The notes under the pieces were generated by a model. That model was not told where the DNA came from, did not search any database, and was given only the letters and a program-made list of their open reading frames with translations. The position numbers and the translations under genes are program-made. From Planctomycetota bacterium (GTDB lineage Bacteria > Planctomycetota > JAJSAM01 > JAJVHW01), in contig JAJRPF010000018.1 in the NCBI GenBank assembly GCA_024280885.1, forward strand, positions 1 through 35,646: 35,646 nt of DNA. The letters are read 5' to 3'. Within the stretch, counting starts at the first letter, position 1. Each line of letters begins with the position of its first letter. Positions 1 to 35,646 of this stretch are shown here, one piece after another.

Positions 1-56
1 CCCTCTCCCTCTCCCTCTCCCTCTCCCTCTCCCTCTCCCTCTCCCTCTCCCTCTCC
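1..56. repeat. Hexanucleotide tandem repeat (CCCTCT)n
   Basis: The window opens with nine uninterrupted copies of CCCTCT plus two more bases. It is a pure pyrimidine tract on this strand. It runs off the left edge, so the true copy number is unknown. No gene is seen between here and pilT at 425; that stretch holds this tract, an inverted repeat and a second short tandem repeat. Confidence 0.95.
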
Positions 57-100
57 GGCTTCGTACCTCCGAACTCCTCGATCAATCCACGGGGTGGCGC

Positions 101-207
101 GGTCGAAATCGCGTGCCGGGCTCAATTTTTGCGCGCGTCGATGAGCTTCGACCTCATGCATCCGGTCGGCCGCGCGAAGAAATTGAGCCCGGCACGGTAT
201 TTCGACT
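101..207. repeat. Long imperfect inverted repeat upstream of pilT
   Basis: Two 37-bp arms, 101-137 and 171-207, are reverse complements with about five mismatches. The central block (GTGCCGGGCTCAATTT) is perfect. The loop is 33 bp (138-170). Transcribed, it would make a very stable hairpin, but there is no T-run after either arm, so it is not a typical intrinsic terminator. It looks like a REP-type palindromic unit or a small MITE. No second copy was found in the window. Confidence 0.85.
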
Positions 208-240
208 GACCACGGGCGCCGACGAACGGTCGTCCTGACT

Positions 241-272
241 CCACCTCTCCACCTCTCCACCTCTCCACCTCC
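241..272. repeat. Octanucleotide tandem repeat (CCACCTCT)n
   Basis: Four consecutive copies of CCACCTCT, the last with one change. It lies about 150 bp upstream of the pilT start, in non-coding DNA. It is low-complexity sequence prone to slippage. Confidence 0.85.
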
Positions 273-424
273 CCGCACGCCCCCTCCCCGGATTCTCGGA
301 ACGGGAACTTCGCCTGCGCTGTGTCGAGGTGAATCGACATGGCCCTAAACTCTGCGCCTTGTGAGGTTCGATAACCGGACGGGGAGCCGTGCCGACGCAC
401 GACTCGTTGTTTCGGAGAACCCAC

Positions 425-1489
425 ATGCTCTCGATCGAGGAACTGCTCACCCTGATGGTGAACAACGGCGGCAGCGACCTGCACATCAGTGCTGGCGCAT
501 CGCCCAAGATCCGTGTGGACGGATCGCTGATCAGCACTGATCACGGCGTACTCACGCCGGAAGCGACGCAGGTTCTCGCCTACTCGTTTCTCTCGAACGA
601 GCAGATCGCCAACTTCGAGCGCGATCTTGAGCTCGACCTCTCGTTCGGGATCGATGGTCTCGGCCGGTTCCGCGTGAATGTTTTCCTCCAGCGCGGCACC
701 GTCGCGTGCGTGCTGCGTGTGATCCCGTACGAGATCAAGCAGTTCCACGAGTTGGGCCTACCTGTGCAGGTCTGCGAGAGCATGTGTAAGTTGCCGAAGG
801 GGCTGATCCTCGTGACCGGCGCGACCGGTTCCGGCAAGTCCACGACGCTCGCGTCGATGATCGACTACATCAACGTGCATCGGACGGATCACATCATCAC
901 GCTCGAGGATCCGATCGAGTTCCTGCATCGGAACAAGAACTGCCTGTGCAATCAGCGCGAAGTGGGCAGCGACACGCACGAGTTCAAGGGCGCGCTGCGC
1001 AGCATTCTGCGCCAGGACCCCGACGTTGTGATGATTGGCGAGTTGCGCGACCAGGAGACCGTCGAAGCCGCGCTCACGATTGCCGAGACCGGGCACCTGA
1101 CGTTCGCCACTCTCCACACGTCGGATGCCGTCACCACGATCAACCGCATCATCGACATCTTCCCCAGCTACCAGCAGTCGCAGATCCGTACACAGCTCAG
1201 CTTCGTACTGCAGGCCGTCTTCGCGCAGCAGTTGGTCCCGCACGCGAGTGGACGTGGGCGCGCGCTCTCGGCTGAGCTGCTGCTCTGCACCGCCGCGGTG
1301 CGCGCCATGATGCGTGAGGACAAGATCCACCAGGTCTACAGCCTCTTGCAGACCGGCGGAAAGCTCGGGATGCGCACCATGAATCAGAGCCTCTACGAAC
1401 TCCAGAAGAGCGGCGACATCACGTACGAAGACGCGCTCTCCCACTCCACCGACCCCGAGGACCTGAAGCGGCTCTTCCACCGCATGTGA
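425..1489 (+). CDS. pilT: Type IV pilus retraction ATPase PilT
   Basis: Cytoplasmic hexameric ATPase that powers pilus retraction (twitching, uptake). The protein is 354 residues, the usual PilT length. It has an N-terminal PAS-like region, Walker A GATGSGKST at about residues 132-140, an Asp-box region (ITLEDPIEFLH), Walker B with DPDVVMIGELRD, and a His box (GHLTFATLHT). The ATG at 425 is chosen because GGAGA lies six bases upstream and the protein then begins MLSIEELL as in the family. An in-frame GTG at 389 would add 12 residues unlike the family. It is first in a tight cluster, six bases ahead of pilB. PilT and PilB are paralogues, but the absence of an MshEN domain and the length identify this one as PilT. 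Confidence 0.96.
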   Translation: MLSIEELLTLMVNNGGSDLHISAGASPKIRVDGSLISTDHGVLTPEATQVLAYSFLSNEQIANFERDLELDLSFGIDGLGRFRVNVFLQRGTVACVLRVIPYEIKQFHELGLPVQVCESMCKLPKGLILVTGATGSGKSTTLASMIDYINVHRTDHIITLEDPIEFLHRNKNCLCNQREVGSDTHEFKGALRSILRQDPDVVMIGELRDQETVEAALTIAETGHLTFATLHTSDAVTTINRIIDIFPSYQQSQIRTQLSFVLQAVFAQQLVPHASGRGRALSAELLLCTAAVRAMMREDKIHQVYSLLQTGGKLGMRTMNQSLYELQKSGDITYEDALSHSTDPEDLKRLFHRM

Positions 1490-1495
1490 TCCACC

Positions 1496-3232
1496 ATGAT
1501 CTCATTCAACAAGCGTATCGCCCGCATCCTCGAAGATGCCGGTTCCGTCCCGACCGAGGATCTCGAACGATGCCTCGAGAGTGCGGAGAAGTCGGCGCGA
1601 CCGCTGGCGTCCGTGCTCGTCGCTGAAGAACTCATCGGCGACGGCGAGCTCCTCGGCGTACTCGCTGATCACACGCGCGTTCCACCCATCGCGTTGGAGC
1701 ACGTGACGCCCGACGTTGCGGTGGTGGAGTCGATCCCGCAGGAAACTGCGTTCGAGCATGGATTTCTTCCGATCTCGAAGATCGGGAACGTCCTCACCAT
1801 CGCGCTGACGAACCCGTTCGACGTCGTCAAACTCGACGATGTCCGCATGTTCACCGGCTGTGAACTGCGACTTGTGCTGACACTGGAAGACCACCTCGAA
1901 GCCGCACTCGCGCGGGCCTACAAGTCGGCAGAGGTCGAGGTGGACGAACTCTTAGGAAGCCTCGATGAAGAGGGTGACCTGGAGTTGCAGGATGGCGACG
2001 ACGGGCTCGACTCACTCGACCTCGAAGCGCTCTCCGATCACGACGGCAGTCCGGTCATCAAGTTCGTGAACGTGATGATTTACCAGTCCGCCAAGATCGG
2101 CGCGTCGGACATCCACATCGAACCGTTCGAGCGCACGGTCTCTGTGCGCTTTCGCAAGGACGGCGTGATGAAGGAGGAGTTCGCTCCCCCGCGGCGCATG
2201 CTGAACGCGATCGTGTCGCGCATCAAGGTCATGTCCTCGATGGACATTGCTGAGCGCAAGAAGCCGCAAGACGGCAAGTTCCAGATGCGCATTGACGGCC
2301 GCCAAGTTGACTTCCGCGTCAGCATCCTGCCGGTCGTTCATGGTGAGAAAGTCGTGATGCGACTTCTCGACGCGTCGAACCTGCAGCTCAGCCTCGCCTC
2401 GCTCGGTTTCGAGCCGGCCGCCCTCGAGGACTTCCGGAAAGCGATCGCTCAGCCGTACGGGATGATCCTGGTCACCGGACCGACGGGTTCGGGCAAGTCG
2501 ACGACCCTCTACTCCGCGGTGAAGGAGATGCTCTGCGAAGAGGAGAACTTCGTCACGGTGGAGGACCCCGTTGAGTACCAGCTCCACGGCGTCAATCAGG
2601 TGCAGGTGCAGGCGAAGCGTGGGCTTACGTTCGCGAGCGCGTTGCGCGCCATCCTGCGTCAGGACCCCGACAAGATCCTGATCGGTGAGATTCGAGACAA
2701 GGAGACGATCGAGATCGCGGTGAAGGCCGCATTGACCGGTCACCTCGTGCTCTCGACGCTCCACACCAACGATGCACCATCCACGGTCACGCGCATGTGC
2801 GACATGGGCGTCGATCCGTTCATGGTCGCGTCCTCGACGCTGCTTGTCTCGGCCCAGCGGCTCTGTCGCAAGATCTGCAGCCATTGCAAGCAGCCCGAGG
2901 ACCGACCGACCGACGAGCGACTTCGCGAGCTCGGCTTCAAGGACGACGACTTCGCGCTTGAGGACATTCAGTTCGTGCGGGCGATGGGATGTCCGCGTTG
3001 CACGAACGGTTATGCCGGTCGATTTGCGGTCCTGGAGACGCTCCCGATGACCGAGGAGATCCGCCGCATCATCATCCGCGGCGGATCGGCCACCGACATC
3101 AAGGATGCGGCGCTCGCCAACAACATGATCACGCTGCGCCGTTGTGCGTTGCGTGCTGCTGCCGCGGGACGTACGTCCATCGAAGAGGTGCTCCGCGTCA
3201 CGCTCAATGACGGAGCCGGCGATGAGTCGTAG
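1496..3232 (+). CDS. pilB: Type IV pilus assembly / type II secretion ATPase PilB (GspE)
   Basis: Assembly ATPase driving pilin polymerisation at the inner membrane. The 578-residue protein has an N-terminal MshEN/GspE-N domain (about 1-150), an acidic linker (about 145-185), then the GspE catalytic domain. Walker A GPTGSGKST is at about 328-336, the Asp box contains TVEDPVEYQ, and Walker B lies in DPDKILIGEIRD. Near residues 455-500 is a four-cysteine zinc site (CRKICSHC and, about 40 residues on, CPRC), typical of PilB/GspE and absent from PilT. It starts six bases after pilT with no clear Shine-Dalgarno, which suggests translational coupling. The pilT-pilB-pilC order supports a pilus or related secretion machine. 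Confidence 0.96.
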   Translation: MISFNKRIARILEDAGSVPTEDLERCLESAEKSARPLASVLVAEELIGDGELLGVLADHTRVPPIALEHVTPDVAVVESIPQETAFEHGFLPISKIGNVLTIALTNPFDVVKLDDVRMFTGCELRLVLTLEDHLEAALARAYKSAEVEVDELLGSLDEEGDLELQDGDDGLDSLDLEALSDHDGSPVIKFVNVMIYQSAKIGASDIHIEPFERTVSVRFRKDGVMKEEFAPPRRMLNAIVSRIKVMSSMDIAERKKPQDGKFQMRIDGRQVDFRVSILPVVHGEKVVMRLLDASNLQLSLASLGFEPAALEDFRKAIAQPYGMILVTGPTGSGKSTTLYSAVKEMLCEEENFVTVEDPVEYQLHGVNQVQVQAKRGLTFASALRAILRQDPDKILIGEIRDKETIEIAVKAALTGHLVLSTLHTNDAPSTVTRMCDMGVDPFMVASSTLLVSAQRLCRKICSHCKQPEDRPTDERLRELGFKDDDFALEDIQFVRAMGCPRCTNGYAGRFAVLETLPMTEEIRRIIIRGGSATDIKDAALANNMITLRRCALRAAAAGRTSIEEVLRVTLNDGAGDES

Positions 3233-3270
3233 CGCGCTCCCGATCAGTTTGTCAGGAAGGATCAATTGAG

Positions 3271-4512
3271 ATGCCCACGTTCAAGTACAAGGCCAAGAAC
3301 TTCGGCGGCAAGAAGGTCAGCGGGACCGTTGACGGCTCTGACCAGGACGCGGCGATCGCGGAGCTGCGTAAGCGCAACCTGATCGTTCTCTCGGTCTCTG
3401 CGGGCGGAAAGGACGGCGGCGACAACGCGGGTGCTCTGAAGGCGTTGCTCACGGACTCCAACCCGAACCGCTACAAGTGCAGGGGCGAAGAGCTCGTCAT
3501 CTTCACGCGTCAGCTCTCGACCATGGTCGCCGCCGGTATCCCGATCCTCGAAGGACTGGAGATCCTCCAGGAGCAGGCCGACAAGGCCGGTTTCGCGGCG
3601 GTCCTCGACAGTATTGTCGAGGACATTCGCTCGGGCGGCGATCTGTCGCAGGCGTTCGGGAAGTTCCCGCGCAGCTTCGACACCATCTACATCTCGATGG
3701 TCCACGCGGGCGAGGTCTCGGGTCAACTGGATGACATCCTGGTTCGGCTCGCCGAGTACATGGAAGAGACCGCGAACCTGAAGCGCGAGATCAAGTCCGC
3801 GATGACGTATCCCGTCGTCTCGCTGGTCCTCGTCATCGGCATCACGATGTTCTTGATGCTGGGCATCGTGCCGAAGTTCCGTGACGTGTTCAGCTCAATG
3901 GACATCGAGCTGCCGGCTCTGACGGAGTACACGCTCTGGCTGGCCGACTGGATGACGGCGAACGTGCTCACCATGTTCGGCGGCGGGATCGCGTTGTTCT
4001 TCGGCGCCAAGTATTATGCCAAGACGAAGCGTGGCAGCTACCACATGGACTGGCTCAAACTGCACGTCCCCGTGTTTGGCCCCCTCTTCCGCAAGGTCGC
4101 ACTCAGTCGCTTCGCCAAGACGTTCGCGACGCTCGTCAAGTCGGGTGTCCCCATTCTTGAGACGTTGGACATCGTCTCGAACACGGTTGGCAACCAGGTG
4201 ATCGCGCGCGCTGTCGACGCGGCGAAGGAGAACGTGCGCCAAGGCGAGACGCTCGCGGAACCTCTTGCCGAGAGCTCCGTGTTCCCTCCCATGGTCACCA
4301 AGATGATCGGGATCGGCGAGCAGTCCGGTGCGCTCGAGAAGCTGCTGGACAAGATCGCGGAGTTCTACGACGACCAGGTGAAGGCGGCGGTGAAGAGCCT
4401 CACGAGCCTCATCGAGCCGATCATGATTGCTGTCATGGGCTTCCTCGTCGGCTCGATCGTCCTGGCGGTGTTCCTCCCCATCTTCGAGTTGCAGAAGCAG
4501 CTCGCGAAGTAG
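3271..4512 (+). CDS. pilC: Type IV pilus inner-membrane platform protein PilC (GspF)
   Basis: Polytopic inner-membrane protein on which PilB and PilT act. The 413 residues match PilC/GspF. It begins MPTFKYKAKN, a typical PilC start, and carries two T2SSF domains (about residues 70-195 and 275-395). Membrane segments are visible near 175-195 (VSLVLVIGITMFLMLGIVP), 225-245 and 375-405. Motifs such as FTRQLSTMVAAGIP and GEQSGALE are conserved in the family. AGGAAGG lies about ten bases before the ATG. The gap after pilB is 38 bp, and a strong terminator follows, so pilT-pilB-pilC is probably one transcript. Confidence 0.96.
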   Translation: MPTFKYKAKNFGGKKVSGTVDGSDQDAAIAELRKRNLIVLSVSAGGKDGGDNAGALKALLTDSNPNRYKCRGEELVIFTRQLSTMVAAGIPILEGLEILQEQADKAGFAAVLDSIVEDIRSGGDLSQAFGKFPRSFDTIYISMVHAGEVSGQLDDILVRLAEYMEETANLKREIKSAMTYPVVSLVLVIGITMFLMLGIVPKFRDVFSSMDIELPALTEYTLWLADWMTANVLTMFGGGIALFFGAKYYAKTKRGSYHMDWLKLHVPVFGPLFRKVALSRFAKTFATLVKSGVPILETLDIVSNTVGNQVIARAVDAAKENVRQGETLAEPLAESSVFPPMVTKMIGIGEQSGALEKLLDKIAEFYDDQVKAAVKSLTSLIEPIMIAVMGFLVGSIVLAVFLPIFELQKQLAK

Positions 4513-4533
4513 CGGCGACTCCCGATGACTCTC

Positions 4534-4567
4534 AGCCGCCCGGCGCACGCGCGCCGGGCGGCTTTTT
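4534..4567 (+). terminator. Rho-independent terminator after pilC
   Basis: A perfect 13-bp GC-rich stem (4534-4546 with 4551-4563), a four-base loop ACGC and a run of five T (4563-4567). It lies 21 bases after the pilC stop and separates the pilTBC transcript from the separately expressed pilin gene. Confidence 0.93.
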
Positions 4568-4690
4568 CGATTTTCTTGGAGATCGGCGCTCAAGTCGAAC
4601 GTCGATCGGTCCCGATGGGAATGCAGCAACGGACGCCAACAGTCGCGTGTGCGACGGCGGACGGACGAGAGAGAGTCAGGAGAGACCACC

Positions 4691-5404
4691 ATGAAGAAGC
4701 AAACCGGCTTCACCTTGATCGAGCTGATGATCGTTGTCGCGATCATCGCGATTATCGCCGCAATCGCCATCCCGAACCTGCTGAGCGCGCGCCTCAATGC
4801 GAACGAGACGGCCGCGATCTCGACGCTGCGCAACATCAGTTCGTCGCAGGCCCAGTTCCAGGCGAGTTCCAAGGCCGACGTCGACTTCGATGGCGCTGGC
4901 GAGTTCGGCATGTTCCGCGAGTTGTCGGGCGGCATCGGCGTTCGCACGACCACGGGCGGCACGGCTGGCTCGAAGCTCAATCCCCCTGTCCTCTCGGGTG
5001 CATTCCGCACGCTGAACGGTACGGGTGAGGTCAGCCGCTCGGGCTACATCTACAAGATCTTCCTCCCGGGAGCCCTTGGTATCGGCGTTCCCGAGGGCGC
5101 GACCACCGCGACGACGACGACGACCGACGGCACCGCGCTGGACAGCGACCTCTGTGAGACGACCTGGTGCGCATACGCGTCGCCAGCGAACTACTCGACG
5201 TCGGGTAACCGCACGTTCTTCGTGAACCAGACCGGCGACATCACGTCGAACGACAACTCGGCCTACTCCGGTCCTGGCAACTTCACCGCCGCCAACGCTG
5301 GCATGGCGTTCGAAGACACGGGCGGCGCTGACACGCTCATCACGGGTCAGGTCGCCGTCGGCACCCCGGGCCGCGACAACCTTCGCTGGAAGCAGGTCAA
5401 CTAA
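4691..5404 (+). CDS. Type IV pilin / type II secretion pseudopilin
   Basis: Structural subunit of a pilus or pseudopilus. The 237-residue precursor starts MKKQTG followed by FTLIELMIVVAIIAI, the class III signal peptide: short positively charged leader, prepilin peptidase cleavage between G6 and F7, and Glu at position 5 of the mature protein. The hydrophobic helix runs to about residue 35 (AIPNLLSARL). The C-terminal globular part is rich in Thr, Ser and Gly and has two cysteines (CETTWC). AGGAG lies about eight bases before ATG 4691, and an in-frame upstream extension is rejected because it would spoil the leader. It has its own transcription unit between two hairpins. The major pilin role is likely from abundance logic, but a pseudopilin cannot be excluded. 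Confidence 0.93.
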   Translation: MKKQTGFTLIELMIVVAIIAIIAAIAIPNLLSARLNANETAAISTLRNISSSQAQFQASSKADVDFDGAGEFGMFRELSGGIGVRTTTGGTAGSKLNPPVLSGAFRTLNGTGEVSRSGYIYKIFLPGALGIGVPEGATTATTTTTDGTALDSDLCETTWCAYASPANYSTSGNRTFFVNQTGDITSNDNSAYSGPGNFTAANAGMAFEDTGGADTLITGQVAVGTPGRDNLRWKQVN

Positions 5405-5441
5405 GGTTCGTCCCGGGGGGCACCGCCTCCCGGAGCGTATC

Positions 5442-5473
5442 CCGGCCCGGACGCTCAGCGTCCGGGCCGGTTC
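5442..5473 (+). terminator. Probable terminator after the pilin gene
   Basis: A perfect 13-bp stem (5442-5454 with 5458-5470) closes a three-base loop TCA, 37 bases after the pilin stop. Only two or three T follow, so the U-tract is weak. Position and stem strength still favour termination. Confidence 0.6.
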
Positions 5474-5578
5474 GATTCCCGGGCTCGGTGGTGACGAGTC
5501 GCCGAACTTGTGCCGGATCTCGTTCCGGCGCGCGGACGCCCGGTCCTTTTCCGCAGAAGCGGACTGGCCTCCTGGACG

Positions 5579-6487
5579 ATGAACGGGAGGGGTGGAGCCC
5601 CGCACCACGTGTCGAAGATCACCCTCATCCTGCCCGCCAAGAACGAGGCTGCCGCGTTGCCCGGCGTACTCAAGAGTATCCGTGCGGTACTGGCCACGCG
5701 CCCTTCGCATGAGACCCACGAGATCATCGTGGTCGATGACGGTAGCGACGACGGCACGGCCGAGGCCGCGGCAGCGGCTGGCGCGCGTGTCGAGAGTCAT
5801 CCGTATTCGATGGGCAACGGAGCCGCGATCAAGACCGGCATCCGCGCGGCGCGCGGCGACGTGCTGTTGATGATGGATGCTGACGGACAGCACCGCCCCG
5901 AGGACATCCCGCTGCTCCTCGATGCGCTCCCCGGGTACGCAATGGTCGTCGGCGCGCGCACCCGCGGCACCGGTACCGGCTTTCATCGCGGCATCGCGAA
6001 CCGCGTCTACAACGGGCTCGCGAGCTACGTCGTCAAACGCCGCGTCGAGGACCTCACGAGTGGATTTCGTGTCATGGACGCGCGCGCCGCGCGGCGCTTC
6101 GTCTATCTGCTCCCGAATACGTTCAGCTATCCGACGACGATCACGCTCTCGTTCTTCCGCGCAGGGTTGCCCGTGCGTTACGTGCCGATTGAGGCACAGG
6201 CTCGCATCGGGAAGAGCCATATCAAGCTCGTACGCGACGGTTCGCGATTCCTGCTGATCATCCTCAAGATCACAACGATCTTCAGTCCGCTGCGCGTCTT
6301 CCTGCCCATGAGCGCGGCTGCGTTCGCAGCAGGGCTCGCGTGGTATGCGTACACATTCTGGACGCTGCATCAGTTCACGGGTGCGAGTCAGTTGGCGTTC
6401 GTTCTCTCCGTCCTTCTCTTCGCTCTCGCAATGATCTCCGAGCAGGTCGCGGCGCTGCGCTTCGACCGCTCCGAGGACGACCGGTGA
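5579..6487 (+). CDS. GT2 family glycosyltransferase, dolichol-phosphate mannosyltransferase-like
   Basis: Predicted membrane-bound enzyme that moves a sugar from an NDP-sugar to a polyprenyl phosphate or growing glycan. The N-terminal GT-A domain shows ILPAKNEA, IIVVDDGSDDGT and the metal-binding MMDADGQHRPEDI. The mid region LTSGFRVMDARAAR resembles DPM1/GtrB-type enzymes. Two hydrophobic helices close the protein (about residues 235-260 and 270-290). The ATG at 5579 gives 302 residues. A GTG at 5609 is an alternative, since GGTGGAG lies upstream of it, while a GTG at 5510 would add an unlike extension. The next gene, also a glycosyltransferase, starts 22 bases downstream, so the two are probably cotranscribed. 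The donor and acceptor cannot be told from sequence. Confidence 0.88.
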   Translation: MNGRGGAPHHVSKITLILPAKNEAAALPGVLKSIRAVLATRPSHETHEIIVVDDGSDDGTAEAAAAAGARVESHPYSMGNGAAIKTGIRAARGDVLLMMDADGQHRPEDIPLLLDALPGYAMVVGARTRGTGTGFHRGIANRVYNGLASYVVKRRVEDLTSGFRVMDARAARRFVYLLPNTFSYPTTITLSFFRAGLPVRYVPIEAQARIGKSHIKLVRDGSRFLLIILKITTIFSPLRVFLPMSAAAFAAGLAWYAYTFWTLHQFTGASQLAFVLSVLLFALAMISEQVAALRFDRSEDDR

Positions 6488-6509
6488 GAGCCTCTCGCGT
6501 CCGCAAGTT

Positions 6510-7757
6510 GTGACGGAGTCGGTGCACGGCGAGTCCGCTGCGAAATCGATTCCCGCAGCCGCCGTCGAGCGTCCCAGAGTCGCGCAGCCTAAGGTCGAGC
6601 GTCTTCGGATCGTGTGGTTCGGCTCGTATTCCAAGGGTGCGGGATACCCGCGTTCCGACACGCTGATCGCGGGGCTGCGCGGGCTCGGTCACGAGGTCGT
6701 CGAAGTGCACGCGCCGCTCTTTCACGGAGTTTCCGGGCGCGTCGCCACAGGCGCGGGGGGCGGTCTCGTGCGCACCGCCTGGGCACAAGTGCGCTCCGCA
6801 ATCGCACTCTCACGGCTCTGGTTCCGCGTCGGCGATCATCATCTTGTGGTTGTTGGAAGCGGTGGGGTCGCCGACGCGATCCTGCTGCGGTTCCTGCAGA
6901 ACGTCGAGCGGAGACCGATGGTTCTCGACGCATTCATACCGCTCTATGACACCGTGGTGCGGGATCGGCGTCTGGCTCGTCCGGAGAGCCTGCGTGCGCG
7001 CACATTGCTTGCACTCGAGCGATTCTCGGCGCGCGTCGCGGACGTCGTCCTCGCGGATACCGAGTCCCAGGCGTCGCTCCTCACAGACGATCTTCTCCTG
7101 CCCGAAGGGAAGGCCGCCGCCGTGCCCGTCTGTCAGCCGGATCCGGGTGAGCCGGAACCGCTGCCCGAGGACGCGCCGCTGCGTGTGCTGCTTGTCGCGA
7201 CGTACATCCCGCTTCACGGCGTGGAGACGGTCGTGGAGTGCGCGCGGCTTCTCAACGGGGATGGCGTCAAGATCACGATCGTCGGGACCGGACAGGAATT
7301 CGATCGGATCGCCCCGCTCGCGCGCGATGTGCCGGATCTCGAAGTCGTCGCAGGCTTCGAGAGCACGGACGAGATCGCCGCACGATTGCGGGCCTCGCAC
7401 GTGGGGCTCGGCATCTTCGGGACGACCGAGAAGGCCGCGCGCGTCGTGCCGCTCAAGGCCGCCTTGGTTCTCGCGCACGGCCGCGCGTTGGTCACGCGCA
7501 CGGGTCCCGCGGCGGACGAATTGCTTGCGCCGACATCAGCCGCGATCCGGGTACCGCCGGGGGATCCTGATGCGCTTGCGGCGGCGTTGCGCACACTGCG
7601 CGACGATCGCGAGAGTGTCGCCCGCGTCGCTGCCGCGGGACGCGTACTCTATCTCCGGGCGCTCGCCCCCGAGGCTGTTGCGAAGCGGCTCTTGGACGTC
7701 CTCGCCGAGCGCTCGCTCTTGCCGGACGCCGGGGCTCGGGAGACGGGGACGGTCTGA
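6510..7757 (+). CDS. GT4-type glycosyltransferase (GT-B fold)
   Basis: Predicted cytoplasmic retaining glycosyltransferase. The N-terminal Rossmann part has IVWFGSYSKGAGYPRSDTL. The C-terminal half starts near LRVLLVATYIPLHGVE and contains ITIVGTGQEFDRI, then an acceptor/donor region (GLGIFGTTEKAARVVPLK) and VPPGDPDALAAAL as in GT4 enzymes. It is 415 residues from GTG 6510. The first 30 residues are Ala/Pro/Arg-rich and may not all be translated. The classic EX7E motif is not clear: the corresponding stretch reads EKAARVVPLKAA, as in some divergent GT4 members. It is paired with the upstream GT2 and convergent with gmd, 13 bp away. Confidence 0.85.
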   Translation: MTESVHGESAAKSIPAAAVERPRVAQPKVERLRIVWFGSYSKGAGYPRSDTLIAGLRGLGHEVVEVHAPLFHGVSGRVATGAGGGLVRTAWAQVRSAIALSRLWFRVGDHHLVVVGSGGVADAILLRFLQNVERRPMVLDAFIPLYDTVVRDRRLARPESLRARTLLALERFSARVADVVLADTESQASLLTDDLLLPEGKAAAVPVCQPDPGEPEPLPEDAPLRVLLVATYIPLHGVETVVECARLLNGDGVKITIVGTGQEFDRIAPLARDVPDLEVVAGFESTDEIAARLRASHVGLGIFGTTEKAARVVPLKAALVLAHGRALVTRTGPAADELLAPTSAAIRVPPGDPDALAAALRTLRDDRESVARVAAAGRVLYLRALAPEAVAKRLLDVLAERSLLPDAGARETGTV

Positions 7758-7770
7758 CTCCGTATCGCGA

Positions 7771-8778
<1,008 letters not shown>

Positions 8779-8920
8779 TTACCGGAGCGCTCTGGCCGAT
8801 GAAACGTATGGGGGCGCTCAAGCCCGCACGTCCGTCGCAATGCGGCGCACCGGCGTCGATCGACAGGGAGGACGAACGCGTGATTGGGTGTCAGAAAACG
8901 AAGTCGGCCCGTGGGTGGGG

Positions 8921-10786
8921 ATGCGTGTGAGCGGCGTCGTCCAGTGGTCTGAGAACCGCCGCTTGGTCGGGCTGACGCTCGTCCTCGTCGTGATCCTGGT
9001 GTACCTGCCCGGAATCGTTGGCGGTGCGTTCCACTTCGATGACGGCCATCACATCACCGATAATCCCGCCCTGCGCGACGCGGGCAATCTCTACTGGCTT
9101 CGCTACTTCGTGGACGCGACTCTCTGGAGTGGGGAGCGCGGAAACGTGATGTACCGGCCGATGGGCATGCTGCCGCACGCTCTCGACTACCTGACCTGGC
9201 GCGCCGCCACCGGAGACGGGTTCTACGCCTCAGGGTGGGTGCTCACGAACACGCTCCTTCATGCGTCGGTCGTATTGCTTGTCTGGCGACTGGCGCTTCG
9301 GCTGGGGCTCTCGAGCTTGGCGTCCGCGCTGGCGGGACTCGTCACAGCGCTCCATCCCATCCACTCCGAGGTGGTCAACTACGTCTCCGCGCGTTCGGAG
9401 AGCATGGCTGCGATCTTCGTGCTTCTGGCGCTGCATGCGCACTTGCGCTCGCGTGTGGCGGCACTGAGCGGACGCATCCTGTGGATGATGTTGGCGGGGC
9501 TTCTCTCTGTGTGCGCAATCACGTCGAAGGAGACGGCGGCGCTCTTCTTCCTCGCCGTGTTCTGGCTGGAGATCGTCGTCACGGGGAGGAGTTGGCCTGC
9601 GCGTCTGCGACGAGGGCTCCTGAACGGCGGCGTCTACTTCCTGGTCTTCGGCGCCGTCATGTTGCTGCGCAGGTACATGCTCCAGAGCACGGTGGCGTCG
9701 TTGGCCTACCTCACGCCCCGCGAGGGCGCCGACGTTCAGGTGGGCGGCGGACGCACGGTGCTCCAGAACCTCCTCACGCAGTCCCGCGTCGTGGTCGCGT
9801 ATTACCAGCAACTCGTCCAGCCGACGGGGCTGAGTGTCGATCATGACATCGCGATCGTGACGACGCCGACAGCGGCGGTCGTTGCCTCATGCGCCCTGCA
9901 CTTGACGCTCGCGGGGGCGGCGCTCCGGGAACTCTGGAAGGGGCGACGTCTCGTGCCGCTCTGTGCCGGGTGGTTCTGGATCTTCCTCGCGCCGAGCATC
10001 GTCGTTCCGCTCAACGTCGTCATGAACGAGCACCGACTCTATCTCCCGGGCATCGCTGTCTCGCTGCTGGCCGGAGCCGCTCTGGCGAGAGTGGTGACCG
10101 TTCTTGAGCGCCGACACGGACGGACGTTCGCGATCAGCGCCGTGGCGCTGCCTTTCGTGCTCTTCATGCCGCTCGTCATCCAGCGCAGTCAGGAGTGGCG
10201 CGACGACCTATCCCTGTGGACCGCGGCCGTGCGCCGCTCACCTCGGAGCGCGCGTGCGCACATGCATCTTGGCGCGTCGTTGTACGTGCGTCATCGCACG
10301 GTCCCCCGGGAAGAGCGCGTGGCGATACTTGATCGCGCGTTGGCCGAGTACCTGATCGCCGACGAGCTCCACCCGCGTTGGTACGACCTCCAACTCAACC
10401 TTGGCGGCGCATGGCTCGATCGTGCCCGATTGACCGGCAACTCCGAGGAATTCGAGAAATCGTTGGCGGCGTACGTGATCGCAGGCGAGATCGTGGGTTT
10501 GGACAAGGCCCGACCGCGGCTCTCGCGCGCGCTTGTCCTGACGGAACTCGAGCGCTACGACGAGGCGGTCGCGATCCTCGAGAAGCTCGACGAGGAAGAT
10601 GACGCCGTGACGACGATCTACGACGACGCGCTCGCTCGCGCGCTTCGCCGTAGGGGTGACATGGCGGGCGCGACCGCGGCGATGGAGCGCGTCATCTCAC
10701 TCGAAGAACCGCAGAACAAGGTCAGTGGACTGTTGACCCTCGGTTGGTGGCACTTCGAGGACGGAGACTTGGGCGCGTCGCAGTAA
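8921..10786 (+). CDS. TMTC/PMT-like membrane glycosyltransferase with TPRs, ended early by an in-frame TAA
   Basis: Predicted polytopic membrane protein of the GT-C type seen in TMTC O-mannosyltransferases: 621 residues to the stop. The first helix follows the N terminus (GLTLVLVVILVYLPG). It is followed by the acidic loop FHFDDGHHITDNPALR, the HPIHSEVVNYVSARSE block and SKETAALFFLAVF, all typical of the family. About ten hydrophobic helices reach to near residue 425, then TPR-like helices. The ATG at 8921 places the first helix normally. An in-frame GTG at 8888 is possible, and longer starts overlap gmd. The frame closes with TAA at 10784-10786 inside a TPR, and the same frame stays open and TPR-like to 10993. 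The gene therefore carries either a nonsense mutation or a base error (CAA to TAA). Confidence 0.82.
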   Translation: MRVSGVVQWSENRRLVGLTLVLVVILVYLPGIVGGAFHFDDGHHITDNPALRDAGNLYWLRYFVDATLWSGERGNVMYRPMGMLPHALDYLTWRAATGDGFYASGWVLTNTLLHASVVLLVWRLALRLGLSSLASALAGLVTALHPIHSEVVNYVSARSESMAAIFVLLALHAHLRSRVAALSGRILWMMLAGLLSVCAITSKETAALFFLAVFWLEIVVTGRSWPARLRRGLLNGGVYFLVFGAVMLLRRYMLQSTVASLAYLTPREGADVQVGGGRTVLQNLLTQSRVVVAYYQQLVQPTGLSVDHDIAIVTTPTAAVVASCALHLTLAGAALRELWKGRRLVPLCAGWFWIFLAPSIVVPLNVVMNEHRLYLPGIAVSLLAGAALARVVTVLERRHGRTFAISAVALPFVLFMPLVIQRSQEWRDDLSLWTAAVRRSPRSARAHMHLGASLYVRHRTVPREERVAILDRALAEYLIADELHPRWYDLQLNLGGAWLDRARLTGNSEEFEKSLAAYVIAGEIVGLDKARPRLSRALVLTELERYDEAVAILEKLDEEDDAVTTIYDDALARALRRRGDMAGATAAMERVISLEEPQNKVSGLLTLGWWHFEDGDLGASQ

Positions 10787-10993
10787 TTGCTCGGCCGCGC
10801 GTACGAAATCGCGAAGAAGACAAGGCAGTTCAAGCCGTATCTCTATCTCGCTCGCTTCCTCAATCTGATGGGCCAGTCCGGTGCCGAGCCGTTCGCGCGG
10901 TCTGCCGTGAAGCTGGGTTGGTCCGCGTCGGATGAAGAGGTGCTCTGGGTGCGAGGCGGCCCAACTCCGGGAGCCCGCACCGGCACCCGGTAG
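10787..10993 (+). pseudogene. Severed C-terminal TPR tail of the preceding TMTC-like gene
   Basis: Immediately after the TAA, in the same frame, 68 codons continue with LLGRAYEIAKKTRQFKPYL and further helical TPR-like sequence (LARFLNLMGQSGAEPFARSA) before TAG at 10991-10993. It starts with TTG and has no ribosome binding site of its own, so it is unlikely to be an independent gene. Codon usage with G/C third positions continues across the stop. I read it as the native end of the protein cut off by one codon. Confidence 0.75.
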
Positions 10994-11022
10994 GTCGGCG
11001 CGTTCCCGACGTCGTCCAGACG

Positions 11023-13356
11023 CTACTCGACGAACGCGTAGACCTTGCCGTCGATCGCGAGAACCACCTTCCCGAGTGCGAGGTACTTGCCGATCTTCGG
11101 GTGCCTTCGCAGCAGTGCGAAGTACGCATCGCCGAAGGACTTGACTGGCGTGCGCTCGGCGCGCAATGCGACCGTGTGCTCCCACCAAACTCCGCCCCGG
11201 GAGACGAACGTCCGGCCGAAGACATGCTTCACCAGCGCAGTTCCGCCCGTCTTCGCGAGCGCGGCGCGATCCCGATCGCCACGGTAATCACCGAGTTCCT
11301 TCAGTTCCTTGGACAGGTCCACCGCGCGGCGACCCGAGACCTCGTCTCCCGCTGCGCCCGCCTCCGCCGCAGCTCTGCGCAAGCGCGCGCCAGCCTTCGC
11401 TTCCGCAGCGGTCGGGGCCGGTGCCTTCTCTCCGGCGGGTCGGTCGTACCCTCGGTCATCTCCCTCCCAGCCGGGCGCGCCGCCGCCGCCGCCAGTCGAC
11501 GGTCCGAGGAAGCCGGGGCGCCGCCGCCGCGACTCTCCGGGGAGTGCGGACGTGCGGCTGATACGTGCGTCATCTTCGAGGATGAGGTAGCTCGTGTAGG
11601 GCGTCACGATGCCGTGGACTTTCGCGAGTCGTACGACCTCGTCCTTCGTCTCTGACGTCTCACCGCGGAGACGGATCTCCTCCAGCAGGAATCCGACCCG
11701 ACGGACCGCCCAGAGGCGCGGGAGGAACGCGTTCGCCGCCTGCTTCTCAGGGAAGCGGACCTCATCGACGATCGTGCGCGTTTCGCCGCGGACCTTGCCG
11801 GTCAGGCGGATCACGGCGTTGCCGGGCTTCTCGTAGCGACCGACGATCATCAACTCGGCGCCGTAGAATAGGTCGCCGAGCCGCTTCGGATGAACGGCCG
11901 TCGCGCCGACCCCCTCAACGCGCAGTTCGAGATCCGTCAGCGCCGGCTTGGCGAGCTTGGCGTAGAGGTTGGAGACCTTCTCCTCGATGTTCTCGGTCTC
12001 GGCAACATAGTCGCGCGTCCCACGGTTCTCTTGCGCCAGCCGATCCAAGAGGCGTGTGTTGACGTCGTTGCCGACGCCGAAGACGAAGAGCCGTGCCCGC
12101 GAACCGGCAGCCGCTGCGCGGGCGACGATGCGATCCGCATCCGTCTCGCCGATGGTCGGCAAGCCGTCCGTGACGAAGAAGACCATTGCCGGGCGACCGT
12201 CTTCGACGGATGCGGAGAACAGTTTGAGTGACGTTCGGAGCGCGTCGTCGATCGCGGTTCCGCCACGCGCCTCGAGCTTATCGATGAAGCGTTCCGCAGC
12301 GGTGCGGTTCTCGGCCGAAGCGGGCGCCAACGCGTCACGGAACGGGCGCGGCTCCGTCGCAAACGGCACGATGGCAAAGCGATCTTCCGGTCCGAGGCTA
12401 CGCAGGCAGTGGCGCAACGCGCCGCGCGCCTGTTCCATTTTCGCCCCGGCCATACTCCCCGATGTGTCCATCACGAAGACGACATCCTTCGGGATCGCCT
12501 CCGTGTCCGCGGACGGGCGCGGCGACAGCACTAGCAGGAACGTCCCAGGACCTGTCTCGCGATGTGCGATGACCGTCACGCCGACGTCCTTGCGCGTCGG
12601 GCGCCAGTAGAGGAGGAAGTCTCGATCGGGCGTCACGTTGCGTTCTTCCCAACCCACACGGACCTTGGTTCCGAGCTCCTTCGGGATGTCGATCGCATGG
12701 CTCGGCGAGAAGATGGACGTGATGGGGGCGTCGTCCTCGATCGTGACGGTGACAGAGACGTCCTGAAGCGGTCGGCTGGAGAACTTCTCCGTGTTGAGTG
12801 GGTAGCGATACGCGACGGTTCCGTTGTCTGCCGGAAGGACCTCTGCGTAGCGGATGTGGACGCGCTTTTCCGAGTGCGGCTCGATCGGGAAGATGCGTGC
12901 CTTGAAGAGGCCCCGATCCGCGTACTCGAGCAGCGCCGGATCGCGCTGCTGCCGGACGATATTCTCGTAGATGCTGCGGGCCTTCGCTGCATCTAGCAAT
13001 TCCGCCGAGAGCTCCTTGCCGTCCACCCACATGCTGAAGCGATCGATGGCCGCGTTCTCGGGCAGCGGGAACAGGTACGTGCCCTCGACGCGACGCGGAT
13101 TGTGATTGACGAAGACCTGATCCACGTCGGTCACCGCCACGCGCCCCTTCACCGTTACGGTCACGCGGTGGTACTTCACAGACAGTGGCACGTTGCGGAT
13201 GTCCGGTCGTTCCGGCGGATGCGGACGGATCACGATCAGGCCGTCGGCCAGCGAGGGCGTGGCCCCGGCCAGCACTCCTGCGAGTGCGAGTGTCGAGATG
13301 ATGAGCGTTCGAAGAGCCTGCTTCCCCGCAGGCCGGTGCGCCAGGGCGTTGGACAT
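11023..13356 (-). CDS. Secreted VIT and von Willebrand factor A domain protein
   Basis: A 777-residue exported protein. GGAGG lies six bases before ATG 13356. The signal peptide has the hydrophobic core LIISTLALAGVLAG and a probable cleavage after PSLA (residue 37). The VIT domain covers about residues 50-190 (VPLSVKYHRV, GTYLFPLPENAAIDRF, YENIVRQQRDPALLEY). The VWA domain covers about 290-465, with an intact MIDAS: D297-T-S-G-S301, a Thr in GGTAIDD (near 367) and Asp in VTDGLP (near 397). A glycine-rich linker (about residue 635) leads to an Ala/Lys-rich C-terminal part. This domain pair resembles inter-alpha-trypsin inhibitor heavy chains and is common in planctomycetes and myxobacteria. 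It probably binds a ligand or assembles proteins at the cell surface. The actual role is unknown. Confidence 0.93.
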   Translation of the reverse strand: MSNALAHRPAGKQALRTLIISTLALAGVLAGATPSLADGLIVIRPHPPERPDIRNVPLSVKYHRVTVTVKGRVAVTDVDQVFVNHNPRRVEGTYLFPLPENAAIDRFSMWVDGKELSAELLDAAKARSIYENIVRQQRDPALLEYADRGLFKARIFPIEPHSEKRVHIRYAEVLPADNGTVAYRYPLNTEKFSSRPLQDVSVTVTIEDDAPITSIFSPSHAIDIPKELGTKVRVGWEERNVTPDRDFLLYWRPTRKDVGVTVIAHRETGPGTFLLVLSPRPSADTEAIPKDVVFVMDTSGSMAGAKMEQARGALRHCLRSLGPEDRFAIVPFATEPRPFRDALAPASAENRTAAERFIDKLEARGGTAIDDALRTSLKLFSASVEDGRPAMVFFVTDGLPTIGETDADRIVARAAAAGSRARLFVFGVGNDVNTRLLDRLAQENRGTRDYVAETENIEEKVSNLYAKLAKPALTDLELRVEGVGATAVHPKRLGDLFYGAELMIVGRYEKPGNAVIRLTGKVRGETRTIVDEVRFPEKQAANAFLPRLWAVRRVGFLLEEIRLRGETSETKDEVVRLAKVHGIVTPYTSYLILEDDARISRTSALPGESRRRRPGFLGPSTGGGGGAPGWEGDDRGYDRPAGEKAPAPTAAEAKAGARLRRAAAEAGAAGDEVSGRRAVDLSKELKELGDYRGDRDRAALAKTGGTALVKHVFGRTFVSRGGVWWEHTVALRAERTPVKSFGDAYFALLRRHPKIGKYLALGKVVLAIDGKVYAFVE

Positions 13357-13505
13357 GGTTTTCCTCCGTCGTGCTCCCTTGGATGCAAGCCGTCCGGAGA
13401 AGTTCCGCGACAGTCGGTCTAGCCGCCCGATGAGCGTGAGAACCGCCCGGTCATGGGGCTTCACGCAGAGCTCCGGGGCGCTGCTTCGACGGCAAGCGGT
13501 CGCGC

Positions 13506-13991
13506 TCAGGAGCCCAGGCGGCTGGCGCAGACCTCGCAGACCTGACGCCGATGGAACGCGCCGTCGTCTGCGCGCTCCGTGATGCTGGCCGTCGCCGGCC
13601 GCCGCTCACAGACTTCGCACTTGGCGCTACCGGCGAGCCCCGCGTGATGCGCGACGACATTCGCGAGCACCTTCTGCATCAATGCCTTCTTGTCCGCGGG
13701 AGTCAGGCCTTGGAGCGCCTTGTCGAGGGCCGCCTGATCGATCTTGCCGTCACCGAAGATCTCGATCGTGGCCTTGCCGCGCCGCAACCGCTCCTCGCGA
13801 GCGAGCCAGCGCCGCCACCGCTTCACGGCGCGCTTGCGCTCCGTCGCGTCCGCACTCCAGCGGTAATCGAGACGCTGTTGCGTCAGAATGGCGAGTCGCT
13901 CGATCGCGCTGCGGCGATCGAACGCGTCGTCGCTCTCGAGCGCATCGACCAGCCGCTTCACGTGTCGGAGATCTTGAGGAGCCATCTCCAC
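13506..13991 (-). CDS. Small HEAT-like protein with a C-terminal McsA-type CxxC zinc ribbon
   Basis: 161 residues from a GTG at 13991; ATG at 13985 is the alternative and loses two residues. The N-terminal part (VDALESDDAFDRRSAIERLA and KRAVKRWRRWL) looks like a HEAT-type helical repeat of the sort common in planctomycetes. The middle is helical. The C terminus has CEVC then, 24 residues later, CEVC, framing RPATASIT. This matches the zinc-binding element at the N terminus of McsA/UvrB-motif proteins (CxxC, PAT, CxxCA). It probably binds zinc and perhaps a protein partner. No McsB or Clp gene lies nearby. It runs in the same direction as the VIT/VWA gene, 149 bp upstream of it. Confidence 0.78.
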   Translation of the reverse strand: MEMAPQDLRHVKRLVDALESDDAFDRRSAIERLAILTQQRLDYRWSADATERKRAVKRWRRWLAREERLRRGKATIEIFGDGKIDQAALDKALQGLTPADKKALMQKVLANVVAHHAGLAGSAKCEVCERRPATASITERADDGAFHRRQVCEVCASRLGS

Positions 13992-14041
13992 TGCAACCTA
14001 CCGCACGGTGGCGGTGCTGCCCAACTGAGGACGTCCGTCCG

Positions 14042-14069
14042 GCGCTGGCGCGCGTTGCTGCGCCAGCGC
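14042..14069. repeat. Perfect hairpin in a divergent promoter region
   Basis: A perfect 10-bp stem (14042-14051 with 14060-14069) and an eight-base loop lie between the divergent genes at 13991 and 14290. No T-run follows on either strand, so it is more likely an operator or mRNA-leader structure than a terminator. The rest of 13992-14289 shows no gene I can support. Confidence 0.5.
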
Positions 14070-14289
14070 GCTCGTGGTGAGACGCGGCCTACGCGGGTCG
14101 TCGTCTTCGTAAGGGGTGAGCTTGGATCAAGTTAGCTCGATCCTTGGGCCGTATCCTTCTCCGACGCGGACACGCGTGCAGGTGGATGGGGCGTCTCGGC
14201 ATGTATGCTGGATCTTCGAGCCAGCAAGGTGCCCCGCGGATCGTTCGCGCACCGTCAAAGTGCCCCGCGATGGCGGCCGAAAGAGACAC

Positions 14290-16086
14290 ATGAGCCTACT
14301 TCGGAAAGTCGCGTCGCTCTTCGAGAGCGGAGAGCGGGTGCGTGGCGCCCTCCTGCTGCTCGCGCTAGTCGTGGCAGCGGCTCTCGAGACCGTCGGGGTC
14401 GGGCTCGTCATGCCGTTTATTGCGCTCGTGACGAACCCGGAGTTGGCGGAGTCGAGCGCGCCTCTCCGCTGGCTGGGCGGCGTGCTCGGCGCGACGGATC
14501 ACGCTACGTTACTCATCGAGTGCGGAGCGCTGCTGCTCGTCTTCTACGCGTTCAAGGGGCTCTTTCTGGGCGTTCTCACACACGCGCAGAACACGTTCGT
14601 CTACGGCAAGATGGAGCGTCTGTCAGCACAGCTACTCCGTGCGTACCTGTCCGCGCCGTACGCCTTCCACGTGGGGCGCAACTCCGCGGAGCTCCAACGC
14701 AACGTGAACACGGACCTCCCGCTCTGCTTCAACTGGGTCGTCACGCATGCATTCCTGCTCGTCAGCGACACGCTGGTCGTGGTCGTTCTGAGCGCGCTCC
14801 TCGTCGCGTTCTCTCCGGCGGCGAGCCTCGTGGCCCTCGTCGTTCTCGGCGGACTCGCCCTCGTCTACGTCCGGCTCGTGCGATCGCGAACCGAGGATCT
14901 CGGAGCGATCGAGCAGCACTCGTTCGGCCAGATGGTCAAATGGGTGAATCAGGGGCTCGGCGCACTGAAAGAGACACGCGTGCGCGGAGTCGAGGAGTTC
15001 TTCATCGAGCGCTACGCCCGCGAGTGCGCCGAGTACGCCCGCGCACGCCGCACTCTCCAGACCGTCACGGAAGTACCCCGTCTCCTGCTTGAGACCGTCG
15101 CAGTCGGAGGCGTGGTGGGGGTGATGCTCGTGGCGGTGGCGCGCGGAGAGGACGCCGCTGCGCTCGTCCCGCTTGTGGCGCTCTTTGGCGCCGCCGCGTT
15201 CCGGCTACTGCCCGCATTCACGCGCATCATTCGCTCGCTGCATCTCGTGCGGCACTTCCGCCCGTCGTTGGACACCGTCCTCGCTGACATGCGCCTTCTC
15301 GACGGGATCCCGGAAGCGGAGTCGAGTCACGCCGGAGCGGAGGCGGCCCGCGTCGCGCTCGTGCGCGACCTCGAGTTCCGCGACGTTGGGTTCGGGTACG
15401 CGGGGGCCCAGGAACCCGTGCTGCGCGGAGTCTCGTTCCGGATCGAGCGCGGGCAATGCGTCGGGATCGTCGGTTCCTCGGGCGCCGGGAAGACCACGGT
15501 CGTCGATCTCATGCTGGGGCTCTTCGCGCCGACCACCGGCGGCATCTTCGCCGATGGTCGTGATGTCGGTGGCGACCTAGTCGGCTGGCGCCGCAACTTC
15601 GGCTACATCCCGCAGGAGATCTACCTCACTGACGACACGATCCGCCGCAATGTCGCTTTCGGCGTCCCGGACCACGCGATCGACGATGATGCGATCTGGC
15701 GGGCACTGCGCGCCGCGCGGCTGGACGACTTTACTCGTCAACTGTCAGGTCAACTGGATCACGAAGTGGGGGAGGGCGGGGTACGGATCTCCGGCGGCCA
15801 ACGACAGCGCCTCGGGATCGCGCGCGCTCTCTACCACGACCCCGCGATCCTCGTCATGGACGAGGCGACGTCCGCCCTCGACGCGCAGACGGAGCGTGCG
15901 ATCACCGAAACCACCCTTCGCCTCGCCGGGGAGCGCACCGTGATCATCATCGCACACCGACTCTCGACTCTGGAGGGCTGCGATCGACTCCTCTTCTTGA
16001 AAGACGGCGTGGTCGAGGCCGAAGGCAGCTACGCGGAACTCGCGACGGACTCATCGAGTTTTCGCGCGATGGCGCGGCTGTCGTGA
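14290..16086 (+). CDS. ABC transporter, fused membrane and ATPase domains (PglK/MsbA-type flippase)
   Basis: Half-transporter of 598 residues that likely works as a homodimer flipping lipid-linked glycans across the inner membrane. Six membrane helices lie in about residues 20-310 (LLLLALVVAAALETVGVGL near the start). The ATPase domain has Walker A GSSGAGKTT near 394-402, Q-loop GYIPQEIYLTDD, signature ISGGQRQRLG near 500, Walker B ILVMDEATSALD near 520, and the H-loop in IIIAHRLSTLE. The start MSLLRKVASLF at 14290 is chosen by family fit. The frame is open back to GTG 14116, but that stretch is unlike transporters. The glycosyltransferase neighbours point to PglK-like oligosaccharide export rather than drug efflux. 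Confidence 0.92.
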   Translation: MSLLRKVASLFESGERVRGALLLLALVVAAALETVGVGLVMPFIALVTNPELAESSAPLRWLGGVLGATDHATLLIECGALLLVFYAFKGLFLGVLTHAQNTFVYGKMERLSAQLLRAYLSAPYAFHVGRNSAELQRNVNTDLPLCFNWVVTHAFLLVSDTLVVVVLSALLVAFSPAASLVALVVLGGLALVYVRLVRSRTEDLGAIEQHSFGQMVKWVNQGLGALKETRVRGVEEFFIERYARECAEYARARRTLQTVTEVPRLLLETVAVGGVVGVMLVAVARGEDAAALVPLVALFGAAAFRLLPAFTRIIRSLHLVRHFRPSLDTVLADMRLLDGIPEAESSHAGAEAARVALVRDLEFRDVGFGYAGAQEPVLRGVSFRIERGQCVGIVGSSGAGKTTVVDLMLGLFAPTTGGIFADGRDVGGDLVGWRRNFGYIPQEIYLTDDTIRRNVAFGVPDHAIDDDAIWRALRAARLDDFTRQLSGQLDHEVGEGGVRISGGQRQRLGIARALYHDPAILVMDEATSALDAQTERAITETTLRLAGERTVIIIAHRLSTLEGCDRLLFLKDGVVEAEGSYAELATDSSSFRAMARLS

Positions 16087-16306
16087 CCTCGGAGAGAGGC
16101 TTCGTCCGGCGCGTACACTCGGGCTGCAGTCCGCGGCGCTCGTCGTCGATAGGAGGCGTATGGGGGCGGGCCCAAAGTCCAGAGTCGGCGCTCGGGCCGC
16201 CGGGCAGGCGCGGTAGCGTCGGCCCGGCGGGTTCGACGAGGACGCCGATCCCGAGACGGGTCTCGTCCCGTGGCGGCGCTAGACCGGGGCTCGCGGCAAG
16301 AATCTC

Positions 16307-17359
16307 ATGAAAGCGATCGATAGTGGGGACCACGAATTGGTCAGCGTGGCGATGGCCACGTACGGCGGCGGTCGGTTCGTCGCCGAGCAAATTCGATCGT
16401 TGCTGGCCCAAGAACTCCCGCTCGGACTAGAGGTTGTCGTCTCGGACGACGGCTCCACCGACGAGACCTTGAGCATCTGCCGAGACATCGGGGCCCAGGA
16501 CTCGCGTCTGCGCGTACTCGAGCCGACGCCCGAGCGACTCGGGGTGGCGGGGAATTTCGCACGCGCGATCGCGGCGACACGTGGCGCGTTCGTCGCGCTG
16601 TCGGATCAGGACGATGTCTGGGACCCGAACAAGCTCGCCACGCTCGTGGAAGCGCTTCGCGAGCGGCCCGCGGCGGAGCTCGTATTCTGCGACATGCGCG
16701 TCGTGCGACACGACCGCGGCCCGATCGCGCGCTCGTTTGTCCGGCATCAGAGGTTGGACGCTCTGGACCCGGTCGATCTGACACTCCGACGCCTCCTCAT
16801 CCGCAACGTGGTGACCGGTTGCGCGATGATGGCGCGTCGTTCTCTCCTCAACGCGACCTCTCCATTCCCCGCCGGCTGTCTCTACCACGATTGGTGGATC
16901 GCCGTCGTGGCGGCCACGCGAGGAGAACTGCTGTTCGTGGACCGCGCGCTGCAGGACTATCGCCAGCACGGCGGCAACGTCGTCGGCGCTCGTCAACTTG
17001 GCCTGTCGCAGATCGTGCCGCTGCTGCGCACGTCCCCGGCTGTTGCAGCGGCGAGTGAACCGAACTTTGACGTGGAGCGCACCCAGCGATATCTCCAGCG
17101 CCCGGACGTGTTCGACGCGGAGGAGGCCCAGGAGGATCTCCTCTTCGCCACGGCGTTCTTCCGTGAACTCGCCGACCCACGGCAACTGGGGCTGCGCCGA
17201 CGCATGCGACTCCTGCGCGACCGTCTTCGCTACCGATGTCGGGACACGCTGCGAGACCGAACGGTGGCGATCGCGAGCACCCTCGCACCGACGCTCAGCA
17301 GCGCACTCGCGCGCTTCGTCGTGCGCGTCACGGAGCCCGAGGATGGTTCGGCGCTATGA
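16307..17359 (+). CDS. GT2 glycosyltransferase, rhamnosyltransferase-like
   Basis: Predicted 350-residue cytoplasmic GT-A enzyme. It shows VSVAMATYGGGRFVAEQI, the nucleotide-binding VVVSDDGSTDETL, LGVAGNFARAI, and the metal-binding ALSDQDDVWDPNKL, which together are typical of alpha-L-rhamnosyl- and related polysaccharide transferases. The later block YHDWWIAVVAATRG and the YRQHGGNVVG motif also fit this subfamily. It follows the ABC flippase after 220 bp that hold no recognisable gene and overlaps the next gene by 17 bp, so it is probably cotranscribed with the methyltransferase. The Shine-Dalgarno is weak. The sugar specificity is inference from family resemblance. Confidence 0.9.
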   Translation: MKAIDSGDHELVSVAMATYGGGRFVAEQIRSLLAQELPLGLEVVVSDDGSTDETLSICRDIGAQDSRLRVLEPTPERLGVAGNFARAIAATRGAFVALSDQDDVWDPNKLATLVEALRERPAAELVFCDMRVVRHDRGPIARSFVRHQRLDALDPVDLTLRRLLIRNVVTGCAMMARRSLLNATSPFPAGCLYHDWWIAVVAATRGELLFVDRALQDYRQHGGNVVGARQLGLSQIVPLLRTSPAVAAASEPNFDVERTQRYLQRPDVFDAEEAQEDLLFATAFFRELADPRQLGLRRRMRLLRDRLRYRCRDTLRDRTVAIASTLAPTLSSALARFVVRVTEPEDGSAL

Positions 17360-18140
17360 GGACCCGCGATCGCGCAGACCGGACTTCGAGCGTCCGATCG
17401 GGACGCCCGGATGCGGGCACGGTGGGACCATGTTGAACCAGAGGGTCCGCTACGGACTCGTCCGCCGGCTCGTCCGGCACCACCGGGGAGGAGCGATCTG
17501 CGAGGTCGGTGCCGGGCGCCACGGCATGTCCCAGTACTTCCCGGGCATCCCGTTCGTGGGCGTCGATCTCGATTTTAGAGACTACGGAGGGCCGGCGGTG
17601 GCGCTTGCGCCCGAGATGCGCGGCGTCAAGGCGGACGCGCGGTTCATGCCGTTCCGCGACAAGTCATTCGATCTCGTCTTCTCTCTCGACATGATCGAGC
17701 ACGTTCCGGCGGACTGTCGTGCGGACGTGATCACCGAACTGGCCCGGATCACGCGGAGCGATCTCGTCGTGGCGTTCCCGTGTGGGACCGTGGCGAGGGA
17801 CGCCGATCGGCGGCAGGCTGCCGCCCTGGCGGCGCGCGGCGCACCCATCCCGGGCTGGCTGGCAGAGCACCTGGAGATCCGGTATCCGATGCCGGAGGAG
17901 ATGGACCGCCACTTCGGGGCGTTGGGTTCCGCTGTCAGTGTCGCGCACAATGAGAGTGTGCTGCTGCGTCGACTTGTCGCGTTCTCCGAGTGGAGCGGGC
18001 TCCCCGGCAGGCTCTTCGACCGTTACCTCCCGATGGGGCTGTTCGCCGGAGTCGATCTTGTCGGCGGCGGCGGGACGCGCCGAATCTATCACGTGCGGAT
18101 GGGGCGCGCCCATCCGTCTCGCAAGCCGCGTCGGTGCTGA
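17343..18140 (+). CDS. Class I SAM-dependent methyltransferase
   Basis: Predicted 265-residue methyltransferase, Methyltransf_11-like. The SAM-binding motif I is ICEVGAGRHGMSQYF, followed by the acidic end of strand 2 (FVGVDLDF), then DARFMPFRDKSFDLVFSLDMIEHV, a classic motif II/III stretch. ATG 17343 has GGAG seven bases upstream and overlaps the GT2 gene by 17 bp. ATG 17430 (MLNQRV, with GGTGGGA upstream) is the alternative and gives 236 residues. Its 3' end overlaps the convergent GT2 gene by 52 bp. It probably methylates a sugar or lipid of the glycan, but the substrate cannot be told. Confidence 0.85.
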   Translation: MVRRYEDPRSRRPDFERPIGTPGCGHGGTMLNQRVRYGLVRRLVRHHRGGAICEVGAGRHGMSQYFPGIPFVGVDLDFRDYGGPAVALAPEMRGVKADARFMPFRDKSFDLVFSLDMIEHVPADCRADVITELARITRSDLVVAFPCGTVARDADRRQAAALAARGAPIPGWLAEHLEIRYPMPEEMDRHFGALGSAVSVAHNESVLLRRLVAFSEWSGLPGRLFDRYLPMGLFAGVDLVGGGGTRRIYHVRMGRAHPSRKPRRC

Positions 18141-19027
18141 TATAGGTACAGCGAAGTGAAGAGGTGCTTCAGCACGGCGTGGCGCTCGACGAGGCGTCCA
18201 GCAAGGAGCAACAAGGGATACGTGATCCGATTGATGAGTAGGCGCTTGTGGAGGGGCAGCCGGGGCGGTCCGAATAGTTGCGGACTGCGCTCCAGAAGGT
18301 CTGCGTGGATCTGCCCGACGAGTGCCGCACTCTGGCCCGCGACCCGAGCTCGACGCAGGTATCCCGCCATCGAGATCGCGTGCAGGTGCGTCGCGCGCGC
18401 GGTCGAGTTGTACGCGATGGCGAGGCCTCGGCGCTCCAGGCGATGGGCTAGCTCGAAGTCCTCAAACGCCGCGCGGCGGAACCGCTCGTCGAAGCGGTCG
18501 TCGCCGAGGAACGCCCGCTTGATGGACACGTTGCTGGTGTAGAAGTAGCGCGCGTCAGCGACGTCGCCGTCCTGCAGATCGCCGTATGCGAACTGCGGTC
18601 CGCCGCTCTCAAGCCAGCGCATGAATGGCGTCACGGTCATCATGGACTCGTTCCAAGTTGTGAGACCCAGAACGGCGATGCCGGGGGCGGAGAAACGACC
18701 GGCGTGCCAAGCGACGTGCTGACTCAGGTAGTCGTCACCCGACGCAATGATGTCGTCGCCGATGAACAGGATGATCGCCCCGCGCGAGGCCTCGATGCCG
18801 ACGTTCCGGGCCCGCGCCGGCCCGGCGTTCTGCTGACGTTGGTACGCGATGGGCACGGGAAACGTCTTGGCATACCTCTGTACGACGTCCTCCGTCTCGT
18901 CCGTGGAGCCGTCATCTACGATCACGATTTCCCAGTCCGCGTCGACGACCTGCGACGAGAGCGCCGCGAGACACAGGTCGAGTGCGGCAGCGCGATTAAA
19001 CGTCGGGATGATCACACTGAGCTGCAT
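18089..19027 (-). CDS. GT2 family glycosyltransferase
   Basis: 312-residue GT-A enzyme. It begins MQLSVIIPTFNRAAALDLC, then EIVIVDDGSTDET, NAGPARARNVGIEASRG, and the metal site ILFIGDDI. The acceptor-side region includes DARYFYTSNVSIKRA and AFEDFELAHRLERRG, as in many capsule and O-antigen transferases. ATG 19027 has GAGAGG four to five bases upstream. It overlaps the end of the upstream Wzx gene by 32 bp, so the two are probably one transcript. The 3' end overlaps the convergent methyltransferase by 52 bp. The sugar and linkage are unknown. Confidence 0.92.
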   Translation of the reverse strand: MQLSVIIPTFNRAAALDLCLAALSSQVVDADWEIVIVDDGSTDETEDVVQRYAKTFPVPIAYQRQQNAGPARARNVGIEASRGAIILFIGDDIIASGDDYLSQHVAWHAGRFSAPGIAVLGLTTWNESMMTVTPFMRWLESGGPQFAYGDLQDGDVADARYFYTSNVSIKRAFLGDDRFDERFRRAAFEDFELAHRLERRGLAIAYNSTARATHLHAISMAGYLRRARVAGQSAALVGQIHADLLERSPQLFGPPRLPLHKRLLINRITYPLLLLAGRLVERHAVLKHLFTSLYLYQHRRGLRDGWARPIRT

Positions 19028-20525
19028 GTTTCCTCTCTTCGTTGCGGCTCCGCCGCAACGCACCCACGTATCGATTGCGATCTGCGGACGACATCCCGAA
19101 CGTGATGAGACCCAACAGGAAGAGAGCGAAAATCGTCGATGTCATGCCCACCACGTGCGACAGGGTCGGCGACGTCGGCAACCACGGAGCGAGGCCGGTG
19201 CCCGCGGCCCAGATGGCGCAGCCGACGAGGAGCGGGCCAGCAAGCGTGGCGACGTAGGTGCGTACCGCGAGCCCCGTCTGGCGCAGCGCCTGCATCGGCA
19301 CGATCACACCAAGGGCTCCAACGAACGAGATCCCGGTTGCCAGGGCCACACCGACGATGCCGAACCAGAGTCCCAGAATGATGCTGAGGACAACGTTCAC
19401 CACGGCCGCGGCGAGCGAGACCAACGCCAGCGCTCGGTGCTTTCCGGTGCCGAGCATCAGGACCGCGGAGACGTGGGCAGGCACATGGATCAAAAACGTC
19501 AGGCTCAGCACGACGAGCACGGTGTAGCTCGACTGATACCCCGGACCGATCCAGAGTTCGATGATGTGGTCTCCGAGCAGCAGGAACGTCACGTGGCACG
19601 GCACCGCCACGGCCATGGCGATCCGCAGGGACTCGGTGAAGAGCTCACGTTGTCGTTCCGCCTGGTTGCGCGCTGCGAGGTCCGAGAAGAGCGGTAGACA
19701 GATGTTCACAGTCTGGAACACGACGCGATTGACCGCGTCGACCATCCGCCAGGCGATGGAGTACACGGTCACCAGGGCGATCGACATCGAGAGCGAGATG
19801 ATGAGGCTGTCCGTCTGGAAGACGAGCTGCGTGGCGATGGCAAGAACGAAGGCCCAGGTCGCGTAGCTCAGCCCCTTGCGCAGCGCACCGAAGCGGAAGT
19901 GGCGGATCGAGACGCGGACGCCCAGACGCGCCCGAACCAGGGTCAGGCGTGCGACCATCCCTAGCGCCGTCGCGACGACCGGCAAGGCTACGAAGCTGAG
20001 GAGACCGTGGCCGAAGTGGAGCAGGACGAGGCTTCCGGCGAACGTCACGGACTGGGTCGTGACGGCGATCCCGTTGTTCCAGTCGTACCGCTGAAAGCCC
20101 TCTAGCACGCCGCCGGCCAGGCCGTTCACGAACGCGATGGCCACGCCCACTCCACCCACGACGAACACCCCGGCGGCCGTCGCGTCGAGCTCGGGACCGA
20201 GGTCGAGCGCGTCCCCGGCGATCGCACTGAAACTGACCGTTCCTGCGATCGCGACGAGACCGGCGCCCAGATAGAGCGTGAACACGGTCGAGACGTACTC
20301 GCGCAGTTCGCTGTGCTCGCCGCGCGCGCGGTACTCCGCCACGAACTTCACGACAGACGGTCGCAGTCCTAGATCCAGGAGCCCGAGATAGCCGACGACG
20401 GACATGACCACGACCCACAGCCCAAATTGCACGTCGCCGAGATGTCGCACCAAGAGCGGTGTCAACACGAGCACACTGACGAATCCGACCGCGAGCGCCA
20501 CGTAGTTCGTCGACACGTTCTTCAT
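18996..20525 (-). CDS. Wzx/MATE-like lipopolysaccharide or capsule flippase
   Basis: Integral membrane protein of the polysaccharide biosynthesis (RfbX/Wzx) group that flips undecaprenyl-linked repeat units. The protein is 509 residues from ATG 20525, with 12-14 hydrophobic helices. The start region MKNVSTNYVALAVGFVSVL and the motif FGLWVVVMSVVGYLGLLDLG are typical, as is the repeated Asp/Arg loop (DLGLRPSVVKFVAEYRARG). An in-frame ATG at 20618 would add 31 residues and has GAGG upstream, so it remains possible; longer versions run into the repeat at 20677-20881 and are rejected. It is followed by a GT2 gene in the same operon. Confidence 0.9.
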   Translation of the reverse strand: MKNVSTNYVALAVGFVSVLVLTPLLVRHLGDVQFGLWVVVMSVVGYLGLLDLGLRPSVVKFVAEYRARGEHSELREYVSTVFTLYLGAGLVAIAGTVSFSAIAGDALDLGPELDATAAGVFVVGGVGVAIAFVNGLAGGVLEGFQRYDWNNGIAVTTQSVTFAGSLVLLHFGHGLLSFVALPVVATALGMVARLTLVRARLGVRVSIRHFRFGALRKGLSYATWAFVLAIATQLVFQTDSLIISLSMSIALVTVYSIAWRMVDAVNRVVFQTVNICLPLFSDLAARNQAERQRELFTESLRIAMAVAVPCHVTFLLLGDHIIELWIGPGYQSSYTVLVVLSLTFLIHVPAHVSAVLMLGTGKHRALALVSLAAAVVNVVLSIILGLWFGIVGVALATGISFVGALGVIVPMQALRQTGLAVRTYVATLAGPLLVGCAIWAAGTGLAPWLPTSPTLSHVVGMTSTIFALFLLGLITFGMSSADRNRYVGALRRSRNEERKHAAQCDHPDV

Positions 20526-20676
20526 CTGCTGGCGTGCGTCGATCCGTCCGTTCTCTCCCAGATCCGTTGGGTCACTCAACGAGGGACTCTGTCGTTGAAT
20601 TCGTGCCGGGAGTCGCATCGACCGGCGGTCCTCGACGCATGACTCCGACAGGCTGCTAACAGTTCCTCGCCGGGCC

Positions 20677-20881
20677 CTAGGGGCCCGGCCATAGACCCCC
20701 GCGGCGCCGGTGAGCGGGCGATTGCCAGTCGCTGCGCGAGGCATCCACCGCGCCCGGGCGGGCCGTCTGTCGTGGCTGCCAGGCTCGGAGACTCTCCGGA
20801 GTCGAGTCGCCTGTCGGTCACGACAGTCGCCCCACCCGGACAAGTCCGGCCATCCACGGGGGTTTCTGGCCGCACCCCTAG
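20677..20881 (-). repeat. 205-bp MITE-like element, copy A
   Basis: One of two copies of a 205-bp element; the other, at 28350-28554, is in the opposite orientation. The two are about 89% identical by hand count (about 23 differences, no gaps). Each begins and ends with CTAG and has terminal inverted repeats of about 28 bp (start CTAGGGG..CGGCC, end GGCCGGGCCCCTAG). Inner hairpins such as CCGGAC/GTCCGG are kept. No transposase and no clear target duplication are seen. It lies between wzx and the FkbM gene. Confidence 0.88.
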
Positions 20882-21289
20882 TCGCCCTGACCTGGCGTTC
20901 GCAACTCCCGCGGGCGCCGTTTGCATACCCCTAGCATCGGCTCGCAGGGAAGGGCTCCACAACTTCAAACGAGGTGGCGCGGAGTCTGGACGAGCGGCTG
21001 GAACCCTCACGTGGATACTCGACGAGGTGGGCGTGGGGCGTTTACTGAGTCGGCCGGACGAGAGGCGGTTCAGGAGAACCGTCGAGCCTGGCCGGCGCGC
21101 TGACCGGCCACATCTCCGATTCCCACGTCACTTGGTGACTCGACCGAGATCAACTGCACGCCGAACCCTGCGTCATCCGCTGGGCTCCGAGTAGTCTCGG
21201 CCAGCCTCGGGCACGTGACACTCCGGTGCACCTCAGGCCGAGCCGAGCGGCACGACGGCGCTGAAGGGCGACCCAAGGGAGACAGGCCG
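20882..21289. other. Intergenic stretch with no recognisable gene
   Basis: About 400 bp between repeat copy A and the FkbM-type gene. I see no supported coding region. It holds two small palindromes, TGGCCGG/CCGGCCA (21089-21110) and GTCAC-TTG-GTGAC (21127-21139), which could be operator sites. A ribosome binding site at its right end serves the next gene. Confidence 0.5.
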
Positions 21290-22072
21290 ATGGGCATCTC
21301 GACGTGGATTCTGCATTCAGGGCTGCACTGGCTCGATCGCCGTGGCCTTTGCGTGTGGAAGCGAACCAGCGTTCCGTTCGGGGTGCAGTGGACCCGTGAC
21401 CTGCAGTACTTCTCGCAGGGTCGACCGCTCGCCGCTGTGCTTGACGTCGGTGCGAACGTAGGGCAGACAGCGACCGAACTGCTCGCGAACTTCCCTGACT
21501 GCACCGTGCACTGCTTCGAACCGGTGCGGGCGACGTTCGACATCCTGAGGACAGCGCTGGCCGCCGCGCCGCGCGCAACGCCGGTCAACGCGGCTCTGGG
21601 CGAGGCGGTCGGCACGTCCGAGATCATCTCCTGTGAGGACAGCCTGCGCAGCTCGATGGCGTTCGGAGGAGTCGGCGCGATCGCTCCCGGCGCGGAGCGC
21701 GAAACGGTCCAGGTCGACACGGTCGACTCGTATTGCGAGCGACAGGGCATCGAGCGTCTGTCGCTCCTCAAGATCGACACGGAGGGGTTCGAGCTCCCGG
21801 TCTTGCGCGGTGCCGAACGGATGCTGCGCGACTCGCGCGTAGACTTCGTGCTCGCGGAGTGCGAGTTCGAGCGTCGTCCTGACGCACCGCACGGAGACTT
21901 CTTCGAGCTGCATCGTCACCTCGCGCCGCTCGGCTTTGCCGTCGTTGCGTTCTATTCCGGAGGCGTCGACGACTGCGGCTGGGTTTGGGGGGACGTTCTC
22001 TACGTGCATCGCAGCGCGGCGGTCCCGGGCCGCGTGGCCATGGGCAGCAGCGCTACGCATCGCAGCTCGTAG
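21290..22072 (+). CDS. FkbM family methyltransferase
   Basis: 260-residue SAM-dependent O-methyltransferase of the FkbM type, common in polysaccharide clusters. Motif I reads VLDVGANVGQTATELL, followed by VHCFEPVRATFDIL. The family signature LSLLKIDTEGFELPVLRGA is intact, with the VDTVDSYC element ahead of it. AAGGGAG lies about eight bases before ATG 21290; the open frame upstream to 21215 is not used, by fit to the family. It stands alone on the plus strand between two minus-strand genes. It probably methylates a sugar hydroxyl of the surface glycan. Confidence 0.92.
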   Translation: MGISTWILHSGLHWLDRRGLCVWKRTSVPFGVQWTRDLQYFSQGRPLAAVLDVGANVGQTATELLANFPDCTVHCFEPVRATFDILRTALAAAPRATPVNAALGEAVGTSEIISCEDSLRSSMAFGGVGAIAPGAERETVQVDTVDSYCERQGIERLSLLKIDTEGFELPVLRGAERMLRDSRVDFVLAECEFERRPDAPHGDFFELHRHLAPLGFAVVAFYSGGVDDCGWVWGDVLYVHRSAAVPGRVAMGSSATHRSS

Positions 22073-22114
22073 CGCGAGTTACCGGAGGGGCGAGGTGGCC
22101 GCGTTGAGGTGTCG

Positions 22115-22140
22115 CGGCGATGCGCAGCTACGCATTGCCG
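22115..22140. terminator. Possible bidirectional terminator between convergent genes
   Basis: A 10-bp stem with one G-T wobble (22115-22124 with 22131-22140) and a six-base loop CAGCTA lies between the convergent FkbM and GT2 genes. Neither side has a T-run, so termination is inferred from position alone. Confidence 0.35.
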
Positions 22141-22208
22141 TCGCAACTCAAATCTGCCGCCGCGTCGTCATGCCGGCGTTCCGCCTCGCAGAGGCGTGCC
22201 CCACCAAG

Positions 22209-23174
22209 TCAATGGGGCCTCCAATCCCGGCGCACGCCGAGGTGCCAGAGCAGGGCGTGCACGAGGGCGCCCAGCCCGGCGAGGTCGCCGTGCAACAGGG
22301 TGACCGACATGCGCTGCGCGCTGACGAGGGCGGCGATGGGCGTGAAGGTGAGGAAGTGGTACCAGCGCGCGTTCTTACGCATGAACAGGATCATGTTGCG
22401 CAGCTTGTAGTAGCGCACGACGGCGGACCGTCCGGCGGTACTGGCGCCGCCCTTGTGGCGTACGACCGACGAGGGCACGAAGCCCAATCGCCAGCCCGCC
22501 CGCCTCAGTCGGAACGCAAGATCCACCTCTTCGTAATACGCGAAGTAGTCAGGATCGAAAACGCCCACCTCGCGCAGCGCCTGCGCCCGAATCAGCAAGG
22601 CGCAGCCGGTGATGACGTCGAGGTCGCGGGCGGTGTCGAACTGTCCGCGGTCGACTTGGCCAGCCGTCGTGGGGAGCGCACCGAAGCACCACAGCCGTAC
22701 GGAGTCGAAAGAACACCCCAACCGCTCCGGGTTATCCATCTCGCGGACCTTGGGCCCGACCATCGCGAGGTGCGGATCGGCGTCGATGGCGTCCACCAGC
22801 GGCTGGATCGCACCCGGCTCCACCAGCGTGTCGTTGTTGAGGACGAGGACGTGTCGGGCGCCGCGGGCGAGCACGTCGGCAAACCCCGTGTTGTTACCGC
22901 CCGCGTAGCCCAAGTTGGCGTCGTTGCGGAGCAGGCGCACGCGCGGTTCGTCTGCCCAGACGCGTTCGAACTCGACGGCGGAGCCGTCCGTCGACCCGTT
23001 GTCCACGACTAGGACGTCAACGTCGTAGTGGCCCGCCGCAAGCACGGACGCGACGCACGCCAATGTGTCGTCCCGGCCGTTCCAGTTCAGCACGATCACG
23101 CTCACAGCCGGTCGCGTCACGGCGCTAGCTCGATGGGGGACGGGAGCGTGCTCGGCGGTGTCCACACTCCACAC
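22209..23174 (-). CDS. GT2 family glycosyltransferase (rhamnosyltransferase WbbL-like)
   Basis: 321 residues from a GTG at 23174. The enzyme core starts with VSVIVLNWNGRDDT, then VLVVDNGSTDGSAV, NLGYAGGNNTGF and the metal site LVLNNDTLVEPGAI, and later DYFAYYEEVDLAFRLRRAGW. This is the WbbL/GT2 pattern of enzymes that extend O-antigen-like glycans. The C-terminal region holds an amphipathic or membrane-associated helix (WYHFLTFTPIAALVSAQR). No good Shine-Dalgarno precedes the GTG, and in-frame GTG codons up to 20 residues downstream are also possible starts. It is divergent from the region at 23192 onward. Confidence 0.9.
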   Translation of the reverse strand: MWSVDTAEHAPVPHRASAVTRPAVSVIVLNWNGRDDTLACVASVLAAGHYDVDVLVVDNGSTDGSAVEFERVWADEPRVRLLRNDANLGYAGGNNTGFADVLARGARHVLVLNNDTLVEPGAIQPLVDAIDADPHLAMVGPKVREMDNPERLGCSFDSVRLWCFGALPTTAGQVDRGQFDTARDLDVITGCALLIRAQALREVGVFDPDYFAYYEEVDLAFRLRRAGWRLGFVPSSVVRHKGGASTAGRSAVVRYYKLRNMILFMRKNARWYHFLTFTPIAALVSAQRMSVTLLHGDLAGLGALVHALLWHLGVRRDWRPH

Positions 23175-23191
23175 ATCGGCCAGGAGAGAAC

Positions 23192-23608
23192 ATGGGCACC
23201 AGCGCCTGTCCGAGGCGGGCGTTGGCGAGCTTCGCGATCCTGCTGCGGTTGCTCAAGGCGGAGCTCCCAAGCCCCATCGCTGCCCTGTGTCGGCGCGACG
23301 TTGCCGCCGCGTCTCGGGGCGTCGTCCTGGGCGGCGTGGGAGAACATCGGCGGAATAGTAGCCCGATTCGAGCCGACAGGGTGCGGGGCGTCGTAGGACG
23401 AGGCGCACCATGTCTCCGAGACGCTTCGCGCTGGCACCGTCCACACGAGAGTCACGTGGCCGGATGGGACGCGCAACGGCTCCACACGCAAGCCCCACAG
23501 GTCAGGCAGGACGGGCATCGGAAGGGAGATCGACTCGTGAGCAGCTTCGCTTGGCGCCGAAACTCGATCACGAACCGAGCGCGTCCTCGCGGGCGGCCCG
23601 TATTCTGA
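23192..23608 (+). CDS. Doubtful open frame in the 556-bp gap before a GT4 gene
   Basis: 138 codons from ATG 23192, which has AGGAGAG five bases upstream. The first 45 codons have mostly G/C third positions like real genes here; the rest drifts to mixed usage and Arg/His-rich sequence with no recognisable domain. It may be a decayed gene, a short real gene or chance. Nothing else in 23175-23730 looks coding. Confidence 0.2.
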   Translation: MGTSACPRRALASFAILLRLLKAELPSPIAALCRRDVAAASRGVVLGGVGEHRRNSSPIRADRVRGVVGRGAPCLRDASRWHRPHESHVAGWDAQRLHTQAPQVRQDGHRKGDRLVSSFAWRRNSITNRARPRGRPVF

Positions 23609-23730
23609 CGATGAGATGTGTGGAGAGCGCCGCGTGCCGCTGCACCACTCCCACGGAGGCGCATCGCCCGAGCGAGCAAGTCGAGTGACCGAGATCCACC
23701 AACTGCGCCTCGCGCGCCATCGCGATCGCC

Positions 23731-24918
23731 ATGCGTGACACCGCCGTTCTCCTGGTTGCGCAGCAACTCGCCACGACGCGTTCGGGCGTGGGGCTCTATG
23801 TCCGTGTCCTGCTGACCGAGCTTGCGCGGCGGGGGTGTACGCCGGCGTTTGCGACGTGGACTGAAGAGATCGATCGCGGGGCGTTCCCCGATGTCGAGTT
23901 CGTGGATCTCGGGGCTCGGCCCGCGTGGGATCCGACGCCCGGGGGGTTCGTGGCGTTGGGGCGACGGCTCGCTGATTGTCTCGGTGACGCGGACCCGCGG
24001 CGCTACGCGCTGCTCCACTTCGCTGATGCCCGCGAAGCATATGGGTACGTTCAGAAGACGCGCGTCGGAGCGCGCATTCCGTTCGTGGGAACGGTGCATG
24101 ACGACTACGCCGCCGTCGCGCCGGCTTCGCCGCTCGGGCTTGTTGGTCGTGCGGCGGACCCCATCGTGCGCTGGGCGTACTATCGTTGGTTGGCCGGGAT
24201 CGAGGCGCGCACTTATCGCGCGGCGGCGCGGTTGATGGCCAACTCCGATGCGACGGGCCGGGTGGTCGCGCGCCGCTACGGGCTCGACGCAGGCGATCTT
24301 CGGACGGTCCATCTCTGTGTCGCTCCCGCCGCGCCGCTTGCGACCGACGGCGCGTCCGCAATACCGATGGCTGGCAATCCGAAGCTGCTCTTCGCTGGCG
24401 GGAACTTCTATCGCAAGGGGCTGGACACCGTCGTGCGTGCTCTGCCAGCGGTGCGCGACACGGCGTCCGACGTTCGCCTCTTCGTCGCCGGACACGATCG
24501 CGCAGAGAGGCGCATCCGACGGCTTGCGGCGCGGCTTGGTGTCAGCGACCGGCTGACGTTTCTCGGCCGCGTCGATCGCGGCGCGATGGCCGCCGCGTTC
24601 GCAGCGGCCGACGTCTTCGTCATGCCGTCGCGCACGGAGGCACTGGGCCTAGTCTACCTCGAAGCCATGCGCGCGGGCGTGCCGGTCGTGTCGGGCAACG
24701 TCGGTGGTGTCATCGAGATCGTGCGCGATGGCGAGAGCGGACTCACGGTGCCGCCCGAGGATGCAGACGCGCTGGCCGCGGCGATCCTGCGTGCTCACGG
24801 CGACCCGGATCTGCGGCGTCGCCTCGCAGATGGCGGGCGGGCGGTCCTGGCCGAACGCACGCCGGAGCGGTTGGCGGACGAGACGCTTGCGGTCTACGCG
24901 GACGCACTCTCGGGCTAA
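23731..24918 (+). CDS. GT4 family glycosyltransferase
   Basis: 395-residue GT-B enzyme. The N-terminal domain opens with VLLVAQQLATTRSGVGLYV, a glycine loop typical of GT4, and includes FVGTVHDDYAAV. The C-terminal domain has LLFAGGNFYRKGLDTVVRAL, RLTFLGRVDRGAM, then the EX7E motif in PSRTEALGLVYLEAMRAGVP and GNVGGVIEIV. All parts needed for catalysis are present. The ATG at 23731 directly precedes the domain; no strong Shine-Dalgarno is visible. It ends 62 bp from the convergent moxR gene and is the last glycan gene of the region. Confidence 0.93.
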   Translation: MRDTAVLLVAQQLATTRSGVGLYVRVLLTELARRGCTPAFATWTEEIDRGAFPDVEFVDLGARPAWDPTPGGFVALGRRLADCLGDADPRRYALLHFADAREAYGYVQKTRVGARIPFVGTVHDDYAAVAPASPLGLVGRAADPIVRWAYYRWLAGIEARTYRAAARLMANSDATGRVVARRYGLDAGDLRTVHLCVAPAAPLATDGASAIPMAGNPKLLFAGGNFYRKGLDTVVRALPAVRDTASDVRLFVAGHDRAERRIRRLAARLGVSDRLTFLGRVDRGAMAAAFAAADVFVMPSRTEALGLVYLEAMRAGVPVVSGNVGGVIEIVRDGESGLTVPPEDADALAAAILRAHGDPDLRRRLADGGRAVLAERTPERLADETLAVYADALSG

Positions 24919-24980
24919 GAACCTGCCCCGGTCGCAGCGCGACCCGAAGTGGAACTGCAGCGTGAGCGGTGTCGACTGCG

Positions 24981-25967
24981 CTATGCGCGGATTGTCGAGA
25001 GCACGTCCGCGATCACGTCGGTCGTCTTGAGACCCTCGGCCTCGCCCTCGAAATTGAGCAGCAGGCGATGCCGCAGGACCGCTGGCGCGAGGGTACGCAG
25101 GTCGTCTTCGGAGACGTTGGCGCGGCCGTACGCGAGTGCACGCGTCTTGGCTCCGAGGGCGAGTGATCGCGCGGCGCGTGGGCTGGCGCCGCAACGGATG
25201 ACGCGCTTCACGAGTGCTGGCGCGTCGCCCTTGTCCGGGTGCGTGGCGAGTACAATTCGGCCGAGGAATTCGCGTAAATGGGGGGCGAGAACGACCTGCC
25301 GCACGAGTGCCTGCATGCCGCGAACGGTGGGGCCGTCTGTTACCTGCGGGACGTCGGGAGTCGCTGCGCCGGTCGTGCGATCAACGATCGTGAGCAGGTC
25401 TTCGAGATCGGGGGCCCCGACCTGGATCTTGAGCATGAAGCGGTCGAGTTGCGCCTCCGGGAGCGGATACGTCCCCTCCATGTCGAGCGGGTTCTGCGTC
25501 GCGAGGACGAAGAACGGGCGCGGCAGGTCGTAGGTGTTGCGCCCAACGCTGACCCGGCCCTCTTCCATCGCCTGCAGCATGGCTGACTGCGTCTTGGGCG
25601 TCGCTCGGTTGATCTCGTCGGCGAGCACGATGCTCCCGAACACCGGTCCCTCGCGGAACTCCATCTCGAGTCCGCCGCCCGGCTTCTCGACCATGAGGTC
25701 GGTGCCGACAATGTCGGCCGGCATGAGATCGGGCGTGAACTGGATACGGCTGAACGGCAGGTCCAGCGTGTTGGCAAGACTGCGAACCAGCAGGGTCTTG
25801 CCAATGCCCGGGACGCCTTCCAGGAGACCGTGACCATCCGCGAAGAGGCAGATCAGCACCTGCTCGACGACTTCCGCGTGGCCGACGACCGCGCGTCCTA
25901 TCCCCTCGCGCGCAGCGGCGAACACGCGCTCGAATTCCTCGGGGGATACGTCTCTCGTGGAAGTCAT
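24981..25967 (-). CDS. MoxR-family AAA+ ATPase
   Basis: 328-residue AAA+ chaperone-like ATPase. Walker A is GVPGIGKT, Walker B is LADEINRA, sensor 1 is in VLATQNP, and the C-terminal lid follows (RCGASPRAARSLALGAK, YGRANVSEDDL). ATG 25967 has AGAGG about seven bases upstream and overlaps the tatD stop by four bases (ATGA), so it is translationally coupled to tatD. MoxR genes usually precede a DUF58/VWA partner. Here the gene is last in its unit and faces a convergent glycosyltransferase, so the partner is elsewhere or absent. The general role is metallochaperone-like or complex assembly; the substrate is unknown. Confidence 0.93.
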   Translation of the reverse strand: MTSTRDVSPEEFERVFAAAREGIGRAVVGHAEVVEQVLICLFADGHGLLEGVPGIGKTLLVRSLANTLDLPFSRIQFTPDLMPADIVGTDLMVEKPGGGLEMEFREGPVFGSIVLADEINRATPKTQSAMLQAMEEGRVSVGRNTYDLPRPFFVLATQNPLDMEGTYPLPEAQLDRFMLKIQVGAPDLEDLLTIVDRTTGAATPDVPQVTDGPTVRGMQALVRQVVLAPHLREFLGRIVLATHPDKGDAPALVKRVIRCGASPRAARSLALGAKTRALAYGRANVSEDDLRTLAPAVLRHRLLLNFEGEAEGLKTTDVIADVLSTIRA

Positions 25968-26980
25968 GCGGGGCCCTCTCTGGTCTCGCTGTTCGCCGGT
26001 GCGTTTGTTGTTCGATCGAGCGGCGGCATGTCGAAGAACCGGATCGTATTCGATTCGGTGACGTTCTCGAATTCGTCGAACGCCACGCCCATCTCGTCGG
26101 CGACCCGGCGCGCTGTGTGCATGACGTGCGCGGGCTCGTTGCGTTGACCGCGATGGGGGGCCGGTGTCAGGTAGGGGCAATCAGTCTCGACGTGTACGCG
26201 GTCGAGCGGAACCACGCGGGCAGCCGCGCGCAGCTCGGGAGCGTTCTTGAACGTGACGACGCCCGAGAACGAGATGTCGAAGCCGAGATCGAGGCAGCGC
26301 CGCGCCTCGTCCGGGCCCCCGCTGAAGCAATGCATGATCCCGCGCAGCGCGCCGCCGGAAGCGGTCTCGTCGTCGAGGATGCGGAACAGGTCGTCGAACG
26401 TGTCCCGGTTGTGAATGACGAGCGGGAGCCCTGTCGTTCGATGCAAGCGAACGTGCCGCCTGAGGAGCCGTTCCTGCGCGTCCATCGGCGCATCGTTCCA
26501 CGGGCCTCGATCGAGACCGCACTCGCCCACGGCAACCACCTTCGGGGCGGCAACGAGACGCTCGATCGCTGCCCAATCCGCGTCGGAAACCGTCGCGGCC
26601 TCGTGCGGGTGGATGCCTACGACGGCATAGACGTCGTCGTGCTCCGCCGCCATGCGAATGCAACTCTCCGAGCCCTTGACCGTCGTCCCCACGTTGACGA
26701 TCCGCCGCACGCCGGCGGCCCGTGCGCGGGCAAGGACCGCGTCGCGATCCGCGTCGAATTTGGGAGAGTCGACGTGGGCGTGCGAGTCGATGATGGTCGG
26801 TCCCTCCGCGAGGTCTGACGCGCCGCTGGAACGGGCCGCCGCGAGAGGAGAACACGGTCGCGCGAAGCGGAGAAGGGAAACGACCCGCGCCTTCCGCACG
26901 CCGGAGCGGTATCCGGCCGGTGTTCCGCCAGGATCGGCGCTCCGCTCCGCTTGGGCCCGTTCCGGTGCGTGAATCCTCAT
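25964..26980 (-). CDS. tatD: TatD family metal-dependent hydrolase (DNase)
   Basis: Amidohydrolase-fold deoxyribonuclease. Metal ligands and motifs: IDSHAHVD (HxH), VGIHPHEA, VVAVGECGLDRG (catalytic Glu), LPLVIHNRD, GIMHCFSGG and HVETDCPYLTP (Asp). The domain begins about residue 63; before it are some 60 Arg/Ala/Ser-rich residues foreign to the family. ATG 26980 and GTG 26899 have no Shine-Dalgarno, yet GGAGGGA sits eight bases ahead of two ATC codons at the domain start (26794), so the real start is uncertain. It is divergent from serS (43 bp) and overlaps moxR by four bases. Confidence 0.92.
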   Translation of the reverse strand: MRIHAPERAQAERSADPGGTPAGYRSGVRKARVVSLLRFARPCSPLAAARSSGASDLAEGPTIIDSHAHVDSPKFDADRDAVLARARAAGVRRIVNVGTTVKGSESCIRMAAEHDDVYAVVGIHPHEAATVSDADWAAIERLVAAPKVVAVGECGLDRGPWNDAPMDAQERLLRRHVRLHRTTGLPLVIHNRDTFDDLFRILDDETASGGALRGIMHCFSGGPDEARRCLDLGFDISFSGVVTFKNAPELRAAARVVPLDRVHVETDCPYLTPAPHRGQRNEPAHVMHTARRVADEMGVAFDEFENVTESNTIRFFDMPPLDRTTNAPANSETREGPA

Positions 26981-27023
26981 GAATACGTCGGGTTACGGCC
27001 GTGCGTGCGCGAAGCTCTGCAGC

Positions 27024-28301
27024 ATGCTGGACGTGTCCCTCATCCGACGTGAACCCGACCTCGTGCGCCGCGGCCTCGAGGCGAAGGGCGAAGTAGCCGA
27101 CATCGACTGGTTCCTCCAGCTCGACAAGGACTACCGCAAGGTGCTGACCGAGCTCGAGCAGATGCGGGCGCGGCAGAACGCGCTCTCGCCCGAGATCGGG
27201 CGGAAGAAGCGCGCGGGCGAGGACGCCTCGGCGGAGCTGGACGAAGTCGCCGAGCTGAAGAGCAAACAGAAGCACCTCGGCGAGCGCAAGGACACGCTGG
27301 CGCACGACCTGAAGAAGATCCTCATGCGTCTGCCCAACCTGGCGGCGGACGACGTGCCTGTCGGGCATACAGACGCAGAGAACGAGATCGTTGACACATG
27401 GGGCGAGCCGCGCACGTTCGAGTTCGACGCCAAGGCCCACTGGGATCTCGGTGACGACCTCGGGCTGCTCGATTCCCAGCGCGCGGCCAAGCTGTCGGGC
27501 GCCGGCTTCTCGCTGATGTTCGGACCGCTCGCGCAGCTTGAGCGCGCGCTCTGGAACTACATGCTGGACCTGCACACTCGCGAACACGGGTTCCAGGAAG
27601 TGGCGGCGCCATATCTCGTGCTCGGGAGCACGCTTGAGGGCACGGGGCAGCTCCCGAAGCTCGAGGCGGAGATGTACGGATGCAAAGACGACGATCTCTG
27701 GCTCATTCCCACGGCCGAGGTCCCGCTCACGAATATTCACCGCAAGGAGATCCTGGCCGAGGCGGATCTCCCCATTCGCTACACCGGCTTCACGCCCTGC
27801 TTCCGGCGCGAGGCGGGAGCCGCCGGGGCGGACACGCGCGGGCTCATCCGTATGCACCAATTCCACAAGGTGGAACTCGTCGTGTACGCGAAGCCCGAGG
27901 ATAGCGACGCGGAACTGCTGCGCATCCGCCGCAACGCCGAGACCGTGCTGCAGAACCTCGGTCTGCCCTATCGCGTCCTGTTGCTGTGTACGGGCGACAC
28001 GTCCTTCGCGGCGCGCAAGACGTTCGATCTCGAGGTCTGGGCGCCGGGCTGCGAACGCTGGCTCGAGGTCAGCTCGATCTCGACGTTCGGCGACTTCCAG
28101 GCTCGTCGGGCCGGTCTGCGCTTCCGCCGCGAGGGGGGCAAGAAGCCGGAGTACCTCCACACGCTCAACGGTTCGGCGCTCGCCATGCCGCGTGTCATCG
28201 TGTCGATCCTCGAGAACTACCAGCGCGAAGACGGCAGCATCGAGGTGCCCGACGTTCTGCGTCCCTACATGGGCTGGCGTACAGAGATCCGCGCGTCCTG
28301 A
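27024..28301 (+). CDS. serS: Seryl-tRNA synthetase
   Basis: Class II aminoacyl-tRNA synthetase charging serine on tRNA-Ser; it also supplies the seryl-tRNA from which selenocysteinyl-tRNA is made, relevant to the selenium genes nearby. 425 residues, standard length. The start MLDVSLIRREPDLVRRGL matches the family, and a further 15 in-frame upstream codons are not used. The N-terminal coiled-coil arm covers about residues 30-105. Motif 2 is PCFRREAGAAGADTRGLIR, and motif 3 lies in GSALAMPRVIVSILENYQ. The SSISTFGDFQARR block is also conserved. The ribosome binding site is weak. Confidence 0.97.
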   Translation: MLDVSLIRREPDLVRRGLEAKGEVADIDWFLQLDKDYRKVLTELEQMRARQNALSPEIGRKKRAGEDASAELDEVAELKSKQKHLGERKDTLAHDLKKILMRLPNLAADDVPVGHTDAENEIVDTWGEPRTFEFDAKAHWDLGDDLGLLDSQRAAKLSGAGFSLMFGPLAQLERALWNYMLDLHTREHGFQEVAAPYLVLGSTLEGTGQLPKLEAEMYGCKDDDLWLIPTAEVPLTNIHRKEILAEADLPIRYTGFTPCFRREAGAAGADTRGLIRMHQFHKVELVVYAKPEDSDAELLRIRRNAETVLQNLGLPYRVLLLCTGDTSFAARKTFDLEVWAPGCERWLEVSSISTFGDFQARRAGLRFRREGGKKPEYLHTLNGSALAMPRVIVSILENYQREDGSIEVPDVLRPYMGWRTEIRAS

Positions 28302-28349
28302 CGGACCTCTCGTCGACGAGCGACCGCCTGCGCGGGCGTGAACGTCGAT

Positions 28350-28554
28350 CTAGGGGTGCGGCCGGAAACCCCCGTGGATAGCCGGACGTGTCCGGGTTGG
28401 ACGGCTGTCGTGGGTGACAGGCGACTCGACTCCGGAGAGTCTCCGAGCCTGGCAGCCGCGGCAGACGGCCTGCCCGGGCGCGGTGGATGCTCCGCACTGC
28501 GGCTGGCGACCACCCGGTCACCGGCGCCGCGGGGGTTTCTGGCCGGGCCCCTAG
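28350..28554 (+). repeat. 205-bp MITE-like element, copy B
   Basis: Inverted partner of 20677-20881, same exact length. Its ends form an imperfect 28-bp terminal inverted repeat with four mismatches, each arm starting CTAGGGG and reaching a CCCCCG block. Inner hairpins (CCGGAC-GT-GTCCGG; CTGTC..GACAG) are preserved against copy A, where changes fall in loops or keep pairing. It fills the serS to GGDEF intergenic region; the rest of 28302-28656 shows no gene. Confidence 0.88.
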
Positions 28555-28656
28555 CCCGATCCGGGGACCGGCGCCTTCGCTCAAGCGCGCTCGTCGCGGC
28601 TTCCGATGCAGAGATGGGAGCGCCGTGTGTGCGCCCGTTGGAGGCTGCACTTACTC

Positions 28657-30003
28657 ATGGACATGCTTTCCGGTCTGTCGCCCGCTGCCGTTCTGGCTGC
28701 CACTGCGGCGCTGGGGCTGGCGCTGCTCATCGGTGCGTTCCGTAAGGTCGGTGCCGCGCAGCGCGCCACCGGTCGCGCCGAGCTCGTCGCTGAGAAGGAG
28801 CGCGAGCGCGCCGCGGCGCTGGAGCAAGAACTCTGCGCCAAGGCCGCGACGCCGACTGCCTCGCTCAGCGATGCGTTGCGCGTACTCGAGGAGATGTCCG
28901 ACGCCCTGCGGCTCACGATGACGGGGCGCTCGCGGCGCGAACTGGCGGCCGCCGTCGGTCGTGCACTCGAACGGCTGCTCGGCGTCGAGCAGTGGATGGT
29001 GTTCTTGGACACTGAACGTACGGGTACTGACTTCATCCTGGCCGCATCTGGCTCAGTGGACCAGCAGGCCTGGCCGGTCGGCGCGTGCCTGACCCCTCAG
29101 ATGGGGCGTGTCGGTCTCGTGATCCGACGCGGCAACGCGCTGAACCGTGACGACTTCGAGTCGGAGCCTCCGCTCGTACGCGAGCAGCTCGAGGCCACCG
29201 AACCGAGCGCGTTCCACGTTGACATCGCAGCGCCGATCATCGTTGGCGACACCGTGGTCGGTGCGGTCTCCGTCGGTGCGCCGCGGCTGTCCCAGGCGCT
29301 GGCCTGCGCAATCGTTCAGGTGCTGGTCGAAGGAGCCGCCGCTGGGTTGCGGGTTCTCGAAGCCCAGGAACGCAGCGCGCGCCTTGAGAACATGGACGAA
29401 CTGACGGGACTCCACAATCGCAACTGGTTCACCGCACACGCCTCCGAACTGCTTTTCCGGAACGCCGACTACGACGTGCCGATCGCGGCCGCGGTCTTTG
29501 CCATCGACGACTTGCGAGGGTACGCGACACGCGAGGGGCCCAGCCAGGCGCAGCGCCTGCTGCAGGCCGTCGCCCGGTTGGTCGAGCCGATGTTCCGTGA
29601 GGGCGATCTGCTCTGCCGCTGGACGGATGATGAGTTCGCGGTCTTGATGCCCGGCGTGGATCGTCCGACGGCGAAGGCCACGCTCGATCGCGTGCGTCGG
29701 GCGATCAGCTCGGAGCCGTGGGTCGGAGCGGACAAGCAGCCGGAAGGCCTCATGACCGTCAGCGTGGGGCTGGCCGTGGCGCCGCACGACGGTATTCGCT
29801 TCGATCCTCTGATCGAGGCGGCGTATCGCGCGTTCGAGAAGTCGCGCACGCGCGGCGGAGATCAGACGACCGGTGAAATCGCGGGTCATACGCCAGCAGC
29901 AGCGCTCAGCCTCGGGGACACGGTGGACCTCCCGAACCTGCCGTTCGCGAGCGACCTTGCGGCGCTCGGAAGAGCGGCGGCCGACGAAGAGCGACTTCGC
30001 TGA
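28657..30003 (+). CDS. Membrane-anchored GAF and degenerate GGDEF domain protein
   Basis: 448 residues: an N-terminal membrane helix (AAVLAATAALGLALLIGAF), a coiled coil (about 40-70), a GAF-like sensor (about 80-235) and a GGDEF-type domain (about 240-400) with the typical entry MDELTGLHNRNWF. The active-site motif reads T-D-D-E-F at residues 323-327 instead of G-G-D-E-F: both glycines that contact GTP are lost while D, E and F remain. It is therefore more likely a c-di-GMP-related effector or scaffold than an active diguanylate cyclase. The C-terminal 45 residues are low complexity. GGAGG lies 12 bases before ATG 28657, rather far; ATG 28663 is an alternative. It is convergent with selD. 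Confidence 0.85.
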   Translation: MDMLSGLSPAAVLAATAALGLALLIGAFRKVGAAQRATGRAELVAEKERERAAALEQELCAKAATPTASLSDALRVLEEMSDALRLTMTGRSRRELAAAVGRALERLLGVEQWMVFLDTERTGTDFILAASGSVDQQAWPVGACLTPQMGRVGLVIRRGNALNRDDFESEPPLVREQLEATEPSAFHVDIAAPIIVGDTVVGAVSVGAPRLSQALACAIVQVLVEGAAAGLRVLEAQERSARLENMDELTGLHNRNWFTAHASELLFRNADYDVPIAAAVFAIDDLRGYATREGPSQAQRLLQAVARLVEPMFREGDLLCRWTDDEFAVLMPGVDRPTAKATLDRVRRAISSEPWVGADKQPEGLMTVSVGLAVAPHDGIRFDPLIEAAYRAFEKSRTRGGDQTTGEIAGHTPAAALSLGDTVDLPNLPFASDLAALGRAAADEERLR

Positions 30004-30056
30004 CCGCCGCCCTCGGTCGAGACTCCTTGACCGAAGCCTGATGACCTGACGGATCG

Positions 30057-31109
30057 CTACGCGCGGATGCGGATGTGCTCGTCGGCATTCTCCACGAACG
30101 TCCCGATCCTCGCGGTCGCGGACGTGCCTCGTTCCTGCAACGCCGCCGCGAGCGCGTCGGCTCGTTCGGGGGGGCATGCGATCAGGAGTCCTCCGGAGGT
30201 CTGCGCGTCGGCCACGACCAATCGCTGCCACTCGGGCACCGCGTCGTCGAATTCGAGCCAGGTACCGAAGAATTCGAGGTTGCGTCGCGTACCGCCGGGG
30301 CAGATCCCTGCGTCGAGTGTCTGCTGGACACCATCGAGGATCGGGAGTGCGTCGGCTTCGAGGTCTGCACCAAGACCGGTCTTCGCGAGCATCTCGTGCA
30401 GGTGGCCAGCGAGGCCAAAGCCCGTCACGTCGGTGCACGCGTTGACGCCGATCTCCATCATCGCCTCGGCCGCACTCTTATTGAGTTCCGACATGATCGC
30501 GATCACGCGCTCGGCGCGGACGTCGTCCAGCTTGCCCTTCTTGAGGGCGGTTGTCAGAATCCCGGAGCCGAGTGGCTTGGTGAGAAAGAGCGCATCCCCG
30601 GCCTTCGCGCCCGTGTTCTGTAGCACGCGGTCGGGGTGCACGAGTCCGGTGACCACCATGCCGTACTTGGGCACGTCGTCGTCCACGGAGTGCCCGCCCA
30701 GCACGGAGACACCCGCCTCGGCGGCGACCGAGTCACCACCCGCGAGGACGCGTGCGAGGACCTCGTGACCCAGCGCCTTCATCGGGAAGCACAGGATGTT
30801 CAGTGCGAAGATCGGGCGCCCACCCATGGCGTAGACGTCACTGAATGCGTTCGCCGCGGCAACACGCCCGAATTGGAACGGGTCATCCACCACCGGCGGG
30901 AAGAAGTCGAGTGTCTCGACGAGTGCCTGGTCATCGCTCAGGCGATAGACGGCGGCGTCATCCCCGGTCTCATGCCCCACGAGGATGTTGGGGTCGGACC
31001 TCCGCGGAAGCGCATCCAGCGCCCGCCTGAGATCCTCGGCAGGTATTTTCGCTGCTCACCCGCCGCCGGAGGCGAGGGCTGTCAGCTTGACCGTGCTATG
31101 TGGGCTCAT
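30057..31109 (-). CDS. selD: Selenophosphate synthase SelD, itself a selenocysteine protein (TGA at 31056-31058)
   Basis: Makes selenophosphate from selenide and ATP, the selenium donor for Sec-tRNA. From ATG 31109 (GGAG six bases upstream) the frame runs 17 codons (MSPHSTVKLTALASGGG), meets TGA, then continues AAKIPAEDLRRAL and DPNILVGHETGDDAAVY to the end. Read through, it gives 350 residues, the normal SelD length. Aligned with my recollection of E. coli SelD, the TGA falls exactly on catalytic Cys17, with the essential Lys three residues later. Sec at this site is well known in SelD. Other motifs: NAFSDVYAMGG, GGHSVDD, LTKPLGSGILTTA, TDVTGFGLAGHL and DAQTSGGLL. A caller that stops at TGA would start it at GTG 30980, losing the active site. 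Confidence 0.95.
31022..31043 (-). promoter_or_regulatory. Candidate bacterial SECIS hairpin in selD
   Basis: On the selD mRNA, 12 bases after the TGA, CCUGCC pairs with GGCGGG (one U-G wobble), then GAG pairs with CUC across a GAU loop, with one bulged A. The apical loop begins 21 bases after the UGA and its first base is G. This fits what is known of bacterial SECIS elements (short stem, small loop with early G, loop roughly 16-37 bases from UGA). Confidence 0.7.
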
Positions 31110-31445
31110 GGGATCTCCAGTGCGGGAATTCTGGCGGGCATCTGGGCTGGTAAGTCGGCGTGTAACTGAGCGCGAGCCTGAAGCGCGATCGTCGGCGTGC
31201 GAACGAGCCGCGTCCCGAGCTTGGAACCACGCTCGTGGGCCATCGTATTCCATCGCGCAGCCAGCCTGAAGAGGTGCGGGAATTTGTTCCCCACCGCGAA
31301 TCCACCGCGAGCCCAGAAGAATCCGACTAGGAAGATGGAACCGGAGTCGCTATTGCGTCGTCTCATGTTTCAGGTACTATTACTCGGGTCTAGACAACTG
31401 GGATCGGTCTATGCCCGATCATGACTCCTCTGGGGAGGTAAGAAT
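31110..31445. promoter_or_regulatory. Divergent intergenic region of the selenium genes
   Basis: 336 bp between selD and the secreted selenoprotein gene, with no gene I support. For the plus strand there is a plausible sigma-70 promoter: TTGCGT (31353-31358), 16-bp spacer, TACTAT (31375-31380). Between it and the start lies a 6-bp hairpin GATCGG/CCGATC (31402-31407 with 31415-31420), then GGAGG at 31434-31438. A second small hairpin GGGAA/TTCCC lies at 31278-31291. No clear promoter is seen for selD. Confidence 0.4.
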
Positions 31446-32081
31446 ATGAACAAGCTCATGCTGGCGGGCGTGACAACCGGAATGCTCCTTGTGGGTGGAC
31501 TGGCTTTCGTCCAGCCGTCTTCGGCCGGTTGAGGCCCTCCTTTCATGCCCGGTACGGGCACGAACACGCCGAATCTCAACTGGACCACGTTCGACACGCC
31601 CGGGGTTGTCGAGGCTGCCATCACGGGCATCCTTGCGACTGATCCGACCGATGGCGACGAGGACGAGATGACGGTCGAGGAACTGACCGGCGCCAAGCCG
31701 ATGTTCCTCTACTACTTCCGCCAGGGTCTCGATGACCCGATGGATGACGAGTACAAGTTCTCGCGCCGCTTCGAGATGGGCCTTCAAACGAAGCTCGTCA
31801 AGGAGATCAACGACAACTGGCTCTGCATGAAGGGAGGTATCGACCTCGAAGAGGAACTCGAGAAGAACGAGGAAAAGACTCGTATCGAGTTCTGGTCCGC
31901 GATCGAGACCAAGATGAAGGTCATCTCGATCAGCAAGAAGGATCAGAAGATGCTCGCAGCGGGCCCCATGGTCCGTCTCCTGAAGAAGTACTCCAAGGTC
32001 AGCAAGGGCCTGGCGAACAAGGAGATCAAGCGTCTCGAGAAGATCGAGAAGGACCTGAAGAAGGAGTCGGCCGCCAAGTAG
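31446..32081 (+). CDS. Predicted secreted selenoprotein of unknown family (Sec29 encoded by TGA at 31530-31532)
   Basis: ATG 31446 has an excellent GGAGGTAAG seven bases upstream. The first 27 residues are a signal peptide (MNKLMLAGVTTGMLLVGGL, cleavage likely after SSA). Then come Gly28, an in-frame TGA, and GPPFMPGTGTNTPNLNW, open to TAG at 32081: 211 residues if TGA is selenocysteine. A hairpin with a GUA loop follows 13 bases on. The mature part has KPMFLYYFRQGLDD, which recalls a thioredoxin first strand without CxxC, one cysteine (127, in NWLCMKGG), and a Lys/Glu-rich helical tail. I do not recognise the family. It lies divergent to selD and ends in a terminator. The alternative, a 28-residue peptide plus a protein starting at ATG 31545, would split the signal peptide from its cargo and has only GAGG ten bases upstream. 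Confidence 0.82.
31546..31560 (+). promoter_or_regulatory. Candidate bacterial SECIS hairpin in the secreted selenoprotein gene
   Basis: A perfect 6-bp stem UGCCCG/CGGGCA (31546-31551 with 31555-31560) closes the three-base loop GUA. The loop starts 19 bases after the UGA and opens with G then U, the bases SelB is known to read in bacterial SECIS loops. The hairpin is inside the reading frame, as required in bacteria. Confidence 0.7.
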
Positions 32082-32102
32082 GCGTCGAACCCTCAGGTAT
32101 AC

Positions 32103-32137
32103 AGTCGCCCGGTCGGGTTCCCCGACCGGGCGACTTT
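32103..32137 (+). terminator. Rho-independent terminator after the selenoprotein gene
   Basis: A perfect 15-bp GC-rich stem (32103-32117 with 32121-32135), a three-base loop TTC, and TTT at 32135-32137. It lies 21 bases after the stop codon at 32081. The distance supports 32081 as the true end of an expressed gene. Confidence 0.9.
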
Positions 32138-32414
32138 CGATTCCCAGTCTTCGGTTCTACGGCGGGGCGAGGGCAGTTCCCGACCTACGACGAACTCGCG
32201 AGAGGCGCCCGCCGTCCCCGGTCAGCGGCGGAGCGACGGGCTCTCGTGTTCGAGCCAGGCAGACCGCCGATGCCCGGGTACGATCCTCATGGCCGGTGCG
32301 CCGCCCGACTCCGACGGAGGAGGCCGACACGCGGCCAGCGGCATCCCCCGGCTTCAAGGTGAAGCGAAGAGCGGGTCCGTCGAGAAGCCAGCTCCGAGAG
32401 CCCGGCTCCGAGAT

Positions 32415-33806
32415 CTACTCCGACGCCTCGGCCGCGACGGCCAGTAGCCGACCGGCTGCCAGCTCCAGTTTCCGCGCCGCCAATGGCTCCATGTCGGTCG
32501 CCGCGCGCGCGATCGCCAGCGCGCAAAACAGGCGGTTGACGCCTGGCTCCAACGCGCCGTGCTCGCCAGCTGCCGCCACATGCGAGCGGGGGAGATGCAA
32601 CGCGCGAACGACAGCCACCGGGTCGCCCAAGACGTCGCGATGCGCGCCACGGACGCGACGCAGAAGGGCGGGCAGCACGTCGTAGGCAGACTCGATGCTC
32701 GATTGAAGCGCGCCGATGAGCGCGTCCTTGCCCGCGTCGCGATCGACCGCTGTGCGGACGCCAGTATCCGCGATGCAGGCCGTCGGCGTGACCGCTTCGC
32801 TGACGCACGGCGCGCTCCAGAACTCGATGGCGTCGGCCGGCGTGATCCCGATCCCGACGTAGATCCCAGGCAGCATGGGGGGCTGGCATCCCCCGACCGC
32901 GTCGCCCAGAGCGTAGCGCGCCTCGACCTTGTCGAACGTGGCGAGCACGAAGCCCATCGTGAAGATGGGATCGCGGCCCGAGAGCTCGTGCAGGTGCGCT
33001 TCCGCAGCATCGAGGAGCATACGGTCGCCCAGGACCCCCTCTTCATCTGCGATGGCGAGGAAGCGCGCGCGCGGATCGGTACCGCCCTCGATACGCGCTT
33101 CGCCGTGCTGTGGCATGGCCGCGAGTGCCGCGTGGACACGCTCGCGCAGCGCACTCTCCGCGGGGTGGTCGCCTGTCAATCTACGCGCATGCCGCCGAAG
33201 CGCGTGGGCCAGTGTGGACCGCAGCGGCTCGTCGTGGCCAGCCGACAGCACGCGCCGCGCGCCGGGAAGCAATGCTGACCAGCTCCGCAATGCAGCGTCG
33301 ATGTCGAGCGCGTGCGCCCCGTCGTGCACGCTGTCGTCGTCGCTGCCCGGCTCGGGGCGTCGTCGTCCGCAACTCCACTTCACCCACTGGGCCAGGAGCT
33401 CCTTCGGATCGTGGAGCGGCCGCGCAGTCTCTCCTCGCTCCGACGGCTTGATCTCCGCCATGCGCTCCAGCGAGAGCTCGACGCGCTCACCGGCGGGGGT
33501 CAACAGACGCAGCTCCGTCGTGTGGTGCGAGATCGCAGCGTCCTCGGTCTCGACGATCAACGCCGCGAGGTCACGCAGCGTCGTCGAGAGAGGTACGAGC
33601 CCGTCCCATGTCGTGGCGATCAGAAGGTGTTGCCATGCGTCGTCCGCCGCCGGCGATCGATGCCCGCTTTCGGTTGCAAGGCGTGCAATGCCGAGCACAC
33701 GCGGGTCCAGCGCGAGTCGATCGATCAGCGGCGCCAGATCGACACCAGGGTTCTTCGTGCCCGCGTCGCCGCGCTCCATGTCACCAGCGCCGGGAGCGGG
33801 GCTCAT
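32415..33806 (-). CDS. Hypothetical protein, partner gene of the FHA protease
   Basis: 463 residues, not recognised. ATG 33806 has GGAG seven bases upstream and starts 13 bases after the protease gene, so the two are almost certainly one operon. No signal peptide or membrane helix is visible. The protein is Ala/Arg/Leu-rich and mostly helical in look, with short distinctive blocks: WQHLLIATTWDGLVPLSTTL, LLAQWVKWSCGRRRPEPG, GDAVGGCQPPMLPGIYVGIG and EFWSAPCVSEAV. The last two lie in a Gly/Pro-rich region (about 300-345). Third-position GC is like its neighbours, so it is a real gene. It may be a regulator, inhibitor or substrate of the protease, but this is guesswork from position. Confidence 0.8.
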   Translation of the reverse strand: MSPAPGAGDMERGDAGTKNPGVDLAPLIDRLALDPRVLGIARLATESGHRSPAADDAWQHLLIATTWDGLVPLSTTLRDLAALIVETEDAAISHHTTELRLLTPAGERVELSLERMAEIKPSERGETARPLHDPKELLAQWVKWSCGRRRPEPGSDDDSVHDGAHALDIDAALRSWSALLPGARRVLSAGHDEPLRSTLAHALRRHARRLTGDHPAESALRERVHAALAAMPQHGEARIEGGTDPRARFLAIADEEGVLGDRMLLDAAEAHLHELSGRDPIFTMGFVLATFDKVEARYALGDAVGGCQPPMLPGIYVGIGITPADAIEFWSAPCVSEAVTPTACIADTGVRTAVDRDAGKDALIGALQSSIESAYDVLPALLRRVRGAHRDVLGDPVAVVRALHLPRSHVAAAGEHGALEPGVNRLFCALAIARAATDMEPLAARKLELAAGRLLAVAAEASE

Positions 33807-33819
33807 CGACGGGCTCCGC

Positions 33820-35421
33820 TCAATTGCCGCTGCTCTTTCCGCCGGGCGGCCAGACCAGCTTCACGTGCGAGATGGGGATCACGTACCCAATCGCGTTCGC
33901 GAGCTGCCCCCCCGGCGTATTCTGGACGCGCGAGACCACACCGAGCACGCGGCCGTGGGCGTCAGTGACCGGCCCGCCGCTGTTGCCGGGATGAACACTC
34001 GCGTCGATCTGTAGGTACTCGCCGACCTCTCGACTCAGGATGCCCTTGAACGTGGACGCGACGACGCGCTCGCCTTCCTGCAACACGAGCTTCCCGAGTG
34101 GGAAGCCGAAGAGGTAGACCTCGGTTCCGGGCGCCGGACGCTTCTGGTCGACGTCGAATCTCGGAATGACGGGCATGCCGTCGAAAGGCTCGATCCGGAT
34201 GAGTGCGAGGTCCTCCGCCGCGTCGAGCGTCACCTCGATGACCCGCGCGGCATGCCGCGTCGGCGTCCCCGTGAACACCACCTGCAACTCGGTCTCGACA
34301 TCGAATTTCAACCCACCGGGCCCGTCGACCTGCGAACGGCGTTCGGCGGGCATGACGACGTGTGCGTTGGTCAGGATGTAGCCGTCCTTCGAGATGCAAA
34401 AGCCCGACCCGGAGCTCTCCTGCTCGACCAACTTGCCCTCGAATTCGAGATTCGCGATCTCGCGCCCATCGTCCAATCGCGCGACGTGCAGACGGCGGCG
34501 TGAAGCAATGTCCCGGAAGCGCGTCGTGGCCTCGATCAAGACGACTGCCGAGTGGACGCTCGCAACCTCCCGCAGGCGCTCCTTCTCGAGGTTGACCGGA
34601 TCGAAGAGCTCCAGGCGCCTGTTGGCCGCGTCCAGATTGCCGCGCAGCGTCGCGAGTTCTTCCTCGATGCGGTCCTCGAGATCGCCGGACGTGCCGCCAT
34701 CCGTCTCGATCGCGGCGATGCGTGTGGCGAGCGCGTCGCGCTCCGAGAGGATCGCAGTGCGCTGTTCCTCGAAGCGGGATCGTTGCTCGTCGATGCCGGC
34801 ACGCGCCTCTGCGAGTCCCTCGCGAAGCTGTCCGTTGAGCTTGCGGAGCGCGTCCGCCTCGGCCTGCCCCGACTCACGCAGTTCGTAGAGACCGAGCGCC
34901 GCCGCGCCGAGGACGACGGTCGACAGTGCGACTGCCACGCCGATCGTGCGTCGACTCGAGCGTTCGACGGCTTCCTCGACGTCCTGCTGATCCGCGGCGC
35001 CGAGAGCGCTTCGCAGATTCGTGATCGTTGACTCGCCCATGACTCCGAGCGGCTGACGCCCGCGGAGCGGCGCAACGTCCATCGTGTCGTCGAGCCCCGC
35101 GTCCCGTCCTGCTGCGAAGCGGGGCCCGTGTTCGCCGAGTTGGACGACGTCGCCCGCCGCGAGCCGCCGCTCGCTGATCTTCCGTCCGTTCACGTACGTG
35201 CCGTTCTTCGAACCGAGGTCCGCCACCTCGAGTGCGCCATCGACGAGCGAGACGCGTGCATGCTGCGAGGAGACCTGCGGGAACTGCGTCTTCTCGAGCA
35301 CGATCGTGCACGCGGGATCGCGCCCGAGAACCGCACCCTCGGCCGGGATGGCAAGGAACGGCACCATCCCAGGCACGTTGATCGGGCGGAGTATCCAGGG
35401 GCGCGGTTCGTCATCGGGCAT
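33820..35421 (-). CDS. FHA domain, membrane-anchored trypsin-like serine protease
   Basis: 533 residues. The N-terminal FHA phosphothreonine-binding domain (about 20-105) keeps GRDP (R34), SSQHARVS and DLGSKNGTYVNG. One membrane helix follows (about 159-179, IGVAVALSTVVLGAAALGLY), then a coiled coil (about 185-290). The S1C/trypsin-like domain (about 290-525) has the full triad: H354 in TNAHVV, D404 in EDLALIRI, S481 in HPGNSGGPV. No PDZ domain is present, unlike DegP/HtrA. The topology puts FHA in the cytoplasm and the protease outside, which suggests control by protein phosphorylation across the membrane. ATG 35421 has AGGA about eight bases upstream. Confidence 0.93.
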   Translation of the reverse strand: MPDDEPRPWILRPINVPGMVPFLAIPAEGAVLGRDPACTIVLEKTQFPQVSSQHARVSLVDGALEVADLGSKNGTYVNGRKISERRLAAGDVVQLGEHGPRFAAGRDAGLDDTMDVAPLRGRQPLGVMGESTITNLRSALGAADQQDVEEAVERSSRRTIGVAVALSTVVLGAAALGLYELRESGQAEADALRKLNGQLREGLAEARAGIDEQRSRFEEQRTAILSERDALATRIAAIETDGGTSGDLEDRIEEELATLRGNLDAANRRLELFDPVNLEKERLREVASVHSAVVLIEATTRFRDIASRRRLHVARLDDGREIANLEFEGKLVEQESSGSGFCISKDGYILTNAHVVMPAERRSQVDGPGGLKFDVETELQVVFTGTPTRHAARVIEVTLDAAEDLALIRIEPFDGMPVIPRFDVDQKRPAPGTEVYLFGFPLGKLVLQEGERVVASTFKGILSREVGEYLQIDASVHPGNSGGPVTDAHGRVLGVVSRVQNTPGGQLANAIGYVIPISHVKLVWPPGGKSSGN

Positions 35422-35460
35422 GCTCTGATCCTAGTCGAGCGCGCCGCGATCCCGGCAAGT

Positions 35461-35607
35461 GCTCGCGCGGCCCCCGCTTCGCACAAGTCCCGGCTGTCCC
35501 CGGCGGGGCGGCATGCGGACGCTCCCCGGGTGGGCACCGACGGCATGCCAAGCAGGCATCGGAAGCGCCCGCGAGAGCGAAGCCGAGCTGTGCGAAGCGG
35601 AGCGAGC
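35461..35607. repeat. Interrupted inverted repeat near the right edge
   Basis: The outer arms GCTCGC (35461-35466) and GCGAGC (35602-35607), a perfect 12-bp block CCGCTTCGCACA (35474-35485) with its complement at 35589-35600, and CGGCT/AGCCG (35491-35495 with 35581-35585) pair in order. The space between also holds GGCATGC copies. It lies upstream of the protease gene in DNA with no gene seen, and may be part of a longer element cut by the window edge. Confidence 0.55.
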
Positions 35608-35646
35608 ACAGACAATGATAAGGCCCGCCGCGGATGCGCGGACGTC

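Follow-up and report, generated by a model that had tools for sequence, protein, structure and literature searches.

RESULTS

A predicted selenocysteine residue at the mature end of a putatively exported protein. The window, a stretch of 35,646 nucleotides from a member of the Planctomycetota, contains a gene that very likely encodes a selenoprotein, in which UGA 31530 is predicted from the sequence to be read as selenocysteine (Sec, U in motifs) and selenium is predicted to be present. The explanation that as a whole we hold somewhat likelier to be right than wrong is that of an exported redox protein bearing Sec on an arm, ahead of a thioredoxin-like body that lacks a CxxC motif. The features on which this account rests are as follows.

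31432..31438, plus strand: ribosome binding site GGGGAGG, 7 bases 5' of the ATG, read by eye
31446..32081, plus strand: selenoprotein gene, ending in TAG; its 211 codons include one TGA taken as sense
31446..31526, plus strand: predicted signal peptide, residues 1-27, ending in SSA, assigned by signal peptidase I pattern only
31530..31532, plus strand: in-frame TGA, predicted Sec29, the sole TGA in the frame
31533..31580, plus strand: arm from Sec29 to Trp46, 16 residues, modeled with low confidence as far as roughly residue 40
31546..31560, plus strand: SECIS-like hairpin TGCCCG-GTA-CGGGCA, G first in the loop, 19 nt from TGA to loop
31662..32078, plus strand: predicted thioredoxin-like domain without CxxC and long C-terminal helix, residues 73-211
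30057..31109, minus strand: selD, selenophosphate synthetase, divergent neighbor, its codon 18 (31056-31058) being an in-frame TGA
32104..32134, no strand assigned: 14-bp hairpin between convergent genes, a possible terminator with a weak T run

The gene, starting with the ATG at 31446, comprises 28 codons, the TGA at 31530-31532, 182 further codons, and a TAG at 32079-32081. The TGA is flanked by two glycine codons, giving the local sequence Gly28-Sec29-Gly-Pro-Pro-Phe, and the residues preceding it are signal-peptide-like, with Ser-Ser-Ala-Gly at their end; cleavage is predicted after Ala27, which would make Gly28-Sec29 the start of the mature protein. Cys127 is the sole cysteine. A first-pass annotation of the DNA had described the ribosome binding site, the signal peptide, the single in-frame TGA between glycines, and the 182 following codons, all of which we confirmed in the sequence, and had placed a hairpin with G first in its loop 13 bases after the TGA, where we find it at 31546-31560. 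Its terminator fared less well: the 14-bp hairpin is present, with its pairing judged by eye, but the T run is poor and the element is absent from the terminator scan.

The UGA is conserved in two subfamilies. All five genomes of the same family, the window genome (G000) included, carry a full-length version of the gene with exactly one TGA, and the other four proteins are 41 to 69% identical to that of the window. The signal peptide, the UGPPF block, and the frame are conserved on both sides of the TGA, as is the excess of dS over dN, although downstream of the TGA the most distant pair shows nearly equal values (dN of 0.586 versus dS of 0.613). The gene was not found in the four other genomes of the order and class (the class being represented by nine examined genomes). 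Across 392 genomes of the phylum, the single protein used as a query recovered the same five genomes only; a profile that included the Cys forms matched 8 of the 392, namely these five plus G009, G202, and G188. Among database genome contigs, the single protein found no match, and the alignment used as a query matched four contigs of Planctomycetota.

The G009 locus, from elsewhere in the phylum, reads PAQAG-U-GGPPFTCGNG. That of G202 matches over the folded domain only, and its frame still has a TGA directly after the signal peptide (ASAFG-U-VGGRCG). With the G202 protein as the query, 6 of 14 genomes of its class gave matches, and in all six a TGA lies at the mature end, in the contexts AFG-U-VGG, GFG-U-GSG, GFG-U-GPNCG, GFG-U-GPGCG, DSG-U-CPGG, and DSG-U-CPTA. 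The TGA falls inside the search match in G202, G224, and G191; the other three matches begin after it, and their upstream frames were read by hand. Altogether, a TGA at the corresponding place, preceded by a signal peptide, is present in 12 genomes (the five, G009, and these six). The match in G188 (L049) is a weak profile match on a contig that ends upstream, and we counted it neither as Sec nor as Cys. The two subfamilies are related: a profile-profile alignment, made for this single pair, extends over 124 columns with 15% identity (E = 5.8e-10; probability, 96.6).

Relatives that span the position carry cysteine. Three protein searches returned 77 distinct database relatives. When a spanning protein is defined as one with at least eight residues at or before residue 30 (the aligner misplaces a lone Met at residue 1), 8 of the 77 gene calls span the UGA position, and a Cys is aligned there in all eight. 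The remaining 69 start downstream, as expected if the UGA interrupts them, and those records consequently lack both the signal peptide and the residue likely to be active; judged from protein records alone, they were not counted as Sec. One such record, P0002, is 98% identical to the window protein (a different strain or assembly) and likewise begins at Met34, evidence against a sequencing error at the TGA.

The first-pass annotation had proposed looking for Cys or TGA at this place in homologues, and both occur, in the eight spanning proteins and the 12 genomes, respectively. Homologues with neither residue, which it had named as counting against Sec, are represented by a distant paralogue: G202 holds three copies, with Sec (L054), Cys at that position (L060), or neither (L061) near the mature end. 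Seven of the eight Cys forms have a tight cluster of four or five cysteines here, for example, C-x2-C-x3-C-x-C in P0040. The Cys form P0078 has Pro, as does the window protein, where others have a second arm Cys, indicating that what stays constant is Sec or Cys itself. The eight Cys forms share one branch, together with one truncated call, in a midpoint-rooted tree of 81 rows. At the other end of the protein, Lys is the last residue in 72 of 78 proteins (P0001 and relatives), most often within Ala-Lys (50 of 78), so that the charge at this end is conserved.

A hairpin recurs downstream of the UGA. The limits for bacterial SECIS elements set out in PMC13188914 are a loop of 3-9 nt with a G among the first two loop positions, a stem of 4-16 bp, a distance of 16-37 nt from the UGA, and an energy of at most -7.5; we applied them to ungapped stems only. 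A SECIS search had been suggested in the first-pass annotation, and it places the window hairpin (energy, -8.6) within the published limits, as one of 11 passing hairpins among the 12 Sec loci; the G202 hairpin fails on energy (-6.2). The loops are GGN in eight loci, GTA in the window, GTC in G202, and GCTGGA in two, at TGA-to-loop distances of 18 to 27 nt.

Of the remaining TGAs in these loci, 152 of 1,435 (10.6%) pass, giving a P value of 2e-10 for 11 of 12 when loci are treated as independent. Because the loci are related, we count by sequence group instead: of six groups, defined by our own grouping, five pass (binomial P of ~7e-5). Within the window, 65 of 818 TGAs (7.9%), the Sec site included, have a hairpin passing the same limits. 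The window hairpin alone is not remarkable; its recurrence across loci is. Folding energies point the same way for single sequences, in that the 46-base stretch of the window lies 1.57 standard deviations below its shuffles (17 of 200 shuffles being as good), and z values range from 0.13 to -2.19, with most loci not significant. A crude positive control on the selD Sec site, given 11 sources, had an anchor that found the site in three genomes, one of which passes.

Across four same-family genomes, four-fold sites in the stem are fixed at 3 of 3 positions, versus 4 of 25 outside codons +1 to +10, and the third base of the loop varies freely. The window hairpin has different letters from the hairpins of the other four same-family genomes and is shifted by one base, with its G-first loop in nearly the same place. 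Given this shift, compensatory changes in one fixed register were rejected for the same family, and we make no claim of covariation by column for those genomes. The second subfamily offers a single case of a stem pair changed at both positions, C-G in G224 and A-T in G122. Rfam gave no match over the window at gathering thresholds.

The Sec machinery and the neighboring genes. The genome that supplies the window encodes selA (contig C50, 504.5 bits), selB (C29, 331 bits with its neighbors in frame), tRNA-Sec (C5, 72.1 bits against a gathering threshold of 47), and selD, the last lying in the window (389.5 bits). This selD is itself of the Sec type, its in-frame TGA standing in the context SGGG-U-AAK, and its own hairpin just falls within the limits, at the greatest distance allowed (37 nt, -7.7). 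The first-pass entry on the selenoprotein gene did not identify this minus-strand neighbor as selD. In the list of open reading frames, selD starts at 30980. A selA gene is also present in G009, G202, and G188, with G202 being the one genome of the six in the second subfamily that was examined for machinery. Taken together, the TGA in 12 genomes, the Cys in eight of eight spanning proteins, the hairpins that 11 of 12 loci have, and a full set of Sec machinery genes in the genome itself support the earlier reading of the codon as Sec29, close to the start of the mature protein.

In G000, G003, and G002, selD is the divergent neighbor of the selenoprotein gene; it is 1.5 kb away in G004 and on another contig in G001. 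Beyond selD is a GGDEF protein in G000, G003, and G004. On the other side, the window encodes a convergent 463-amino-acid (aa) protein without a Pfam match (32415-33806, minus strand), and homologues of 450-476 aa (39-49% identity) occupy the same place across G000, G003, G002, and G001, followed in the first three by an FHA-trypsin protein. Because neighbors are conserved on both sides, we give the link to selD little weight as a sign of function. In G004, the frame between selD and the selenoprotein gene (L044, 4638-5834, minus strand) has a Thioredoxin_7 match just under the cut-off and a CPPC motif; it is a possible redox partner.

A predicted thioredoxin-like body without CxxC, preceded by an arm. 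A structure predicted from five sequences was poor (pLDDT of 58), and we used one based on 74 rows, an alignment without P0006, the G003 protein. The body is predicted to be thioredoxin-like and closest to DsbD-gamma. Foldseek returned no match at an E value of 0.001 or better, and the single sequence match in the PDB (E = 0.58) is meaningless. Neither CxxC nor UxxC follows strand 1 in any of the 74 rows (72 of which cover the stretch) or in the eight rows of the second group, and we do not therefore file the protein as a thioredoxin proper.

The predicted Sec precedes this body and is carried by an arm 16 to 74 residues long (56 to 74 in the second subfamily). The arm has low confidence in the predicted model, so nothing structural places Sec in contact with the body. 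An arm Cys at +6 (UxxxxxC) occurs in four of the five same-family proteins and is lost in the window protein, and a Sec-Cys pair is consequently not universal. The arm of the window protein contains no Cys and no His, and the G003 protein has a single Cys in all. The proposal in the first-pass annotation that Sec29 pairs with Cys127 does not hold as a family rule: Cys occupies that position in 28 of the 74 rows, and Cys127 was rejected as a conserved partner. In the second subfamily, a Cys is at the corresponding position in all eight rows and may have a role there. The G009 protein (L048) has an insert between arm and domain with two CxxC pairs (CTGCG...CNGCK), which is zinc-ribbon-like.

DISCUSSION

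How the protein may work. UGA 31530 is likely decoded as Sec by the usual bacterial route, under the direction of the downstream hairpin, and the protein is predicted to be exported, so that its second mature residue would be Sec on a flexible arm ahead of the thioredoxin-like domain. A selenol at the second mature residue would be ionized and exposed. Because the fold is kept and CxxC is lost, we take the Sec of the arm to be the working group, presumably as the selenol or selenolate of a secreted thiol/selenol redox protein, and the body to be a docking platform or scaffold. The mobile arm would bring Sec to substrates or to a partner reductase. Where a nearby arm Cys is present (UxxxxxC), Sec may pair with it, possibly as a selenenylsulfide; in the window protein it would pair with Cys127 or with an outside thiol. 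That the protein is a secreted redox protein whose selenol acts from a mobile N-terminal arm seems to us an even call. Equally balanced is our judgment of the wider picture, a superfamily of exported planctomycete selenoproteins with a body lacking an active site and a redox center at the tip of the arm (Gly-Sec or Phe-Gly-Sec), made up of two subfamilies in different classes, with arms of 16 versus 56 to 74 residues, and one clade in which a cysteine cluster replaces Sec.

Alternative roles for the residue. The main rival to a redox role, which we consider unlikely, is that Sec coordinates a metal or metalloid; the mature N terminus would then bind a soft metal (e.g., mercury or copper), with the thioredoxin-like domain only as its carrier. 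The cysteine clusters in seven of the eight Cys forms look more like a metal site than a dithiol, and metal-related selenoproteins appear in the 2026 catalogue (PMC13188914), but the arm of the window protein offers one Sec and neither Cys nor His, the G003 protein has a lone Cys, and no metal-transport family occurs among the neighboring frames scanned. A role in selenium handling instead of redox defense, with the exported protein capturing or sensing selenium in connection with the adjacent selD, appears quite improbable: the two genes are neighbors in three genomes and 1.5 kb apart in a fourth, but selD is on a separate contig in G001, the conservation of the neighbors on the other side means that the link may be inherited gene order, and Cys forms exist.

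Two further readings change what the codon or its residue would be. Were Sec the +1 residue of a lipoprotein signal, it would be lipidated and serve as a membrane tether, and the PROSITE lipobox pattern does fit at U in three of the seven Sec forms examined, that of the window among them, and in P0077 at the first Cys. A stricter lipobox, [LVI][ASTVI][GAS]C, fits none of 15 Sec and Cys forms (7 of the 12 Sec forms being included), the -3 residue is Asp or Gln in other members, and the signal peptidase I pattern fits better by eye, making lipidation very improbable. Hardly credible is the reading in which the gene encodes no selenoprotein and the TGA ends a short leader, with a separate protein starting at a downstream ATG. 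TGA is an ordinary stop in the window, ending 11 of 20 genes picked by hand as likely, and the window does have an ATG at 31545; later starts in homologues had been named in the first-pass annotation as grounds for doubt, and the gene calls of 69 of 77 database relatives do begin beyond the TGA position. This ATG, however, is missing from the other four same-family genomes, conservation of the signal peptide, the UGPPF block, and the frame extends to both sides of the TGA, the relatives that span it have Cys, and the hairpins and Sec machinery fit readthrough.

If the selenoprotein reading with its Sec-bearing arm is true, it adds a selenoprotein family of unusual layout, in which a thioredoxin-like fold persists without CxxC while Sec sits on a tail. 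It would also provide Sec and Cys versions of one protein, with which to ask what selenium contributes outside the cell. The position of the conserved UGA, exactly at the end of a signal peptide, suggests a cheap sign by which further Sec families may be found.

Comparison with known families. The first-pass annotation could not name the family, and our comparisons agree. Among the members scanned, no NCBIfam 20.0 model reached its curated cut-off, and the matches below threshold were to unrelated families; TIGR02389 was set aside, being far below its cut-off. In Pfam-A, DUF6261 (cut-off, 27 bits) was the sole family to come close; it scored below its cut-off against P0001 (16.5 bits, E = 0.0083), and among four relatives from the same branch as P0001, it reached 27.2 bits in P0016 and 14.0-22.2 bits in the others; the match covers the second half, mostly long helix, and is absent from the five Cys forms scanned and from the second group. 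A literature search over titles and the beginnings of abstracts found no description of the family, and other recent lists of candidate selenoproteins could precede ours. A groundwater MAG study by Deng et al., from 2026, reportedly contains new candidate selenoproteins. None of the 119 families in the 2026 catalogue corresponds, as compared by name and motif only (PMC13188914). Selenoproteins of two other planctomycetes are treated in PMC4807772, where formate dehydrogenase and formylmethanofuran dehydrogenase are among those named.

The predicted fold is shared with DsbD gamma and DsbH-like domains, which does not show shared function; unlike these, the window family has no CxxC and no DsbD membrane domain, and identity is 10-16%. 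ERp29 is a thioredoxin-fold protein of the endoplasmic reticulum without CxxC, and it resembles the window family in having a thioredoxin-like fold without an active site, followed by helices. Its structure 2qc7 ranks 32 in the Foldseek list, and its helical domain gives weak, sub-threshold Pfam matches in three relatives (E = 0.024-0.058), which are not significant; it differs in being eukaryotic and lacking Sec. In mammalian thioredoxin reductase, a C-terminal GCUG arm likewise places Sec beside Gly, on a flexible chain terminus apart from the body of the enzyme. This is an analogy only, since that arm is C-terminal, the enzyme is a flavoenzyme, and its SECIS is eukaryotic. The Sec form of SelD, encoded next door in the window, also has its Sec in a flexible N-terminal stretch, but it is an enzyme of known function, and we noticed no sequence likeness.

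In PMC13188914, "Hypothetical protein DG" (NF049953) has the motif GUxG, a loose similarity shared by two distant members, G009 (GUGG) and G202 (GUVG); NCBIfam 20.0, which may include this model, gave no match in the members scanned. The Sec-containing thioredoxin-like proteins described there (UxxC thioredoxins and DsbA-, DsbG-, and TlpA-like proteins) are alike in predicted fold, in having one Sec, and in having Cys homologues, but the family described here has neither CxxC nor UxxC after strand 1, and it carries its Sec at the mature N terminus, apart from the fold. Having found no described family of this kind, we view it as very likely a real selenoprotein and as a variant of the thioredoxin-fold selenoproteins in which Sec has moved out of the fold.
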